Below are positions 1 through 64,000 of a stretch of DNA of 64,000 nt, in pieces. The position numbers were made by a program, and so were the translations under genes. Position 1 is the stretch's first letter; the number at the start of each line of letters is the position of its first letter. Source of the stretch: Clostridia bacterium (GTDB lineage Bacteria > Bacillota > Clostridia > Oscillospirales > CAG-272); NCBI GenBank assembly GCA_017482355.1, contig JAFUNJ010000001.1, forward strand, positions 1-64,000. Reading direction: 5' to 3'. Below the pieces are notes generated by a model, which did not search any database, was not told the DNA's origin, and was given only the letters and a program-made list of their open reading frames with translations.

Positions 1-1
1 C

Positions 2-1808
<1,807 letters not shown>

Positions 1809-1810
1809 AA

Positions 1811-1836
1811 GAAAAAGAGTAGCAAAACGCTACTCT
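1811..1836 (-). terminator. Intrinsic terminator of tRNA-Pro
   Basis: An 8-bp perfect stem (1816-1823 with 1829-1836) with a 5-nt loop. Read on the minus strand it is followed by a run of T (complement of 1811-1815). There is no T run on the plus-strand side, so it should end transcription from the minus-strand tRNA gene. Confidence 0.7.
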
Positions 1837-1866
1837 AAACAACGAAATATAAATGCAGACATAAAA

Positions 1867-1910
1867 ATATCGAGTGTCCATAACTGAAATCTGTTATGAA
1901 CACTCGATAT
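1867..1910. repeat. 18-bp inverted repeat touching the tRNA-Pro 3' end
   Basis: Two 18-bp arms (1867-1884 and 1893-1910) match at 17 of 18 positions around an 8-nt centre. The right arm ends on the first base of the CCA complement of tRNA-Pro. It could be a second minus-strand hairpin, or the core of a recombinase attachment site. The position between the integrase and the tRNA makes the att reading worth testing, but it is inference. Confidence 0.55.
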
Positions 1911-1985
1911 GGTCTGAGTGACAAGACTTGAACTTGCGGCCTCTACCACCCCAAGGTAGCGCGCTACCAACTGCGCCACACCCAG
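1910..1985 (-). tRNA. tRNA-Pro (GGG)
   Basis: The cloverleaf folds on the minus strand: acceptor CTGGGTG with CACTCAG (one G-T pair), D-stem GCGC, anticodon stem CTACC/GGTAG with loop TTGGGGT, and a TTCAAGT T-loop. Position 73 is A and CCA is encoded. The anticodon reads GGG, hence proline. A minus-strand promoter lies just upstream and a terminator follows, so it is a single-gene unit. Confidence 0.92.
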
Positions 1986-1999
1986 ATGCAACATCGTGT

Positions 2000-2028
2000 A
2001 TTATAGCACAGGTTTTTGAGTAAGTCAA
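2000..2028 (-). promoter_or_regulatory. Promoter of tRNA-Pro
   Basis: On the minus strand, TTGACT (2023-2028) and TATAAT (2000-2005) are separated by 17 bp. The expected start point lies a few bases before the tRNA 5' end at 1985. Confidence 0.85.
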
Positions 2029-2080
2029 GTGTTTTTGTAAATTTTCTTAAAAAAGTCGAGACTTTTTTGGACATTTGGTA

Positions 2081-2109
2081 TTGACAAGTGGGATTTAAGG
2101 TGGTATAAT
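2081..2109 (+). promoter_or_regulatory. Consensus sigma-A promoter of the CAT-anticodon tRNA
   Basis: TTGACA (2081-2086), a 17-bp spacer and TATAAT (2104-2109): a full consensus match. A perfect small hairpin (2114-2131) lies in the short leader between this promoter and the tRNA and would be removed during 5' processing. Confidence 0.92.
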
Positions 2110-2140
2110 AATCCCGTTGTCCCGACAACGGTAAAAATTC

Positions 2141-2217
2141 GGGCCATTAGCTCAGTTGGTTAGAGCTACCGGCTCATAACCGGTCGGTCCTAGGTTCGAG
2201 TCCTAGATGGCCCACCA
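2141..2217 (+). tRNA. tRNA with anticodon CAT (elongator Met or Ile2)
   Basis: A 77-nt cloverleaf with encoded CCA. The acceptor is GGGCCAT paired with ATGGCCC, and the anticodon stem is ACCGG/CCGGT with loop CTCATAA. The CAT anticodon fits elongator tRNA-Met, or tRNA-Ile2 whose wobble C becomes lysidine. The G1-C72 pair rules out the initiator, which needs a mismatch there. Sequence alone does not separate Met from Ile2. The last bases of this tRNA begin the tandem repeat that follows. Confidence 0.9.
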
Positions 2218-2780
2218 GGCAAAACGCCCCGACGAAAGTCGGGGTTTTTGTTTTGCCTGATGGGGCATCTAGCCAATAAGAACCTAGTTTTCGCAGGCGG
2301 AGCCGAGAAAATAGGTTCGCATTCCCGCCGTAGAGCGCGTCGAGCTTGCTCGTAAGCGGCAAGGCGAGGAATATTGTCCGAAGGGCAAAATCCGAAAAGG
2401 CCCACCAGGCAAAACGCCCCGACGAAAGTCGGGGTTTTTGTTTTGCCTGGTGGGTCATCTAGCCAATAAGAACCTAGTTTTCGCAGGCGGAGCCGAGAAA
2501 ATAGGTTCGCATTCCCGCCGTAGAGCGCGTCGAGCTTGCTCGTGAGCGGCAAGGCGAGGAATATTGTCCGAAGGGCAAAATCCGAAAAGGCCCACCAGGC
2601 AAGACGCCCCGACGAAAGTCGGGGTTTTTGTTTTGCCTGATGGGGCATCTAGCCAATAAGAACCTAGTTTTCGCAGGCGGAGCCGAGAAAATAGGTTCGC
2701 ATTCCAAGCGAAGCCATCGGGGAGCTTGCTCACCGGGGCGCGCGAAGGAATATTGCCCGAAGGGCAAAATCCGAAAGGGA
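2211..2780. repeat. Three tandem 190-bp units carrying the tRNA 3' end and a terminator
   Basis: Units start at 2211, 2401 and 2591 with an exact 190-bp period. Each begins with the tRNA 3' end (CCCACCA), then a stem CCCCGAC/GTCGGGG with a GAAA loop and a T run, nested in an outer AGGCAAAAC/GTTTTGCCT stem. Next comes an inverted pair GAACCTA..TTTTC/GAAAATAGGTTC and a GC-rich tail. Units 1 and 2 are nearly identical. Unit 3 matches until about 2705, then diverges before rejoining at GGAATATTG. It looks like tandem duplication of a tRNA trailer. The overlapping minus-strand frames here are repeat translations, not genes. Confidence 0.85.
2217..2258 (+). terminator. tRNA terminator (first of three copies)
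   Basis: Inner stem 2227-2233/2238-2244 with GAAA loop, followed by TTTTTGTTTT. An outer 9-bp stem pairs 2217-2225 with 2250-2258. Copies recur at 2417-2434 and 2607-2624. Confidence 0.85.
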
Positions 2781-2785
2781 ACAAC

Positions 2786-2815
2786 AAAAAGCACTTCGCA
2801 AGAAGTGCTTTTTTA
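2786..2815. terminator. Bidirectional intrinsic terminator
   Basis: AAAAAGCACTTC pairs with GAAGTGCTTTTTT around GCAA (2786-2797/2802-2813). It can end plus-strand tRNA read-through and the leftward lipoprotein operon that stops at 2866. Confidence 0.85.
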
Positions 2816-2865
2816 GTGATGCTTGAGATCTATGCTCATATAGTATCTGACGACATTATTGCGTT

Positions 2866-4002
2866 TTATTTTTCCGGCTCAGCCCAATGGACGTTGACGC
2901 CCTTGCTTTCGAGATCTTCCGCCCATCCGTCTATGAAATAGAAGCCGGGCTCGGAAATGCCTAAATAAATATCGGTAAGTCCCGAATCGTCAAAGCAATC
3001 TCCGATGTATTTGATCGTTGCGGGCACGGTAAGAGTTTTTAGCTTAGTGCAACCCTCAAACGCCCAATGCTCTATATCTGTTACACTATTGCCCAAAACG
3101 ACGTTTTCAAGAGAGGAACAACCGGCAAACGTCCAGCTATCTATTATTTCAACGCCGTTTCCGATCGTTACGCTTTCAAGCTCGTTTTGGTTTTTGAAGG
3201 CACTGTGTCCGATGGCTTTGATCGTATCGGGGATCATAACTGAAGTGATCTTGCAGGTATCACTTACAAAAGCATTTTCGCAGATTTCCTCAACGGGAAG
3301 TCCCTTATACTCCGACGGGATCGTAATGTCGCCGCCGCTGAATGCAGGTCCGATGCCGACGATTTGATACGCCGTGTTTGTGAAATTTGTTCTGTAGATC
3401 AGCTCCGCTTCATGACCGCACACGTCACAAATACCGTTGTAATCCTTGTCTGTATGATCGGATTTTTTTAGGACTGACGTAGTATGACCGCACGTTAAGT
3501 CGCGCCAATGCTGTGTATCATCATACAGATACTCGCCCAAGGTGTGCTCGTGCTCAACCAGCCCTTTGGGAATGGCAATATGCGAAAACTCATTAAGACC
3601 TTTTGCCCAGCAGAAAAGAATACGGCCGTAGGTCAATGTGTCGTACATTACAGATAACGAAGGTCCGCTTTCGCTGTTGAAATATTCTGCCTGTTCCGCG
3701 GTACCGAAGATCTCGATTAAGCCGACCCAATCGTTTCCGTCAATTTCTTTTGTGATCAGATATACGGCTTCCCACTTGAAATCTTCAATACCTGATTTTT
3801 CAGCCCAATATTCAGAGCGCTCTGCATTTTCTTCATCGGAATATGCTTCTTTTACCGTCCATCCCGCATCAACAAAGTCGCATAAAATATCAGGCAGATT
3901 TTCCTCGTATATTTCGTACTCTGATTTGCCCTTGTTGCCGCACGAGGCAAGTAACGACAGGCACATAATGATGCAAATTGAAATCGCAAATAATTTCTTC
4001 AT
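2866..4002 (-). CDS. Lipoprotein with Cys-module and BspA-type leucine-rich repeats
   Basis: 378 residues with a lipoprotein signal peptide (lipobox LASC, Cys20), so it is anchored to the outer face of the membrane. After an N-terminal domain that begins like its neighbour at 4016 (a DAGW/DAGY stretch), residues about 165-215 hold a Cys module (HWRDLTCGH, then CDVCGHE). Residues about 225-370 form BspA/LRR_5 repeats (IPDTIKAIGHSAF, FAGCSSLENV). LRR_5 proteins often bind host or substrate surfaces; the ligand is unknown. GGAGG precedes the ATG. It is the last gene of a leftward operon, 13 bp after the preceding gene, and uses the same Cys-module style as the giant protein at 19.8 kb. Confidence 0.85.
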   Translation of the reverse strand: MKKLFAISICIIMCLSLLASCGNKGKSEYEIYEENLPDILCDFVDAGWTVKEAYSDEENAERSEYWAEKSGIEDFKWEAVYLITKEIDGNDWVGLIEIFGTAEQAEYFNSESGPSLSVMYDTLTYGRILFCWAKGLNEFSHIAIPKGLVEHEHTLGEYLYDDTQHWRDLTCGHTTSVLKKSDHTDKDYNGICDVCGHEAELIYRTNFTNTAYQIVGIGPAFSGGDITIPSEYKGLPVEEICENAFVSDTCKITSVMIPDTIKAIGHSAFKNQNELESVTIGNGVEIIDSWTFAGCSSLENVVLGNSVTDIEHWAFEGCTKLKTLTVPATIKYIGDCFDDSGLTDIYLGISEPGFYFIDGWAEDLESKGVNVHWAEPEK

Positions 4003-4015
4003 GGCGTTTCCTCCA

Positions 4016-4438
4016 TTATTTGGTAAGCTCCTTTAATGGCTTTAGCATTTTTGTGTCAAAGGTCTCGTAGGTCAGATCACCGTAGTATCCCGTATTAAGC
4101 CAGCGGTGCTCACCGAAAATGCTGAAGAACATCCAAAGGACAGGGTTGAACTTATTTTCCTTGCTTGCCGCTTTGGCGTCTTTATCGGTAAAATATCTCG
4201 TGACGTAGAGATATTTATCTTCGGGATCGTCGGGGTCTGTTATCTTGATATGGCAGGATTGGTTAAGATCGTAATATATCGGATCATCATGATTATGAAA
4301 TTCCACTTCATATCCTGCGTCCTCATATGCTTCTATAATATCCTCGCAGGATATTTTTTTCGGTTCTGACTTACCGCAAGACGTGAACGACAAGCAGAGC
4401 GAGAGCAGTAAAACTATTGATATTATCTTTTTCATCAT
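4016..4438 (-). CDS. Small lipoprotein of unknown function
   Basis: 140 residues with a lipoprotein signal peptide (lipobox FTSC). The mature part starts with an acidic helix-like stretch ending in EDAGYEV, similar to the start of the next lipoprotein in the operon, so the two may share a domain. No known family is recognised. Its ATG overlaps the stop of the upstream gene by 4 bp, which implies translational coupling. Confidence 0.8.
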   Translation of the reverse strand: MMKKIISIVLLLSLCLSFTSCGKSEPKKISCEDIIEAYEDAGYEVEFHNHDDPIYYDLNQSCHIKITDPDDPEDKYLYVTRYFTDKDAKAASKENKFNPVLWMFFSIFGEHRWLNTGYYGDLTYETFDTKMLKPLKELTK

Positions 4439-5343
4439 AATCCACCGCTTATTTCAGTTGTAATAACAATATCCTCACAGGGCATAACGAATTCATACAC
4501 CCATCGGTCGTACTCGGCTTCACGAGGGCGGATCTCCGTTCCGTTTACGGTAAATTTCAGATCCGCATCAATGAGCTTTCGCGTTTTTATTTGGTATATT
4601 ATGCCCGAAACGCCCTCTTCGGGGCGGTCAATGATATAATGATCCGCGTCGGTATCTTCGATCGTGATATTATAGATATTCATATCGCCGATAAAATCGG
4701 AAAGATCTGTGCTTCCGCAATGCACGCAGGTATATTCCGTGATCGTCTCGTCACTGCCTGCTATTTTATACTCGATCCCTTCGTCGTAGGTATGCTCGGC
4801 GGCACAAACGTTGTATTCTGCATTTGCCCGGATTCCGCTGTAAATGCATATTCTCGTATTATATTCAAAGCCCTTGTACTTAAGCTGTCCGTATTCATAT
4901 AGAACGGAGATCTCAACGGGTGACGCTAAGAGGTCTTCTGTTCTGCCCTTGAGCCGATCCTCGGTCGAGAAGATGAACTCGTGCTTGTCGAGGGAAACGT
5001 CGTAACCGTCCTTGATCGGAGCTATTACGGATGCGCGGAAAAAGTTGTTATAATGAAAGCCGACGGAATACCCGAGGTAATAAATGTCGTTTCTTTCGCG
5101 CAGATATTTTACCAGGTCGCTTACGTATTGCTCATATTCGGCACGGTCGAGCCGCAGATACAATATGTTTCCGTTTTCAATTACGGAGTTATCTACGTTA
5201 GGCGGCAGGGGCATATCGGTAAGCTTATTTTTGCTCAGAAGCTCATTTGAAAAAAACTCATTTTCTTTATAAGAACTTCTGCATGAGGAAAGAGTGCATA
5301 TACACAATACTGCTATTAAGACACAAGCCAACAATCTTTTCAT
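4435..5343 (-). CDS. Lipoprotein with a C-terminal Cys pair, unknown function
   Basis: 302 residues with lipobox LSSC near residue 21. A CVHCG pair follows an AEHTYDEG stretch (about residues 180-215), which resembles a single copy of the Cys module seen elsewhere in the window. The C-terminal part looks like a beta-rich extracellular domain (FTVNGTEI, FVMPCEDIVITTEI). GGGAGGG lies upstream of the ATG. It follows the GT8 gene by 27 bp, so it probably belongs to the same operon. Confidence 0.8.
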   Translation of the reverse strand: MKRLLACVLIAVLCICTLSSCRSSYKENEFFSNELLSKNKLTDMPLPPNVDNSVIENGNILYLRLDRAEYEQYVSDLVKYLRERNDIYYLGYSVGFHYNNFFRASVIAPIKDGYDVSLDKHEFIFSTEDRLKGRTEDLLASPVEISVLYEYGQLKYKGFEYNTRICIYSGIRANAEYNVCAAEHTYDEGIEYKIAGSDETITEYTCVHCGSTDLSDFIGDMNIYNITIEDTDADHYIIDRPEEGVSGIIYQIKTRKLIDADLKFTVNGTEIRPREAEYDRWVYEFVMPCEDIVITTEISGGL

Positions 5344-5370
5344 TTGCTTGCCCTCCCTATGCGGTATTAT

Positions 5371-6195
5371 TTACGCCTTGGTAACAGCTTCTTCCTTTAT
5401 CTTCTGGTATTCTTCAAGTATATCGTCGAAGCAGGTATAGCCGAACTTCTTATGCACTTTATCGACCTGCCACTGCTTGATATTTTCGGTATGCGGATAG
5501 GGAAGATAGAAAAGACGCTTTGAGAAGTGGCGAATGACTGTTTTCTTATATAAGAACTTCTGGTCGTTGAAGATATGCGGAAGCATCTTCTTTCTCGTCG
5601 TTGAACGGATAAGTGCGGACTGATCTGCAAAGGGAAGCTTCTTTGTGCGGATCAGCTCGCGCGCCTTTTCGAATATGCCCGTTTCACGGCAACGCTTCAT
5701 GTTGAAAAGCAACACGCCTGCGTTGATATAATTGGGATTGATCAGAAAATGTCCGTAATGGTCGCGCGCGGCGGCGTATTCCACATCCGACACGTCCTTA
5801 TCGTAAAGCAGTCCTATATCCTTGCACGCCATAACGTCGGCATCAAGATACAGAAGCTTATCAGGCATCGGATAAAGATCGGCAAGAAGGCGCAGAAGGG
5901 TGTACGGAGAGCAGTAGCAGCCCTCGTTTACGTTGCCCTTCAGGTGCTTTTCGTAGTTGTCGGTCACGTCGTAGAGAATGACATTCGATTCGGGATTGTG
6001 ACGGCGGAGAGCCGCTTCGATCAGATCGGCGTGATCCTGAGTCATCGGCGTATAATTCGGTGACACGCGGGTGAGCTCCATCGTGAAAATATGTACAGTC
6101 AAGGGACGCTGTCTCTCAAGACGGCGCACTATAGAGAGCGATGCGGTCAGAACACCGTCAAACACCTTGTCGTTACCTGAAAACAAAATATCCAT
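5371..6195 (-). CDS. Glycosyltransferase family 8
   Basis: 274 residues. It starts with MDILFSGNDK, typical of GT8, and has the metal-binding DxD motif LYLDADV (Asp118, Asp120), the NAGVLLFNM motif and the later DQSAL motif of retaining GT8 enzymes such as LgtC-type galactosyltransferases and glycogenins. It should transfer a sugar from a UDP donor in the cytoplasm. Its start overlaps the acyltransferase stop by 1 bp, which suggests the two enzymes act on the same lipid or envelope intermediate. The acceptor is not predictable. Confidence 0.88.
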   Translation of the reverse strand: MDILFSGNDKVFDGVLTASLSIVRRLERQRPLTVHIFTMELTRVSPNYTPMTQDHADLIEAALRRHNPESNVILYDVTDNYEKHLKGNVNEGCYCSPYTLLRLLADLYPMPDKLLYLDADVMACKDIGLLYDKDVSDVEYAAARDHYGHFLINPNYINAGVLLFNMKRCRETGIFEKARELIRTKKLPFADQSALIRSTTRKKMLPHIFNDQKFLYKKTVIRHFSKRLFYLPYPHTENIKQWQVDKVHKKFGYTCFDDILEEYQKIKEEAVTKA

Positions 6196-6989
6196 TATTC
6201 TTCCTCTTTCTTTACGTAGCGAATATATACGCAGTCGCTTTCCTTACTGCGCTTGACCATCGTTTCGTATATTTGGTCGCGCAGTGCCTGCGCTCTTGAT
6301 TTCGGCGGCAAGCTCTGATCGGGATAGAACGGACCGTCGAGATAGGTCACGGTGCGCGGCTTTCTTCCGAAGCGGCGCTTGCGGTAGGTCGTTGTCATCG
6401 CAAAGCTCGGCGCGTCAAGCTCAACGGGGTATTTCATCGAGGTCGCGGGAAAGTCGCGAATTCCCGTATAGAAGGGCCAGATATGTGCCTCGGGGTAGAT
6501 AACGACGAAATTTCCGTCCTTGATGCGCGTGTGAATGGCATCGCGGAAATTGCGCATCGCCTTCAGATTTGACGGCAGCGGCAGTGCGCCGAGGTATGGG
6601 GTAACTCTGCCTAAGCCGGGCATAGAGACGTTGTTCGGATGAACTATAACGTAAACGCTTTTCGGGCAGAGCGCGATATTCGGAATGAAGGGGTCGCCTA
6701 TCTGCTGAGTGTGATTTCCGTAGACGAAGCAGCCCTGCTTCTTGACTTTTTTCAGCACCGCGCGGTTTTTGAATTTACCGTGCAGGGCGATCTTGCAGTA
6801 TAGGTAAGCGATCGGCATCGCGATCAGTCGGTAGGAAACGAAACGCAAAAACCGCCATCTAAGGCGCTTGTCGACGTATACGTAATTTTCGTCGATCTCC
6901 TTTGCTACGATGTTGTCGTCTGCAAATTCGTCGTTTCTTTCGTCTTTATAATAAATTGTCTTTATCGGCTCGTATTCTTTGTTCTTCAT
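6195..6989 (-). CDS. PlsC-like 1-acylglycerol-phosphate acyltransferase, variant active site
   Basis: 264 residues of the LPLAT/PlsC superfamily, which acylates lysophosphatidic acid or related lipids at the membrane. The first motif reads NHTQQIGD, giving H-x5-D rather than the usual H-x4-D. The third block reads IYPEAHIWPF where FPEGTRS is usual. A hydrophobic stretch near residues 50-70 could sit in the membrane. These changes suggest a divergent subfamily or altered acceptor. It is the first gene of the leftward five-gene operon. Confidence 0.8.
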   Translation of the reverse strand: MKNKEYEPIKTIYYKDERNDEFADDNIVAKEIDENYVYVDKRLRWRFLRFVSYRLIAMPIAYLYCKIALHGKFKNRAVLKKVKKQGCFVYGNHTQQIGDPFIPNIALCPKSVYVIVHPNNVSMPGLGRVTPYLGALPLPSNLKAMRNFRDAIHTRIKDGNFVVIYPEAHIWPFYTGIRDFPATSMKYPVELDAPSFAMTTTYRKRRFGRKPRTVTYLDGPFYPDQSLPPKSRAQALRDQIYETMVKRSKESDCVYIRYVKKEEE

Positions 6990-7159
6990 CTATCTCTCCG
7001 CGCCGTCATTGGGGCGCACTTATTTCATTATATCTATACTATTTTACCACTTTTTCTATCTCCTCTTCAATTGACATAATAACCAAATTTCGACTTTGGC
7101 TTTTGTATTGCTCACGCGCTAAGAAAAAGTATCTGAAAATGCGCTCCTTTGATTGACTC
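6990..7159. other. Gap before the restriction operon, no gene seen
   Basis: AT-rich spacer. On the minus strand it holds TAAAAT and TATAAT-like boxes that could serve the leftward envelope operon, but no clear -35 pairs with them. A short minus-strand open stretch (about 7155-7051) lacks a start codon and is not called. Confidence 0.5.
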
Positions 7160-7183
7160 GAATTTCTCAATTCTGAGAAATTC
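7160..7183. promoter_or_regulatory. Inverted repeat upstream of the RM promoter
   Basis: GAATTTCTCA and TGAGAAATTC form a perfect 10-bp inverted repeat around ATTC, ending 4 bp before the -35 box. It could be an extra regulator site or a terminator-like stem. Confidence 0.5.
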
Positions 7184-7186
7184 TTG

Positions 7187-7215
7187 TTGACATTTTTAAA
7201 CTAAAATGATATCAT
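7187..7215 (+). promoter_or_regulatory. Promoter of the restriction-modification operon
   Basis: TTGACA (7187-7192), 17-bp spacer, TATCAT (7210-7215). The -10 box lies inside the first of three phased palindromes, so repressor and polymerase would compete. Confidence 0.85.
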
Positions 7216-7242
7216 TATATCAAGATATTATGATATCATAAT
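7206..7242. promoter_or_regulatory. Triple phased operator of the RHH regulator
   Basis: Three dyads: ATGATATCAT (7206-7215), ATATC-AA-GATAT (7217-7228) and ATTATGATATCATAAT (7227-7242, a perfect 16-bp palindrome). Their centres are at 7210.5, 7222.5 and 7234.5, exactly 12 bp apart. Ribbon-helix-helix dimers of the Arc/MetJ class bind adjacent operators cooperatively, so this suggests autoregulation by the gene that starts 13 bp later. Confidence 0.7.
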
Positions 7243-7254
7243 GGAGGTGGGATT

Positions 7255-7437
7255 GTGAATATATCGGATACTCCGACAAAGCAAAAACTGTCTATTCCCT
7301 TACGACTGCCGCCCGATATCTATGAGCAAATGATGGAAGTCGTACAGAAGAAAAAGAAAAAAGAGCGCGGATATAGCGTTAATCAGTATTTGACCGAAAT
7401 ACTCATGAGGGATTTGGAGGAGAAAAACAATGGCTAA
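7255..7437 (+). CDS. Ribbon-helix-helix (Arc-type) regulator of the RM operon
   Basis: 60 residues. The GTG start at 7255 follows GGAGGTGG; the ATG at 7241 hits a stop within six codons. The body KLSIPLRLPPDIYEQM, followed by a basic loop and GYSVNQYLTEIL, fits an Arc/CopG-like RHH fold: a beta strand for DNA contact and two helices. It overlaps the RM subunit by 8 bp. Preceded by a promoter embedded in tandem palindromes, it likely controls expression of the restriction system, in the role of a C protein but with a different fold. Confidence 0.82.
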   Translation: MNISDTPTKQKLSIPLRLPPDIYEQMMEVVQKKKKKERGYSVNQYLTEILMRDLEEKNNG

Positions 7438-9346
7438 AAAAGAAGTAAAAACAGATTTATGGGTTGCCCGTCAGCTCGACGACTGTAAAATAAAATATGA
7501 TGCTCAAGGTAGCGACGTTAAGGAACTGAACGACGCATTGCAAAGCGCATCTAAAAAAGGCACAGGTAATGCCGGATATCCTGAATATGTTGCGGTTATT
7601 AAGGATTTTGTGATAGTTATTGAGGATAAAGCCGATTTGTCCAAGCATGAGAAATTAACGGATAAAGGTATTATTTCGATCGAACAAAAGAGCATTGAAG
7701 ATTTTGCGGTAAATGGAGCATATTTTTACGCGAAACACATTGCTCAAAACAGTTCCTTCGGAAAGGTATTCGCAATCGGTGTTTCAGGCAACGAAAAGCA
7801 CCATAGAATTACTCCCCTTTACGTTGATGATCGTGAGGGATATAAAAAGCTTCCCGACATTGAATCCTTTACATCTTTTTCCGAAGAAAATATTGAGGAG
7901 TATTATACTCGATATGTGTTGAACGAAAAAACGGATGTAGAAAAGACCACGGAAGAAATTTTGAAAGACGCGGCGGAGCTTCACGAGTACTTGCGCACAT
8001 ATGGCTCGTTGAAAGACCAAGACAAGCCATTAGTAGTATCTGGCATTTTATTGGCATTAGATGATAAGTTTTTCAAGGTTGATGATTTACTTGGTGACGA
8101 AGATACAACGGATGGTTCGCTTATTTACGATGCAATAAAAAGGCGTTTGAAGGCATCTAATGTTGGACCCGATGCAAAGCGCGACAAGCTGATGAGTGAG
8201 TTTTCTATCATCAAAACAAGTGCCCGTCTAAACGAAGTTGATGCTCGTCTCGGAAAAACACCGCTGAAATTCTACACGGAATTTCTGAAGAAAAATATTT
8301 TTGATAGCATTAAATATCATAGCACGAGCGAAGATTTTATCGGTAGATTTTACGGTGAATTTATGAGTTATTCCGGCGGCGACGGACAAACTCTCGGAAT
8401 TATCTTAACTCCTCGTCATATTTGCGATTTGTTTTGCGATATTCTGAATGTTCAGGCAAATGATATCGTACTTGACCCTTGCTGCGGTACAGCGGGATTT
8501 CTCGTTGCTGCGATGCACCATATGCTTGAAAAAGCGGGAACCGATCAAACAAAACGCAAAAATATCAAGAAAAAACAGCTTCACGGTTTTGAACTTCAAA
8601 GTAATATGTTTGCTATTGCGGCAACTAATATGATTCTTCGTGATGATGGGAATAGCAATATTAAATGCGAGGACTTTTTGCGTCAAAACCCGGCGGAAAT
8701 ACAGCTTAAAGGCGCAACGGTTGGCATGATGAATCCCCCGTATTCGCAAGGCACAAAGGCGGATCCTTCGCAATATGAGTTGTCCTTTGTTGAGCATTTA
8801 TTGGATTCTTTGGCAGAAGGCGCGCGTGCCGCAGTTATTGTTCCGCAGTCTTCCATGACTGGAAAGACAAAAGATGAACAAGCTTTCAAAGAAAGCATTA
8901 TGAAGTATCACACGTTGGAAGGTGTTATTACCTGTAATACAGATACGTTTTACGGAGTAGGAACTAACCCTGTTATTGCGGTATTCACAGCACATGAACC
9001 TCATCCAGAAGAAAAACTTTGTAAGTTTATTGATTTTAGAGAGGATGGATTTGAGGTTAGAGCACATGTTGGACTTATAGAAGGTAATTCAGCTAAAGAC
9101 AAACGACAGCACTTGCTTGATGTTTGGAACGGACGTACAGAAGCACCGTCAAAATTCTGTGTTGAATCGACGGTAAAGTCTGACGATGAATGGCTACATT
9201 CTTTTTACTACTTCAATGACGAAATTCCAACAGATGATGATTTTGAAAAATCAATTGGAGATTATCTGACCTTCGAATTCTCTATGATAATGCAGAATAG
9301 GGAATATTTGTTCAAGGAAGGTGATGATAGTGAAGAAAATAAATGA
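7430..9346 (+). CDS. BcgI-like type IIB restriction-modification A subunit (nuclease-methylase fusion)
   Basis: 638 residues. The N-terminal domain has a PD-(D/E)xK pattern (PE at 51-52, then VIVIEDK with Glu65 and Lys67), like the HsdR N-terminal nuclease. A helical HsdM-like region follows, then an N6-adenine methylase domain with motif I DPCCGTAGF (349-357) and motif IV NPPY (435-438). One chain therefore both cleaves and methylates. It is followed by a single specificity subunit and no separate HsdR. This architecture and the subunit sizes match BcgI-type systems, which cut on both sides of a bipartite site. The region is more AT-rich than its neighbours, consistent with transfer. Confidence 0.88.
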   Translation: MAKKEVKTDLWVARQLDDCKIKYDAQGSDVKELNDALQSASKKGTGNAGYPEYVAVIKDFVIVIEDKADLSKHEKLTDKGIISIEQKSIEDFAVNGAYFYAKHIAQNSSFGKVFAIGVSGNEKHHRITPLYVDDREGYKKLPDIESFTSFSEENIEEYYTRYVLNEKTDVEKTTEEILKDAAELHEYLRTYGSLKDQDKPLVVSGILLALDDKFFKVDDLLGDEDTTDGSLIYDAIKRRLKASNVGPDAKRDKLMSEFSIIKTSARLNEVDARLGKTPLKFYTEFLKKNIFDSIKYHSTSEDFIGRFYGEFMSYSGGDGQTLGIILTPRHICDLFCDILNVQANDIVLDPCCGTAGFLVAAMHHMLEKAGTDQTKRKNIKKKQLHGFELQSNMFAIAATNMILRDDGNSNIKCEDFLRQNPAEIQLKGATVGMMNPPYSQGTKADPSQYELSFVEHLLDSLAEGARAAVIVPQSSMTGKTKDEQAFKESIMKYHTLEGVITCNTDTFYGVGTNPVIAVFTAHEPHPEEKLCKFIDFREDGFEVRAHVGLIEGNSAKDKRQHLLDVWNGRTEAPSKFCVESTVKSDDEWLHSFYYFNDEIPTDDDFEKSIGDYLTFEFSMIMQNREYLFKEGDDSEENK

Positions 9347-10391
9347 ATTAAAATGGGATGTTTTCACGCTTGAAAAAGAGTTCAATTGTACAAAAGGTAT
9401 ATACTTGCCAACAGAAACGGTTGTTGATGGTAATATTCCTTTCATAACCGCCAAAGCAGGTAACAACGGATTGAGTCGTTTTATCGGAAATAAGACTTTA
9501 TTTGAGGGCAATTGTATCACAATTGAAAAAATAAAATTGAGTGCTTATTATCAGCCCGCAACATTTTATTGTTCACACGATGTCAGTGTAATCTCCAATG
9601 AAAAAATCAATGCACAAAATGCACATTTTATAACGGCCATGATTATGCGAAACGGAGAAAAGTATTCATATGGTCGTCAAGCGCAGTTAAATGTTGTTAA
9701 ACGAGAAAAAACCATGTTGCCTGTTGAAGAAAACGGTAGTATCGACTATCAATATATGACTGACTATGTGACTGTATCTCGCAAGACAATGTACGTCAAA
9801 TATCGTTCGTTCGCAGAAAAACGCATTGAAGAAATCGGTGAGCATGTGCAATTATCACCGTTCGCCTCTCTTGATTGGCATCCGTTTTATATAACAAGCG
9901 TATTCACCAAAATTGAACGCGGAAAGCGATTGAAGAAAGCAGATCACATATCAGGAAATGTCCCCTATGTATCCTCTACTGCATTAAACAACGGTGTTGA
10001 CGGTTTTATACAAGCATCAAAAGGAACACGTGTTTTCAACGATTGCATAAGTCTTGCAAATAGCGGAAGCGTAGGTTCTGCGTTTTACGAACCGTTTGAA
10101 TTTGTTGCCAGTGATCACGTAACGCATTTGAAAACGGACGGATTTAATAAATGGATATACCTATTTCTTACGGTTGCGATAGAAAAGCAAAAAAGCAATT
10201 TTAATTTTAACCGTGAAATTAATGATTCGCGTGTCAGACAAATGAAGATAATGCTTCCCGTAGATTCTGAAAATAGACCGGATTTCAAGTATATGGAACA
10301 GTATGCTAAAAATATGATGCTCAAAAAATATAAGCAATATCTTGCATTTCTTGATGCAAAAGAAAATGACGATAGCGCACCGATTTCGTAG
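9330..10391 (+). CDS. Type I/IIB specificity (S) subunit, BcgI B-like
   Basis: The GTG at 9330 is preferred because GGAAGG lies 8 nt upstream; the earlier GTG 9321 and ATG 9324 fall within or next to that site. The protein has 353 residues with two target-recognition domains (about 1-150 and 175-330). Each contains the typical S-subunit phrase of the kind IPFITAKAGNNG or VPYVSSTALNNG followed by a GNC or DCI strand and a conserved helix (TVSRKTMYVKY, YAKNMMLKKY). It sets the DNA target for the fused A subunit, with which it overlaps by 17 bp. Confidence 0.88.
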   Translation: MKKINELKWDVFTLEKEFNCTKGIYLPTETVVDGNIPFITAKAGNNGLSRFIGNKTLFEGNCITIEKIKLSAYYQPATFYCSHDVSVISNEKINAQNAHFITAMIMRNGEKYSYGRQAQLNVVKREKTMLPVEENGSIDYQYMTDYVTVSRKTMYVKYRSFAEKRIEEIGEHVQLSPFASLDWHPFYITSVFTKIERGKRLKKADHISGNVPYVSSTALNNGVDGFIQASKGTRVFNDCISLANSGSVGSAFYEPFEFVASDHVTHLKTDGFNKWIYLFLTVAIEKQKSNFNFNREINDSRVRQMKIMLPVDSENRPDFKYMEQYAKNMMLKKYKQYLAFLDAKENDDSAPIS

Positions 10392-10428
10392 GTAATTTCT
10401 AAAAGTTTTTTCTACTCTTACTACAAGT

Positions 10429-10455
10429 AAAAAGCCCCCGTTCGGGGGGCTTTTT
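10429..10455. terminator. Bidirectional terminator between RM operon and sugar locus
   Basis: AAAAAGCCCCCG pairs with CGGGGGGCTTTTT around a short loop. T runs exist on both strands, which suits the convergent genes ending at 10391 and 10471. Confidence 0.88.
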
Positions 10456-10470
10456 ATATTATCTTCCAAA

Positions 10471-11460
10471 TCAAAGAATAGCGTTTCCTGCCTTTTCCAT
10501 TTCCTCGAAGATGAACTTAACGGACGCACAAGCGTCGGGAAGGGTTGCCTTATCGGGCTTCTTGCCTGCGATGAGGCAATTTGCGAAGTACTCGAGCTCG
10601 TTGAAGTAGCCGCCGAGGTCGGAGATGTTACCGCCGCCCTGAACTGCGATCTCTCTCTTGTTGAGCTTGATGGGAGTAGCGGCTTCGTCGGTGTAGAGGG
10701 TGAAGCCCTGGTTGGTGTACTCCATAACTGCCTTTTCGAAGGTTACGCGGAACGCCATTTCAAACGGGAAGGACGCGGGAAGATCCCAAGTACCCTCGGA
10801 GGTAACTACGAATCCGTCGTAGTTAGCTATCGTCATAGTATAGGAGTTGCCCTCGCCGCCGTGCGAGATAACGGTATTGAAGTTATTAGGTCTGCCGAAT
10901 ACGTGGAGCATATAGTCGGTATCGTGAACGTGGAGGTCGAGCATAGCGCCGCGCGAGCGAGTGAGCTCGAGGTCCCAGTTTTCCCATGTCCAGGTAGGAC
11001 GGGGAGAGAGACGGCGGAATACAGCGTTGATTACCTTACCGTACTTGCCCGTGTCGATAGCGTCCTTGAGGCAAACGTACTCGTCCCAGAAACGAACGAC
11101 CTGACCGACCTGAACGCCTGCGCCCGTTTCCTCCTGTGCCTTGAGGAGCGCGTCACACTCTGCGGGAGTGAAAGCGACGGGCTTCTCGATAAATACGTTC
11201 TTTACCTTCTTCATAGCGGCGATAGCGTGCTCGGTGTGAAGGAAGGTGGGGAGGCAGATGTCGATAGCATCAACGTCTGCGTTTGCGATAAGCTCCATAC
11301 CGGTGCTGTAGATCTCAGCGCCGGAGATCTTTGCAAGCTCCTCTGCCTTGTCGCGGCGGATGTCGGCAACTGCGGTTACCTGAACACCGTCGATAATGTT
11401 GTACGAATTTGCGTGCATGGATCCCATGAATCCACAACCGATAAGACCAATTTTAATCAT
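10471..11460 (-). CDS. Gfo/Idh/MocA-family NAD(P)-dependent oxidoreductase
   Basis: 329 residues. The N-terminal Rossmann fold has GLIGCGFMGSMHA, and the conserved EKPVAF motif holds the catalytic-region lysine. The C-terminal domain has DLHVHDTDYM, matching the Gfo/Idh/MocA active-site His/Asp pattern. Family members oxidise or reduce inositols and sugars. The start lies 2 bp after the stop of the isomerase, with GGGAGGA inside the upstream gene, so the two are translated together and probably act in sequence on one sugar. The substrate is unknown. Confidence 0.88.
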   Translation of the reverse strand: MIKIGLIGCGFMGSMHANSYNIIDGVQVTAVADIRRDKAEELAKISGAEIYSTGMELIANADVDAIDICLPTFLHTEHAIAAMKKVKNVFIEKPVAFTPAECDALLKAQEETGAGVQVGQVVRFWDEYVCLKDAIDTGKYGKVINAVFRRLSPRPTWTWENWDLELTRSRGAMLDLHVHDTDYMLHVFGRPNNFNTVISHGGEGNSYTMTIANYDGFVVTSEGTWDLPASFPFEMAFRVTFEKAVMEYTNQGFTLYTDEAATPIKLNKREIAVQGGGNISDLGGYFNELEYFANCLIAGKKPDKATLPDACASVKFIFEEMEKAGNAIL

Positions 11461-11462
11461 TT

Positions 11463-12302
11463 TTATTTCCTCCCTAAAATTTTATCAATGGAATTTGAAG
11501 TATTATAGATTATCTGCTCGGAATGCTGCGCGTAAGCGGGGATCATTTCTCCCGTTACCCAGCCCTCGTAGCCGACGCTCTCAAGCGCCTTTACGACTGC
11601 GTCCCAGTTCACGTCGCCTGCGAGCAGGTCAACGAAGCCGTCGAGTGTGCCGACGTTTGTGCGGAACTCCTTGAAGTGTACCTTCTTGATTCTGCTTCCG
11701 AGTATCTTGATCCACTGCTCGGGATAACCCGTCAGCATTACGTTTCCTACGTCGAAGTAGGACTGTACCCAGGGGCTTTCGAAGCTGTCGATAAAGTCGC
11801 GCATCTCAAGCGGCGAGAGGAGGAACTTGTTCCATACGTTCTCAACGCCGATGACAACTCCGTACTTTTCAGCATCGGGGATAAGCGCCTTGATGCTTTC
11901 CTTTGCGAGCTCGTAAGCAACGTCGTAATCAACTACGCCGAAGTTAGGCGCGAAGGATGCCGAAACGCATCCGGGAACGATGAGGATCGTGTCCGCGCCA
12001 AGGATAGATGCTACCTCGAGCTGACGGCGTACGAACTTCTTTGCTCTCTCTCTTTCCTCGGGATCGGGGGAGGTAAGCGAGTTGCCCCAAACGAGGTCGT
12101 TGCAGACGGAATAGATCTCAAGCCCGAGGTCATTTGCCGCCTTTTTGATCTTGAGGAGCTCTTCCTTGGTTACGTCAAGACCGAGCTCGCCCGTGTCGGA
12201 AATTGCGACCTCGATGCCCTCGAAGCCGGCATCGGCGGCAAGCTTGAACTTGTCGAGGAGCGTTCCGCTTGTGAAGCTCCAGATGTTAATGCCCTTTTTC
12301 AT
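11463..12302 (-). CDS. Sugar phosphate isomerase/epimerase (xylose-isomerase-like TIM barrel)
   Basis: 279 residues of the AP-endonuclease-2/IolE/hydroxypyruvate-isomerase superfamily. Metal-site features visible are GVENVWNKF, SYFDVGNV and KVHFKEF (Glu, Asp/His and Lys/Glu positions), then GEMIPAY near the end. AAGGAG precedes the ATG. With the Gfo/Idh enzyme it would interconvert ketose, aldose or keto-inositol species. It is transcribed divergently from an AraC regulator, which likely controls it. Confidence 0.87.
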   Translation of the reverse strand: MKKGINIWSFTSGTLLDKFKLAADAGFEGIEVAISDTGELGLDVTKEELLKIKKAANDLGLEIYSVCNDLVWGNSLTSPDPEERERAKKFVRRQLEVASILGADTILIVPGCVSASFAPNFGVVDYDVAYELAKESIKALIPDAEKYGVVIGVENVWNKFLLSPLEMRDFIDSFESPWVQSYFDVGNVMLTGYPEQWIKILGSRIKKVHFKEFRTNVGTLDGFVDLLAGDVNWDAVVKALESVGYEGWVTGEMIPAYAQHSEQIIYNTSNSIDKILGRK

Positions 12303-12380
12303 CTTCTTCTCCTTGTTTTAATAATTTTTTTGTGTCAACTGCTCAAAAAACGCATCTTATTTTCGTGCGGTTTTGACAAA

Positions 12381-12409
12381 TTGACAACTCTACGCTTTTA
12401 TGATACACT
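12381..12409 (+). promoter_or_regulatory. Promoter of the AraC regulator
   Basis: TTGACA (12381-12386), 17 bp, TACACT (12404-12409) in the divergent spacer. A second TTGACA sits 9 bp upstream. No convincing minus-strand promoter was found, which fits activator dependence of the sugar genes. Confidence 0.7.
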
Positions 12410-12481
12410 ATATTCGTGCAAATGTCTTTGAAGAATTATCCCTTATGTTTGCACAATCGTACCCGAAAGGAATGACTTAAT

Positions 12482-13378
12482 ATGTCGGATAATTTTATAA
12501 GGCGGTCGAACAAAAGGGAAATATACGTGAGCCGTATCGTAACGGTGCTGTATCTTGAAAATTCGTCGGACTTCGTTTTCGGCGGCGAGAGCCACGATTT
12601 CTGGGAATTTAACTACATTGACAAGGGTCAGATGATCGTCACCGTCGGCGGAAAAGAGTATCTGCTCAAAAGCGGCGAGCTTGTTTTCTTCAAGCCGAAC
12701 GAGTTTCATTCGCTTGAAGCGCGCGGGCTTTCGGCGCCGAATCATACCGTCGTCAGCTTTGTCTCTAACTCCGACGCGATGAAGTATTTTAAGGGCAAGA
12801 TAATCGCGCTTAATTCGCAGGAAAGGAAGCTGCTTTCGATACTTCTTCGTGAGGGGCTTTCGGCGTATAAGCCGATAAACGAACATCCTCCGATAATGGG
12901 AATGGAGGAAAAGGAAAATGCGCCCATCGGCGCGGTACAGATGACCTTCAATCTGCTCGAGGAATTTCTAATAACTCTTTTGCGCCGAAGCGAAAGCGGA
13001 ATTTCTATAGGCACTCGACTTATCTCTCCGATGTACGACGAGCGTGTCCCCGACAGAATTAAGGAGGTCGCGCGCTATATGGAGCAGAATATAAGCGAAA
13101 ACCTCACCGTCTTGCAGATAGCAAAGCGCTTTTCGCTCTCGGAAAGTGCACTTAAGAAGATGTTTTCGAACGACGCGGGCTGTGGCGTTACCGACTTTTT
13201 CAACAATATGAAAATTGAAAAAGCGAAGGAATATATAAGGGAAAACGAAAAGAACTTTACGCAGATATCGGAGGAGCTCGGGTTCAGCTCGATACACTAT
13301 TTCTCGCGTCTATTTAAAAAGAAAACGGGCATGACGCCGACGGAATACCGTTCGTCTGTCATTTACCCGAGCGAATAA
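12482..13378 (+). CDS. AraC-family transcriptional regulator
   Basis: 298 residues. The N-terminal cupin-like sensor includes HDFWEFNYIDKG and SGELVFFKPNEFH. The C-terminal AraC HTH pair includes LTVLQIAKRFSLS and FTQISEELGFSSIHYFSRLF, ending MTPTEYRSS. AAAGGAATG lies upstream of the ATG. Divergent from the isomerase/oxidoreductase operon and convergent with the glycoside gene, it is the likely local regulator of both. Confidence 0.9.
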   Translation: MSDNFIRRSNKREIYVSRIVTVLYLENSSDFVFGGESHDFWEFNYIDKGQMIVTVGGKEYLLKSGELVFFKPNEFHSLEARGLSAPNHTVVSFVSNSDAMKYFKGKIIALNSQERKLLSILLREGLSAYKPINEHPPIMGMEEKENAPIGAVQMTFNLLEEFLITLLRRSESGISIGTRLISPMYDERVPDRIKEVARYMEQNISENLTVLQIAKRFSLSESALKKMFSNDAGCGVTDFFNNMKIEKAKEYIRENEKNFTQISEELGFSSIHYFSRLFKKKTGMTPTEYRSSVIYPSE

Positions 13379-13379
13379 T

Positions 13380-13407
13380 AAAAAGATCCCCTCCCGGGGA
13401 TCTTTTT
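13380..13407. terminator. Bidirectional terminator
   Basis: AAAAAGATCCCC pairs with GGGGATCTTTTT between the convergent AraC gene and the glycoside gene. The final bases enter neither coding sequence. Confidence 0.88.
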
Positions 13408-13408
13408 A

Positions 13409-15415
13409 TTATTCAATGATCAGCGTTACGCAGGACATCATGGGAAGCTTCGCGTTAACGGTGAGCTTTCCGTCTTCAAGGGTGAACGGGACTTCCTTTG
13501 TTATTCCGTCGTGACCGATCTCGGACATCTTATTCACGTTCAGCCCCTTTGTATCGAGGACAATGCTGTTGAAATCGTCGAGCAACGCGTTCGTTACCAT
13601 AATGTGCGTCTGATCTTCTTCGGCGTAGAGATAGGGATAAATACCCGTATACTCGCTTATCGCGACCTTGCCCGAGTGCTTAAGAACGAAGTCCTTTATC
13701 AGTAGACGGCGAAGCTCGCAGAACTGGTTGTCATGCTTGTTGTCGACCATGTAGGGAAGAACGAGGAAATTATTTCCCTCGGCAAATCCGTTTGCGGTTA
13801 TCTCGCCGCTTGCGGAATATACCTTGGTAAGCACCTTAACGCCCGAATTTTCGCCATACGAGGCATCAAAGTAGCGTCCCATTTCGCCTCTGATCGTAGA
13901 ACGGTAGCCATTGATTCCGAGGATCTTGCGGTTTTCTGCGAGCATTTCGTATGCGTAGGTCGGAGTTTCGAGAGGGATCTCATGAACACTCTCCGCGCCG
14001 ATGAGGTAACTAAGACCGCGCTCGCAAAGGATTGACGCGACCGAGCCGTCGAGAATGACAGAGTTGTTTTCGAAAATATCTATGATCTCCTTGTCCGTGA
14101 AGCAGTGAACGCTATCCGAGAGGAGCGCTATGGTCTCGTTACGGTAACGGCGCTCGCTCGAATACTTAAAGGACAATCCGAGGGAAGCGATGTATGCGCC
14201 AGCTTGGAAAAGAGATGTCGTAAGATCACCGAAGCCGTTTTTTATGTCGAGCTTGTAGCAAACGTCCTCAAACACGGGAACGGTCACGCCCGAAAGGGAT
14301 GAGAAGCGAATGTTTCGATCCCTGACTGCGTTAAGATACGGGTCAAGACGCTTGACCTCTTTACCGTAGCCAAGCTCCTCAACTGCTCCGTTTCCGCAGA
14401 AGCCGTTTATACTGTACGTCATTCCGTCAAGAACGAGCGGAAGCGAGCCCTCCATGTGGAAACGGAGGTATCTTGGGCTCTTGCGCATCATATTCGGCGT
14501 TCCGTTTTCGACCTCGGGCCATACCTTCGTGTCGTCTCCCGAGAAGTGTCTAATTGCCATGCTGACACGGTTAAAGTTATGTATGTAGGTTTTGCCCATG
14601 GTTTCAAGATATGAGGGCAGATGTATACGGTTCAGCTTGTCTCCGCCCTGCGCAAGTGCGCCGAGCAGACCGTTCCAGTCTCTTGCCTCTATGCAGTGGT
14701 TTTCGGGAGAGGACGACATAAGAGCCACCTCGGTTTTTGGCGACGCTGCCTTGATTGCTTTCGTTATGCGCTCCGCAAGGTCGACAATACTCCTTCTTTC
14801 GGTGTCGAGCCATACCTTTCTCTCGCGCGTCGGCTTGCCGGGCGCGAACGCACGCTGAACGAACTCTTCACGGGTGTAGGACGTGCCGAGAATGCTGTTG
14901 AAGAGCGCAATATGCTTTTCGCAGAAGCAGCCGCCGAAGGTGAGCGGCGCGTGGTTGTGATAGCGGAAATCGTCCTCTATCCAGAAATAATCCGGCTCAA
15001 GCTCACGCACGAGGAAGCTTGCGTATTCACAGAAATAATCCTGCCATTCGGTGTCGATTGGACATGCAACAAGCTCGTCGCGCAGACCGTTATAGTCGAC
15101 CATCGTAGTGAAATTCTGCCCCGGCTTGAGCTTTCTTCCTCTTGCGAGGTGTCCCATTTCGATCCAGTTGTTCACGCTAACGCAAATGCCTGCGTCAAGA
15201 AGTGCCTCTCTTACGCCCTTAAGCTTTTCGACCCAAGGGGTTGCCTCCTCTATCGTGATGTGACCGAAGTTAAATTCCTCGGCGTTTATCATCAGCATTA
15301 CGTCGTTGAATCCGTACTTCTTGCAAAAGTCGATAAGGACCTCGGTTCTCTCCTCTATGAGAGAGTCGGGAAAAAGCTGGATTCTCAGCGAATGAACGAA
15401 TTTATCCTTTTTCAT
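13409..15415 (-). CDS. Putative glycoside hydrolase-like TIM-barrel protein
   Basis: 668 residues without a signal peptide, so probably cytoplasmic. The N-terminal half looks like a (beta/alpha)8 barrel with acidic residues at strand ends (WIEDDFRYHNH near residue 145, WPEVENGTP near 295), recalling GH42/GH-A beta-galactosidase-like proteins. The rest resembles the trimer-type and C-terminal beta domains (HSGKVAISEYTGIYPY). I do not recognise an exact family; the acid/base and nucleophile assignment is inference. It is next to an AraC regulator, and has its own minus-strand promoter at 15454-15482. Confidence 0.65.
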   Translation of the reverse strand: MKKDKFVHSLRIQLFPDSLIEERTEVLIDFCKKYGFNDVMLMINAEEFNFGHITIEEATPWVEKLKGVREALLDAGICVSVNNWIEMGHLARGRKLKPGQNFTTMVDYNGLRDELVACPIDTEWQDYFCEYASFLVRELEPDYFWIEDDFRYHNHAPLTFGGCFCEKHIALFNSILGTSYTREEFVQRAFAPGKPTRERKVWLDTERRSIVDLAERITKAIKAASPKTEVALMSSSPENHCIEARDWNGLLGALAQGGDKLNRIHLPSYLETMGKTYIHNFNRVSMAIRHFSGDDTKVWPEVENGTPNMMRKSPRYLRFHMEGSLPLVLDGMTYSINGFCGNGAVEELGYGKEVKRLDPYLNAVRDRNIRFSSLSGVTVPVFEDVCYKLDIKNGFGDLTTSLFQAGAYIASLGLSFKYSSERRYRNETIALLSDSVHCFTDKEIIDIFENNSVILDGSVASILCERGLSYLIGAESVHEIPLETPTYAYEMLAENRKILGINGYRSTIRGEMGRYFDASYGENSGVKVLTKVYSASGEITANGFAEGNNFLVLPYMVDNKHDNQFCELRRLLIKDFVLKHSGKVAISEYTGIYPYLYAEEDQTHIMVTNALLDDFNSIVLDTKGLNVNKMSEIGHDGITKEVPFTLEDGKLTVNAKLPMMSCVTLIIE

Positions 15416-15453
15416 ACTGTTTCTTCTTTCGTTAAACTGTTTTTTATGTCGCT

Positions 15454-15482
15454 ATTATAACATAGACGCGCGGACAAATCAA
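15454..15482 (-). promoter_or_regulatory. Promoter of the TIM-barrel glycoside gene
   Basis: Minus-strand TTGATT (15477-15482), 17-bp spacer, TATAAT (15454-15459). Confidence 0.8.
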
Positions 15483-15513
15483 TAGACTGTGTAAGCGGTT
15501 TTGAAAACGGGTA

Positions 15514-15542
15514 TTGAAAAAAACTAAAAAAAGCGTTATAAT
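15514..15542 (+). promoter_or_regulatory. Promoter of the flavin-reductase-like gene
   Basis: TTGAAA (15514-15519), 17 bp, TATAAT (15537-15542). Because it overlaps the ATG codons at 15514 and 15541, those cannot be the translation start, which supports the ATG at 15577. Confidence 0.82.
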
Positions 15543-15576
15543 GAAAGCACAGTTTAAAGAAAACGAGGATAATATT

Positions 15577-16134
15577 ATGCGTAAGAATTTTGGCGCGAAA
15601 ACCTGGCTCTACCCGATGCCCGTACTCATTATCGGTACCTACGATAAAAGCGGAATCCCGAACGCGATGAACGCGGCGTGGGGCGGAATATACGATACGA
15701 ATCAGGTCATGGTCTGCCTTGCCGACGACCATAAGACAACGGATAATATCAAGAAAAACGGTGCGTTCACGGTAAGCTTCGCAACGGCGAACACCGTCGT
15801 CCCCTGTGACTACGTCGGTATCGTCTCGGCAAACGACATTCCCGACAAGCTGAATAAGGCAGGGTTCACGACGTTTAAGAGCGAATTCGTCAACGCGCCG
15901 ATCATTAACGAGCTGCCGATGACGGTAGAATGTAAGCTTCTGAAGTTCAACGAGGACGGTATCTGTATAGGAGAGATAGTCAACGTCTCCGCTGACGAAA
16001 GCATCCTTGACGCAAACGGCAAGGTCGACGCGAAAAAGCTCGACCCTATCATTTACGATAGCGTTACCCACGCATATTGGAGCTTCGGCACGAAGGTCGG
16101 TCAGGCGTTTTTCGACGGAAAGAAGATGAAGTAA
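15577..16134 (+). CDS. Flavin reductase-like (flavoredoxin-type) FMN-binding protein
   Basis: 185 residues; start chosen at 15577, with GAGGA 7 nt upstream and the promoter excluding earlier starts. The split-barrel flavin-reductase-like fold is suggested by VLIIGTYDKSGIPNAMN, the KTTDNIKKNGAFTVSF strand-helix and VECKLLKF. Such proteins bind FMN and reduce flavin, or act as electron carriers in anaerobes. It stands alone, ended by its own terminator. Confidence 0.87.
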   Translation: MRKNFGAKTWLYPMPVLIIGTYDKSGIPNAMNAAWGGIYDTNQVMVCLADDHKTTDNIKKNGAFTVSFATANTVVPCDYVGIVSANDIPDKLNKAGFTTFKSEFVNAPIINELPMTVECKLLKFNEDGICIGEIVNVSADESILDANGKVDAKKLDPIIYDSVTHAYWSFGTKVGQAFFDGKKMK

Positions 16135-16136
16135 GT

Positions 16137-16165
16137 AAAAAAGACCTCGGAACGAGGTCTTTTTT
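16137..16165. terminator. Bidirectional terminator
   Basis: AAAAAAGACCTCG, GAA loop, CGAGGTCTTTTTT. It lies between the convergent flavoprotein and ATPase genes. Confidence 0.9.
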
Positions 16166-16174
16166 ACTTTTTTA

Positions 16175-18040
16175 TTACTTGAATTTTCTGTCGTAGAGTA
16201 GCGCCGCGATGAGAATGACGAATACCGAGCCGGCGTTGTGAACGAGTGCGCCCGTTGCGGGATCCAAAAGCTTGAAGAAGGAAAGGATTATCGCCGCGAA
16301 GTTTATGATAAGCGAGAGAGAAATGCTGAACCTTATCGTTTTGACGGTTGCGTTGGAGAGGCGCTTGAGGTAGGAAAGCTTGCCTATATCGTCGCTCATG
16401 ACCGCGATATCCGATGCCTCAAGTGCAACGTCGCTTCCCATCGTTCCCATAGCGATTCCGACGTCAGCGCTCTTGAGCGCAGGCGCGTCGTTTACACCGT
16501 CACCAACCATTGCGACGGTCCTTTTTTGGTCGCGGAGCGAAAGGACGCAGTCGACCTTGTTCTCGGGCAGAAGTTCGCTTTTTATGTTAGTGATGCCTAT
16601 CTGAGAGCCGAAAAATTCGGCGGCGTATCTGTTGTCGCCGGTCAGAAGCACGGCTTCGGTTCCGAGATTTTTAAGGGAATCAACGGTTTCGGCCGCGTTC
16701 GGCTTGACTGTGTCCGAAAGCCCGATAACGCCGAGAACCATCTCGCCGTCCGAAACGGTAACGGATGCCTTGCCGCTTGCGCGGAGCTCGGTAAGCGCTT
16801 TGATGACCTCGTCGGATACCGTAACACCCTTTTCGGTCAGGTATCTTTCGTTTCCGCAGTAGACGATCTTGCCGTTTACGGTAGCGGAAACGCCCTTGCC
16901 TGCTTCCATAACGAAGCCGTTGCAGGTCGGAATTTCACATTTTTCCTTGCCGTATTCGTAAATAGCACGTCCGAGCGGATGCTCACTGCGGCTCTCGGCG
17001 GAGGCGGCAAGTAAGATCAACTCACCTTCGCTTATTCCGAAAGGAATAACGTCGGAAACCGTGAGCGCACCGTTGGTGAGCGTTCCCGTTTTATCAAAGC
17101 AGACGGTATCGACCTTGCCCATTTTTTCAAGCGCCTCGCCTGACTTGATGATAACGCCGTGCTTGGTCGCCTGACCGATAGCCGCCATAATGGCGGTCGG
17201 AGTTGCAAGCACGAGCGCACAGGGGCAGAATACGACGAGAACTGTGACCGCAACGACTATATCCTGACGGATGATTCCGAATGCGACAGCGATAAGAAGC
17301 GCGACGGGGACGAGAATGCTTGCCCACTTGTCGGCAATACGGTGCATGGGTGCCTTGTTTTCCTCGGCTTCCTTGACCATTCGGATCAGCTTTCCGAGTG
17401 AGGAATCCTTTCCGACCTTCGTGGCTCTTACGTCGACGGAGCCGTAAAGGTTGATCGTTCCGCTAAATACCTCATCGCCCTCGGCTTTGTCGATAGGTAA
17501 GCTTTCACCGGTCATTACCGCCTGGTCAATGCTCGTCTGACCGCTTACGATAACTCCGTCGACCGGTATGCTTTCGCCGGGAAGAACGCGAAGAATATCG
17601 CCGACCTTGATCTCGGTCGCGTCGATAACTCTCTCGTTTCCGTTTTCAATAAGGCGTCCCGTCACGGGCGCAAGAGAAATAAGCTTCGTCAGACCTCTTT
17701 TTGCCCTGTCGGTCGTCAGATCCTCAAGAAGCTCACCGATTGCCATAATGAACGCGACCTCGCCTGCGGCGAAAACGTCGCCTATAGCGATAGCGGCTAC
17801 CATCGCGCTCGTTATGAGAAGCGCGGAGGAAATTTTCGATATTCCTTTGTTTTTTATCAGCTTTCTTATCGCATTTTCAAGCAGCGGTATTCCCGATAAA
17901 ATGACGGCGAGCCACGCCGGGTCGTACCAAATTTTAATTTCAACTCCGCATATCGGCAAAAGCAAGCTCGCAAGGATAGATAGACCGCTTATGAGAAGCG
18001 CGATCTTGCTTTCAAACGCGTCAAGAATTTTCTCAAGCAT
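16175..18040 (-). CDS. Heavy-metal-translocating P1B-type ATPase
   Basis: 621 residues from the ATG at 18040, which follows AAAGGAG; an upstream in-frame ATG at 18094 is unsupported. Key motifs are TGES (177-180), the transmembrane metal site CPC (272-274), the phosphorylated DKTGT (Asp316) and GDGVNDAPAL. There is no N-terminal heavy-metal-associated domain, so metal enters directly at the membrane. CPC is found in Cu, Zn, Cd and Pb pumps. The last helix (HNAGSVFVIL) does not decide the metal. The promoter carries GAACA-N3-TGTTC operators also present at the tetR gene at 28.4 kb. Confidence 0.93.
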   Translation of the reverse strand: MLEKILDAFESKIALLISGLSILASLLLPICGVEIKIWYDPAWLAVILSGIPLLENAIRKLIKNKGISKISSALLITSAMVAAIAIGDVFAAGEVAFIMAIGELLEDLTTDRAKRGLTKLISLAPVTGRLIENGNERVIDATEIKVGDILRVLPGESIPVDGVIVSGQTSIDQAVMTGESLPIDKAEGDEVFSGTINLYGSVDVRATKVGKDSSLGKLIRMVKEAEENKAPMHRIADKWASILVPVALLIAVAFGIIRQDIVVAVTVLVVFCPCALVLATPTAIMAAIGQATKHGVIIKSGEALEKMGKVDTVCFDKTGTLTNGALTVSDVIPFGISEGELILLAASAESRSEHPLGRAIYEYGKEKCEIPTCNGFVMEAGKGVSATVNGKIVYCGNERYLTEKGVTVSDEVIKALTELRASGKASVTVSDGEMVLGVIGLSDTVKPNAAETVDSLKNLGTEAVLLTGDNRYAAEFFGSQIGITNIKSELLPENKVDCVLSLRDQKRTVAMVGDGVNDAPALKSADVGIAMGTMGSDVALEASDIAVMSDDIGKLSYLKRLSNATVKTIRFSISLSLIINFAAIILSFFKLLDPATGALVHNAGSVFVILIAALLYDRKFK

Positions 18041-18086
18041 TGATAGTTCTCCTTTACAAATGAGAATGGTTGATGTATAATTAGCT

Positions 18087-18099
18087 GAACACATTGTTC
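18087..18099. promoter_or_regulatory. TetR-type operator 1 at the ATPase promoter
   Basis: GAACA-CAT-TGTTC, a 13-bp palindrome. On the minus strand it begins at about the transcription start predicted from the promoter at 18106-18134. It matches the operator at 28401-28413 closely, including the flanking TACC. Confidence 0.7.
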
Positions 18100-18105
18100 G
18101 GTATA

Positions 18106-18134
18106 ATTTTATCGCCTACCGATAAAAAAATCAA
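18106..18134 (-). promoter_or_regulatory. Promoter of the metal ATPase
   Basis: Minus-strand TTGATT (18129-18134), 17-bp spacer, TAAAAT (18106-18111). A TetR-type operator follows immediately downstream. Confidence 0.72.
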
Positions 18135-18163
18135 CGGTCAAATGATTCAAGGTGTATTTTACA

Positions 18164-18176
18164 GAACAAAATGTTC
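18164..18176. promoter_or_regulatory. TetR-type operator 2
   Basis: GAACA-AAA-TGTTC, centred 77 bp from operator 1 and upstream of the -35 box. A second site at this distance could allow looping. Confidence 0.55.
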
Positions 18177-18283
18177 AATTTGTACCGAAATTGGATCGAA
18201 TACCTTTTGATCGTCCTTGAAAAATGCGGCAACAGATCAAGAAAATTGTCGGCGGAAATTTGGCTTTGCTTTAATAATAGTTG

Positions 18284-18312
18284 TTGACAACAACGAAAGG
18301 TTGTGATACAAT
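18284..18312 (+). promoter_or_regulatory. Strong promoter upstream of the cohesin gene
   Basis: TTGACA (18284-18289), 17 bp, TACAAT (18307-18312). The predicted transcript begins about 165 nt before the cohesin ATG and first crosses a dead signal-peptide reading frame at 18341. A second TATAAT at 18431 lacks a clear -35. Confidence 0.8.
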
Positions 18313-18340
18313 GGCTTTATCTTGGTAAAGGAGTTTTGGA

Positions 18341-18400
18341 ACGAAAAGACTTTTAGCACTGATAGTGGCGTGGTTAATGATGCTGATCTCTGCCGCTTGA
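18341..18400 (+). pseudogene. Relic signal-peptide reading frame (start lost, ACG)
   Basis: AAAGGAG (18327-18333) is followed by ACG, then 18 codons spelling KRLLALIVAWLMMLISAA and TGA. This is a textbook lipoprotein or secretory leader except that ATG has become ACG and a stop cuts it at the cleavage region. It may be the stump of a secreted-protein gene replaced by the cohesin gene, or a non-AUG leader peptide. I favour a relic. Confidence 0.45.
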
Positions 18401-18485
18401 TAATAAAGGATAGTGCTACAATATTTTTTATAATCTATTTGCGTTTGTTGATTTCAAACAAACACACTCGAAAGGTAGAATCATC

Positions 18486-19730
18486 ATGAAAAAGAGAATT
18501 CTGTTTACTTTAATTTTTTCCCTTCTGCTCTCGGTGTTTTTGAGCATCAGCGCCCTTGCGGCACAGCACGGAACGCTCTCACTTTCCGCGTCAGGTGCGG
18601 TGAAAGCGGGCGATACGGTCACCCTCTCGGTGAAGCTGACGGGGGCTGAAAGCATAGACGGTATTGCCGTCACCCCTATCTACGACGAGACGAAGTTTGA
18701 ATTGACGGGAGGTTCCTGGAAGGTCAACGGTGTCATCACCGATTTCAGCGTAGATACCAAGGACGGAGTTATTGCCTTTGCAGAGGGAACGGCTGTCAAT
18801 ACCACTATCCTTACCTTCACACTTAAGGTGAAAAGCGGAGTCGAGGCAGGAGCTTATACGGTTGGTTGTTCGGCAGAGGTAAGCAGTACAGATAAAGCGA
18901 AATCCACCCTCAATGCCGAAACGCAGGTGAAGGTCAGCTGCTCGCACAGCTTTACGGTAAAGAATACCGATTCCAAATATCTGAAGAGCGCCGCGACCTG
19001 CAGCTCTGCGGCGACCTATTACTATAGCTGTAGCAAGTGCGGCGAGAAGGGAACGACCACCTTCAAGTCCGGCTCGGCACTGACGCACACCTTTGATCAG
19101 AAGAATACGGCGGAAAAATACATTCATACCGCAGGCACTTGTACCAAGGCGGCAGTCTACTATTACAGCTGTAAATGCGGCTCAAAGGGAAGCGAGACCT
19201 TTGTAGGTGCCGATCCCGACCATCGCTACGCGGAGACGTGGAGTACAGATAAGGATAATCACTGGCTCGAGTGCTCTGCTTGCGGCGAACGCAAGGATCA
19301 GGCAGCTCACGTTCCCGGTCCCGAAGCCACTGAGGACAGCGCACAGGTCTGCACTGCTTGTGGTTACGAGATCGCCCCTGCAATTGCCCATCAGCACGAT
19401 TTTACAAAGCATTGGTACAGCGACGACGCGACCCACTGGGGTAAGTGCGGTTGTGAGGAAGAAAGTCAGCCGACCGCACACACCTGGGATAATGGAAAGG
19501 TCGTCAGTGAACCTACTGCAAAAAAGCAGGGCGCCGTCGTCTACACCTGTACAGACTGCGGCAGAACCAAGCTTGAATATACCGATCCCGATCCCTCAAA
19601 GAGCGATCGAACCTCTTCCGAAAAGGACGGTGACGGCTCCTTTGGCATCGGCGCTTTAGTCGGAGTGCTGGGCGGAATCTTAGTCGGTGCTGTCGGAGTA
19701 TATCTGACGCTTGTAAAGCGTAAAAAGTAA
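18486..19730 (+). CDS. Membrane-anchored cohesin protein with Cys modules
   Basis: 414 residues. A signal peptide (cleavage near ALA-A, residue 25) is followed by a cohesin-like domain (about 27-150: GAVKAGDTVTLSVKL, GIAVTPIYDETKFEL, ILTFTLKVKSGVEAGAY), the fold that binds dockerins in cellulosomes. Residues about 155-370 hold several Cys modules (YYYSCSKCGEKG, HWLECSACGERKD, VYTCTDCGRTK). A Gly-rich transmembrane helix with a Lys/Arg tail (about 385-414) anchors it to the membrane. The next gene encodes a dockerin protein, so this is the likely scaffold that holds it on the cell surface. No LPXTG motif is seen. Confidence 0.85.
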   Translation: MKKRILFTLIFSLLLSVFLSISALAAQHGTLSLSASGAVKAGDTVTLSVKLTGAESIDGIAVTPIYDETKFELTGGSWKVNGVITDFSVDTKDGVIAFAEGTAVNTTILTFTLKVKSGVEAGAYTVGCSAEVSSTDKAKSTLNAETQVKVSCSHSFTVKNTDSKYLKSAATCSSAATYYYSCSKCGEKGTTTFKSGSALTHTFDQKNTAEKYIHTAGTCTKAAVYYYSCKCGSKGSETFVGADPDHRYAETWSTDKDNHWLECSACGERKDQAAHVPGPEATEDSAQVCTACGYEIAPAIAHQHDFTKHWYSDDATHWGKCGCEEESQPTAHTWDNGKVVSEPTAKKQGAVVYTCTDCGRTKLEYTDPDPSKSDRTSSEKDGDGSFGIGALVGVLGGILVGAVGVYLTLVKRKK

Positions 19731-19773
19731 ACCGATCTCCTTTATTACATAAGACACATAAGAGGTGACTTTC

Positions 19774-22700
19774 GTGAAACAGATACGAATTTGGAGTATC
19801 TTTTTAGTGATTTCAATGCTGTTGCAGTTTGGCGCGGGGGCGTTCCCCGTGTCTGCCACCGACGGTAATGAAGAGACACATATACATTCCGAGGAGGAGA
19901 ATTTACAGTCTTCTCTATCCGATTCTTCTGCTTCTGAGGCGGGCGATACGGACGGCGACGGCGACGTGGACGTTGCCGACGCAGTATATCTGTTGCGTCA
20001 CGTGCTGAAGCCGCAGGATTATCCCGTAACCGCGGAGAGCGATATGGACGGCGACGAGGATACAGACGTTGCCGATGCTGTTTATCTGCTCCGCCATACG
20101 CTGATGCCGAGCAAGTATCCGCTTAAGGTACATGCTCACATTGTCGTCAATCAGCAGGCGGTGGCGGCTACCTGTACCCGTTCGGGTCTGACTGCCGGCA
20201 GCTACTGCTCGGATTGCGGCGAGATCCTTGAAGCACAGAAGGTGCTTCCTCCCAAGGGACATACTTCAGAGGTGGTCGAGGAGATATCTGCCGACTGTAC
20301 TCAGGACGGTATGGTGAAGGCGCACTGTGACGTTTGCGATACTGATTTTCTCAGCGAGCTGACCTACGCAAAGGGTCACGATTACGGTCAGGAGCAGATA
20401 CAGACCGAGGCAACGTGTACGACAGACGGTATTTCGCTCTACGTCTGTGCAGAGTGCGGTCACAGTGAATCTGCGGTCGTACCCGCAAAGGGACATACCC
20501 TTATCGCTTCGGGAACTACCGAAAACGGAACCGTGATCTATACCTGTACCGATTGCGGCCTTGAAACTCAGGACAGCAGTACGGTCGATTCGCACAAGGA
20601 AGATCACGCTTTTGGCTGTGACAAGAATTTTACTTTCGATATTATTTATGACGGCGACGAGGAGTACATCCGCGATCATCTTTTGATCAGCGACGCCTAT
20701 TACGTTGATCCTACTACCGAAGAGCGCCTTCCCTATGATCTCGAATATAAAGGGGATGGCAGATGGACGGTCAGCCCGTCTGAGGATTACGAGGGCGGCA
20801 ATACCTATTGCGCTAAGATAGACGGAGATCTGAAATTTGCAGATTACGAGTCGGAGGAGCTCTATTTTTCGATTGCCGACGATGTTCACAGCGATATTAC
20901 GCTTTCCGACGGCATTATATTTATTCCCATGCCTGCGATCGGTACCGTTGACCGTCAGCAGTATCTCTTGGAGACCAATACCGATAACGAATTTTTCTAT
21001 CTCACTATGCCGGATGACGGCACGCTGAGTCAGGAGCACGTCGGTCGTATCGTCTGTGCCGGTGCGTATAAGAGCATGGACGAGTTCACAGCCGATAACT
21101 CCAAGGAGTGCTACTTCGGTAAGCTCGAAAAGCTTTATGCTACCGCAGACGGAAAGATCCTTTTGGTGCTCAGCTGTCCTGAGCTTTACGAGATCTACTC
21201 CGAGCTTGATATTTACGAAAACTACATAGTAGAGCTTACGGAAGAGGATATACCCGAGGATATTTCGGAGCAGGCGGTATACGCGCTTCGACACAGCGAC
21301 GACTTCGGTGAATTCGTCACCGGTATCACGCTGGCGGCAAAAGCTTATGCCGATGGCATAGGTGCGACTGCGGTCGGTGTAGATGACCTCAGCTTTTTGG
21401 ATGATATGGGACTGATACCCTCGTTCAAGATCGAAAACGACAACAAGCTGATCGTTTCGATTCAGGGTAACTTGCCCATCAAGCTCAAAAATAAAGAGGG
21501 CAAGGATTGTGGTACCGTTACCGTTTCCTTCCTCACAAAGGCGGAGTATTCCTTCACAGTGACGGGTGCTTGCGAGCTAAAGTATTTCTTAGGTATCCCC
21601 ACAGGCGTGAAGAAGTTTGACTTCAATGTGACTCAAACCTCTTCATATACGCTGGAATTTTCCGTTAAGGTAGCTATTGATCCCCTTTCCAAGCCGGAGG
21701 GAAAATCTATTGTAAAAACTCCTCTGGGTGTTTACCACCTGAAGGACTGTCTGACCATTTCAGCATTCCCTAAGGGCTCGCTTACTGCTGTGACAAATGA
21801 TCAGATGGACGAGGCATACCGTAATTCCGACGGTTCGGTCGATTTGGATTGCCCCGTTTGCAACCCCACGATGTCCTATCTGAAAAAGAACGTGTATGTT
21901 GCGAACAAGGATACTGAAACTATCCATCGCTTCGTATGTGCAGAGAGCGACAGAGTTGATGCGACCAACGTAGAAGTACTGGAATCAATTCCTCTTGTTA
22001 TGGACTACACGCTCTGCGAGACATGTCTTCAGGGTAAGTCAAACACGGAGGAGCAGAACTTTGAAGAAATGCTGGTAGACGCGCTTCGCTATCAGAATTG
22101 GAGCGATATTGCCTCTAGCGTAAAAAAGGCGCTTACCAAGAGCGATAAGCCCGCAGAAAAGGAATCCGAATTTACCCTGATGAAGTTGCCGATCCCCTTC
22201 GCAGGCATTTTCCAGCTGACACTGGAAGCCGAGATGGTGATCAGCTTCAAGTTCTCGGGAAGTGTATCGCTGACTTATACGAATTCCACCACCACAGTTG
22301 CGGGTGTGCGTCTTAATTCAAGCAACACTCTGGAGCCGTACTCCTCACGCACGATGACCGAGAAAAATACGACCTTTAAGGTTGCGGGCGGTCTTGACGT
22401 GAAAGCGGGTATCCGCTTCCAGATGAACGTCGGCATGAGAGGATTCCTCTCCAAGTTCATCTATATCAAGCTGGGCGCAGAGGTCGGCACCTACTCGGAC
22501 CTTGACGGTATTCTGTTCGCAGAGGGCACGGTAACGGAAGAAGGCGGTCAGACCGATAAGACAAGCTCCGCCTTTATAGCTGCCTACTGGGAGATGGGTC
22601 TGTACGGCGATATCTTCTTTGATTACAAGGTAGTATTCTGGGGAAATAAGTTCTCCCTTTTGGGCAGTGACAAGCGTTTGCCGATTTTGGCTTTCGGTTA

Positions 22701-25700
22701 TGACAAGGTATATTACGGCTACAGTCCCGATGCTGAGCTGATAGAGGCGACCGGGCACAGTATAGATCTGACGTCTCATTCTATTCTTATCGCAAACGCC
22801 TTTGACGTTAAGAAGCTCTCCTCCTCAAAGGAGACGCTGAATATACTCGGAGTCAAGAACGAATATGACGTAATAATAGCCGTTTTGGATGAAAACGGAG
22901 ATCCAAGTCCTTATTGCACCGTTCAAAACGGCGTGATCACCATACGTGACGATGCGCCGTGCGACCTTACCCTTACCGTTGTGATCAAGGTGAACGGTAA
23001 TAATGATGCAGTAGATACCGTAGCAGATTTCTTCAAGAACGGATATACTGTCGGAGACGATCTGTACAAACTTCCCGAATATAAGTTCTATATCCACGTT
23101 ACCGACCATTCTATAAGCGAATGGGAGGAATACGAGGCGCCTACCTGTACCGAGGACGGAACCGATTGGCGGTACTCCACCTGCGATTGCTCTGAGGAGG
23201 AGTTCCGCGTTGTTTCGGCGCTCGGACATCAGGAAGTGATCGACCACGCATATCCCGCTACCTGTACCGAGGACGGCGCGACCGAGGGCTCGCATTGCGA
23301 ACGCTGCGGCGAGGTTCTGATCGCTCAGGAGATCCTGTACGCATTCGGACATTCTTATACAGATGAATTCACCTGCCACGACCGTCCCTGCCAAAACGAT
23401 GGTTGTACCCACGTAGAGGTGGCTACCACGGAGCACCGTTACAGCGATTGGATAGACGTACCTATGGGCGAATGCGCTCTGCAGGATTATCACGTCCGCT
23501 ACTGCATTGACTGCCGACATTCTACGACTGATCTCGGCACGGACGTTCCCGTACAGCACATGCACGACATCGGTATCCCCGAGGTGGTCTACCCGACCTG
23601 TACCGAGGACGGTTACGTAATCATTCAATGTACGCGTTGCGGAGAAGAGCTGAAAAACGATGTTCTGATAAAAACAGGTCATGATCTGGGAGATTACCTC
23701 ATAACAAACGGCGGACATTATCAGAAGTGTTTGAATAATGGTTGTGATTATCAAACCGATGTTGAAGCGCACGAATTTGACCACGACTGCGATACCGACT
23801 GTAACGAATGCGGCTTTACTCGCGTCACCTCTCACGTTATGAAGACCGAGTATAGCAAGGATGGCAGCAATCACTGGTTAGAATGTGATATATGCGGCTT
23901 TGACGGCGAAAAGGAAGCCCACAGCTATAAGGCAAACTGTGTTATCTGTGATGTCTGCGCTTACCTAGGCGGTGGCTCACATAGCTGGAGTGACGTTTAT
24001 AACAGCGACGACGGCTATCATTGGCTTGTCTGTGGGGAGTGCGGCGTTAACGGCACTCAGAGCGCACATACCTACGAGGATGACTGCACGCTTTGCGATA
24101 TATGTGACCGCGCAAGCGGAAAGAGCCACAGCTGGAGCGAGGACTATGAGCAGAATGGAAGCCATCACTGGCGCGCATGTAAGAATTGCAGTCAGACCGA
24201 TGCAAAGGATGCTCACAGCTATTCCTTGTCCGAGCCCATACATCTTGCAACCAAGGCAACCTGTCAGAATGCGGCGACCTACTATTACTACTGCGTATGC
24301 GGTAAGCTCGGAAGCGACACCTTCTCCTACGGAGAGGTTGCTGAGCATAGCTGGAACACCGACTATACGGAAGACGGCGACCGACACTACCGTAGCTGTA
24401 AATACGGCTGCGGAAGCGTGATAGATGAGGGAGCTCACAGCTACGGCGATTATAAGGTAACAAAGAACGCTACCTGTGCCGAGACCGGGACAGAGACCCG
24501 TTATTGCACGCTTTGCGATAGCTCCGATAGCAGAGAGATACCTAAGAAGGATCACGCCTACGGAGACGATTATGAGCACGACGATGTCAGCCATTGGATC
24601 GAGTGCGGCTCCTGCGGAGAAAAGAAGGATCAGGACTTCCACCGTCTGGGCGACGATCTGATCTGCGACGTTTGCGGCTATGAAACTACGGCAGAGCACG
24701 ATTGGGATCCCGTCTACCGTTTCGATGACCAAAAGCACTGGCTTGTCTGCCTAGACTGCGGCATTATCACAGGTGAGCAGGCACATCAGTTTACAAATGA
24801 CTGCGACACCGACTGCTCGATATGTGATTATACACGTACCACGGAGCACGAATGGAACGCAAGCTATTCGAATGACTCTACTGCACACTGGATCGAGTGT
24901 GGCGAGTGCGGAGAGAAAAAGGATCGCGGCGATCATGTATATGATCACTCTTGCGATACCGACTGTAATATTTGCGGTAAGACCCGTAATATCACTCATG
25001 AATGGGGTACTGAGTACAGCAAGGATTCCGGCGGACATTGGCGCGTTTGTACTGTCTGCGGTGAAGAAGAGACAAAGACCGCTCATATCGGCGGATCAGC
25101 TACCTGTACCGAAGCGCCTATATGTACGACCTGTAAATCCGCCTATGGATCTGCAAACGGTCACGATTACAGTGGTGAGATGCTGTATGACGATACCCAT
25201 CACTACAAGCTCTGTGAGAACGGATGCGGTACAGAGACCGCAAGAGAAGTGCATAAATTCGGCGATTATCAGGTGGTTTTGACTGCTACCTGTACACGAG
25301 TTGGTGAGAAAAGACGTTACTGCGCGGACTGCTCGGCAAGTGAGACCAGGGATATTCCCATGACCGAGCATGATTGGAGTGATACTTGGCAGAAGGACGA
25401 TACCTATCACTGGGTAGAGTGTAATGACTGCGGTCTTAACGGCGAAAAGCGTGTCCACGTCTGGGATAACGCTTGCGATACTGACTGTAACGAATGCGGT
25501 AAGGTGCGCACCGTTACTCATCAGTGGAAGGTCGACTACGCATCAGACGAAAGCAGTCATTGGCAGATCTGCGAGAACTGCGGTGCTACCGGTGATCCTT
25601 CCGATCACGTCTGGGACAATTCCTGTGATACGGAATGTAACGAATGCGGTAAGACGCGTACCGTACAGCATCAGTGGGGCCTTAATTATCAGACCGACGA

Positions 25701-28296
25701 CGAAAAGCATTGGTACGAATGCGAGATCTGTCACGAAAGACAGGGCGAGGGCGCTCACGTGGACGGCATGGCAACCTGTACCGAGCGCGCAATCTGCGCG
25801 ATCTGTCATCAGCCATACGGAACGACTACGGATCATAGCTACTCAATGCGTGTAGAAAACAGTGATTACCTCAAGCAAGCCGCCACCTGCGAGGGAGAGG
25901 GCATTTACTACTTCTCCTGCGTCTGCGGCGAAAAGGGTACTGCTACCTTTACGGTGGCTGCTCTCGGTCACGACTGGAGCACGCAATACAACTCTGACGG
26001 CACCTATCACTGGCTGGATTGCAGCCGTTGCTCCGAAACGGATGGCAAATCCGTTCACTCGGGCGGAAACGCTACCTGCCAAGATAAGGCGGTCTGTACG
26101 ACCTGCGGCAAGGCATACGGTGACTTCGGAGATCACGACTACAGCGTGAAGAATAATGAGTATAAGGCGTCTGATGCGACCTGCGAGAGCCCTGCTTATT
26201 ATTACTATACCTGCTCATGCTGCGGAAAAGCGGGAAATACCACATATGCGGTAGGCAATTCTCTCGGACACAGCTGGAGCAATAAATATACCGTCACCGA
26301 CAGCAATCATTATTATGAATGTCTCAACGGTTGCGGCGATCACCTTTCGGAGGGTGTGCATACCTACGGTGATTATCTCCAAACGACTGCGCCGACATGT
26401 ACCTCAAAGGGCGAAGAGAAGCGCACCTGTACAGCTTGCGGTCATGAGCAGTATCGCGAAGTCGAAATGCTTCCTCACGAGATGTCCGATGAGGAGGAGA
26501 TAGTAACCGACATTGTCGAGGGAGACGGGGAATATCTGTATATCCATAATATCGTCTTCCGTTGTAAGAATTGCGACTACTATGAAGTTCAGTCAACCTC
26601 AACTGCACATATTCATGAAGCAGTGGATTATATCCTCGGTACGCCTCCGACCTGTACCGAAAACGGCTTGACCAGCGGCGTAATTTGTGCCGTCGCGGGC
26701 TGCGGTGAGGTTCGCATAGCGCAAGAGACAATAGACGCACTCGGACACGATTACGTCGAGGGCATCTGCTCGCGTTGCGGAGAACGCGAGGAATACTATT
26801 CCAAGGGACTTGAATACGAGCTCAGCAGCGACGGAACATACTATATCGTGACGGAAATCGGTACTTGTACCGATACCGAGCTTGTTATTCCTTCCTCCTA
26901 TAACGGAAAACCCGTTAAGGAAATCGGAACATCGGCGTTCTACGGAGCGAATATGTTTACAAGCGTGACTATCCCCGAAAACATAACTAAGATAGGAGAT
27001 AATGCATTCGGCTATTGTACAAATTTGGAAAGGCTATACATCAATTCTATAGAATTGGAGGATTTGACTTATTCAAGTGATGCTTTTTACTATGCCGGAC
27101 GAGATTCCGGAGGATTTTCGGTAACATTTGGTGCTTCGGTTACTAAGATTCCCAACAACTTGTTCTATTCGTATTATGACTATACAAATCAAATCTATTT
27201 TGTCAATCTGAAGGAGGTTGTGTTCGAAGAGAACAGCTCCTGCAAGCGTATAGGTGACGGCGCATTCCGTTTCTGCGCAGGATTGACTCAGATTGAATTG
27301 CCGGAGGGACTACAGTATATCGGCGCAAGTGCCTTTGCAGATTGTTATAATCTGATAGACGTAACAATGTATGATGAAGTCCTTGAGATCGGTGTCCGCG
27401 CATTTTCGTGCTGTGCATTCCAAAGTATACGGCTCAGCAACAATCTGACGACTATAGGCGATTATGCATTTGAATCCTGCGACTATCTGGTCAGCGTTGT
27501 CATTCCCGACAGTGTTAAGTATTTGGGCGATGCTGTGTTCTACTACAGTATTTCTCTCAAGGAGATCACTATCGGAAAGGGCGTTCTGGATTTAGGAGAA
27601 AGCTTGCTTTGGTACTGCGAAGCACTTGAAGTGATAATATACAATGCAACCAATGCTAACGATTTTGAAAATGATCTGTGTAAGCCAATCATATATATTA
27701 CCGGAAATTCAGGTAACGGTATTGAGCTGATCGTTGGCGCTAACGTGCAGAGGATTCCTGCCAATTTGTGTAATGACGAAGGACGCTCGAATCTGGTTAA
27801 ACTAACATTTGCAAGCGGCAGTGTTTGCCAAGAAATCGGAGACGATGCGTTTTCTTATTGTGAAAAGCTGACCGCGGTTACACTCGGTTCATGCTTGACA
27901 CGCATCGGCGAAAGAGCATTTTTGTGGTGTACTTCTTTGACTTCCATTAAGATTCCAAACAGTTTGACTACCATATCCACGGAAGCATTCGCTTGCAGCG
28001 GACTTCAAACCGTTACGCTTGGCAGCGGCTTGAAGACGATCGATTTCTGTGCATTCGGTTATTGTGAAAGTCTAAAGTCGATCACTATTCCCGCCAGCGT
28101 GAATTACATTGGAGCATATGCTTTTGACAATTGTGTTTCGCTTAAGACGATCACGTTCTCGGGAAGCGCACCTGAAATGGATTACGAGCCGTTCTGCCGA
28201 GTTACAGCAACGGTCTATTACCCGAGAAGTAATAGCACTTGGACTGCTGAGGTTAAGGAGTATTGCGGCGGCACCCTCACCTGGATAGCAAAATAA
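19774..28296 (+). CDS. Giant secreted dockerin / Cys-module / BspA-LRR protein
   Basis: 2840 residues from GTG 19774, preceded by AGAGGTGA; the GTG at 19765 lies inside that site. Order: signal peptide; type I dockerin with two Ca-loops (DTDGDGDVDVADAVYLLRHV at 58, DMDGDEDTDVADAVYLLRHT at 90); a few Cys modules; a region without recognised domain (about 280-1090), which includes two Ada-like H-x4-C..C-x2-C segments (YHLKDC..CPVC, IHRFVC..CETC); about two dozen tandem Cys modules (about 1105-2340) of the style HHWxxCxxCG; and BspA/LRR_5 repeats to the end. No C-terminal anchor. Dockerins normally lie at the C-terminus, so the N-terminal place is unusual. It probably docks onto the cohesin protein 43 bp upstream. 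Confidence 0.88.
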   Translation: MKQIRIWSIFLVISMLLQFGAGAFPVSATDGNEETHIHSEEENLQSSLSDSSASEAGDTDGDGDVDVADAVYLLRHVLKPQDYPVTAESDMDGDEDTDVADAVYLLRHTLMPSKYPLKVHAHIVVNQQAVAATCTRSGLTAGSYCSDCGEILEAQKVLPPKGHTSEVVEEISADCTQDGMVKAHCDVCDTDFLSELTYAKGHDYGQEQIQTEATCTTDGISLYVCAECGHSESAVVPAKGHTLIASGTTENGTVIYTCTDCGLETQDSSTVDSHKEDHAFGCDKNFTFDIIYDGDEEYIRDHLLISDAYYVDPTTEERLPYDLEYKGDGRWTVSPSEDYEGGNTYCAKIDGDLKFADYESEELYFSIADDVHSDITLSDGIIFIPMPAIGTVDRQQYLLETNTDNEFFYLTMPDDGTLSQEHVGRIVCAGAYKSMDEFTADNSKECYFGKLEKLYATADGKILLVLSCPELYEIYSELDIYENYIVELTEEDIPEDISEQAVYALRHSDDFGEFVTGITLAAKAYADGIGATAVGVDDLSFLDDMGLIPSFKIENDNKLIVSIQGNLPIKLKNKEGKDCGTVTVSFLTKAEYSFTVTGACELKYFLGIPTGVKKFDFNVTQTSSYTLEFSVKVAIDPLSKPEGKSIVKTPLGVYHLKDCLTISAFPKGSLTAVTNDQMDEAYRNSDGSVDLDCPVCNPTMSYLKKNVYVANKDTETIHRFVCAESDRVDATNVEVLESIPLVMDYTLCETCLQGKSNTEEQNFEEMLVDALRYQNWSDIASSVKKALTKSDKPAEKESEFTLMKLPIPFAGIFQLTLEAEMVISFKFSGSVSLTYTNSTTTVAGVRLNSSNTLEPYSSRTMTEKNTTFKVAGGLDVKAGIRFQMNVGMRGFLSKFIYIKLGAEVGTYSDLDGILFAEGTVTEEGGQTDKTSSAFIAAYWEMGLYGDIFFDYKVVFWGNKFSLLGSDKRLPILAFGYDKVYYGYSPDAELIEATGHSIDLTSHSILIANAFDVKKLSSSKETLNILGVKNEYDVIIAVLDENGDPSPYCTVQNGVITIRDDAPCDLTLTVVIKVNGNNDAVDTVADFFKNGYTVGDDLYKLPEYKFYIHVTDHSISEWEEYEAPTCTEDGTDWRYSTCDCSEEEFRVVSALGHQEVIDHAYPATCTEDGATEGSHCERCGEVLIAQEILYAFGHSYTDEFTCHDRPCQNDGCTHVEVATTEHRYSDWIDVPMGECALQDYHVRYCIDCRHSTTDLGTDVPVQHMHDIGIPEVVYPTCTEDGYVIIQCTRCGEELKNDVLIKTGHDLGDYLITNGGHYQKCLNNGCDYQTDVEAHEFDHDCDTDCNECGFTRVTSHVMKTEYSKDGSNHWLECDICGFDGEKEAHSYKANCVICDVCAYLGGGSHSWSDVYNSDDGYHWLVCGECGVNGTQSAHTYEDDCTLCDICDRASGKSHSWSEDYEQNGSHHWRACKNCSQTDAKDAHSYSLSEPIHLATKATCQNAATYYYYCVCGKLGSDTFSYGEVAEHSWNTDYTEDGDRHYRSCKYGCGSVIDEGAHSYGDYKVTKNATCAETGTETRYCTLCDSSDSREIPKKDHAYGDDYEHDDVSHWIECGSCGEKKDQDFHRLGDDLICDVCGYETTAEHDWDPVYRFDDQKHWLVCLDCGIITGEQAHQFTNDCDTDCSICDYTRTTEHEWNASYSNDSTAHWIECGECGEKKDRGDHVYDHSCDTDCNICGKTRNITHEWGTEYSKDSGGHWRVCTVCGEEETKTAHIGGSATCTEAPICTTCKSAYGSANGHDYSGEMLYDDTHHYKLCENGCGTETAREVHKFGDYQVVLTATCTRVGEKRRYCADCSASETRDIPMTEHDWSDTWQKDDTYHWVECNDCGLNGEKRVHVWDNACDTDCNECGKVRTVTHQWKVDYASDESSHWQICENCGATGDPSDHVWDNSCDTECNECGKTRTVQHQWGLNYQTDDEKHWYECEICHERQGEGAHVDGMATCTERAICAICHQPYGTTTDHSYSMRVENSDYLKQAATCEGEGIYYFSCVCGEKGTATFTVAALGHDWSTQYNSDGTYHWLDCSRCSETDGKSVHSGGNATCQDKAVCTTCGKAYGDFGDHDYSVKNNEYKASDATCESPAYYYYTCSCCGKAGNTTYAVGNSLGHSWSNKYTVTDSNHYYECLNGCGDHLSEGVHTYGDYLQTTAPTCTSKGEEKRTCTACGHEQYREVEMLPHEMSDEEEIVTDIVEGDGEYLYIHNIVFRCKNCDYYEVQSTSTAHIHEAVDYILGTPPTCTENGLTSGVICAVAGCGEVRIAQETIDALGHDYVEGICSRCGEREEYYSKGLEYELSSDGTYYIVTEIGTCTDTELVIPSSYNGKPVKEIGTSAFYGANMFTSVTIPENITKIGDNAFGYCTNLERLYINSIELEDLTYSSDAFYYAGRDSGGFSVTFGASVTKIPNNLFYSYYDYTNQIYFVNLKEVVFEENSSCKRIGDGAFRFCAGLTQIELPEGLQYIGASAFADCYNLIDVTMYDEVLEIGVRAFSCCAFQSIRLSNNLTTIGDYAFESCDYLVSVVIPDSVKYLGDAVFYYSISLKEITIGKGVLDLGESLLWYCEALEVIIYNATNANDFENDLCKPIIYITGNSGNGIELIVGANVQRIPANLCNDEGRSNLVKLTFASGSVCQEIGDDAFSYCEKLTAVTLGSCLTRIGERAFLWCTSLTSIKIPNSLTTISTEAFACSGLQTVTLGSGLKTIDFCAFGYCESLKSITIPASVNYIGAYAFDNCVSLKTITFSGSAPEMDYEPFCRVTATVYYPRSNSTWTAEVKEYCGGTLTWIAK

Positions 28297-28308
28297 CCCC
28301 TTAAAACC

Positions 28309-28340
28309 AAAAGAGACGGGAAAACTTCCCGTCTCTTTTT
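28309..28340 (+). terminator. Terminator of the cohesin-dockerin operon
   Basis: AAAAGAGACGGGAA with TTCCCGTCTCTTTTT: a 10-bp stem, 3-nt loop and T5 tail. Confidence 0.9.
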
Positions 28341-28365
28341 GATGTTACATTATTTGCCCTTCTTC

Positions 28366-28394
28366 TTTACAAAAAAGAAAAACTAATGTATAAT
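28366..28394 (+). promoter_or_regulatory. Promoter of tetR and the nitrilase-GDPD gene
   Basis: TTTACA (28366-28371), 17 bp, TATAAT (28389-28394). Confidence 0.82.
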
Positions 28395-28400
28395 GATACC

Positions 28401-28413
28401 GAACAAAGTGTTC
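28401..28413. promoter_or_regulatory. TetR autoregulatory operator
   Basis: GAACA-AAG-TGTTC begins 7 bp after the -10 box, at about +1. The same position is occupied at the ATPase promoter. This is the third copy of the motif in the window and lies 25 bp before the tetR start codon. Confidence 0.7.
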
Positions 28414-28437
28414 GAAATATACCGAAGGTGAGAAAAT

Positions 28438-28971
28438 ATGGACAGACGGCAGAAAAAGACGCGAAGGGCGATACTTGCTTCCTTCCGTGCGCTTCTTGAA
28501 AAGAAGCGATACGAGCATATAACCGTTCAGGAAATAATCGACGGCGCCGATGTCGGCAGGAGCACATTTTACTCGCATTTTGAGACGAAGGATATGCTTC
28601 TCGACGCGCTTGCAGGCGAGATATTCCAGCACATTTTTGAGGACGATCCCTGTCCTTGGGTCGGCAAGGACGGTGAGCTCGAGGGTAAGCTCTCGCATAT
28701 CCTCTGGCATATTCGCGCCGAAAGGGAAAACCTCGCAGGCGTTCTGCTCTCCGACAGCGGCGAGCTGTTTATGGGCTATTTCAAAAACCATCTCAAAGCC
28801 GTCTTTACCCAATATATTGATAACTTCACACAAGACGTTCCGCGCGGATTTCTGATCGAATATCTTTCGGGAAGCTTCGCTGAGACTGTGCGATGGTGGA
28901 TAAAAGAGGGGATGAAAACGTCGCCCGAGGACGTTGCAAAATATTTTATGGGAATGGTGAACAGAAAATGA
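28438..28971 (+). CDS. TetR-family transcriptional regulator
   Basis: 177 residues. The N-terminal HTH fits TetR: RRAILASFRALLEKK, then ITVQEIIDGADVGRSTFYSHFETKDMLL (seen across residues about 27-55). The C-terminal ligand domain has no recognised ligand pocket and ends in a TetR_C-like WWIKEGMKTSPEDVAKYF stretch. It shares an operon with the nitrilase-GDPD gene (4-bp overlap). Its operator is repeated at the metal ATPase promoter, which predicts control of that pump. Confidence 0.9.
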   Translation: MDRRQKKTRRAILASFRALLEKKRYEHITVQEIIDGADVGRSTFYSHFETKDMLLDALAGEIFQHIFEDDPCPWVGKDGELEGKLSHILWHIRAERENLAGVLLSDSGELFMGYFKNHLKAVFTQYIDNFTQDVPRGFLIEYLSGSFAETVRWWIKEGMKTSPEDVAKYFMGMVNRK

Positions 28972-30575
28972 AGGTAAGTGTTATTCAGCCGTATTATTCC
29001 TTTGACGAAAAGGATATAGATTCCTGCTATGAGGGAATGTTCGATCTGCTTGACAAGTGTGATGAGAGTAACGATATAATCGTTCTCCCCGAATATTGCG
29101 ACATTCCCGCCGCGACGAAGGGCGGAGAATCCTTCCGCGCTTCGATAGAGACGAGAAACAAGGACGTTTTTGAGCGCGTGAAAGCCGCCGCTATCCGCTG
29201 TAACGCGATAGTTTTTGCGAACTTCGCTGACAAGACCGAGACTGGCTATCGCAATACGACCTTTGCCTTTGACAGGTCGGGCAACGTCGTCGGAAAATAC
29301 TATAAGGCACATCCTGCGCCGAGTGAGGTCAAAATTCTGAGTGAGGGCGGCAACGGCGTTGACGTTTCCTATTCCTATACGGCGGACGAGCCGTACGTAA
29401 TTGAGATCGAGGGCATACGCTTCGGCTTTATGACCTGCTACGATTTCTATTTCTATGAGGAGTTCGCACAGCTCGCAAGATACGATGTCGATATTATAAT
29501 CGGCTGCTCTCATCAGCGCACAGATACTCACCGTGCACTCGAAATAATAAACAGCTTCCTTTCCTATCATACGAACGCATATCTGCTTCGCTCGTCGGTC
29601 TCTCTCGGTGAGGACAGCCCGATCTGCGGCTGCTCGACTGTTATCGCGCCTGACGGAAATATTCTAGTCGATATGAAGAGCAAGGTCGGCATCGGCACTT
29701 GTGAAATAGATCCGAAGAATAAATATTACAAGCCGGCGGGCTTCAAGGGCAAGATGAAGTCGCACTACGAATATATCGAGGAAGGACGCCGTCCGTGGCT
29801 CTACCGAAACGGCGGAAAGAGCGTCGTTCCGTTTGACAGATATATGCCTTATCCGCGCCTCTGTGCGCACCGCGGCTTCAGCTCGGCGCTTCCCGAAAAC
29901 ACGATGGTGTCGTTCGGTGCCGCTATCGCGCTCGGAGCGTCGGAAATTGAATTTGACCTTTGGGTAACTAAGGACGGCGAGCTTGTTTCCTGCCACGACG
30001 CAACGCTTGACCGCGTTTCAAACGGTAGCGGATATGTATGGGAAAAGACACTTGACGAGCTTAAAACGCTCGATTTCGGTGTCAAATACGGTGAAAAATA
30101 CCAAGGTCTAAAAATTGCTACCTTCGAGGAGATACTCGCAAAATTCGCTTCGCAGACGGTAATGAATATCCACTATAAGCCAGATACTATGTCCGACGAA
30201 ACGCTCGACAAGATAGTCAAGCTTCTTCACAAGTACGACTGCGACAAGCACGTCTACCTTATGATAACGAGCGACGAGGTCATAAGAAAGGTTAAGTCGC
30301 TCCGCCCCGAAATGAAGATCTGTGTGGGTGAGGACGGCAGTTACCGCATAGTTGACCGCGCGATAGAGCTCGGCTGCGAAATGGTGCAGATCTTTACGCC
30401 CGACGGAAAGAATATTAATAAGGAAATGATAGACCGCGCGCACGCGCACGGAATCAACGTCAACGTCTTCTATTCCGACTCGGTCGATTTTGCAAGAGAG
30501 CTTCTCGATATGGGAGCCGACACGATACTTACGAACGAATATCTGAAGCTTTCGGGCGCGCTTGGAATAAAATAA
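28968..30575 (+). CDS. Nitrilase-superfamily / glycerophosphodiester phosphodiesterase fusion
   Basis: 535 residues from ATG 28968, which overlaps the tetR stop as ATGA. Residues 1-275 form a carbon-nitrogen hydrolase with the Glu-Lys-Cys triad: PEYCD (Glu42), YYKAHP (Lys113) and MTCYDF (Cys157). Residues 295-535 form a GDPD domain with CAHRGF (His301), PENT (Glu310), EFD (328-330) and SCHDATLDR (His343). Both active sites look intact. One part would hydrolyse an amide or nitrile and the other a glycerophosphodiester, so the substrate may be a lipid-derived amide such as an N-acyl glycerophosphoethanolamine. That substrate is inference. Confidence 0.88.
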   Translation: MKVSVIQPYYSFDEKDIDSCYEGMFDLLDKCDESNDIIVLPEYCDIPAATKGGESFRASIETRNKDVFERVKAAAIRCNAIVFANFADKTETGYRNTTFAFDRSGNVVGKYYKAHPAPSEVKILSEGGNGVDVSYSYTADEPYVIEIEGIRFGFMTCYDFYFYEEFAQLARYDVDIIIGCSHQRTDTHRALEIINSFLSYHTNAYLLRSSVSLGEDSPICGCSTVIAPDGNILVDMKSKVGIGTCEIDPKNKYYKPAGFKGKMKSHYEYIEEGRRPWLYRNGGKSVVPFDRYMPYPRLCAHRGFSSALPENTMVSFGAAIALGASEIEFDLWVTKDGELVSCHDATLDRVSNGSGYVWEKTLDELKTLDFGVKYGEKYQGLKIATFEEILAKFASQTVMNIHYKPDTMSDETLDKIVKLLHKYDCDKHVYLMITSDEVIRKVKSLRPEMKICVGEDGSYRIVDRAIELGCEMVQIFTPDGKNINKEMIDRAHAHGINVNVFYSDSVDFARELLDMGADTILTNEYLKLSGALGIK

Positions 30576-30577
30576 AA

Positions 30578-30607
30578 ACAACGGACACACCGCGGTGTGT
30601 CCGTTGT
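30578..30607. terminator. Perfect-dyad terminator
   Basis: A 14-bp perfect inverted repeat (ACAACGGACACACC with GGTGTGTCCGTTGT, GC centre) between convergent genes. T runs are weak on both sides. Confidence 0.65.
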
Positions 30608-30799
30608 TCATTTAATTATGCTTTCAAGCACCGCGTCGAGTTTAGCAAACGCGTCGTCGTTTTGGCTCTTGTCTTTCAGATAATCGGAAAGCATATTGAG
30701 CGCGCGGAGGCGGTCTGCCGTCTTTTCCTCGGGATCAAAGGCAATTTCCGCCATCTGCCGCATTATCTTTTTTTCGTCGGGAATTTTTCTCCTCATCAT
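30608..30799 (-). CDS. Small protein resembling a terminase small-subunit segment
   Basis: 63 residues; GAGGTGAT lies just upstream of the ATG. The stretch MAEIAFDPEEKTADRLRALN followed by MLSDYLKD resembles the core of small terminase subunits and of short stand-alone Firmicutes proteins of unknown role. No phage genes are near, so a domesticated fragment or an unrelated small helical protein are both possible. Confidence 0.6.
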   Translation of the reverse strand: MMRRKIPDEKKIMRQMAEIAFDPEEKTADRLRALNMLSDYLKDKSQNDDAFAKLDAVLESIIK

Positions 30800-31230
30800 A
30801 TCACCTCACAATATATTCGGTAATATAATAGCATAAGTTAAACGAAAAATCGCCCCTTAAAATTCCCGTGTTTTTACCGTTGTCGGTGGGGATTTCCGCG
30901 AGATCCGAACGGCAAAGCCGTTCGCCCTGCGGGTTTCGACTGCGTCATCCTGAGCGGAACAAAGTGAAGCCGAACTGCGAAGCGGCACCGAAGCGTAAGC
31001 GTAGGTGAGATCTTAGGCGGACTTCGCTCAAGATGACACGCGGAATAACATTGCGGTTAAATTCCCCCTCTTTCTCCTTTTTGTGGGGCGCGGAAGGACT
31101 TCACATTCAATCTATTGCGGACGTTTAGACGCTCAGTCACTTTATTTTACCTTCTCCAGCGGGAGAAGGTAACGAGCGTGGCGCATCTTCTTTGCAAGAT
31201 ATTCCACATCGTGATCGAGTAATAAAAAAT
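30800..31230. repeat. Gene-free stretch with palindromic repeats
   Basis: It contains a CGAACGGC/GCCGTTCG hairpin (30906-30924), a TCATCCTGAGCG/CGCTCAAGATGA inverted pair (30945-30956, 31025-31036) around a GC-rich centre, and a CCTTCTCC-GGAGAAGG hairpin near 31150-31170. The TCATCCTGAGCG box recurs at about 45800, and the CTTCTCC hairpins recur near 44.5 kb. These are dispersed intergenic repeats; no gene is seen. Confidence 0.65.
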
Positions 31231-31252
31231 GCCTTCCCCGCTCGGGGAAGGC
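31225..31252 (-). terminator. Terminator of the ABC exporter gene
   Basis: GCCTTCCCCG/CGGGGAAGGC (31231-31252) followed on the minus strand by ATTTTTTATT. Confidence 0.82.
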
Positions 31253-31260
31253 AAAATAAA

Positions 31261-33273
31261 TTAAAACTCTTTTCGATCTCCCGTCGGAGGCATTGGAGGG
31301 CGTTCGCCTTGCGGGAATGTATGCGGCGGCATTCCGTGCGGAGGCACGGGAGGCATTTGTTTACGGCTTTCGTTATCCTCGATATATCTTTCTGCCTGTG
31401 CCGAGAATAGCTCGCAATACTGCTTTCCTGCCGCCATAAGCTCGGCGTGAGTTCCGATTTCGACTACCTCGCCGTTCTGAAGAACGACTATCTTATCGGC
31501 AGTCGTCGCGGAGGAAAGACGATGAGAGACGAATATCGTCGTTCTGTCGCGGCGAAGCTCGTCGAACTGACGGTATATCTCCTGCTCGGCGATAGCGTCA
31601 AGGGACGCGGTCGGCTCGTCGAGAATCAGAATATCGGTGTCGGAATAGAACGCTCTCGCGATAGAAAGCTTCTGCCACTGACCGATAGAAAGCTCGATTC
31701 CGTTCGGCTCAAAATACTTCATAAGCGGCGTGTCGTAACCCTCGGGCAGTGCCTCGATAAACTTGTCTGAGTTACTGTGATAAGCGGCGGTACGGATATC
31801 GTCTTCGTTCGGCTCCTTTGTTATCTGACCGAACATTATGTTTTCCTTAACGCTCACGGCGTACTTGCCGAAGTCCTGGAAGATTATTCCGAACGCGGCA
31901 TAAACGTCCTCGGGCGCGTATTCTCTTATGTCGTGTCCGTCAAGCAAAATTACGCCCTCAGTTGGGTCATAAAGACGCGTAAGAAGCTTGATAAGTGTTG
32001 TTTTTCCTGCTCCGTTAAGACCGACAAGAACGACTGTCTCGCCCTCCTCGATAACGAGATCAACGTCTTTTATGACGTATTTCTCGCTTCCGGGATAACG
32101 GAATGAAACGCCCTTAAGCTCAAAGCGGTGCGCGATATGGCGTTTAAGCTCGCGCGGCTGTTCAAGGGTCGGTACGATCTTCTTCTTTTCGTCCATAAAG
32201 ATTATCATATTGTCAATGAAGAGCGTTCCCTCGTAGATAGACGCGATCGTCGAAATAAGTGTCGTTATTCCCGTTCCGATGCTCGTCAGTGCATTAGTGT
32301 AGAGGGAATAATCACCGACGCCGTAGCGCCCCTTTATAACGCCGTTTGCTATCATTATAAAAAGAATGCAGTTTACGGCTGTGGAAACGAGCGATATTCC
32401 TATCTGCCAGAAGCCCTCGGTCAGGAACAGGCGCTTAAGCCCCTTGAAGTACTTTGCAAAAACCTGCTTGTAGCGAGAAATAAAGGTGTCGGCAAGCCCG
32501 AACATCTTTATTTCCTTTACCATATCCTTGTTCGTGACGAGAGATGAATAATAATTCATCTGCCGTCTGTCCTTCGAGCGGTGGCGCATATAAAGGAAGT
32601 TTTTGCGTCTGAAAACGAAGCTGATTATCGCCGACGGAATACTTACCGCCGCGACGAGAAACGGCGCACCGGGATTTACAGCCCAGAGTATGACGATAAA
32701 GGATACCATACTGATGAGCGTGCTGATGACCGTAAAATTCGCGCGGAGAATATGTATCGGGCGGTGCCCTGCTTCACGGGTTGCATTTTCGAGCTTCTCG
32801 TAAAAATCGGGGCGGTCGTAGCCCGAAAGGTCAATGTCCTTCGCCTTCGTCATAATTTTTACGTTGACGTGGTTTACGACCAGCTCGCCTGCGATATTGT
32901 TGAGTATCGAGCTTATCTGCGCCATCAGGCGAGTAAGGAAAATGTACGCAAACTGGAAGATAAGGAGCGTTGCGATGCTCCCCAGCACAAGCTTGCTCCC
33001 GTCAACCCCCGCAAGGGAAAGCTTGTTGATTATCTCCTTTGAAATGACCGCGCCGACGACGGGCATTGCGCCTTCAAATATCGCCATGAACATCATAACG
33101 AAGAGTATCCACGGTCTTGTTTGCCAAACGAGCTTGAATATGTAGAAAAGTCGAGAGAAGAACTTTTTTACCGTTCTTCCTAACCACGAGGGAACTTCAC
33201 GCAGGTTTTTCGGCTTCGGCTCACGGTTTTTATCCGATACAGAGCTTGGGGGAGGCCCCATCATAGGTCCCAT
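31261..33273 (-). CDS. ABC transporter, fused permease and ATPase
   Basis: 670 residues. After a Pro-rich N-terminal tail, an ABC_membrane domain spans about residues 50-360 with several hydrophobic helices. The nucleotide-binding domain follows with Walker A GLNGAGKTT, signature LSIGQWQ, Walker B ILILDEPTASLD and the switch His in VSHRL. The tail is Pro/Met-rich (PPVPPHGMPPHTF), which is unusual. It should work as a homodimer exporting a drug, lipid or peptide. A MarR-like dyad overlaps its promoter. Confidence 0.9.
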   Translation of the reverse strand: MGPMMGPPPSSVSDKNREPKPKNLREVPSWLGRTVKKFFSRLFYIFKLVWQTRPWILFVMMFMAIFEGAMPVVGAVISKEIINKLSLAGVDGSKLVLGSIATLLIFQFAYIFLTRLMAQISSILNNIAGELVVNHVNVKIMTKAKDIDLSGYDRPDFYEKLENATREAGHRPIHILRANFTVISTLISMVSFIVILWAVNPGAPFLVAAVSIPSAIISFVFRRKNFLYMRHRSKDRRQMNYYSSLVTNKDMVKEIKMFGLADTFISRYKQVFAKYFKGLKRLFLTEGFWQIGISLVSTAVNCILFIMIANGVIKGRYGVGDYSLYTNALTSIGTGITTLISTIASIYEGTLFIDNMIIFMDEKKKIVPTLEQPRELKRHIAHRFELKGVSFRYPGSEKYVIKDVDLVIEEGETVVLVGLNGAGKTTLIKLLTRLYDPTEGVILLDGHDIREYAPEDVYAAFGIIFQDFGKYAVSVKENIMFGQITKEPNEDDIRTAAYHSNSDKFIEALPEGYDTPLMKYFEPNGIELSIGQWQKLSIARAFYSDTDILILDEPTASLDAIAEQEIYRQFDELRRDRTTIFVSHRLSSATTADKIVVLQNGEVVEIGTHAELMAAGKQYCELFSAQAERYIEDNESRKQMPPVPPHGMPPHTFPQGERPPMPPTGDRKEF

Positions 33274-33296
33274 TTTTTCACCGCCTTAAAGAAAAT

Positions 33297-33312
33297 TGTT
33301 AGAATGCTAACA
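33297..33312. promoter_or_regulatory. Dyad operator at the ABC exporter promoter
   Basis: TGTTAG-AATG-CTAACA, next to the -10 box on the downstream side for the minus strand. The size and spacing resemble MarR-family sites. No MarR gene is visible in the window. Confidence 0.55.
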
Positions 33313-33340
33313 TTATATCATTCATTGAAAGAAAAATCAA
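33312..33340 (-). promoter_or_regulatory. Promoter of the ABC exporter
   Basis: Minus-strand TTGATT (33335-33340), 17-bp spacer, TATAAT (33312-33317), followed by the TGTTAG/CTAACA dyad. Confidence 0.82.
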
Positions 33341-33425
33341 GATAGTTCACCTAAAATTCATATTGCGTTTTTACGGTAGGGGAAACCTCTCCCTACGAAG
33401 ATATATCGAACGTCGATAAAAATCA

Positions 33426-33466
33426 AAAAGCGTCCGAAGCTCAGTTCTGCTTCTGAACGCTTTTAT
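33426..33466 (-). terminator. Terminator of the XRE gene, near-copy of the one at 34557
   Basis: AAAAGCGTCCGAAGC and GCTTCTGAACGCTTTT form an imperfect long stem. The sequence is a near-duplicate of 34557-34596, about 1.1 kb away, and both flank the XRE/zinc-ribbon pair. Confidence 0.7.
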
Positions 33467-33705
33467 TTTATTTCCTGCTCCAGATTTCTGAATTCGTCCG
33501 TATCAAAAAACTCTACTATGGTGATCCCGAAGCCGTCACACAACATTTTCAGAGTTACAATTCCCGGATTTATACTTTTACCGTACAAAATATTTTTTAT
33601 CGAGGACGGCGAAACCGCTGATTCAATTGCCAACTTGTATATAGACATGTTTTTTTGCTCTAATAGCTGAAGTATTCTGTTTTTTACAGCCCCGTAAGTA
33701 TTCAT
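33463..33705 (-). CDS. XRE-family helix-turn-helix regulator
   Basis: 80 residues. The HTH runs about residues 18-45 (MSIYKLAIESAVSPSSIKNI), with LKMLCDGFGITIVEFF behind it, as in short Cro/C1-type repressors of Clostridia. It is divergent from the zinc-ribbon membrane protein, and the spacer holds a 24-bp palindrome that it may bind. TCAGGAGA lies before its ATG. Confidence 0.85.
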   Translation of the reverse strand: MNTYGAVKNRILQLLEQKNMSIYKLAIESAVSPSSIKNILYGKSINPGIVTLKMLCDGFGITIVEFFDTDEFRNLEQEIK

Positions 33706-33750
33706 ATATTCTCCTGAAAAAATATTCAGTCTAATTATAGACCAAACCTC

Positions 33751-33779
33751 TTGACAATTCGGGCTATATATGATACCAT
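33751..33779 (+). promoter_or_regulatory. Promoter of the zinc-ribbon membrane protein
   Basis: TTGACA (33751-33756), 17 bp, TACCAT (33774-33779). Its -10 overlaps the palindrome at 33777-33800. Confidence 0.75.
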
Positions 33780-33800
33780 TGGTCTATAAATAGTCCAATG
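33777..33800. promoter_or_regulatory. 24-bp palindromic operator, likely for the XRE protein
   Basis: CATTGGTCTAT and ATAGTCCAATG face each other around AA with a single mismatched pair. A further TATAGACCA half-site lies at 33736-33744 on the other side of the -35. Position over +1 suggests repression. Confidence 0.6.
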
Positions 33801-33887
33801 TGCGTTTTATAGTATGAGCTGATTTCTTTCTATATAAACAATCAACGGCAGTTTATAATAAATATTTTAAAGCGAGGTTTAATTATT

Positions 33888-34544
33888 ATGTTTTGTAAAA
33901 AATGCGGCACTCAAATAGCTGACGGAGCTGCTTTTTGCCCGAGCTGCGGCGAATCCGTTAATGCTCAACCCACTACACCTTCGGAACAACCCCAGCAGCC
34001 CCAAACGGCGGCGGCTCAGCCCGCAACACCTCCCGTTCAGTTGCCCTCCGAAAAGCAACAGAAAATTGGTATTATATGGAGTTACATCAGTGTTGTTGTA
34101 GCGGCGGCATTGGCTATTTACAGTATTATCGGCGGAATTATGATACTTAACGGTCATACGTATACGATCGGCGGGGTAAATTTCTCTAAAATAATTTATA
34201 AGGAAAATGTCATTCTTTACGGCCTCGATATTTTCTATGGAATTATTTGCTTCGGCAGCGCGATTTGGGCGGCATACTGTATATACTTGGTTTTGGCGCG
34301 CAAAAAGAAGGCGCCGGATAAAATGTCGGCGGTTTTTGTCGTGGCTATGCTTGGCATTGGTATGTACAATTTATTCAGAGTGATGGTTGGACCGGCATAT
34401 GCTACGATCGGAACGTCACTGATCCTCGCTCGCGCGGCGGAAAACGCTTACGTCGAAATATTTGTAGTGATGGCTGTTGCGCTTGCCTTTGAGATCGCCG
34501 GCAATATCTTCTTCAAAAAGATCAAGCACCTTTTCGTCAACTGA
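33888..34544 (+). CDS. Zinc-ribbon membrane protein
   Basis: 218 residues. The N-terminal zinc ribbon (FCKKCGTQ..FCPSCGES) is followed by a Pro/Gln-rich linker (about 28-60) and about four hydrophobic helices (near 64-88, 108-132, 143-163, 185-205). Such proteins are common in Clostridia and have no settled function. Control by the divergent XRE repressor is suggested by the operator over its promoter. Confidence 0.83.
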   Translation: MFCKKCGTQIADGAAFCPSCGESVNAQPTTPSEQPQQPQTAAAQPATPPVQLPSEKQQKIGIIWSYISVVVAAALAIYSIIGGIMILNGHTYTIGGVNFSKIIYKENVILYGLDIFYGIICFGSAIWAAYCIYLVLARKKKAPDKMSAVFVVAMLGIGMYNLFRVMVGPAYATIGTSLILARAAENAYVEIFVVMAVALAFEIAGNIFFKKIKHLFVN

Positions 34545-34556
34545 TAAATTAAAACC

Positions 34557-34596
34557 AAAAGCGTTCAGAAGCTCAGTTCTGCTTCTGAACGCTTTT
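34557..34596. terminator. Perfect 16-bp stem terminator, overlapping a coding end
   Basis: AAAAGCGTTCAGAAGC pairs perfectly with GCTTCTGAACGCTTTT around an 8-nt loop. It serves the zinc-ribbon gene on the plus strand. Its loop and right arm also encode the last residues (KSVQKQN and stop) of the minus-strand DUF6472 protein. Confidence 0.85.
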
Positions 34597-34749
34597 ATAT
34601 TCGTCGTAATAGCGGTAGTACGGGCACTCGTTTGACCTTCCCGTCATAAAATCGACGCTTTCGTCTTCGTCGAGGTCGATGATGCAAACGTCCTCCTGAT
34701 AATACTCGTCGTAATCGAAATACATACAGCTTTCGCAGTTCTTTTTCAT
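34573..34749 (-). CDS. Small DUF6472-type Cys protein
   Basis: 58 residues; GAGGTG precedes the ATG. The pattern CESCMYFDYDE, a central DLDEDE and the final CPYYRYYDEY match the small DUF6472 family of Clostridia, which has four conserved Cys and may bind zinc or iron. Function unknown. It lies 9 bp downstream of the NUDIX gene, so the two are probably co-transcribed. Its C-terminus is encoded inside the terminator stem. Confidence 0.82.
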   Translation of the reverse strand: MKKNCESCMYFDYDEYYQEDVCIIDLDEDESVDFMTGRSNECPYYRYYDEYKSVQKQN

Positions 34750-34758
34750 AAATTCACC

Positions 34759-35214
34759 TCAAAATTCTTCCTTGGCGGAAACAAGCTCGTCACCGTGATA
34801 AGACAGCTTAAGAGAGAAAATGTTTCTATCCTCAAATAAATAACGGAGAAACACCTTATCGCCCTCCCAAAGGGGCAGGGAGAAAATTTCGTCTTTATCT
34901 ATCCAATGAAGCTCGCCCTCGTCGCAGATTATTTCGTCGCCGTCAAAATCGTTCGATGTGTATAGAAACATATATTCCGTCTCGCAAACGTCGGAATCAA
35001 AGGTCACTATCCCGCGGAAGCGGTACGAGTTTATTTTGTAGCCGGTTTCCTCGTAAACCTCGCGGCGCAGACATTCCTCGGGGCTTTCGCCGCTTTCAAA
35101 TTTTCCGCCGACGCCGATCCATTTGCCCGAGTTTATGTCGTTACGCTTTTTGTTGCGGTTGAGCATCAAATATTTGCCGTCTTTTTCAAGATAGCACAAA
35201 ACGCAGTTTTTCAT
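34759..35214 (-). CDS. NUDIX hydrolase (MutT-like)
   Basis: 151 residues. The Nudix box begins GKFESGESPEEC and ends REVYEETGY, with all catalytic Glu residues in place. The N-terminal strand and WIGVGG context are typical of 8-oxo-dGTP diphosphatases (MutT/NUDT1 type), so it may sanitise oxidised nucleotides. Other nucleoside-diphosphate substrates are possible. Confidence 0.88.
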   Translation of the reverse strand: MKNCVLCYLEKDGKYLMLNRNKKRNDINSGKWIGVGGKFESGESPEECLRREVYEETGYKINSYRFRGIVTFDSDVCETEYMFLYTSNDFDGDEIICDEGELHWIDKDEIFSLPLWEGDKVFLRYLFEDRNIFSLKLSYHGDELVSAKEEF

Positions 35215-35290
35215 AATTATTCCTCCGAAGAATAAACGCTCTTTTTCGTGTCAAAACTTATGACATAACGAATGAAAGGCAGATGAAAAA

Positions 35291-35884
35291 ATGAAAAAAT
35301 TACTTATACCTATTATCGCAGTTTTACTTCTTACAGCACTTACGGTCTTCCCGACGGCGTCCGACATGGAAATATACGGCAAGGTCATTCGACTGCACGT
35401 TATTGCCAATTCCGACAGCGAATACGATCAGGAGCTCAAATTAAAGGTTCGTGACGGTATCCTATCGACGGTCGAAGAGCTTACTCGCGACTGCAAAACG
35501 AAGGATGAAGCCGAAAGCGTCTTGCGCGAGAACAGCGGTGAGATCAAGGATGCGGCTTATCGCGTTCTTGAAGAAAACGGCTCTGACCTATCTGTAAGTA
35601 TCGAGATCGGAGAAGAAAAATATCCGACAAGAGACTACGGCGACCTGCGTCTTCCAAGCGGCACGTATTGCTCTGTGCGCGTCAAACTTGGCGAAGCCGA
35701 CGGTAAAAACTGGTGGTGCGTACTTTTTCCGCCCCTTTGTCTTAACAGCTCGGTCAAATCCGAGGACGCGCTGTTACAGGTCGGATTTACACCCGATCAG
35801 GTCGGAATCATAACCGAATCAAGCTCGCCGAAATATAAGGTGAAGTTTAAGATTCTCGAAATACTCGGTTCGCTGTTTTCCTGA
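35291..35884 (+). CDS. spoIIR: Stage II sporulation protein R
   Basis: 197 residues. A signal/anchor segment is followed by the SpoIIR hallmark VIRLHVIANSDS, then LKLKVRD and the region around YPTRDYGDLRLPSGTYCSVRV and NWWCVLFPPLC. SpoIIR is made in the forespore under sigma-F and crosses into the intermembrane space, where it triggers SpoIIGA to process pro-sigma-E. Its presence argues that the host forms spores or descends from spore formers. It stands alone. Confidence 0.95.
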   Translation: MKKLLIPIIAVLLLTALTVFPTASDMEIYGKVIRLHVIANSDSEYDQELKLKVRDGILSTVEELTRDCKTKDEAESVLRENSGEIKDAAYRVLEENGSDLSVSIEIGEEKYPTRDYGDLRLPSGTYCSVRVKLGEADGKNWWCVLFPPLCLNSSVKSEDALLQVGFTPDQVGIITESSSPKYKVKFKILEILGSLFS

Positions 35885-35902
35885 TGGACACATCGTTTTT
35901 TG

Positions 35903-36035
35903 CGGGCGACCAATGGTCGCCCCTACGAGGACGTTTGATATTTCTTGTAGGGGCGAGCATTGCTCGCCCGTTTGGGCGTAACGTAACTTTTTAGAAACGG
36001 CGGGAGCAAGCCCCCGCCCTACGGGGAGAGAAAGT
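35903..36035. repeat. Inverted pair of REP-like palindromes
   Basis: GGGCGACC-AAT-GGTCGCCC (35904-35922) followed by CTAC, and in opposite orientation GTAG then GGGCGAGC..GCTCGCCC (about 35947-35969). Read in the same sense the two 23-bp units differ at only two positions. A related GGCGGG-rich palindrome lies at about 36000-36024. These are short dispersed intergenic repeats between convergent genes. Confidence 0.65.
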
Positions 36036-36080
36036 CACCCCCACAAATCGACACGGCGAAGAAAACGTGGATGTATTGCC

Positions 36081-36860
36081 TTAAATCTTCCGTAAAGTTA
36101 TATCGTCAAGCGGGGTTATGCCGTTTCTGCTTAAAAATTCACTCACTTTTCGGCGGTCGTTCTCATTATGAAGGTCCGACGGATTGTGCGCGTCAACCCC
36201 GAGAATCATGTCGTTGCCTACACTTTTCGCAAGGTTCACAAAGCGGTCAGACGGATAGAATCTATTGTCACATAGACCTTTAATATTTATCTCAAGCGGA
36301 ATTCCGAGCTTCTTCGCACCGACGCAGAGACGCGTCATCTCGGAACGGTAAAAAGCGTCGTCACCGACGTAATGGCAAACGTCGGGGTGGCAAACGTAGG
36401 AGAACGAGCCGCTCGAAATGCCTTCAAGCACTTCGTCAACGTAGCGTGTGAGGAAGCTCCTTTCCTCGGTCGGTGCGCCGACCCAAAAGTCACTCGGCTC
36501 GATCGTCAGACAGTGCTGCCCGAGTATTAGGTAATCAACGCCATAGTCACGGCAGAAGCTTTGCAGTTTGGCAAAGATCGTGGGAAAATACTCCGCCTCA
36601 AAGCCGCAGAAAAGCTTGATGTCGCCTTTGTATTCATCTGAATAGGCGCGTATGTCGGAAATATATTTTTCCGCTTCCTTGGGCGTCATTCGCATGTTCT
36701 TTCTTATCGCCGGTCCGTATCCGCCCTCGAAAAATTGAGGTGCGTGATCGGCAAATCCGAGCTTCGTCAGCCCTGCCTCGATTGCCTTTTCGATATATTC
36801 TCTTATCTCTCCCTCGGCGTGACCGCAAAGGTGGGTATGAGTATGATAATTGACCGTCAA
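36081..36860 (-). CDS. PHP-domain histidinol-phosphatase family protein
   Basis: 259 residues with a TTG start at 36860, supported by GAGG 7 nt upstream and by a promoter that lies inside the longer open frame. The PHP metal site is visible: NYHTHTHLCGHA, FADHAP, GFEAEY, GQHCLTI, CHPDV and GVDAHNP. The family includes HisJ-type histidinol phosphatases; no other his gene is near, so another phosphoester substrate is possible. Confidence 0.88.
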   Translation of the reverse strand: MTVNYHTHTHLCGHAEGEIREYIEKAIEAGLTKLGFADHAPQFFEGGYGPAIRKNMRMTPKEAEKYISDIRAYSDEYKGDIKLFCGFEAEYFPTIFAKLQSFCRDYGVDYLILGQHCLTIEPSDFWVGAPTEERSFLTRYVDEVLEGISSGSFSYVCHPDVCHYVGDDAFYRSEMTRLCVGAKKLGIPLEINIKGLCDNRFYPSDRFVNLAKSVGNDMILGVDAHNPSDLHNENDRRKVSEFLSRNGITPLDDITLRKI

Positions 36861-36894
36861 ACCTAAAACCTCTTTTCCGTTTGCACTATTGATT

Positions 36895-36923
36895 ATTTTA
36901 GCACAACGGAGCTGCTCGGTCAA
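36895..36923 (-). promoter_or_regulatory. Promoter of the PHP phosphatase gene
   Basis: Minus-strand TTGACC (36918-36923), 17 bp, TAAAAT (36895-36900). It decides for the TTG start at 36860 over the ATG at 36947. Confidence 0.72.
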
Positions 36924-36980
36924 GGTTCGACGGTCATTTTTCGTCATAAAAAGTCTTAAATAAATTATTAAAAATAATAC

Positions 36981-37009
36981 TTGACAAATCGTTTTTTATG
37001 TGCTACAAT
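36981..37009 (+). promoter_or_regulatory. Promoter of the tRNA-Arg/tRNA-His operon
   Basis: TTGACA (36981-36986), 17 bp, TACAAT (37004-37009). Confidence 0.88.
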
Positions 37010-37025
37010 AATTGTCGCTGATTTT

Positions 37026-37102
37026 GTACCTTTAGCTCAGCCGGATAGAGCAACTGCCTTCTAAGCAGTAGGTCGAGGGTTCGAATCCCCCAAGGTACGC
37101 CA
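37026..37102 (+). tRNA. tRNA-Arg (TCT)
   Basis: 77 nt with encoded CCA. Acceptor GTACCTT/AAGGTAC, anticodon stem ACTGC/GCAGT with loop CTTCTAA (anticodon TCT), T-loop TTCGAAT. First of two co-transcribed tRNAs, 6 bp before tRNA-His. Confidence 0.95.
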
Positions 37103-37108
37103 ATATAT

Positions 37109-37186
37109 GGTGAGTGTAGCTAAGTTGGTTATAGCGCCAGGTTGTGGCCCTGGAGGCCGTGGGTTCGAATCCCATCACCCACCCCA
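37109..37186 (+). tRNA. tRNA-His (GTG)
   Basis: 78 nt including the extra G(-1) typical of tRNA-His, facing C73, with encoded CCA. The anticodon stem CCAGG/CCTGG holds loop TTGTGGC (GTG). The acceptor GTGAGTG/CACCCAC has an A-C mismatch at 4-69, which is odd for a functional tRNA but may be tolerated. Confidence 0.93.
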
Positions 37187-37190
37187 AAAT

Positions 37191-37230
37191 GAAAATCCTG
37201 TCGATTCTTGTCGGCAGGATTTTCGTTTTG
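37191..37230 (+). terminator. Terminator of the tRNA-Arg/His operon
   Basis: GAAAATCCTG pairs with CAGGATTTTC across a 14-nt loop, followed by GTTTTG. Confidence 0.75.
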
Positions 37231-37231
37231 T

Positions 37232-37340
37232 ATTATTCACTATTCATTTTTCATTATTCATTATTCATTCGACAGGATTTTCAATGAATAATGAAGTCGC
37301 TTGCGCTGATGAATAATTAATAATGAATAATTTCGGTGTC
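37232..37340. repeat. AT-rich ATTCATT-type short repeats
   Basis: Multiple ATTCATTATTC-like runs on the left and their complements (AATGAATAATGAA) on the right, with GACAGGATTTTCA copied from the preceding terminator. It can fold into long AT hairpins. The rest of the gap to 37546 shows no gene; a 62-codon minus frame at 37351-37539 has no ribosome site. Confidence 0.6.
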
Positions 37341-37546
37341 GGATTTGCCGTTAGGCAAAATATTTCATAATCCGAAGGATTATTTCATTAAATAGCTTCT
37401 TTGTGCGATACATCATTTCCTCCGTTTTTCCATCCCATGCAACGGATTTTGCAACGGATCTCATTACCATTCTGCACACCTCGGTGATAATTATTTTTAT
37501 AAACTTGTCCAAACAGTAAAAAATTACTGATATTTTCATAAATCTC

Positions 37547-37575
37547 TTGATTTTGGGAAGAAAATCTATTATAAT
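37547..37575 (+). promoter_or_regulatory. Promoter of the GGGtGRT operon
   Basis: TTGATT (37547-37552), 17 bp, TATAAT (37570-37575). AAAGGAGA sits upstream of the first ATG. Confidence 0.85.
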
Positions 37576-37613
37576 ATTCTATTGGAAAATAAAAATTTCA
37601 AAGGAGACAAAAA

Positions 37614-38321
37614 ATGAGCAATTGTCCTTACGCTGTTACTCACGAAGTTGAGAACATGACACACGTTGCCAAAGGCCCTTACCACGGTCCTGCTCCCATT
37701 CCGGAAGAAGGAAAATGGGTTCAGGTCAAGGAGATCAAGGACGTCAGCGGTTTCACGCACGGAATCGGCTGGTGCGCTCCTCAGCAGGGCTGCTGCAAGC
37801 TTACTCTTAACGTTAAAGACGGAATCATCCAGGAGGCACTCGTTGAGACCCTCGGATGCTCCGGAATGACACACTCTGCCGCTATGGCGTCCGAGATCCT
37901 CATCGGAAAGACTCTTCTTGAGGCGCTCAATACAGACCTTGTCTGTGATGCTATCAACACCGCAATGCGCGAGCTCTTCCTCCAGATCGTATACGGAAGA
38001 AGCCAGTCCGCATTCTCCGAGAACGGACTTAACGTAGGTGCTTCTCTTGAAGACCTCGGTAAAGGTCTCCGTTCGCAGGTAGGTACCATGTTCGCTACCA
38101 CGAACAAGGGTCCCCGTTACCTCGAAATGGCTGAGGGCTACGTTACCCGTATTGCTCTCGACGAAGAAGATCAGATCATCGGCTACGAGTTCGTAAACCT
38201 CGGCAAGATGATGGACTTCATCAAGAAGGGCGACGATGCAAACACCGCACTTGAGAAGGCAAAGGGCAACTACGGCCGCTTCAACGGTGCTGCGAAGTAC
38301 ATCGACCCCCGTCAGGAATAA
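37614..38321 (+). CDS. Iron-sulfur scaffold-like (NifU/IscU-type) protein paired with GGGtGRT
   Basis: 235 residues. The central part resembles IscU/NifU scaffolds (VETLGCSGMTHSAAMASEIL, with IGWCAPQQGCC before it), with several Cys that could hold a cluster. The family is regularly found directly before GGGtGRT genes in Clostridia and is often labelled iron-sulfur assembly scaffold. Codon use is highly biased (CTT/CTC, GGT/GGC, AAG), which suggests strong expression. An 18-bp gap separates it from its partner. Confidence 0.8.
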   Translation: MSNCPYAVTHEVENMTHVAKGPYHGPAPIPEEGKWVQVKEIKDVSGFTHGIGWCAPQQGCCKLTLNVKDGIIQEALVETLGCSGMTHSAAMASEILIGKTLLEALNTDLVCDAINTAMRELFLQIVYGRSQSAFSENGLNVGASLEDLGKGLRSQVGTMFATTNKGPRYLEMAEGYVTRIALDEEDQIIGYEFVNLGKMMDFIKKGDDANTALEKAKGNYGRFNGAAKYIDPRQE

Positions 38322-38339
38322 TAGAAGGAGGACAAGATA

Positions 38340-39338
38340 ATGGCTTTGTTTGAAGGTTACGAAAGAAAAATAGACAAAATTAACGGTGTCCTCGCTCAGT
38401 ACGGTCTTAACTCTGTTGAAGAGTGCCGTGAGCTTTGTAAAGCAAAGGGCTTCGATCCCTACGAGATCGTAAAGGGCATTCAGCCCATCGCATTCGAGGA
38501 CGTTGCTTGGGCATACTGCGTAGGCGCGGCTATCGCAATGAAGAAGGGCTGCGTAAAGGCAGCAGACGCCGCTGAAGCTATCGGTATCGGTCTTCAGGCG
38601 TTCTGTATCCCCGGCTCCGTTGCTGAGGACCGTAAGGTCGGTCTCGGTCACGGAAACCTCGGCGCAATGCTTCTCCGCGACGAGACTAATTGCTTCGCAT
38701 TCCTTGCAGGTCACGAGTCGTTTGCCGCTGCAGAAGGCGCTATCGGTATCGCACGCTCCGCTAATAAGGCGCGTAAAGAGCCGCTCCGCGTTATCCTTAA
38801 CGGTCTCGGTAAGGACGCTGCGCAGATCATTTCCCGTATCAACGGATTCACCTACGTTCAGACTCAGTTCGACTACTACACGGGTGAGCTTAAGATAGTT
38901 AAGAAGTGGAAGTACTCCGACGGCGAGCGCGCAGCAGTAAACTGCTACGGCTGTGACGACGTTCGTGAGGGCGTTGCGATCATGCACCACGAGGGCGTTG
39001 ACGTTTCCATTACCGGTAACTCGACTAACCCCACCCGCTTCCAGCACCCCGTTGCAGGCACCTATAAGAAGGAATGCATCGAGCAGGGCAAGAAGTACTT
39101 CTCCGTTGCATCGGGCGGCGGTACGGGACGTACCCTCCACCCCGATAACATGGCGGCAGGACCTGCTTCCTACGGTCTTACCGATACCATGGGAAGAATG
39201 CACGGCGACGCTCAGTTCGCAGGTTCTTCCTCGGTTCCCGCACACGTTGAGATGATGGGCTTCCTCGGCGCAGGTAACAACCCGATGGTCGGTATGACCG
39301 TTTCGGTTGCTGTTGCGGTTGAAGAGGCAAGCAAGTAA
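38340..39338 (+). CDS. GGGtGRT protein
   Basis: 332 residues containing the name-giving motif GGGTGRT (about residues 259-265, within SVASGGGTGRTLHPDN). Other conserved-looking blocks are GLGHGNLGAMLL and HESFAAAEGAIG. The biochemical role is not established. The constant pairing with the scaffold-like protein suggests an iron-sulfur or redox function. It shares the strong codon bias of its partner. AGGAGG lies upstream of the ATG. Confidence 0.9.
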   Translation: MALFEGYERKIDKINGVLAQYGLNSVEECRELCKAKGFDPYEIVKGIQPIAFEDVAWAYCVGAAIAMKKGCVKAADAAEAIGIGLQAFCIPGSVAEDRKVGLGHGNLGAMLLRDETNCFAFLAGHESFAAAEGAIGIARSANKARKEPLRVILNGLGKDAAQIISRINGFTYVQTQFDYYTGELKIVKKWKYSDGERAAVNCYGCDDVREGVAIMHHEGVDVSITGNSTNPTRFQHPVAGTYKKECIEQGKKYFSVASGGGTGRTLHPDNMAAGPASYGLTDTMGRMHGDAQFAGSSSVPAHVEMMGFLGAGNNPMVGMTVSVAVAVEEASK

Positions 39339-39353
39339 TTTTCTGTAAATAAA

Positions 39354-39380
39354 GAACGGACGCGAAAGCGTCCGTTTTTT
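39354..39380 (+). terminator. Terminator of the GGGtGRT operon
   Basis: ACGGACGC, GAAA tetraloop, GCGTCCGT and T5 (39356-39380). Confidence 0.92.
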
Positions 39381-39381
39381 G

Positions 39382-39582
39382 TTAATCTTCATCCGTAAAA
39401 AGCGTACATCCCTGATTTCGGTAATGGACTATTTTTTCACGCAATAGGTTCTCGGTGCAGGAGAAGAACCGAGCGAGGCAGGATATACACATATAGCTTT
39501 CGGCGCCGCGGTTGATCAGCCGTTTATGAAGCCCTATTTCGTTTGTCGAAAGCTCCTTTTCGCACTTTTGGCACTTTGCCAT
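39382..39582 (-). CDS. Small four-Cys protein after the alpha-galactosidase
   Basis: 66 residues with CQKCEKEL and, after 24 residues, CISCLARFF: two CxxC pairs that probably bind zinc. The first part (STNEIGLHKRLINRG) is typical of small Clostridia proteins often found in this form; function unknown. Its start overlaps the alpha-galactosidase stop by one base, so it is co-translated. Confidence 0.78.
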   Translation of the reverse strand: MAKCQKCEKELSTNEIGLHKRLINRGAESYMCISCLARFFSCTENLLREKIVHYRNQGCTLFTDED

Positions 39583-40772
39583 TACGCGTCAACTACCTTT
39601 GCACGGAAGAGTCGGCAGTCGTGGGGCGCTACCTTGTCGATACGCACTGTGCCGTTGAAGGTCTTGAGGGTTTTTCCCGTCCAGAGATCGTGAAGCTCGA
39701 TGGTTTTGCCCGACGATAGGGGCAGACCGAGGTTATCGAGCGTGAGGGTGAAGTTCCACACAGACGCGTCGGTATCCATAAAGTTGAAGAAGCCGATAGC
39801 AATATCGCCGCCGTCGAGGTACTTTGCGATGATGGGCGTGTCGATCGGATAGGACTTGTAGAAGGGGTCGTTCTCTGTGCGGCTGTTATTGATCTCGTAT
39901 TTGAAGTTATTTGCAAAGAACGGCTCTGCGCCGAGCTCGTCCTGGTTTATTGCGATAACGTCCTTGTTGAGCAGGATCGACTTCGTTTCGTCGGTCATAT
40001 CGCGTATATCGCAGCCGATCATAAGCGGGGAATTAAGAAGCGCCCAAAGGGAGAAATGCAGGCGGTATTCCTCGGTGGTGCAACCGGTAAGCGCTACGTT
40101 GCCCTTGCCGTTCATACCGACGATGAGCATATCCATATCGTTGAAGCAGCCGTGTCCGTTATACTCCTGCGCAACGATCTGCGACTGTGCCAAGCTCTTG
40201 ATAGACGCCCACGAATCGAATATGTCGCCGGTCGAGCGCCACATATGCGCGCCCGTTTCCTTTATCCACTGCTTGGTGTTTTCGGATCCCCACGAGCAGG
40301 CACTGAGAAGAATGTCGCGTCCGCAGTTAGCAAGCGCGATCGCCATTCTCTTATAAAGAACGTCGGCACGCTCTGTCATAGGGTGGAAGCAGAAGTCGTA
40401 TTTGAGGAAATCGACCTCCCATTCGGCAAAGGTCTTTGCGTCTACCCACTCATAGCCGTAGCTTGCAGGGTAGCCCGCACAGGTAAGATAACCCGCGCAG
40501 GAATACATACCGAATTTAAGCCCCTTCGAATGAATGTAGTCTGCGACGTACTTCATACCGTGCGGGAACTTTTCGGGATCGGGAACGAGGCGTCCGTTTT
40601 CGTCGCGCTCCTTGAGCGCCCAGATATCGTCGATAACGACGTACTCGTAGCCCGCGTCCTTAAGACCGTTTGCGATCATCGCATCTGCGGACTCCATAAT
40701 AAGCTGTTCGTTGATGTTCGCGCCAAAGGTGTTCCAGGTGTTCCACCCGAGCGGCGGTTTGTTTACTACCAT
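39582..40772 (-). CDS. Alpha-galactosidase, GH27
   Basis: 396 residues from ATG 40772, which follows GGAGGTC; an upstream in-frame ATG at 40811 has no ribosome site. It starts PPLGWNTWNTFG, the GH27 signature. KYDFC holds the catalytic nucleophile (Asp126) and WRSTGDI the acid/base (Asp183). A C-terminal beta domain follows. There is no signal peptide, so it hydrolyses imported alpha-galactosides in the cytoplasm. The divergent AraC gene is the likely regulator; galactose released could feed the galactonate genes nearby, though no galactose dehydrogenase is seen. Confidence 0.93.
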   Translation of the reverse strand: MVVNKPPLGWNTWNTFGANINEQLIMESADAMIANGLKDAGYEYVVIDDIWALKERDENGRLVPDPEKFPHGMKYVADYIHSKGLKFGMYSCAGYLTCAGYPASYGYEWVDAKTFAEWEVDFLKYDFCFHPMTERADVLYKRMAIALANCGRDILLSACSWGSENTKQWIKETGAHMWRSTGDIFDSWASIKSLAQSQIVAQEYNGHGCFNDMDMLIVGMNGKGNVALTGCTTEEYRLHFSLWALLNSPLMIGCDIRDMTDETKSILLNKDVIAINQDELGAEPFFANNFKYEINNSRTENDPFYKSYPIDTPIIAKYLDGGDIAIGFFNFMDTDASVWNFTLTLDNLGLPLSSGKTIELHDLWTGKTLKTFNGTVRIDKVAPHDCRLFRAKVVDA

Positions 40773-40812
40773 TTTATGCTTGACCTCCGTTAAGGTATAT
40801 GTTATAATCATT

Positions 40813-40858
40813 ATATATGCAAAAAGATTACAAATAAAGTAAAAATTATTGCATATAT
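40813..40858. promoter_or_regulatory. Candidate AraC operator pair
   Basis: ATATATGCAA (40813-40822) and TTGCATATAT (40849-40858) form a perfect 10-bp inverted pair in the spacer between the alpha-galactosidase and its divergent AraC gene. A TTGCAAAG sits close to the araC start. Confidence 0.55.
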
Positions 40859-40885
40859 ATGTAATATTGTTGCAAAGAGGGAAGT

Positions 40886-41683
40886 ATGACCGACAATAAC
40901 GAAAAGCTGTATCTATCGGTTTGGGGTATTCATTATCCCATTGAGAATGAAAACTTCCGATGGGGGCCCGGTGTCAGAGACATTTATATCATTCATTATG
41001 TCCGAGAGGGAAAGGGCTACTTTGAGTGCGGCGGCAAAAAATATACGCTTACAAGGGGGCAAAGCTTTCTTGTAATTCCCGGTCAGCTTGTGAATTATTA
41101 TCCTGACGAAAACGAGCCGTGGAAGTACGCTTGGGTGGATTTTTCGGGAATTGAGGCAAAAAAGCTGCTCTTGTACTGCTCGCTCTCCGCTGACGCTCCC
41201 GTAGCGGAAAGAGAGATCCCCGAGCTAGACGCGCTTTTCAAGACCGCGTCGGAACAGTTTGGCAACGTAACACCTGCCGACGTGTGCAGAAACGTCGGAT
41301 TTGCGCGGCTGATACTTTCCACGTATATCAAGCATTATCCTGCGGTAAGCGGGAAAACGGTGGGCGAGCTGCTCATAACTCGCGCGGCTGAATATATCGA
41401 AAACAATTACCGCCGCCCCGAGCTTAATATTGATATGATTGCGGAACAGCTTTCGGTCAACCGCGTGACTCTGCACAGAAAGTTTACCGAGGAGCTTAAT
41501 ATTTCACCCGGAAATTACATCATAAGATTGAGAATAAAAAAGGCGTGCGGGCTTTTGACGGAAAGTAATTATTCGGTCAAGGCGATCGCCTATTCGACGG
41601 GCTTTTCCGACCAGCTTTATTTTTCTAAGGTGTTCAAAAAGCTTATGGGAATGACGCCGACGCAGTACCGCAAAAATAAATAA
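40886..41683 (+). CDS. AraC-family regulator of the alpha-galactosidase
   Basis: 265 residues. The N-terminal cupin (RDIYIIHYVREGKGYFECGG, LVIPGQLVNYYPDE) resembles the MelR/MsmR/RafR sensor group for alpha-galactosides. Two C-terminal HTH motifs include LNIDMIAEQLSVNRVTLHRKF and KAIAYSTGFSDQLYFSKVF. Divergent position makes it the probable activator of the GH27 gene. Confidence 0.9.
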   Translation: MTDNNEKLYLSVWGIHYPIENENFRWGPGVRDIYIIHYVREGKGYFECGGKKYTLTRGQSFLVIPGQLVNYYPDENEPWKYAWVDFSGIEAKKLLLYCSLSADAPVAEREIPELDALFKTASEQFGNVTPADVCRNVGFARLILSTYIKHYPAVSGKTVGELLITRAAEYIENNYRRPELNIDMIAEQLSVNRVTLHRKFTEELNISPGNYIIRLRIKKACGLLTESNYSVKAIAYSTGFSDQLYFSKVFKKLMGMTPTQYRKNK

Positions 41684-41706
41684 AGCCCGTCATCGACGGG
41701 CTTTTT
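41682..41706. terminator. Bidirectional terminator
   Basis: AGCCCGTC/GACGGGCT with an ATC loop and A/T runs on either side, between convergent araC and the aldolase gene. Confidence 0.85.
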
Positions 41707-41712
41707 ATCTGA

Positions 41713-42375
41713 TTACTTAACCGCATTGACAAACTGCTTTGCAAGCTCTGTAAGAGCTGCATAGTCACCGTTTGCGATGAGCTTTTTGTTATAGAGATTT
41801 GAGCCGACACCGACACCGAGGAAGCCCATCTTCATAAAGTCGCCTGCATTCTCGGCGCTTACTCCGCCGACGGCGAGAAGCTTCGCGTCGGAGATCGGCG
41901 CACTTACCGCCTTTACGTAGCCGCCTCTTACCTGATCGGCAGGGAAGAGCTTTACGTAGTCTGCGCCGTTATTGAGCGCCGACACGATCTCGGTCGGAGT
42001 GAAGGCGGCGGGGATAGATACCGCGCCGATCTCTCTTGAACGCTTGATTATTTCGGGATCGCAGTTCGGGGAAATGATGAAGGTTGCGCCTGCGTTTACG
42101 GCGAGGTCGACCTCGTTAAGATGCGTGACCGTTCCTGCGCCGATACACATTCTGCCTTCAAAATGCTTAACGAGATCGGAGATCATCGAGCATATTTCTT
42201 CGCGGCTCACCTTGCCCGAACGGTCAAAGGTGACCTCGATAAGCCGTATTCCGCCCTCGTAAAGCGCTTGGGCGGCAGGAATCAGCGTTTCCCTGTCGGG
42301 CAGACGAACGATGGAAATTACCTTGTTTTCAGCGACGGCTTCAATGACCTTATTTCTCACATTTTCACTTATCAT
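41713..42375 (-). CDS. KDPG/KDPGal-type aldolase
   Basis: 220 residues from ATG 42375, 1 bp after the dehydratase stop, with GCGGAGTGG upstream. It is a class I aldolase of the Eda/DgoA family: EVTFDR near the N-terminus, CIGAGTVTH, SPNCDPEI, and DYVKLFPADQVRG, which holds the Schiff-base lysine. Next to galactonate dehydratase it should cleave 2-keto-3-deoxy-6-phosphogalactonate into pyruvate and glyceraldehyde-3-phosphate (DgoA role). The 2-keto-3-deoxygalactonate kinase needed between the two steps is not in the window. Confidence 0.9.
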   Translation of the reverse strand: MISENVRNKVIEAVAENKVISIVRLPDRETLIPAAQALYEGGIRLIEVTFDRSGKVSREEICSMISDLVKHFEGRMCIGAGTVTHLNEVDLAVNAGATFIISPNCDPEIIKRSREIGAVSIPAAFTPTEIVSALNNGADYVKLFPADQVRGGYVKAVSAPISDAKLLAVGGVSAENAGDFMKMGFLGVGVGSNLYNKKLIANGDYAALTELAKQFVNAVK

Positions 42376-42376
42376 T

Positions 42377-43525
42377 TTACCACTCCGCAACAGATCCGTC
42401 AGCGTGATGCCATACGGGATTTTTCCAGTTATGAGGATTCTTGTTTTCCTCGATGACAAGCTCCTTGTTAACGTCAACACCAAGCCCCGGAAGCTTCGGA
42501 AGGTCTACCCAGCCGTCCACGAACTTGAAGTCGTCCTTGTTGTGAACGTAATCAAGCACGCTCTTGCCGACGTTGTAGTGGATTCCGATGCTCTGCTCCT
42601 GAATGACTGCGTTGTAGCAGGTGGCGTCTACAGAGAGGCACGCCGAAAGCGCGATAGGTCCGAGAGGGCAGTGAGGCGCGAGAGCAACGTCGTACGCCTC
42701 CGCCATGGAAGCGATCTTCTTGACCTCGGTGATTCCGCCCGCGTGGGAAAGGTCGGGCTGGATAATGTCAACACCGCCTGCGGTGAGCAGACGCTTGAAA
42801 TCATAACGCGAGAAAAGACGCTCGCCCGTTGCTATCGGAATAGAACAGCAAGCGGCAATTTCCTTAAATTCGTCCATGTACTCGCAAAGGACGGGCTCTT
42901 CGATGAACATAGGATCAAATTCCTCAAGCTTCTTTGCAAGCACCTTTGCCATCGGCTTGTGAACACGTCCGTGGAAGTCGATAGCGATTCCGAAATACTT
43001 GCCGCAGCTTTCGCGTATTGCTGAAACGCGCTCAAGAACTGCGTCGATCTTATCGTATGTGTCTATCATCTGAAGCTCGTCGGTGGCGTTCATCTTGATC
43101 GCCTGAAAGCCCTCGTTCTTCTTTTCGAGCGCGGCACGTCCTACATCGGACGGACGGTCGCCGCCGATCCAGGAATAGACCTTCATTCTTTCGCGGCACT
43201 TGCCGCCCATAAGCTCGTAGGCGGGCGCGTTAAAATACTTGCCCTTGATGTCCCAAAGCGCCTGATCTATGCCTGAAAGCGCGCTCATAAGAACTCCGCC
43301 GCCGCGGTAGAAGCCGGCGCGGTAAATGGTAGACCAGATGCCTTCAATATTTGACGGATCATGACCGATGAGGTAATCCTTGTATTCCTCAACACAGGCA
43401 AGAACCGATGCCGCGTGTCCTTCAAGGACTGCCTCGCCCCAGCCGACGAGACCATTGTCGGTCTCGATCTCAACGAAGCCCCAGCGCGGACGTACAAAGT
43501 AGGTCGATACTCTCGTAATTTTCAT
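42377..43525 (-). CDS. dgoD: D-galactonate dehydratase (enolase superfamily)
   Basis: 382 residues. The mandelate-racemase/muconate-lactonizing fold carries VYSWIGGDRP, the metal-ligand blocks AIDFHGRVHKP, FIEEPVL and ATGERLFSRY, and HCPLGPIAL near the end, all matching DgoD. It converts D-galactonate to 2-keto-3-deoxygalactonate. The 1-bp gap to the aldolase and a divergent AraC regulator mark a small galactonate-use operon. A rhamnonate or other sugar-acid dehydratase is a less likely alternative. Confidence 0.9.
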   Translation of the reverse strand: MKITRVSTYFVRPRWGFVEIETDNGLVGWGEAVLEGHAASVLACVEEYKDYLIGHDPSNIEGIWSTIYRAGFYRGGGVLMSALSGIDQALWDIKGKYFNAPAYELMGGKCRERMKVYSWIGGDRPSDVGRAALEKKNEGFQAIKMNATDELQMIDTYDKIDAVLERVSAIRESCGKYFGIAIDFHGRVHKPMAKVLAKKLEEFDPMFIEEPVLCEYMDEFKEIAACCSIPIATGERLFSRYDFKRLLTAGGVDIIQPDLSHAGGITEVKKIASMAEAYDVALAPHCPLGPIALSACLSVDATCYNAVIQEQSIGIHYNVGKSVLDYVHNKDDFKFVDGWVDLPKLPGLGVDVNKELVIEENKNPHNWKNPVWHHADGSVAEW

Positions 43526-43543
43526 AATATTATGCCAACCTTT

Positions 43544-43553
43544 CGAAATTTCG
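43544..43553. promoter_or_regulatory. Short palindrome in the dgoD/araC spacer
   Basis: CGAAATTTCG, a perfect 10-bp palindrome just before the araC -35. TGGC-N8-GCCA follows at about 43600-43615. Either may be a regulator site. Confidence 0.4.
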
Positions 43554-43555
43554 TA

Positions 43556-43583
43556 TTGACAAACTGTTTTTCTATATTATAAT
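43556..43583 (+). promoter_or_regulatory. Promoter of the second sugar-locus AraC gene
   Basis: TTGACA (43556-43561), 16 bp, TATAAT (43578-43583). Confidence 0.85.
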
Positions 43584-43644
43584 CATAGCATAGAGAAATG
43601 GCAATTTCGCGCCAAAAATTCACAATTTAAGGACATTTTTTAAT

Positions 43645-44433
43645 ATGAATGAAATAAAGACCGCCACGCTCTCCATTGAACGCGAATTGAAGGACGAGCT
43701 TCGTGTAGTTGAATACAACGTCGGCAACGGCGATTTCCATTTTCATTCGCAGGTCGAGATCTGCATCGTTGAGGACGGAAGCGTCGAGGCGCTTGTGAAT
43801 AACAGTCAGACGACACTTGAAAAGGGAGACATAGCTGTGTCGCTTCCTTACGATCCGCACAGGTATATTGCGAAGGACGGCGTGCGTTATTCGGTACTGG
43901 TGATACCGAGTGAGATGGGTGAAAGGTTCTGCTCCGATATGAGGAGCTTGGGGAGTCCGTTTTTGAAGCAGTCGGAAAGCAATTCGGAGATCTTCTCCTA
44001 TCTTTTTTCTCTTAAAAAATCGGATAGCGGAGAGCTTGACAAGCTGGGATATGTCTATCTTATCCTCGGCGCGATCAAAAAAGAGCTTCTTTCCGAGCCA
44101 AAGGAAAACGGCTCCGACAATGAGCTTTTGTCGGGTTTGCTTTTGTATATACATAAGAATTATGGCAAGAATCTGACGCTGTCGTCGATAGCAAAGGCGT
44201 TCGGTTATCATCCTGCGTATATTTCGAGCTATTTCAAGGCGCGGCTCGATATTGGAATTTCACGTTACATAAGCGTCATTCGCCTGAACAATGCCGTTCA
44301 GCTTATGAGAAAAAAGAAGTACAGTGTGACCGAGATCGCGCTCGAATGCGGCTTCAATTCTGCGCGAACCTTTTACCGTGCGTTCCGCCAGGAATTCGGC
44401 TGTTCGCCGGGGGATTATACTGCGAATTTGTGA
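43645..44433 (+). CDS. AraC-family regulator of the galactonate operon
   Basis: 262 residues. The N-terminal cupin (GNGDFHFHSQVEICIVEDG, EKGDIAVSLPYDPHRY) is followed by the C-terminal HTH pair (LTLSSIAKAFGYHPAYISSYF, VTEIALECGFNSARTFYRAF). It is divergent from dgoD, so it likely responds to galactonate or a related acid. Confidence 0.9.
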   Translation: MNEIKTATLSIERELKDELRVVEYNVGNGDFHFHSQVEICIVEDGSVEALVNNSQTTLEKGDIAVSLPYDPHRYIAKDGVRYSVLVIPSEMGERFCSDMRSLGSPFLKQSESNSEIFSYLFSLKKSDSGELDKLGYVYLILGAIKKELLSEPKENGSDNELLSGLLLYIHKNYGKNLTLSSIAKAFGYHPAYISSYFKARLDIGISRYISVIRLNNAVQLMRKKKYSVTEIALECGFNSARTFYRAFRQEFGCSPGDYTANL

Positions 44434-44612
44434 GAGTTTTTTTCTTGCCTTCCCCAGTGGGGGAAGGCAAGAGGTAAACCTCGGATGAGGTGTCTAAAAA
44501 GTGAACTTACTCCTCATCCACCACAGGCGTTCCGCCTGCGGTTCCCCTTCTCCCTCAGGAGAAGGTAAATCAACGCGGCGAATCTCCACTACTGTAATTA
44601 TATACGTGCATC
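44434..44612. repeat. Palindromic repeats, no gene
   Basis: Two hairpins of the CCTTCCCC/GGGGAAGG type (about 44455-44476) and CCTTCTCC/GGAGAAGG type (about 44547-44566), related to those near 31.15-31.25 kb. They lie between convergent genes. Confidence 0.6.
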
Positions 44613-44655
44613 AAAAACCGCCTTGAAGCGTTTGCTTCAAGGCGGTCAATTTTAT
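44613..44655. terminator. Bidirectional terminator
   Basis: ACCGCCTTGAAGC and GCTTCAAGGCGGT pair perfectly over 13 bp with a GTTT loop; the minus-strand side has a T5 run. It ends the GH20-like gene. Confidence 0.88.
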
Positions 44656-45608
44656 TTCTCTTCGTAAATTTTCATTGCATTTTTTATGCTGTTTATCGCG
44701 GTCTTGTGGATGTGCATCCAATCCTTGTCGATGCGCTCCCAGGTCGTCTGCATCATGCCGAGCCAATGCGTCGGGTCGATGCGCTCAGCGCAGTATCCGA
44801 CAAGCTCCTCGAGGTTGTCGGGTTCTGCCCAAACGCTTGCTGTCGGAACCTGATCGTAGCCGAGCTTGGAAAGACGCTCGAAGCCTGCGAGCATCGTTTG
44901 AAGCTCCTTAGAATTTTTGATCTCCTCACCAAAGCATTTCCAATAGTACCAGCCGCACATTACGACCGATTTCGGCATTTTTTCGATGCACTCCTCGGGG
45001 TGCGACCAGAAGTAATCTGCCCATATCCAGGGGCGCGCGCCGACGCGCTCAACGCACTCTACGAGATAGTAAAAATCGTGCCACCAAAGCTCGTGCTGAC
45101 GAACGATCGCGATCATCTGATTGCGCTGATTTCCCATCGTTTCCTCGTCCATTCCGAGATGGAAGTGGTTTGGCTTGAACACCTCTGCGACCTCCTCGAT
45201 GACATCGCGGCAGACCTGATAGTAGATCGGCGTTGAGATCATACGCGAATAATCTTTAAGCCATATATCGTGCGCGGTGGAGAAATTCAGCTTCGGAATG
45301 ACCTCAAAGCCCATGTCCTTGAGGCGCTGAACCTCTGCCGACATTTCCTCGTGTGTAAGTGCGCCCTCGGCGGAGATTTCGGGGTGAGATTTATAGAGCA
45401 GCGACTCTGCGACGTCGATGATGAGGGTATTGACGCCGATCTTTCGGAGTTCTTTTGTATGTGAATGCCAAAGCTCGCGGTCGAAGCGAAGGACGTTTGA
45501 CGCGCAAGGTGTTGAGCGGTGAGTTCTGCCGCGCGTATTGCCTTCCTCGTTCCACATATTGCTACCGAGGTGAAGTAGGTGCGCCCAGATGAATTTGTCG
45601 TTTTGCAT
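44652..45608 (-). CDS. GH20-like TIM-barrel glycosidase homologue
   Basis: 318 residues, no signal peptide. The barrel carries HFHLGMDEET, where the Asp-Glu pair matches the GH20 hexosaminidase catalytic pair, plus ARPWIWADYFW and WYYWKCF aromatic blocks. It lacks the extra domains of full GH20 enzymes and is shorter, so it may be an intracellular hexosaminidase-like enzyme or a relative with another substrate. It starts 3.0 kb from the alpha-galactosidase locus and may be part of the same uptake programme. Confidence 0.7.
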   Translation of the reverse strand: MQNDKFIWAHLLHLGSNMWNEEGNTRGRTHRSTPCASNVLRFDRELWHSHTKELRKIGVNTLIIDVAESLLYKSHPEISAEGALTHEEMSAEVQRLKDMGFEVIPKLNFSTAHDIWLKDYSRMISTPIYYQVCRDVIEEVAEVFKPNHFHLGMDEETMGNQRNQMIAIVRQHELWWHDFYYLVECVERVGARPWIWADYFWSHPEECIEKMPKSVVMCGWYYWKCFGEEIKNSKELQTMLAGFERLSKLGYDQVPTASVWAEPDNLEELVGYCAERIDPTHWLGMMQTTWERIDKDWMHIHKTAINSIKNAMKIYEEK

Positions 45609-45940
45609 TGTGATTCTCCTTGTGTTTTATGGGGATATTATAGCATAAAGGAGATATTGTGTCAATTTTTTCGCATTTCTTTGTCCGAACAAAGAAACGC
45701 TCGCAAAGAAAATCGCCAAGGGGCAAACCGATGAAAATTTGCCTTCGCAAATTTTCAAACGTTTTCCCCTTTGGAAACCCCTTTCGACCGCCCGCGTCAT
45801 CCTGAGCGTAGCCAAAGAATCTCGGGCGTGATTTGCGCTTAAACGCTTCGCCACGTTTTTTGTAGGGACCGGCGTCCTCGACTGTCCGTTGCTCCCGCGC
45901 TCACTCTATCAAAGACAACAAATTTACCTCAAATTTCATA
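45609..45940. repeat. Gene-free stretch with dispersed repeat
   Basis: It contains a TCATCCTGAGCG box (about 45799-45810) shared with the repeat at 30.9 kb and a GTAGGGACCGGCG box near 45862. Two minus-strand frames here (about 45562-45854) read repeat sequence and have no coding features. Confidence 0.6.
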
Positions 45941-45943
45941 AAA

Positions 45944-45988
45944 TAGGATAAATTATAGGTTGACAATATCCTAAAAAATGAGTATAAT
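45944..45988 (+). promoter_or_regulatory. Promoter and operator of the phd-doc pair
   Basis: TTGACA (45960-45965), 17 bp, TATAAT (45983-45988): full consensus. TAGGATA (45944-45950) and TATCCTA (45967-45973) form an inverted pair that brackets the -35 box. Phd-type antitoxins repress their own promoters from such sites. Confidence 0.8.
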
Positions 45989-46019
45989 AATATTACAACC
46001 ACAAGAAAGGGGCTTGAAA

Positions 46020-46262
46020 ATGAATATAAATACGAACAAAATCGTTTCGATAACCGAAGCAAATCAGAATTTTTCCAGAGTCGCAAAGCTTACGGAAAAG
46101 CACGGCGAGCTTTATATTTTCAAGAACAATAAACCGAAATACAAATTGGTCGATATAGAAAATGACACGAGCATTGAAATGACTGACGACGAGAAGATAG
46201 ATTTTATCGCCGCGCGCATATTGAAGCTTTACCGTCCTGCATTTGAGGAGCTTGCAAAATGA
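46020..46262 (+). CDS. Phd/YefM-family antitoxin
   Basis: 80 residues from ATG 46020, with AAAGGGG upstream; the promoter -10 lies downstream of an earlier in-frame ATG at 45978 and excludes it. The Phd fold is visible in KIVSITEANQNFSRVAKL followed by LYIFKNNKPKYKLV. It should bind the toxin with its C-terminal tail and repress the operon with its N-terminal domain. The 4-bp overlap with the toxin gene is typical. Confidence 0.9.
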   Translation: MNINTNKIVSITEANQNFSRVAKLTEKHGELYIFKNNKPKYKLVDIENDTSIEMTDDEKIDFIAARILKLYRPAFEELAK

Positions 46263-46633
46263 TAAAATTTAGCGATGAAAAGGTTCTCCTTCTTCACAAG
46301 CTGATAACGGAAGAAACCGGCGGAGATCCGAACGTGCGTGATATTGCGCTTCTTAACAGTGCGCTCGAATCGGCTTTTGCTACCTTTGACGGACAGGAGC
46401 TTTATCCGACGAAGCAGGAAAAGGGTGCGCGCCTTGGATACGCGCTTATATCAAATCACGCGTTTGTCGACGGAAACAAGAGAATCGGAATGTACGTGCT
46501 TTTGACGTTTCTCGAAACAAACGGCATTAAGATCCGTCCGACAAACGAAGAAGTCGCCCGCGTCGGTCTCGCCGTCGCGGCAGGGGAGATGAAATATCAA
46601 GAGCTTCTTGATTGGATAATCGAACATCAATGA
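46259..46633 (+). CDS. doc: Doc-type toxin (Fic/Doc family)
   Basis: 124 residues. The catalytic motif HAFVDGNKRIG (about residues 66-76) fits Doc, which phosphorylates elongation factor Tu and stops translation. The N-terminal half (LHKLITEETGG, IALLNSALESAFATFDG) is also Doc-like. The active-site residues are intact, so the pair is probably functional. Confidence 0.92.
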   Translation: MIKFSDEKVLLLHKLITEETGGDPNVRDIALLNSALESAFATFDGQELYPTKQEKGARLGYALISNHAFVDGNKRIGMYVLLTFLETNGIKIRPTNEEVARVGLAVAAGEMKYQELLDWIIEHQ

Positions 46634-46667
46634 AAAAACCTGCAAGCCGCTTGGCTTGCAGATTTTT
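46633..46667. terminator. Bidirectional terminator
   Basis: CTGCAAGCC/GGCTTGCAG with a GCTT loop, A6 before and T5 after, between convergent doc and the protease gene. Confidence 0.9.
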
Positions 46668-46676
46668 GCTTTGTGT

Positions 46677-48317
46677 TCAGTATCTTGAAAAACCGAGGTC
46701 AGATGCGGATACTGCTCCGATAAAATCATCTTTGATATTGTATAGAATATTATCAACCATAGATGAAGCTAATTCTCTTGCGGAAGCTCTGTTGTCAGAG
46801 TTATCAATGTTATTGTAGTTGTATCCCAGCAACGTATTGTCATCGTACGTGGCGGCGGTTATAACTCCACGTATGTGTTCATCATATTTGTTATAGTATA
46901 CCCAATCGTAATATCCGTCTATTATGTCAAAGATAATTCCTACTTCACAGTAATACTCATTTTCATCGAAAATGAACATATACAGCTGAACCTCGTCGTC
47001 TGTAACGTCATAGTAAGCCACTCTTACGTATTCGACGCTATTGTCATCGCTGAAGAAGGAACCTAACTCTACTGAATACTCGTTATCTTCACTGTTATAT
47101 GATCCATACTCGACGATCAGATCCTTCATTGTCGATAATGGATTACATTCCTTGTCGTAGAACTCGCTCATTGTCAGCTTTGTTCCGAACACAAGATTAT
47201 TGACTTCCGTTGTTCTTACAGCAAAATTCAAGTTTTGAGAATCACGCAGCGTCCACGTGTTTATTCCGATTACTTCTCCGTAAGAGTTAATAAGCGGACC
47301 GCCGGAGTTTCCGCTGGAAATTGCAGCGTCGTGCTGGACGCACGCAACGCCTTCGACGTCTCTGTCGGCGTATGTAATGATTCCGCGGGAGAAGGTGGCG
47401 GTCAATCCTTGCGAGCTGCCGAAGGCGTAAACCGTACCGCCTACCTCATGTGTGGATTTGCATAGATTTAACGGCGTTAAACCCGAGGCGTTTATTTTGA
47501 TGACGGCAAGATCGAGGTCTTTGTCGTATGCCAGAACGTGTTGAACTGTATACTTTTTGCCGTTGATTGTTATTTTTGCGGAATATGCGCCTTCAATTAC
47601 GTGATAGTTGGTCAGAATTTTTCCGTCTGTGCTGTATACGAATCCCGTACCGAGAGAAAGCTCGTTTCCGCTTTTGTCGTAAGTCAGAATTTCGCCGATA
47701 GAATTTTTGGACTTTTCATATACTTCGTTGGCAGTTAATTCTTTTAAGGAAAAGCTTTCCGTGTATTTTGAAGAGCAAGACGAGCACTTGAACGTTATAA
47801 CACCCGATTTCGAGCACGTTGCGACAGAGGTTATAGTAGATGAATACGAATGTCCCTTTGCTTTTCCTTCAGTTTCGTTACAGGTTGAGCAGGTTTTGGC
47901 AGACGTACAGGTCGCGTTCTTCCACGTGTGTCCAAGAGCTGTACCCTCGGTCGCAGCGCATACGGAGCAGGTCTTTGGCTCTGTGCAGCTCGCATTCACC
48001 CAAGTATGACCTTCGGCGGAACCTTCGGAGTAGTTACAGACGAGGCACGTTTTGGGCTCGGTACAGCTGGCGTTATCCCATCTGTGTCCGAGAGGTTCGC
48101 CTTCCGATTTGTTGCATACGGAACAAGTCTTTTGGCTCGTACACGTAGCGTCAACCCACTTATGCCCCATCGGTTCACCTTTGCGCAGATCGCATCCATC
48201 GCAGGCCGAGGCGTACTCGCAATCTGCGGGCAACCAATGATGCTCATGTTCTTTTTCGCAAGAAAGCATAAAAAGGAAGAATAAGACACATAGTACTAAT
48301 ATAAGAGCTTTCTTCAT
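46677..48317 (-). CDS. HtrA-like serine protease lipoprotein with N-terminal Cys modules
   Basis: 546 residues. The lipobox MLSC (Cys20) anchors it outside the cell. Residues about 25-195 are six Cys modules, four of them near-identical (GHTWVNASCTEPKTCSVC style). A trypsin-like domain follows with the triad His (TNYHVI), Asp (DKDLDLAVI) and Ser (SGNSGGPL). There is no PDZ domain; a C-terminal beta-rich acidic domain of about 150 residues is unrecognised. The modules match those of the cohesin and dockerin proteins, so the protease may act on or with that surface system. Confidence 0.88.
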   Translation of the reverse strand: MKKALILVLCVLFFLFMLSCEKEHEHHWLPADCEYASACDGCDLRKGEPMGHKWVDATCTSQKTCSVCNKSEGEPLGHRWDNASCTEPKTCLVCNYSEGSAEGHTWVNASCTEPKTCSVCAATEGTALGHTWKNATCTSAKTCSTCNETEGKAKGHSYSSTITSVATCSKSGVITFKCSSCSSKYTESFSLKELTANEVYEKSKNSIGEILTYDKSGNELSLGTGFVYSTDGKILTNYHVIEGAYSAKITINGKKYTVQHVLAYDKDLDLAVIKINASGLTPLNLCKSTHEVGGTVYAFGSSQGLTATFSRGIITYADRDVEGVACVQHDAAISSGNSGGPLINSYGEVIGINTWTLRDSQNLNFAVRTTEVNNLVFGTKLTMSEFYDKECNPLSTMKDLIVEYGSYNSEDNEYSVELGSFFSDDNSVEYVRVAYYDVTDDEVQLYMFIFDENEYYCEVGIIFDIIDGYYDWVYYNKYDEHIRGVITAATYDDNTLLGYNYNNIDNSDNRASARELASSMVDNILYNIKDDFIGAVSASDLGFSRY

Positions 48318-48472
48318 TTTTGATTTTCCTTTCGATTAAAAAGTATGATTGTCAATAAGAAACACTTTTTTGCGACGCAAAAACCGATAATTCTTATCTT
48401 TAACACAATTATATACTCAAAAAATGTTAAAGTCAAGATAAATTCTGAACTTTAGCGAATTTTGAGGGTATT

Positions 48473-48715
48473 ATGAAGATTTACGATTATAACGGTAAAA
48501 AGAATATTTGTGGCGACAGGGTACACGAAGCGAGGTGCAAGCACCGTCTGACGCAGAGCGATCTTGCGGCGCAGTTACAGGTCGCCGGGATAATTATTGA
48601 GCGCGACAGCATTTCGAGAATTGAGATCGGAACTCGTTTTGTCGCGGATTACGAATTACGCGAGCTTGCGCGTATCTTGAAGGTTTCCGTGAACTGGCTT
48701 TTGGGACTTGAATGA
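48473..48715 (+). CDS. XRE-family helix-turn-helix regulator
   Basis: 80 residues; GAGGGT precedes the ATG. The HTH is near residues 22-55 (LTQSDLAAQLQVAG, DSISRIEIG), with the typical ending ELARILKVSVNWLLG. Small single-domain regulator; target unknown. Confidence 0.88.
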   Translation: MKIYDYNGKKNICGDRVHEARCKHRLTQSDLAAQLQVAGIIIERDSISRIEIGTRFVADYELRELARILKVSVNWLLGLE

Positions 48716-48717
48716 TT

Positions 48718-48751
48718 AAAAGGCAATACCGCCGAGGCGGTATTGCCTTTT
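48718..48751. terminator. Bidirectional terminator
   Basis: AAAAGGCAATACCGCC and GGCGGTATTGCCTTTT, a perfect 16-bp dyad with GA centre, between the convergent XRE and spoIVB genes. Confidence 0.92.
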
Positions 48752-48755
48752 ACTT

Positions 48756-49799
48756 TTATTTTGCCGCGTTCAGCATATTTTCGATAAACACTCCGTAGCC
48801 ACGGGTGGGATCGGAAATGAGAACGTGAGTGACGGCGCCGACGAGCTTACCGTCCTGCACGATGGGAGATCCCGACATTCCCTGGACTATTCCGCCGCTT
48901 CGCTCTATAAGCACAGGATCGGTGACTGTGATCACGAAGCTTTTGTTATCGGTGCTTCCCCTGTCGATCTTTGAGATCTCGACCTCGTACTGCTTTACGC
49001 CGTCGTCACCGAGTGTTGAATAGACCGTTGCTTTGCCTTCCTTTACGTCGTTACGGGTGCCGACGGGAATCGCTTCGCCGAGCGATGGTAGGGATGAAAA
49101 ATATCCGAAAACGCCGCAGACGGTATTGCTCTTCACGTTACCTGTCCGCTCCGAGAGAAAATAGCCCTTTATTTCTCCGGGTCTTCCGCTTTTTCCTTTA
49201 ATGACTCCGCCAATCTCGACGCTCATCGACGAGCCGCTTCGAAGCGGCATCAAAACTCCCGTTTCGGGGTCGCATATACCGTGTCCGAGACCTCCGAAGT
49301 TACCCGTCTCGGGGTCGACGTAGGTGACGGTGCCGATGCCCGCCATGCTGTCCTTTAATTTAAGCCCTGCGCGGTAAATGCCCGTTACGTCCTCCTTGAC
49401 GGGAATGACCTTGACGGTTATTTCGCTTTCGCCGCGCTTGACGGTGATGTCGGCACCGCCTTCGCTTTTTCCGATAAGAAGTGAGATCGATTCTGCGGTA
49501 TTGACCTCGGTCCCGTTTACCTTCGTTATTATATCCTTGACTTTTATGCCCGCGTCAAGGGCGGGTGTCAGCTTTCTTCCGTCCGATATTACGCTCGGCG
49601 TGTCGAGAACGAGCACGCCGGCTGTACCGAAACGGACGCCGAAGGCGAAGCCCCCGACGCATAAACGCTTTTCCGCCATATCGGTTTTTTCTTCCGCTGA
49701 AACCGATATCAGGCAGAATGAGAGTAGTATTGAGCAGACAGTCAGTGCCGTGACAATTACGCGCACGCGTCTGCTTTTGTACGCTTTGTTTGCTGCCAT
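48756..49799 (-). CDS. spoIVB: SpoIVB serine peptidase
   Basis: 347 residues. An N-terminal membrane segment (about 13-35) precedes a PDZ domain (about 95-140: AGIKVKDIITKVNG) and the S55 peptidase domain with His in GLGHGI, Ser in QGMSGSPI and Asp in TVTDPVLIE. SpoIVB is secreted from the forespore and cleaves SpoIVFA to start pro-sigma-K processing. In many Clostridia spo0A lies directly downstream; here an XRE gene converges instead. Confidence 0.95.
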   Translation of the reverse strand: MAANKAYKSRRVRVIVTALTVCSILLSFCLISVSAEEKTDMAEKRLCVGGFAFGVRFGTAGVLVLDTPSVISDGRKLTPALDAGIKVKDIITKVNGTEVNTAESISLLIGKSEGGADITVKRGESEITVKVIPVKEDVTGIYRAGLKLKDSMAGIGTVTYVDPETGNFGGLGHGICDPETGVLMPLRSGSSMSVEIGGVIKGKSGRPGEIKGYFLSERTGNVKSNTVCGVFGYFSSLPSLGEAIPVGTRNDVKEGKATVYSTLGDDGVKQYEVEISKIDRGSTDNKSFVITVTDPVLIERSGGIVQGMSGSPIVQDGKLVGAVTHVLISDPTRGYGVFIENMLNAAK

Positions 49800-49949
49800 T
49801 TTCCGCTCTGCCGTTCCTTTTTTATTTCAAGCCGCTTTTTTGCGGCTGTCTTTATTGTGGCTTATGAGCGATTTTTTATAACAAGCAATTTTTTCTCGTT
49901 TTGATAAATAAAATTTGTTGCATAAAGCATAATTATGTCAAAAAAGCAC
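49800..49949. other. Divergent spacer between spoIVB and prs
   Basis: It holds a hairpin AAGCCGC/GCGGCTG near 49830-49850 within the spoIVB leader. The spoIVB promoter is not of sigma-A type and I cannot assign sigma-F or sigma-G boxes with confidence. Confidence 0.4.
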
Positions 49950-49978
49950 TTGATTAGTATTTTGATGTATGGTATAAT
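49950..49978 (+). promoter_or_regulatory. Promoter of prs
   Basis: TTGATT (49950-49955), 17 bp, TATAAT (49973-49978). Confidence 0.85.
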
Positions 49979-50034
49979 AGGTAATAAGTGTGACTATATA
50001 AGTCAAGAACGGTGTGGGAAGGAGAGTTCGCTTA

Positions 50035-51162
50035 TTGCGGACGAAAATTGAAATGGATAATAATTACTACGGTGAGCTTGCTGTAATATGTATGCCCGGT
50101 TGCGAGAAGTTCGTTGACGAGGTCGACGGCTATCTTCGCCAGTGGAGAGGAACGGCTGTATGCGATACCTTCGTTGTAAAGCCCGAGTGCAAGAGGTTTG
50201 CTAACGGAGAGGGCAAGGCAGTCCTTCACGAATCCTTCAGAGGACGCGATATTTACATTATTGCCGATATGTATAACTACGGCGTTACTTACAAGATGTA
50301 CGGCAAGGAGTTCCCGATGAGCCCCGACGATCATTTTGCAGATCTTAAGCGCGTTATAAACGCTATCGCAGGTAAGGCGCGCAGAATTACCGTTATTCTT
50401 CCTATGCTTTACGAAAGCCGTCAGGACAAGCGTCACGTAAGAGAGTCGCTTGACTGTGCCGTCGCTCTTCAGGAGCTTGAAAATATGGGCGTTACGAATA
50501 TTGTAACCTTCGACGTTCATAATATCGGTATACAGAATGCAGTTCCGCTTATCGGCTTCGATAACGTTCAGCCGACCTATCAGATGATAAAGGCGCTCGT
50601 TAAGACCGTTCCCGACATCAAGCTCGATAAGGATCACCTTACGATAATCTCCCCCGACGAGGGCGGAATGACGAGAAGCATGTACTATTCCTCGCTTCTT
50701 TCTCTCGACCTCGGTATGTTCTATAAGAGACGTGACTACGCGACCGTTGTTAACGGCAAAAACCCGATCGTTGCACACGAGTACCTCGGTAAGGACGTAT
50801 CCGGTAAGGACGTAGTTATCGTTGACGACATCATTTCCTCGGGTCAGTCGATACTCGACGTTGCTTCCAGCTTGAAGGAGCGCGGAGCAAACCGCATCTT
50901 TGCTTTTGCTACCTTCGGACTCTTCTGCGAGGGCTACGAGGCGATCGACAAGGCATACGAGAAGGGCGATATCACAAAGATATTCACGACAAACCTCATC
51001 TACCGTTCTCCCGAGCTTCTCTGTCGCGAGTGGTATGCTGAGGTCGATCTCGGAAAATACGTCGCGCTTATAATCGACACTCTTAACCGTGACAAGACGA
51101 TAAGCCATCTTCTCAAGCCCGCTGAGAGAATCAAGGCGCTCGTCGAAAAGGTTAAAGCATAA
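50035..51162 (+). CDS. prs: Ribose-phosphate pyrophosphokinase
   Basis: 375 residues from TTG 50035, 10 nt after GGAAGGAG; ATG 50053 is possible but 28 nt away. The PRPP-binding loop VVIVDDIISSGQS is clear, with FANGEGKAVLHESFRG and LPMLYESRQDKRH matching the ATP and flexible-loop regions. It makes PRPP from ribose-5-phosphate and ATP. It is longer than the common 310-320 residue class, with a divergent TNLIYRSPELL C-terminal region, as in a clostridial subgroup. Confidence 0.9.
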   Translation: MRTKIEMDNNYYGELAVICMPGCEKFVDEVDGYLRQWRGTAVCDTFVVKPECKRFANGEGKAVLHESFRGRDIYIIADMYNYGVTYKMYGKEFPMSPDDHFADLKRVINAIAGKARRITVILPMLYESRQDKRHVRESLDCAVALQELENMGVTNIVTFDVHNIGIQNAVPLIGFDNVQPTYQMIKALVKTVPDIKLDKDHLTIISPDEGGMTRSMYYSSLLSLDLGMFYKRRDYATVVNGKNPIVAHEYLGKDVSGKDVVIVDDIISSGQSILDVASSLKERGANRIFAFATFGLFCEGYEAIDKAYEKGDITKIFTTNLIYRSPELLCREWYAEVDLGKYVALIIDTLNRDKTISHLLKPAERIKALVEKVKA

Positions 51163-51173
51163 TCAAGGCAATA

Positions 51174-51201
51174 AAGGCGGCTCGTTCCAAGCCGTCTTTT
51201 T
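51174..51201 (+). terminator. Terminator after prs
   Basis: AGGCGGCT/AGCCGTCT with a 7-nt loop and T5. The next ribosome site follows within 10 bp, so partial read-through into the kinase pair is possible. Confidence 0.78.
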
Positions 51202-51217
51202 AGCCGAAAGGAATATT

Positions 51218-51388
51218 ATGGAAAAATGTGAAAGCTTATACGGGCTTTTTAAAGATATGACCGTGAGCGAGCTCGAAGAACGGCTTACATGCACCGACGA
51301 CAGAGAAGAAAAGATATTTCTTCGTGCGCTGATCAATCTGAAGCTTCAGCTTGCACAGGAAAAGATCGTAGGAGAGATGCTGCTGTGA
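51218..51388 (+). CDS. 56-residue helical protein preceding the zeta-like kinase
   Basis: GAAAGGAAT precedes the ATG. 56 residues, acidic, mostly helical (MTVSELEERL, IFLRALINLKLQLAQEK). It overlaps the kinase gene by 4 bp as GTGA. Size, order and overlap fit an antitoxin-like partner, although it is not recognisably an epsilon antitoxin. Confidence 0.75.
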   Translation: MEKCESLYGLFKDMTVSELEERLTCTDDREEKIFLRALINLKLQLAQEKIVGEMLL

Positions 51389-51966
51389 GCAAAAAGACCT
51401 TTACGATAATCGCGGGAATAAACGGCGCAGGAAAAACGTCGCTTTACCGCGTGCTTAAAGAGACCGATACCGATCTCGGAGTCAGAGTCAATATAGACGA
51501 GCTTGCCCTCGAGCAGGGTGACTGGCGCGATCCGCGTGCGCAGATCCATGCAGGAAGAGCCGCTATGGCTATGATAGGCGAGCAGATCGAAAAGGGAAAT
51601 TCCTTCCATCTCGAAACGACGCTTCCCGGCGCCGCTATCGTCCGTCAGATAAATGCCGCAAAGGAAAACGGCTTTACGGTAACGCTTTATTTCGTCGGTA
51701 TAGACCGTCTCAGCGTCGCTCTTGAGAGAGTTCATCTCCGTATGGCGAACGGCGGTCACGGAATCGCAGACGAGTTTATTATCAAGCGTTATGCGCAGTT
51801 AAATGCTAATCTCCGTCAGGTGCTTCCGCTGTGCGACAGCGCGATACTGTTTGATAATACGGTCAAGTTTCGACAGATCGCGATAATGGAAAATAAGCGG
51901 CTTGTCGACTGCGACTCGGATCTGCCTTATTGGTTTATCGAGCTTATAGACGAGCTTCCCGACTGA
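51385..51966 (+). CDS. Zeta-toxin-like kinase (P-loop)
   Basis: 193 residues from GTG 51385, with AGGAG 9-10 nt upstream. Walker A GINGAGKTS, then RVNIDELA and HLETTL follow the zeta-toxin pattern in which Asp and Glu position a UDP-sugar or another substrate. It ends in DNTVKFRQIA. Zeta toxins phosphorylate UDP-N-acetylglucosamine and poison wall synthesis, but chromosomal relatives of this length may have other roles. Paired with the 56-residue gene it may be a toxin-antitoxin module. Confidence 0.82.
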   Translation: MSKKTFTIIAGINGAGKTSLYRVLKETDTDLGVRVNIDELALEQGDWRDPRAQIHAGRAAMAMIGEQIEKGNSFHLETTLPGAAIVRQINAAKENGFTVTLYFVGIDRLSVALERVHLRMANGGHGIADEFIIKRYAQLNANLRQVLPLCDSAILFDNTVKFRQIAIMENKRLVDCDSDLPYWFIELIDELPD

Positions 51967-51975
51967 AAGGATATT

Positions 51976-52632
51976 ATGTTTAAGTATTTCATTTTTGATC
52001 TCGACGGAACTCTTGCTTATACTATCGGGGATCTGCGCAATGCGATGAATCTTACCTTCGAAAAATACGGTTTTCCGTTGCTTGATGACGAAAAGGTCCT
52101 TGCGTCGATAAATCACGGAACGAGGGAATTTGTCCGAAAGTGTCTGCCCGACGGGATTGAGCAAAACGATGATTTTATAAACGAGGTAATTGACGAGTAT
52201 CTGAAAATATACGACGAAAATTGTCTTGTTTACACGAAACCGTACGAATACGTGAACGCCATTCTCGGCTACTGTAAGGAAAACGGCGCGAAAATGGCGG
52301 TCTATTCGAATAAGCACGACCCGTGCACCAAGCGCATGGTAGCGACGCTTTTTCCGAATGTTTTTGATATGGTTCTCGGTGGCGGAACGAAAATTCCTCA
52401 CAAGCCCGCCCCCGACGGAGCGCTTTATATAGCGGATATTTTCGGCGCAAAGCCCGACGAGATCGCCTTCATCGGCGATTCCGACGTTGATATGGAAACT
52501 GCGCTGAACGCAGGAATGCATCCATTTGGCGTGAGCTGGGGATACAGGTCACCCGAGCTGCTTTGTGAGAAGGGCGCGGAGGGTATTATATCCGATTTTG
52601 ATTCATTTGTACGCTTAGCAGGTAAAGAATGA
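51976..52632 (+). CDS. HAD-superfamily phosphatase (phosphoglycolate phosphatase-like)
   Basis: 218 residues. All HAD motifs are present: FDLDGTLAY with nucleophile Asp8, VYSNKHD, the KPAPDG lysine and FIGDSDVDMETA. The alpha-helical cap between motifs I and II is of the Gph/PGMB type. Substrate unknown; phosphoglycolate or a small sugar phosphate is likely. Its stop overlaps the next ATG by 4 bp. Confidence 0.9.
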   Translation: MFKYFIFDLDGTLAYTIGDLRNAMNLTFEKYGFPLLDDEKVLASINHGTREFVRKCLPDGIEQNDDFINEVIDEYLKIYDENCLVYTKPYEYVNAILGYCKENGAKMAVYSNKHDPCTKRMVATLFPNVFDMVLGGGTKIPHKPAPDGALYIADIFGAKPDEIAFIGDSDVDMETALNAGMHPFGVSWGYRSPELLCEKGAEGIISDFDSFVRLAGKE

Positions 52633-54239
52633 AGATAAACGAAAAAACGTTGCGGCGCCTTCCAAAGCTGCTACTCCCCGTAGCGACTTTTTTGGTGGCG
52701 GCGGTGATCGTAATTACCGTCTGCTTTGCTATCGGTAACAGCCGCGCACGTTCATCTGCATACGAGGTCGCGGATAAATATATCGACGGCCTTTCGGTAA
52801 ATGAGCTTTATGATAAGCTTGATAATTACGTAAAGAAAAATATCTCTGATTACGAGGAGCTTCTCCAGGTCGAGAATAAGATGAGAGAGCTTCTTGAAAA
52901 CGGAGACATGTCGTTTGCGCGTGATGAGGATTTCGAAAGATCCGCGCCGAAATATACCGTATACATTAACGGAAAAGAGGTATATACCCTCGTTTTAAAA
53001 AAGACGTTTTCTCCTTCAAACGCCTATGGCGTTAAAAGCTTTGAGGTCAGTAAAAGCTTTGCTCTCGGAAACGAGTTCATCGTTGAGGTGCCGTCGGGTG
53101 CTGTCGTTACGGTGAACGGATTTGAGCTTGAGAGGGCGAAGTCTGTTCGGTCGCATTATTACCGTCTTTCGGAATTTGAGGACAAGTTTGCAGATGAATA
53201 TGCAAGCGACAGATATTCACTCGGACGGCTCTTTCTCTCGCCTGACGTGAGCGTTGTATATGAGGGCAAGCGTCTGAGCGCATCGTCGATAGACGGCGGT
53301 GTTCTTCACTATGATTATCCGGCTGATATGACCGAGAATTATGCCTTTACAGTTCCTGAGGGCGCGATCGTTACCGTAAACGGAAAGCACGTTGAGCGTG
53401 AATATATTTCGGAGTCAAAGCAGCCGTATCCCTTCCTTACCAGATTTGAAAGCGACCTTTCCGGCATGCCGACATCAAACGTCTATCAGCTGACGGGAAT
53501 GTTTGCCTCCCCCGAAATAACGGTAACGTATAACGGCATCGAGCTCACAGACGAGGGCGGCGTTTACCGTTTGCCCGAGGATATGACGAGCACGTTCGTT
53601 ATTATGGCACCGAGCGACGCCGTTGTGAAGGTGAACGGTAAAACGCTTAATTCTACAGATATAACGTCGAAAAAGAAAGAATTTCCGATTCTTTCCGGTG
53701 TGAGCGGTTACGCGAAGCAGCGTCCGTACCTCACCGAGTATAAGGTAAATGGCCTGATGACCGAGCCGAGCATAACCGCAACGGACAAAAACGGCAAGCC
53801 GCTTTCCGTGAACGGCTATTATTCGTCTGACGGAAAGATAATGTTTAACTGTACTCCGAGCGGCATACCCTCGTCGACGGTCACAAAAGCCCTTACGAAT
53901 TATACGAAGGCGTATATAAAATATGTTTACAGTGCGGGAAGCGGTCTTGAAAGCAATTACAATTCCGCCATCGCATATACACCTTACAATTCCCCCGCAT
54001 ATTACGCACTCAAGGATACTTACCGTGAACTCTATAACGCTCCGCAGTATAAGAGCATTTCTTACGGCGAGCTTAAGGTTCTTGAATATTATAAGTATTC
54101 CGACAGTGCATATTCAGCGGTAGTACAGATGGCGTGTACGGCTACACTTGACGGTGAGAAGGTCGGGTTTACGGTTACTCTTGAAATACTCGGGAACTTC
54201 TCGGGAAGCCGCAGGTGGATAAATTATAAGGTGCTATGA
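52629..54239 (+). CDS. Single-pass surface protein with repeated beta domains
   Basis: 536 residues. One transmembrane helix (about 13-35) after a short basic tail gives an N-in, C-out topology. The outer part has repeated strands of the form VTVNGFELE, VTVNGKHVE, VKVNGKTLN, each preceded by a FxVxxPxGA-like stretch, resembling the repeated domains of TcaA/YvbJ-type proteins. The C-terminal part (from about 415) is NTF2-like in spacing and may be another domain. Location before a GT2 enzyme suggests a cell-envelope role. Confidence 0.75.
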   Translation: MKINEKTLRRLPKLLLPVATFLVAAVIVITVCFAIGNSRARSSAYEVADKYIDGLSVNELYDKLDNYVKKNISDYEELLQVENKMRELLENGDMSFARDEDFERSAPKYTVYINGKEVYTLVLKKTFSPSNAYGVKSFEVSKSFALGNEFIVEVPSGAVVTVNGFELERAKSVRSHYYRLSEFEDKFADEYASDRYSLGRLFLSPDVSVVYEGKRLSASSIDGGVLHYDYPADMTENYAFTVPEGAIVTVNGKHVEREYISESKQPYPFLTRFESDLSGMPTSNVYQLTGMFASPEITVTYNGIELTDEGGVYRLPEDMTSTFVIMAPSDAVVKVNGKTLNSTDITSKKKEFPILSGVSGYAKQRPYLTEYKVNGLMTEPSITATDKNGKPLSVNGYYSSDGKIMFNCTPSGIPSSTVTKALTNYTKAYIKYVYSAGSGLESNYNSAIAYTPYNSPAYYALKDTYRELYNAPQYKSISYGELKVLEYYKYSDSAYSAVVQMACTATLDGEKVGFTVTLEILGNFSGSRRWINYKVL

Positions 54240-54258
54240 CAATAAGGAGACTTGAAAA

Positions 54259-55671
54259 ATGGCAACATTTCTCGGAGCATTGCTTAAGATATTCAGCATA
54301 TTATCCGGAATAATTGGAATACTGTATTTTCACAAAGAGATTCTTAATTTACTCGGATTATTCGCTACAAGAAAATTCCCCGAGGCAAAAAAACAGCATA
54401 AATACGGTATACTCGTTTCGGCACGTAACGAGGGAGCCGTTATCGGCAAGCTTATCGAGAGCATAAAGAGCCAGGATTATCCCGCCGAGCTTATAACGAC
54501 ATTTGTCGTAGCGCATAACTGTACCGATAATACCGCAGAGGTTGCAAGAGAAGCCGGCGCCGTCTGCTATGAATGGAGCGATGATACAAAGAAAACAAAG
54601 GGTTATGCTCTTCAGTTCCTCTTGGAGCAGATACGCCGTGACTACGGTATCGAAAGCTTCGACGCTTATATAATCTTCGATGCGGACAACCTCCTCAAGG
54701 AAGATTATATGACGAGAATGAACGAATCCTTCGATGCTGGCGAAATGGTCGTTACCTCGTACAGAAACACCAAAAATTTCGATGATAACTGGATATCGGC
54801 ATCATACGGGATACATTGGCTCCGTACTATACGTCTTGAAAGCCGTGCAAAGTCCATTTTGCGCTTGGCAAACAGAGTTCAGGGAACGGGATATATGTTC
54901 TCGTCGAAGCTTGTTAAGGACGGTTGGAAATACACTGGACTTACCGAAGACAGATATTTCTGTGCGGACGTAGTCACCGATGGCTACAGGATCTCTTATA
55001 ACCACCGTGCCGAATTTTTCGACGAGCAGCCGACAAACATCAAGATCGCCATGCGTCAGCGCTTGCGCTGGTCGAAGGGACATCTTGAGGCATTCCGCGG
55101 AACCGGTTTCAAGCTTATATCAAACATATTCCGTACTAAGGGCGCGGCAAACAAGGATCATCAAAATGACGGTTGGTTCAAAAAGCTTTGCCGAAATATA
55201 CATTTCCGATTCGTAAACTTCGATATGCTTTCGGTCGTTTATCCGCGTTCCATATTGCTTTCATTCAAAAAGATCACTGTAGTAATAATTAAAGCTATCC
55301 TTGCAATAATCGTTGCTAAACGATTTGAGTTGACGAGCTTGCCCAAGCTTTTCAGACACGTGCTGAAGCTCTTCGGCGTAACCGGAATCGCTCAGCATAA
55401 TGCTGCAGAAGCTATCGCAGTAATGTGCCTGTTCACCTTTGCATGGACGTTGAATACATATATTGAAACCATGATCAAAGCCGCATACGTTCTTATCGCA
55501 GAGCGTAAACGCGTAAAGAAAATGAAATGGTATAAAAAGGTTTGGTTCTGTATGACCTTCCCGATTTTCGATCTGATCGGAAAGCTTACCCTGCTAATGG
55601 CTTGCTTTATGAAGGTCGATTGGAAACCTATACCGCATAAGGTGGCAGTCGGCTTGGATAAAGTAAAATAA
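54259..55671 (+). CDS. Membrane-bound GT2 glycosyltransferase
   Basis: 470 residues. An N-terminal helix (about 5-25), then a GT-A domain with VSARNEGAVIGKLI, the DADN metal motif (about residue 141), TEDRYF and QRLRWSKG, the last being the Q-x2-RW motif of processive BcsA/HasA-like enzymes. C-terminal membrane helices follow (about 330-400 and 415-460). It probably makes or exports a beta-linked polysaccharide. AAGGAG lies before the ATG, 19 bp after the preceding gene. Confidence 0.87.
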   Translation: MATFLGALLKIFSILSGIIGILYFHKEILNLLGLFATRKFPEAKKQHKYGILVSARNEGAVIGKLIESIKSQDYPAELITTFVVAHNCTDNTAEVAREAGAVCYEWSDDTKKTKGYALQFLLEQIRRDYGIESFDAYIIFDADNLLKEDYMTRMNESFDAGEMVVTSYRNTKNFDDNWISASYGIHWLRTIRLESRAKSILRLANRVQGTGYMFSSKLVKDGWKYTGLTEDRYFCADVVTDGYRISYNHRAEFFDEQPTNIKIAMRQRLRWSKGHLEAFRGTGFKLISNIFRTKGAANKDHQNDGWFKKLCRNIHFRFVNFDMLSVVYPRSILLSFKKITVVIIKAILAIIVAKRFELTSLPKLFRHVLKLFGVTGIAQHNAAEAIAVMCLFTFAWTLNTYIETMIKAAYVLIAERKRVKKMKWYKKVWFCMTFPIFDLIGKLTLLMACFMKVDWKPIPHKVAVGLDKVK

Positions 55672-55677
55672 CATAAC

Positions 55678-55710
55678 AAAAAACCGAGAGCGGTAAGCTC
55701 TCGGTTTTAT
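55678..55710. terminator. Bidirectional terminator
   Basis: AAAACCGAGAG and CTCTCGGTTTT with a 7-nt loop between convergent GT2 and DivIVA-like genes. Confidence 0.9.
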
Positions 55711-55714
55711 CTTT

Positions 55715-56395
55715 TTAAAAATTGAGTTTTTCCTTGGCAGCGCTTTCTGCCTGCTCGAACTTCGCTTTGAGCTCCTCGCTCAAGCGCTTGTATTCCTCAG
55801 CGGATTCAATAGAGAGGGCATTCAAATTCTTCATGTATTCCTCTGTGAGCGCGGCGAGCTCTTTTCTCGTTGTTTCGGTCATTATGCGTGCTGAAACCGC
55901 GGCGTCGAAGCGGATACTGTCCGCTGCCTTTTCCGCCTCTGCGATCTTGCGGCGGCTTTCCTCCTCTGCGTCGGAAAGGATCTTCTGCGCGTCGAGATTT
56001 GCTTTAACAAGTATGCTTCCGAGCTTGCTTTCGGTATCGGTTATCGAAAGCTCGGTCTTTACTTCTTCCTTCGGCATGTTGGCGAGCTTTTCTTCAAATT
56101 CCGCCTTTGCCTTTTTAAGATCTTCTTTAGCACCCTCAAGCTCGTTTTCAAGCTCGGCAAGCTTTGCTTTTGCTTCTTCAAGCTCGCGCTTTGCGCTTTC
56201 GAGCTCGCACGCCTTGCCTGCGTCTGCTTTATACTTTTCAATATCCTGCTCGAGCATTCTGACCGTGCTTATATAACGGTTTTCAGCCGTCGTGAAGCGG
56301 ATATTCATATCCTCTATATAGCGGTTTACGTCGTTCTTATCATAGCCCTTTCGGGAATTTCTGAACATTACCATTTCATTAGCGGAGCTTTTCAT
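55715..56395 (-). CDS. DivIVA-like coiled-coil protein
   Basis: 226 residues. The N-terminal FRNSRKGYDKNDVNRYIEDM is the lipid-binding DivIVA motif, followed by two long coiled coils (about 35-110 and 130-225) rich in Glu, Lys and Ala. DivIVA proteins mark curved membranes at poles and septa; shorter relatives such as GpsB act in wall growth. This one is probably a cell-division or polarity organiser. Confidence 0.85.
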   Translation of the reverse strand: MKSSANEMVMFRNSRKGYDKNDVNRYIEDMNIRFTTAENRYISTVRMLEQDIEKYKADAGKACELESAKRELEEAKAKLAELENELEGAKEDLKKAKAEFEEKLANMPKEEVKTELSITDTESKLGSILVKANLDAQKILSDAEEESRRKIAEAEKAADSIRFDAAVSARIMTETTRKELAALTEEYMKNLNALSIESAEEYKRLSEELKAKFEQAESAAKEKLNF

Positions 56396-56472
56396 GATCT
56401 GACCGTCCGTTTACATTAGAATTTCGTATTTTTATGATACCTTAAAAATTTCGAGTTGTCAATAGGAATCGT

Positions 56473-57963
56473 TTACTGCTTGTGATAAAGCTTCTTCGTC
56501 GTATATTTCGGCTCGCAGGTTATATTTACTCCGAGCTTGCGGAACGCGTCCTCATCGGACTGCGGAAGAATGACCGTCGAATGTGCCTCACAGCCGCGAA
56601 GGTCGTAAAGGTGTTTGAGCGCCTTTGCGGAATTTTCATCGAAGCTTGCGCTTATCGTAAGGGCGATAAGCACCTCGTCGGAATGCAGACGAGGATTGTG
56701 ATTGCCGAGAACTCCGGTCTTCAGCTCCTGAATCGGCTTGATTACCGACTGGCTTATAACGTCTGTGTCATTGTCAATGCCCGAAAGCGCCTTTAGGGCG
56801 TTGAGCAGAAGCGCGGCGGATGGACCGAGAAGAGAGGAGGTCTTTCCCGTAACTATTCTGCCGTCGGGCAGCATGAGAGCCGATGCCGGCTTGCCTGTTT
56901 CCTCTGCCTTCTTGTTTGCGGCGGCAACAACGGCGCGGTCGTCGGTCGTGACGCCTGCCTGGTTCATTACGAATTCCATTTTCGTTATCGCTTCGCTGTT
57001 CGGCTTGCCGTTTTTAAGTCCGTCGCAGAGTATCTTATAGTAGCGGCGGATTATCTCGTCCTTCGACGCGTCGCGGACGATGTCCTCGTCGGATATGCAG
57101 AAGCCCGCCATATTTACTCCCATATCGGTCGGAGACTTATAGGGGCATTTTCCGTAGATCTTTTCAAATATCGCGCGCAGAACAGGGAAGTTTTCAACGT
57201 CTCTGTTATAGTTAACAGCCGCTTTTCCGTATGCTTCAAGATGGTACGGGTCGATCATATTAACGTCGTTAAGATCGGCAGTCGCCGCCTCGTAAGCGAG
57301 GTTGACAGGATGGGAAAGCGGAAGATTCCAGATTGGAAAGGTCTCGTACTTCGCATATCCTGCCTTAACGCCGCGGAGATTTTCGTGATAAAGCTGAGAT
57401 AGGCAAGTCGCCATCTTTCCGCTTCCGGGTCCGGGCGCGGTAACGACGACAAGAGGACGCTCGGTCTCAATATATTCATTCTTGCCGAGTCCCTCAGGAC
57501 TTACGACATGCTTGACGTTAAGCGGGTAGCCCTCGATCGGATAGTGCAGATACACCTTCATTCCGAGCCTTTCAAGGCGCTCCTTGAAAAGGACGGCGCT
57601 TCTTTGTCCCGTATATCTTCCTATTACTATACTTCCGACGTAAAGACCCGCATCGCGGAACGCGTCGATGAGGCGGAGAACGTCTGCGTCGTAGGAGATT
57701 CCTATATCGGAGCGAATCTTCTGGTTTTCGATATCGGAGGCACTGATAACGATAACCATTTCAACGCGATCTGCCATATTGAGCAGCATTTTCAGCTTGA
57801 TGTCGGGGGCGAAGCCGGGCAGTACACGGGATGCGTGATAGTCGTCGAAAAGCTTTCCGCCGAATTCAAGGTAGAGCTTTCCGCCGAAGTCGTTTATTCT
57901 TTTCGCGATCATTTCAGACTGTTTTTTGATATACAAGTCGTTATTGAAGCCAAGTGTCTGCAT
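56473..57963 (-). CDS. DUF1846 family protein
   Basis: 496 residues, of the length and start (GFNNDLYIKKQSEMI) typical of DUF1846. Other conserved blocks are EFGGKLFDDYHASRVLPGF, VTAPGPGSGKMATCLSQ (P-loop like) and YKSPTDMGVNMAG. The family is widespread in Firmicutes; its biochemical role is not established, and the P-loop-like segment hints at nucleotide binding. It has its own minus-strand promoter. Confidence 0.92.
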   Translation of the reverse strand: MQTLGFNNDLYIKKQSEMIAKRINDFGGKLYLEFGGKLFDDYHASRVLPGFAPDIKLKMLLNMADRVEMVIVISASDIENQKIRSDIGISYDADVLRLIDAFRDAGLYVGSIVIGRYTGQRSAVLFKERLERLGMKVYLHYPIEGYPLNVKHVVSPEGLGKNEYIETERPLVVVTAPGPGSGKMATCLSQLYHENLRGVKAGYAKYETFPIWNLPLSHPVNLAYEAATADLNDVNMIDPYHLEAYGKAAVNYNRDVENFPVLRAIFEKIYGKCPYKSPTDMGVNMAGFCISDEDIVRDASKDEIIRRYYKILCDGLKNGKPNSEAITKMEFVMNQAGVTTDDRAVVAAANKKAEETGKPASALMLPDGRIVTGKTSSLLGPSAALLLNALKALSGIDNDTDVISQSVIKPIQELKTGVLGNHNPRLHSDEVLIALTISASFDENSAKALKHLYDLRGCEAHSTVILPQSDEDAFRKLGVNITCEPKYTTKKLYHKQ

Positions 57964-57993
57964 TGTGCGCCTCCGAAAAAATAATACGAATTA

Positions 57994-58022
57994 ATTGTAT
58001 CACATTTTGCCCCAATAGTCAA
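57994..58022 (-). promoter_or_regulatory. Promoter of the DUF1846 gene
   Basis: Minus-strand TTGACT (58017-58022), 17 bp, TACAAT (57994-57999). Confidence 0.83.
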
Positions 58023-58032
58023 CGGGTAAATC

Positions 58033-58066
58033 AAAAGAAAGCACAACGAAAATAGTGCTTTCTTTT
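58033..58066. terminator. Hairpin between divergent genes
   Basis: AAAAGAAAGCAC and GTGCTTTCTTTT pair perfectly with a 10-nt loop. As it lies between divergent promoters it may be a relic terminator or an insulator. Confidence 0.65.
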
Positions 58067-58121
58067 GTTAGCGGTGAAGCGTATTAAAACAAGATCGAAG
58101 CTTTATAATGGAGAAAAACTG

Positions 58122-58150
58122 TTGTGAAATCTTTAAAATCATGATATAAT
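58122..58150 (+). promoter_or_regulatory. Promoter of the lipoprotein pair
   Basis: TTGTGA (58122-58127), 17 bp, TATAAT (58145-58150). Confidence 0.72.
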
Positions 58151-58246
58151 GCGTATAACAATAGAAAAACATTATATTCAATTAATAGTTTTGACCAATC
58201 CTTTACCGGCGGAAATTTAATTATTGCATATATAGTAGGTTGACAC

Positions 58247-58663
58247 ATGAAGCTGAAACTTTTAAATGCTATTATACTCTTATCTTTGCTATTGTCCACT
58301 TTATCTTCGTGCAAGGCAGGAACGTATGGTGAAGATTTCAAAAATGTAAAATGGGTATCCGAAGATCCCCCTATAGAGTTTACTGTTTTAAATGAAGAAG
58401 ATTGCGGTTTTGGCACGATAACATTTAACGATCAAAAAATCGACGTTTTTTGTCAATGGCTTTTGAATAAAAAAATAGTTATTTACAGAGTCGATGATTA
58501 CGCAGATGATTTTGATTTTTACAATGATGCCTTAGGAGGAACGGGTATTATGTCCTTCTCCTACAAAATAAAAGGTAATCAAGCAATTTTGAAGGTAATA
58601 ACAGATGAACTGTTTGATTTCAGATACGAAACGATTACCATCGTGTGTGAAGAAATTGAATAA
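58247..58663 (+). CDS. Small lipoprotein, paralogue 1
   Basis: 138 residues with lipobox LSSC. The mature chain begins KAGTYGEDFKNVKWVSEDPP, closely matching the next gene (RGGVYIDDFVNVKWTCNDFG), so the two arose by duplication. Both then have short acidic beta-rich segments. No family recognised. The DNA is AT-rich compared with neighbours. Confidence 0.78.
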   Translation: MKLKLLNAIILLSLLLSTLSSCKAGTYGEDFKNVKWVSEDPPIEFTVLNEEDCGFGTITFNDQKIDVFCQWLLNKKIVIYRVDDYADDFDFYNDALGGTGIMSFSYKIKGNQAILKVITDELFDFRYETITIVCEEIE

Positions 58664-58710
58664 AATCTTTATGCTCTGTTTGAAATGCATTGGCTTGTGG
58701 TGAAGGGTAA

Positions 58711-59121
58711 ATGAAAAAGATTATAAACATTTTTGTATCTTTGCTTATTGTTATCGTAACATTCAGCGCTTGTCGTGGAGGAGTGTATATTGATGACTTT
58801 GTTAATGTGAAGTGGACTTGTAACGACTTTGGTCTGCAGTTTTCATATACGGACGACAATCCCGAAATGGGTGTAGGGACACTTGTCAAAGACAATGAAA
58901 CAATTGAAATCATTTGCTTGTTCTCATTAAGCAAAAACATAGAGGTATATGACAAGTCGAACTACAGTTCAACCGATAGTAACGAGGTCTGCAAGGCGTT
59001 ACTTATAGGACATTATGAAGTTAAAGATGATGTTGCCAAGGTCACCATCATTGAAGATAATTTGTTTAACGGCGAGTATTTGAACAAGGTGATTTATTTG
59101 AAAATGACGCCTTTAACCTAA
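58711..59121 (+). CDS. Small lipoprotein, paralogue 2
   Basis: 136 residues with lipobox FSAC. Shares the G-x-Y-x-x-DF-x-NVKW block, a GxGTL/GFGTI strand and the order of later strands with the gene 47 bp upstream. GAAGGG precedes the ATG. Function unknown; probably co-transcribed with paralogue 1. Confidence 0.78.
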   Translation: MKKIINIFVSLLIVIVTFSACRGGVYIDDFVNVKWTCNDFGLQFSYTDDNPEMGVGTLVKDNETIEIICLFSLSKNIEVYDKSNYSSTDSNEVCKALLIGHYEVKDDVAKVTIIEDNLFNGEYLNKVIYLKMTPLT

Positions 59122-59153
59122 CACAACTTTAGTGTTTGATGATAATTAAAACC

Positions 59154-59195
59154 AAAAAAATTCCCGAGGCAAATACCTCGGGAATTAAAATTTTT
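59154..59195. terminator. Bidirectional terminator
   Basis: AATTCCCGAGG and CCTCGGGAATT with a 6-nt loop and A/T runs on both flanks. Confidence 0.9.
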
Positions 59196-59200
59196 AAGAT

Positions 59201-59602
59201 TTATTTTATAAATCTGAAGTGTCCGACGAACGGCAGGTCTATTGCGCGTCCGCGTGCGGCGAACGAGCCCTGAAGGACTATGACGAAAAGTGCGACGAGA
59301 CCGAGCGCGATAAGCGCGACGACCTTGATAATGTGAAAAATGATTCCGATAAACGGTATAAGTGCCAGCAATCCGAAGATCCATGAAAGAAGGAATCCGA
59401 CTATCAGCATTAAAATCTCGCAGAAGAGCATTATAAGCCCTTGATTTGCCCAGTATCTGCCGAATTTCGAGCCGGGGAGCGAAACGAGCGGCAAGAAGAA
59501 TAGCAGACCCGTGCAGGCGCAGACGCATTCGACCTTGCATGAGCGGCGGTCGTCGGGATGAAAGGTCTTCGTATATTCTTTTCCTTTTGCTCTTAAACGC
59601 AT
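59201..59602 (-). CDS. Small membrane protein (DUF4870-like)
   Basis: 133 residues from ATG 59602, which follows AAAGGAG; the ATG at 59653 is too early. A Cys cluster (CKVECVCAC) precedes three hydrophobic helices (about 33-50, 55-80, 85-115) with WANQGLIMLFCEI and PFIGIIFHIIK, resembling the DUF4870/Tic20-like small membrane proteins. The Cys cluster is unusual. Function unknown. Confidence 0.7.
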   Translation of the reverse strand: MRLRAKGKEYTKTFHPDDRRSCKVECVCACTGLLFFLPLVSLPGSKFGRYWANQGLIMLFCEILMLIVGFLLSWIFGLLALIPFIGIIFHIIKVVALIALGLVALFVIVLQGSFAARGRAIDLPFVGHFRFIK

Positions 59603-59729
59603 ATTTTCGGCTCCTTTCGGTAAGTGTCGGCATGTTTGCCATCGAAACGTCATTATACATCAAAAAAACCAATTTGTCAAGAACAAGCGTTTGGAAAACG
59701 AAAAAGTTGAAATTTTTTCAAAAAAAGTG

Positions 59730-59758
59730 TTGACAAAGAGAAATTGCCGTGCTATAAT
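59730..59758 (+). promoter_or_regulatory. Consensus promoter of the infC operon
   Basis: TTGACA (59730-59735), 17 bp, TATAAT (59753-59758). Confidence 0.93.
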
Positions 59759-59764
59759 TAATTG

Positions 59765-59897
59765 TCTTAAAAAGAAGCAGAGCACCGCTCTCACCGTCAG
59801 ACAAAGTTTGCCGGTTGATATCCTATCTGTCCGCGAAGGCGGTAATGTTGCACGGGATCTGTTTCTTGACGCCCGCGCATTTTTTGTTTTTTGCGGG
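59765..59897 (+). promoter_or_regulatory. infC leader with attenuator (L20-leader-like)
   Basis: A leader of about 160 nt precedes infC. TGCACGGG (59849-59856) pairs with CCCGCGCA (59872-59879) and a long T-rich run follows, forming a terminator. CCCGC (59872-59876) can instead pair with GCGGG (59893-59897), a competing fold. In Firmicutes, ribosomal protein L20 or translation state controls this operon through such a leader. I did not verify the L20-binding pseudoknot. Confidence 0.65.
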
Positions 59898-59924
59898 AAA
59901 CGTAATTTTCGGAGGTGTTTTACC

Positions 59925-60509
59925 ATAGCAGCGAAAGGCAACTCAAAGGATATGACAATAAACGAGGCGATCTTCACCCTCCCCGGCTTCAGCCGTCAGA
60001 AGCAGGTCCGAGTAATCGGTCCCGACGGTGAGCAGATCGGCGTTATCAGTGCGATCTCCGCGCTCGAAAACGCGTACGATAAGGGTTATGATCTCGTTCT
60101 TATCGCTCCTCAGGGCGAGATACCCGTATGCCGTATTATGGACTACGGAAAGTTCCGCTTCGAGCGCGACAAGAAGGAGAAGGAAGCAAGAAAGAAGCAG
60201 CAGATCGCCGAGATAAAGGAGATCCAGCTTTCCTGCCATATCGACGTAAACGACTTCAATACGAAGGTAAAGGCCGCGCTCCGTTTCCTTTCAAACGGAG
60301 ACAAGGTAAGAGTTATGGTCAGATTCAGAGGCCGTCAGCTCAGCCACACCGAGCTCGGAATCGAGCTTCTTAAGAAGTTTGAAGAAGCGTGTGCGGAAAA
60401 GGGAAGCGTCGATAAGCAGCCCGCTATGGAGGGCAGATCTATGATCATGTTCCTCTCCCCCATCAAGCCAGGCAAAAATAAGCCGAAGGCAGAAAAACCT
60501 ACCGAATAA
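59925..60509 (+). CDS. infC: Translation initiation factor IF-3, with an ATA start
   Basis: 194 residues. The start is ATA at 59925: GGAGGTG lies 7 nt upstream and no ATG, GTG or TTG is at the right distance; the next ATG (59952) has no spaced ribosome site. Rare start codons are a known feature of infC and let IF-3 limit its own synthesis. The N-domain (VRVIGPDGEQIGVI, MDYGKFRFERDK) and C-domain (IQLSCHIDVNDFNTKVK, VMVRFRGRQLSH) are complete. IF-3 proofreads start-codon choice on the 30S subunit. Confidence 0.95.
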   Translation: MAAKGNSKDMTINEAIFTLPGFSRQKQVRVIGPDGEQIGVISAISALENAYDKGYDLVLIAPQGEIPVCRIMDYGKFRFERDKKEKEARKKQQIAEIKEIQLSCHIDVNDFNTKVKAALRFLSNGDKVRVMVRFRGRQLSHTELGIELLKKFEEACAEKGSVDKQPAMEGRSMIMFLSPIKPGKNKPKAEKPTE

Positions 60510-60605
60510 CAGTCGCGTTTGCGACACAGCGGGTCGGCTTCGACGGTGACCGAAGTCGGTATTCGCCCGAAAAAATACAGAAGTCATCGGGAAATGGAAA
60601 ACAAA

Positions 60606-60797
60606 ATGGCTAAGATCAAGACACATAAGGCATCGTCCAAGAGATTCTCTCTCACCAAGAGCGGCAAGGTTAAGTTCAACCATATCAACCGCCGTCATCA
60701 GACCAACCTTAAGACAACCAAGCGCAAGAGACACCTCCGTAAGGCAGGATACCTCAGCGAATCCATGGCTCCCAACGTAAGAGCAATGATCGGTTGA
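60606..60797 (+). CDS. rpmI: 50S ribosomal protein L35
   Basis: 63 residues beginning MAKIKTHKASSKRF, the L35 signature. An in-frame ATG at 60594 would add four residues (MENK); the inner ATG matches the family. Highly basic. Second gene of the operon, 96 bp after infC. Confidence 0.95.
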   Translation: MAKIKTHKASSKRFSLTKSGKVKFNHINRRHQTNLKTTKRKRHLRKAGYLSESMAPNVRAMIG

Positions 60798-60828
60798 TCA
60801 ACTACCAAAAAACAGGAGGAATTAAGAA

Positions 60829-61182
60829 ATGGCAAGAGTAAAGGGTGCGGTTACTACCCGCGCAAGAAGAAATAAAGTTCTCAAGCTCGCAAAGGGTTAC
60901 TGGGGTTCTAAGTCCAAGCACTTCAAGATGGCTAAGCAGGCCGTAATGAAGAGCGGCAACTATGCATTTGCAGGAAGAAAGATGAAGAAGAGAGACTTCC
61001 GTTCTCTCTGGATCACCCGTATCTCCGCTCAGGCGAAGGTTAACGGTATGAACTATTCTCAGTTCATGCACGGTCTTAAGCTCGCAGGCATCAACCTTAA
61101 CAGAAAGATGCTCGCTGAGCTCGCAGTTTCCGATAAGGAAGCATTCGCAGCACTCGTTGAGAAGGCAAAGGCAGCTAAGTAA
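60829..61182 (+). CDS. rplT: 50S ribosomal protein L20
   Basis: 117 residues: [52 protein letters not shown], all typical. AGGAGG lies 8 nt upstream. L20 binds 23S rRNA early in 50S assembly and often represses this operon through the leader. Confidence 0.97.
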
Positions 61183-61186
61183 TAAT

Positions 61187-61461
61187 TTAGGGTTGAGCGG
61201 CGTATCCGAGCCCGCCTTACGGCGGTGTATTTCGGTTATTTTTGTCCGCTTTATCCATGCAAGGTCTTACCTTGCTTCGTCCAAATCGTCCAAAAATTCC
61301 TCGAAATATCCTCGCCGTAAGGTCAAGGATTTTTGAAAGTCGGACGGTCGATCAGACGAGGCAAAAGACGAAGCCAATATAAGATATTGGCGAGTGTTTT
61401 AACGATGAATGGGCGGCTGTCCGACTTTCAAAAACGAGTTCGGATATGTCGCTCTACCCTA
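61187..61461. ncRNA. Candidate structured RNA or MITE-like element after rplT
   Basis: The 275-bp stretch is bounded by 25-nt arms (61187-61211 and 61437-61461) that pair at 20 of 25 positions as DNA, and at 23 of 25 if G-U pairs are allowed. A second perfect 16-bp pair (61330-61345 with 61419-61434) nests inside. Smaller hairpins include CCGCC-TTAC-GGCGG (61212-61225), GCAAGGT-CTT-ACCTTGC and CCAATAT-AAG-ATATTGG. The three G-U changes favour selection at the RNA level. An intrinsic terminator follows directly. No protein-coding frame fits. Confidence 0.55.
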
Positions 61462-61463
61462 TG

Positions 61464-61490
61464 AAAAAACCCGGCTTCGCCCGGGTTTTT
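61464..61490 (+). terminator. Terminator of the infC operon / structured element
   Basis: AAAAACCCGG and CCGGGTTTTT around CTTCGC. Confidence 0.88.
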
Positions 61491-61516
61491 GCTATATTTA
61501 TAATTGGAGAAAAATT

Positions 61517-62308
61517 ATGCTTATAACGAGCAGGAGCAACCCTCTTATAATTGAAACGGCTTCTCTTAAAGAAAAAAAGTACCGCGCAAAAAGCTCGCTC
61601 TTTATTTTCGAGGGCGTGAAGCTTTTTGATGAAGCGGTAAAAAAGGGCGTTGAGCTTGTGCGTGTTTTTGCGACCGAAAAGATGACGGAATACTGCAAAA
61701 ACAGTGCTTTTAAGGGCGAAATCATCACCGTTTCGAACGGCGTTTACGAAAAGCTGTCGAACGAAAAAGCGCCCGAGGGAATAATTTGTGTCGCAAAATA
61801 TATTGACAAATCCCACAATATGAATAAAATATATAATAAGGAAGAGTTTGAAAACAGCGAAAAGAGGGTCATAATTCTTTCCTCGCTTCGCGATCCAGGT
61901 AACCTCGGAACGATAATCCGTTCTGCTTCGGCGTTCGGAGTTGACGAGATAATAATGAGCTCGGACTGCGCGGATATATATAATCCGAAGACGGTCAGAG
62001 CCGCTATGGGAACTCTTTTTTCGCAGAGCGTGTCGTACGTAGACAATCTCTCTTCTACCGTAAGGGAAATGAATGAGGGCGGATATACGACGCTTGCCGC
62101 AGTCTTAGACGATAAGGCGAAGGCGCTGAATGACGTCGAGATCAGCAGGAAAACTGCGTTTATAATCGGAAACGAAGGTCACGGGATCGCCCCCGACGTG
62201 ATCGAAAGTGCGTCGGGAACGGTCTATATACCGATGGAAACGGGTGTTGAGTCGCTTAACGCCGCTATTGCCGCGTCGGTATTTATGTGGCAAGCATATA
62301 AAGGATAA
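61517..62308 (+). CDS. SpoU/TrmH-family RNA 2'-O-methyltransferase
   Basis: 263 residues from ATG 61517, which follows TGGAGAAA. An N-terminal substrate-binding domain (FIFEGVKLFDEAV) precedes the SPOUT knot with motif 1 DPGNLGTIIRSA, motif 2 FIIGNEGHGI and motif 3 ESLNAAIAASVFMWQ. It methylates a ribose in rRNA or tRNA. The gene follows rplT in many Firmicutes, where it is often called RlmB-like or YsgA. Confidence 0.93.
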   Translation: MLITSRSNPLIIETASLKEKKYRAKSSLFIFEGVKLFDEAVKKGVELVRVFATEKMTEYCKNSAFKGEIITVSNGVYEKLSNEKAPEGIICVAKYIDKSHNMNKIYNKEEFENSEKRVIILSSLRDPGNLGTIIRSASAFGVDEIIMSSDCADIYNPKTVRAAMGTLFSQSVSYVDNLSSTVREMNEGGYTTLAAVLDDKAKALNDVEISRKTAFIIGNEGHGIAPDVIESASGTVYIPMETGVESLNAAIAASVFMWQAYKG

Positions 62309-62313
62309 TTTAA

Positions 62314-63576
62314 ATGATATTGAAAGAGAATTCAACTTTATATTGGCTTTGGCTTCAGAATCTCACCGGCGAGGGCTCGGTGCTTCCCGAGATGCTTATA
62401 TCACATTTCGGCTCGATCGAAAGGGTGTATGAAGCGGACGAGCAGGACTTCGAGCAGGTCCCCGGTATAACGGCGCGCTCCGTTAAGAAGCTTGCCGATA
62501 AGTCGCTTGATAAGGCGAGAGAGATACTTGCATACTGTAAGAATGCTGGCGTCGGTATTCTGACTCCCGATTCCGCGCTTTATCCGAAACGCCTGAACAG
62601 GATCCAATGTAAGCCGGCAGTTCTTTATTATAAGGGCGTAATGGTCGATCTCGACCGCGAGGTTTGTATAGCTGAGGTCGGAACGAGAGAGATGACCGAA
62701 TACGGCTCGCGTACCGCTTATACGATGGCTTACGATATGGCGCGCGGCGGCGCGGTAGTCGTCAGCGGTATGGCAAAGGGTGTCGACGGAATGGCACACA
62801 GAGGTGCTCTTGACGCAGGCGGTTACACCGTTGCGGTGCTTGGTTGCGGAATTGACCGCGCATATCCGAACGAGCACGTCGGACTTATGAAGGAAATAAT
62901 CGGTTGCGGCGTCGTTATGACGGAATACCGTCCCTTTACTCCGCCTATAGGCAGAAATTTCCCGATGAGAAACAGGATAGTCAGCGGTCTGTCTCTCGGT
63001 ACTCTCGTTATCGAAGCCCCGAAAAAGAGCGGCGCATTGATAACGGCAGAGACCGCGCTCAAGCAGGGAAGAGATGTTTTCGCCCTACCCGGCAAGGTCG
63101 GTGAAATGAGCAGTGAAGGGAGCAACCATCTTATCAGAAACGGTGCAAAGATGGTAACGGGTGCGACGGATATTCTTGTTGAATATCAGAACCTCTATCC
63201 GACTAAAATAGATCTGAACAAAATTACCGCAATAAAATCGCGCAACTTTGCGCCCGCATCGTTCGTTGCGACCGAGCTTCCTGTTTTTCCCGAAAAGCGC
63301 AAGGAAAGCGCTGAAAAGCGTGCTTCTCTGTCCGCAAAGGAAATGACGAAGCCCGTAAAGGAAGAGAAGGAAGAAAAGCCGTACACGCTTCCGTTGGGCG
63401 TTGAGGGCAAGCAGCTTGAGATTCTGACGCTTCTTATGAACGAGGGCGAAATGACCTCCGATATGATCGCGTCAAAGACGGGAAGCCCGATAACCGATAT
63501 CCTCGTCGAGCTTACGATGCTCGAAATAATGGGACACATAAGCGCAAACCCCGGCGGTACATATAAATTAAGTTAA
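62314..63576 (+). CDS. dprA: DNA-processing protein DprA
   Basis: 420 residues. A helical N-terminal domain (about 1-80) with HhH-like GITARSVKKLADK precedes the Rossmann domain with VVSGMAKGVDGMAH and PMRNRIVSGLS. A winged-helix DprA_WH domain (about 365-420) ends the protein. DprA loads RecA onto single-stranded DNA taken up by transformation. It follows the methyltransferase by 5 bp and precedes topA, the common dprA-topA order. Confidence 0.95.
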   Translation: MILKENSTLYWLWLQNLTGEGSVLPEMLISHFGSIERVYEADEQDFEQVPGITARSVKKLADKSLDKAREILAYCKNAGVGILTPDSALYPKRLNRIQCKPAVLYYKGVMVDLDREVCIAEVGTREMTEYGSRTAYTMAYDMARGGAVVVSGMAKGVDGMAHRGALDAGGYTVAVLGCGIDRAYPNEHVGLMKEIIGCGVVMTEYRPFTPPIGRNFPMRNRIVSGLSLGTLVIEAPKKSGALITAETALKQGRDVFALPGKVGEMSSEGSNHLIRNGAKMVTGATDILVEYQNLYPTKIDLNKITAIKSRNFAPASFVATELPVFPEKRKESAEKRASLSAKEMTKPVKEEKEEKPYTLPLGVEGKQLEILTLLMNEGEMTSDMIASKTGSPITDILVELTMLEIMGHISANPGGTYKLS

Positions 63577-63597
63577 ATTCCTATCAGGAGAAAATAA

Positions 63598-64000
63598 ATG
63601 GCAAATCTTGTAATAATCGAGTCACCCTTCAAGGCGCCGACGATAAAGAACTATCTCGGCTCAAACTATAAGGTGGTCGCGTCAAAGGGACACCTTCGCG
63701 ATCTTCCGAAAAGCTCTCTCGGAGTTGATATTGAAAACGGCTTTGACGCTCATTATATCAATATACGCGGTAAGGGCGACATTATAAAGGAACTGAAAAA
63801 AGAAGCGAAGAACGCGTCGAAGATATACTTCGCAACGGACCCTGACCGCGAAGGCGAGGCGATCTCCTGGCATCTTGCAAACGTTCTCGGTATTCCGATC
63901 GAAAAGACGAGAAGAATAACCTTTAACGAGCTTACCAAGACCGCGATAAAGAGTGCGATCAAGGAGCCACGTAATATTGACCTCGAGCTTGTCAATTCGC
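63598..64000 (+). CDS. topA: DNA topoisomerase I, N-terminal part (runs off the window)
   Basis: The first 134 residues are present. CAGGAG precedes the ATG. The Toprim domain shows NLVIIESPFKAPTIKNYL with the catalytic Glu8, and ATDPDREGEAISWH with the metal-binding Asp residues. The usual SPAKAKTI reads SPFKAPTI here. TopA relaxes negative supercoils. Confidence 0.95.
   Translation, partial: MANLVIIESPFKAPTIKNYLGSNYKVVASKGHLRDLPKSSLGVDIENGFDAHYINIRGKGDIIKELKKEAKNASKIYFATDPDREGEAISWHLANVLGIPIEKTRRITFNELTKTAIKSAIKEPRNIDLELVNS

Follow-up and report, generated by a model that had tools for sequence, protein, structure and literature searches.

What can a cohesin gene and a gene for a giant dockerin protein be doing side by side in a genome where Pfam finds two cohesins and two dockerins? 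The stretch of DNA that we analysed, 64,000 nucleotides long and hereafter called the window, belongs to a Clostridia genome of the ruminant-gut type (G000; 1.69 Mb, 77.5% complete). The open frames of the two genes, for the proteins P0001 and P0002, lie exactly where the initial annotation had put them (Table 1). Our answer is that they probably form a dedicated and detachable pair for surface display, in which an anchored protein with a single cohesin displays the giant one.

Table 1. Features of the cohesin-dockerin locus in the window, and the second cohesin locus of the same genome
Feature	Position	Strand	Remark
Sigma-70-like promoter candidate	18284..18312	+	TTGACA-17-TACAAT, 11/12, TG before second hexamer; pattern scan only
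Cohesin gene (gene 1, P0001, 414 aa)	18486..19730	+	Signal peptide, cohesin, CxxC modules, C-terminal membrane helix, basic tail
Cohesin domain, residues 31-146, subtype B	18576..18923	+	Pfam PF00963, AlphaFold2 model and Foldseek
CxxC/HW (Cys) modules of P0001	18936..19580	+	4 CxxC motifs; similar to gene 2 modules
C-terminal membrane helix of P0001, residues 382-412	19629..19721	+	Hydropathy
Dockerin gene (gene 2, P0002, 2843 aa)	19765..28296	+	Start possibly 19774
Two-loop type I dockerin, subtype B	19939..20121	+	Symmetric recognition residues; DAVYLLRH in both loops
N-terminal CxxC modules of P0002	20137..20565	+	Four CxxC, residues 148-264
Central region of P0002, residues 268-1109	20566..23091	+	Without Pfam family
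Long CxxC/HW array of P0002	23296..26785	+	33 CxxC between residues 1178 and 2338
BspA-type leucine-rich repeats	26872..28296	+	Pfam LRR_5; left edge by eye
Type A unit, G000:C5	L005:8102-11239		Adaptor gene, then membrane-anchored cohesin gene

The cohesin proposed for the first protein is found by Pfam as a single domain, at 31.9 bits in the protein scan (cut-off 24.1) and at 34.6 bits in the genome scan. A cohesin match above background, the lack of which would have counted against the initial reading, is thus present. The AlphaFold2 model of residues 27-156, made from a 31-row alignment, has a mean pLDDT of 83 and the nine strands of the cohesin fold. When it was compared with the PDB by Foldseek, ranks 1-10 were all cohesins, with E values from 1.1e-5 to 8.8e-5 and TM-scores, normalised by query length, of 0.48-0.72, and other beta-sandwiches such as nanobodies and pilins came from rank 11 on. 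Our cohesin profile A4 matched 49 PDB sequences at E<=0.01, mostly named scaffoldin, anchoring or cohesin proteins, and among them was the ScaE chain 2zf9 (E 1.2e-4), a match that, as a profile hit, shows membership of the cohesin family and is no demonstration of orthology. The Cys modules and the C-terminal membrane helix of the initial annotation are also there: the modules match the frame of gene 2 when both sequences are compared, and the hydrophobic segment is directly followed by KRKK. P0001 has no LPxTG-like motif.

P0002 consists of a signal peptide, the dockerin, four CxxC, a core without any Pfam match, a CxxC array and BspA repeats, in that order. A ribosome-binding-like AAGAGG, seen by eye, sits 8 nt 5' of the second GTG, and the gene may therefore start at 19774 and not at 19765. 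The assignment of the dockerin to Dockerin_1 (PF00404, residues 59-108) held in the genome scan, with 24.9 bits against a cut-off of 22.9, and fell short on the whole protein, with 18.3 bits. Both calcium loops of a type I dockerin can be recognised by their acidic ligands and repeated recognition residues, with D at what we take to be ligand positions 1, 3, 5, 9 and 12 and VALR at positions 10, 11, 17 and 18 in either repeat. The two 22-residue repeats are identical at 17 positions, and the string DVADAVYLLRH given earlier for both loops is exact. Such symmetric loops are consistent with dual-mode binding and suggest two equivalent orientations of the dockerin, as reported for the symmetric group-4 dockerins that bind ScaE in Ruminococcus flavefaciens (PMC5301203).

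P0002 as a whole has 150 Cys and 39 CxxC, and in its leucine-rich tail LRR_5 (PF13306) scores 258 bits in three stretches. The central region, of 842 residues, gave a poor model (pLDDT 64.8, pTM 0.35). Past the signal peptide there is no membrane segment and no LPxTG-like motif, nor is there a lipobox, because the first Cys is residue 137. The signal peptide, the N-terminal two-loop dockerin, the Cys modules, the BspA tail and the lack of an anchor were thus all described correctly from the start, and so was the absence of carbohydrate-binding and glycosidase domains: no such family is matched at E<=0.1 in Pfam or NCBIfam, and the NCBIfam matches are all far under cut-off. Two patterns of the form H...C...CxxC lie in the central region at about residues 645-755, YHLKDC...CPVC and YVANKDTETIHRFVC...CETC, the former kept in seven and the latter in all of the nine rows of alignment A3. 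They look like small metal-binding motifs, judging from the pattern, and we take them to resemble Ada-like sites.

A gap of 34 bases separates the genes, and from 18102 to 21372 no terminator on the plus strand came up in the pattern scan. The promoter candidate in front of them is weak, because 22 such sites were found in the scanned region where 13.0 were expected. The promoter-like site and the absent terminator fit co-transcription of both genes, but do not show it. Just 5' of the cohesin gene, at 18344-18400 of the plus strand, there is a short signal-peptide-like frame, KRLLALIVAWLMMLISAA, which ends in a stop and, by eye, lacks any ordinary start codon. Possibly it is left over from a lost gene for a secreted protein.

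The initial annotation had proposed a search for the same gene pair in related genomes. Counting our own, 59 genomes were examined; Pfam cohesins occur in 35 of them and dockerins in 41. The adjacency test was made on the 21 genomes with cohesins and at most four dockerins, which hold 38 dockerins, with a limit of 3 kb. A cohesin lies within that distance of 22 of the 38, where uniform placement would give 0.19. All 22 pairs are on the same strand; 17 have the dockerin before the cohesin, 15 of these at a spacing of 132-167 bases, and five have the cohesin first, four of them in one frame and the fifth being the window. Of the 16 dockerins without a listed nearby cohesin, three later gained one (G005:C23, G004:C42 and G006:C6). 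The partners also match in kind. The window dockerin is of subtype B, and dockerins of this subtype neighbour a related cohesin at three other loci: one, in a different genus, shares the layout, whereas at the other two the gene order is reversed and the cargo unrelated. Subtype-B domains lie at G005:C23, G006:C6 and G167:C154. Across the neighbouring pairs the distances between cohesins correlate with those between dockerins. Chance as the cause of the neighbourhood is rejected on the adjacency and subtype tests. The pair is real, above chance, and best read as a matched anchor and cargo of a subtype that is unnamed in the literature we compared. The initial annotation went too far in calling this an uncommon use of the two modules, because many of the relatives examined have neighbouring pairs and anchoring of the ScaE/CttA type has already been published.

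Pfam misses certain cohesins because of their divergence, such as G006:C6 and, in the genome scan, G004:C42. The cohesin-like domain of G006:C6 (L110:8465-9925) was missed by Pfam and by the 31-row profile and was found only through its neighbouring dockerin; Pfam cohesin counts are probably too low in this order.

The second cohesin locus of the genome, on contig C5, is of a different kind, which we call type A. In its adaptor a divergent cohesin at the N-terminus and a dockerin at the C-terminus flank an Ig-like domain, and the anchor gene that follows codes for a cohesin, FN3, CxxC and a membrane helix. The anchor cohesin passes in the genome scan with 26 bits and aligns with clear cohesins of the sister genomes; it is missing from the whole-protein hmmscan and from the matches of profile A4. 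An adaptor gene beside a cohesin gene is found in all nine genomes of the genus, the adaptor's own cohesin being seen with profile A4 in eight and in a separate protein analysis in the ninth (G004). By eye, glycosyltransferases or an ABC pair resembling a polysaccharide exporter are found close to the unit in G000, G002 and G007. A fourth cohesin match in G000, also on C5, is doubtful (E 0.0024). The window pair itself is not an orthologous pair of the whole genus: P0001 has only partial matches in the other eight genomes, mostly to its CxxC modules, along with one of 22% over residues 8-187 in G005, and the central region of P0002 has no match in them. The initial description of a two-part complex stands for the two domains and their adjoining genes, but it is perhaps too simple in view of the C5 anchor and adaptor, and of G167, where one subtype-B cohesin was found against two subtype-B dockerins. 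In G167, then, a single receptor may hold several cargoes.

Dockerin proteins away from the type A pair are encoded in six of the eight sister genomes. In G002, G005, G006 and G007 these include M23 peptidase-Flg_new proteins whose dockerin is C-terminal (L101:9632-13927, L106:4146-8576, L108:5684-8182 and L113:4248-6944), none of the four having a listed cohesin inside 3 kb; from their domains they are possible cell-wall-acting dockerin clients. The others are a subtilase and a beta-helix-like protein in G006 and a fragment in G008, and below the cut-offs there are matches to M26_N plus Big_3 (G005) and to FIVAR (G004).

The relatives of the central region hint at what the dockerin of P0002 may stand for. 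Homologues were found in 10 of 394 other genomes of the family. At E<=1e-8, mostly partial ones turned up in 15 of the 393 further genomes of an order-wide sample and in 13 of the 390 of a class-wide one, with two genomes common to both samples. Among 22 readable proteins the N-terminus has a dockerin in five (those of the window, G015, G373, G167 and G493), a lipobox in six, SLH in two and none of these in nine, and no protein was seen with two of the three. The members in G601 and G1079 (L153 and L172) carry N-terminal SLH domains of 118 and 117 bits, and the central region is thus joined to more than one kind of anchor. Fisher's P for anchor exclusivity is 0.12 when all proteins are counted and 0.06 for those of the family, and reaches 0.008 only if one leaves out the two family members that have neither anchor. 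It is suggestive, from these architectures, that the dockerin replaces an anchor, although the exclusivity over all proteins is not significant. The genomes of four of the five dockerin bearers have a cohesin by Pfam or profile A4, against one of five lipobox bearers (G188). The exception among the dockerin bearers is G493, which is 99% complete and has no cohesin by either method; its N-terminal dockerin (49.7 bits, L160:6229-7623) is a lone one.

The pair could also be what remains of a stripped-down cellulosome, with the enzymes in the missing part of an incomplete genome, and six sampled genera of the family do have 22-43 dockerins. In the 77.5% of the genome that is present, the window cohesin and those of the C5 anchor and adaptor come one to a protein, no multi-cohesin protein is among the cohesins found, and neither of the two dockerins is on a glycosidase. 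Against such a remnant, no genome of the genus has more than 1-4 dockerin matches, although three of the nine reach a completeness of 90% or above, and none of the 19 genus dockerin proteins, some of which are cut by contig ends, has a Pfam glycosidase (E<=0.05; E<=0.1 for the window). On these results we reject a classical cellulosome, and we find a remnant very improbable. A structural role, in which the cohesin is an Ig-like domain and the dockerin a plain calcium-binding fold that happen to share an adhesin island, would account for the dockerins in 6 of the 59 genomes that lack a Pfam cohesin, and also for G493, where the cohesin-less case involves the very family of the central region. 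It would hardly produce 22 neighbours where 0.19 are expected, or subtypes that stay matched across rearranged loci, and we think it improbable.

More can be said for another receptor. The dockerin of P0002 might mainly bind the C5 adaptor or the C5 anchored cohesin, and gene 2 would then be the client of a small shared scaffold. Both C5 cohesins are in the same genome as the window pair, and the further dockerin proteins of the six sister genomes, with an M23 peptidase in four, point the same way, as some of them need a shared receptor because no cohesin lies beside them. For P0002 itself we hold this to be unlikely, and prefer the reading in which the receptor is its neighbour P0001.

In Archaeoglobus fulgidus, too, non-cellulosomal cohesin and dockerin genes adjoin. 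The closest likeness that we found is to the single anchored cohesin ScaE of R. flavefaciens, which holds CttA and other dockerin proteins, peptidases with dockerins included, and whose gene stands in the cluster scaC-scaA-scaB-cttA-scaE of adjoining genes (PMC4081043, PMC5301203). The window has the same arrangement of one surface-anchored cohesin beside a dockerin surface protein. There, ScaE is sortase-linked and also carries a whole cellulosome, whereas the anchor here is a membrane helix and not LPxTG, with no cellulosome in sight; CttA bears carbohydrate-binding modules and ends in an X-dockerin, whereas P0002 has an N-terminal dockerin and a BspA/CxxC cargo. Dockerin proteins with LRR modules are also listed for R. 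flavefaciens (28 in FD-1), and the authors thought that some dockerins may have other functions, perhaps in structuring the cell surface (PMC2930009); that organism has a full cellulosome, and the accessible text describes no private cohesin next to these proteins. BspA-like leucine-rich surface proteins have PF13306 repeats at the C-terminus as P0002 does, but P0002 has a dockerin in place of the lipobox, and central-region homologues with a lipobox exist.

Cohesins and dockerins were likewise found by Peer et al. 2009 in organisms without cellulosomes (as cited in PMC2930009 and PMC4081043, which leave it open what these dockerins do); here, by contrast, a candidate partner is next door and the subtypes match. 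The Limousia mucinolysome, known from gut MAGs, also resembles a cellulosome and includes a cohesin protein for anchoring to the cell wall; it differs in its dockerin-bearing CAZymes and in scaffoldins with several cohesins; that screen started from 4333 human-gut MAGs with both modules and went on to mucin CAZymes on dockerin proteins (PMC12997984). Open-access titles and abstract openings gave no report of neighbouring non-cellulosomal cohesin-dockerin pairs as surface display in gut Clostridia. The principle is known already. What is new is the setting and the cargo, together with the matching of the subtypes and the fact that such pairs recur.

With the domains, the topology signals, the adjacency, the recurrence and the matched subtypes established, we infer the following course of events. 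The small protein would be exported and kept in the membrane by its C-terminal helix, with its one cohesin presented outside. The giant protein would be co-transcribed with it and exported without a recognised anchor of its own, and its N-terminal dockerin would be captured by the cohesin in a calcium-dependent and possibly dual-mode manner. The CxxC array, the central region and the BspA repeats would then face outward, where the repeats and the array suggest a cargo that probably serves adhesion or ligand capture.

The Hungate survey (PMC6118326), in its accessible text, has no class with few dockerins and few cohesins. The genomes described here make up such a further class, in which the two are often adjacent, and the standing puzzle of the partners of lone dockerins thereby becomes testable on small soluble domains. 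If our reading is true, display and assembly work would also gain new cohesin-dockerin pairs, which may be orthogonal. We hypothesize, with about even confidence, that gut Clostridia use sets of orthogonal single-cohesin "docking ports", each encoded next to a dockerin protein that it holds, specific for its own dockerin subtype and independent of any cellulosome, and that these would serve generally, in place of lipobox, S-layer and sortase anchors, as exchangeable mounts for giant and unrelated surface proteins.
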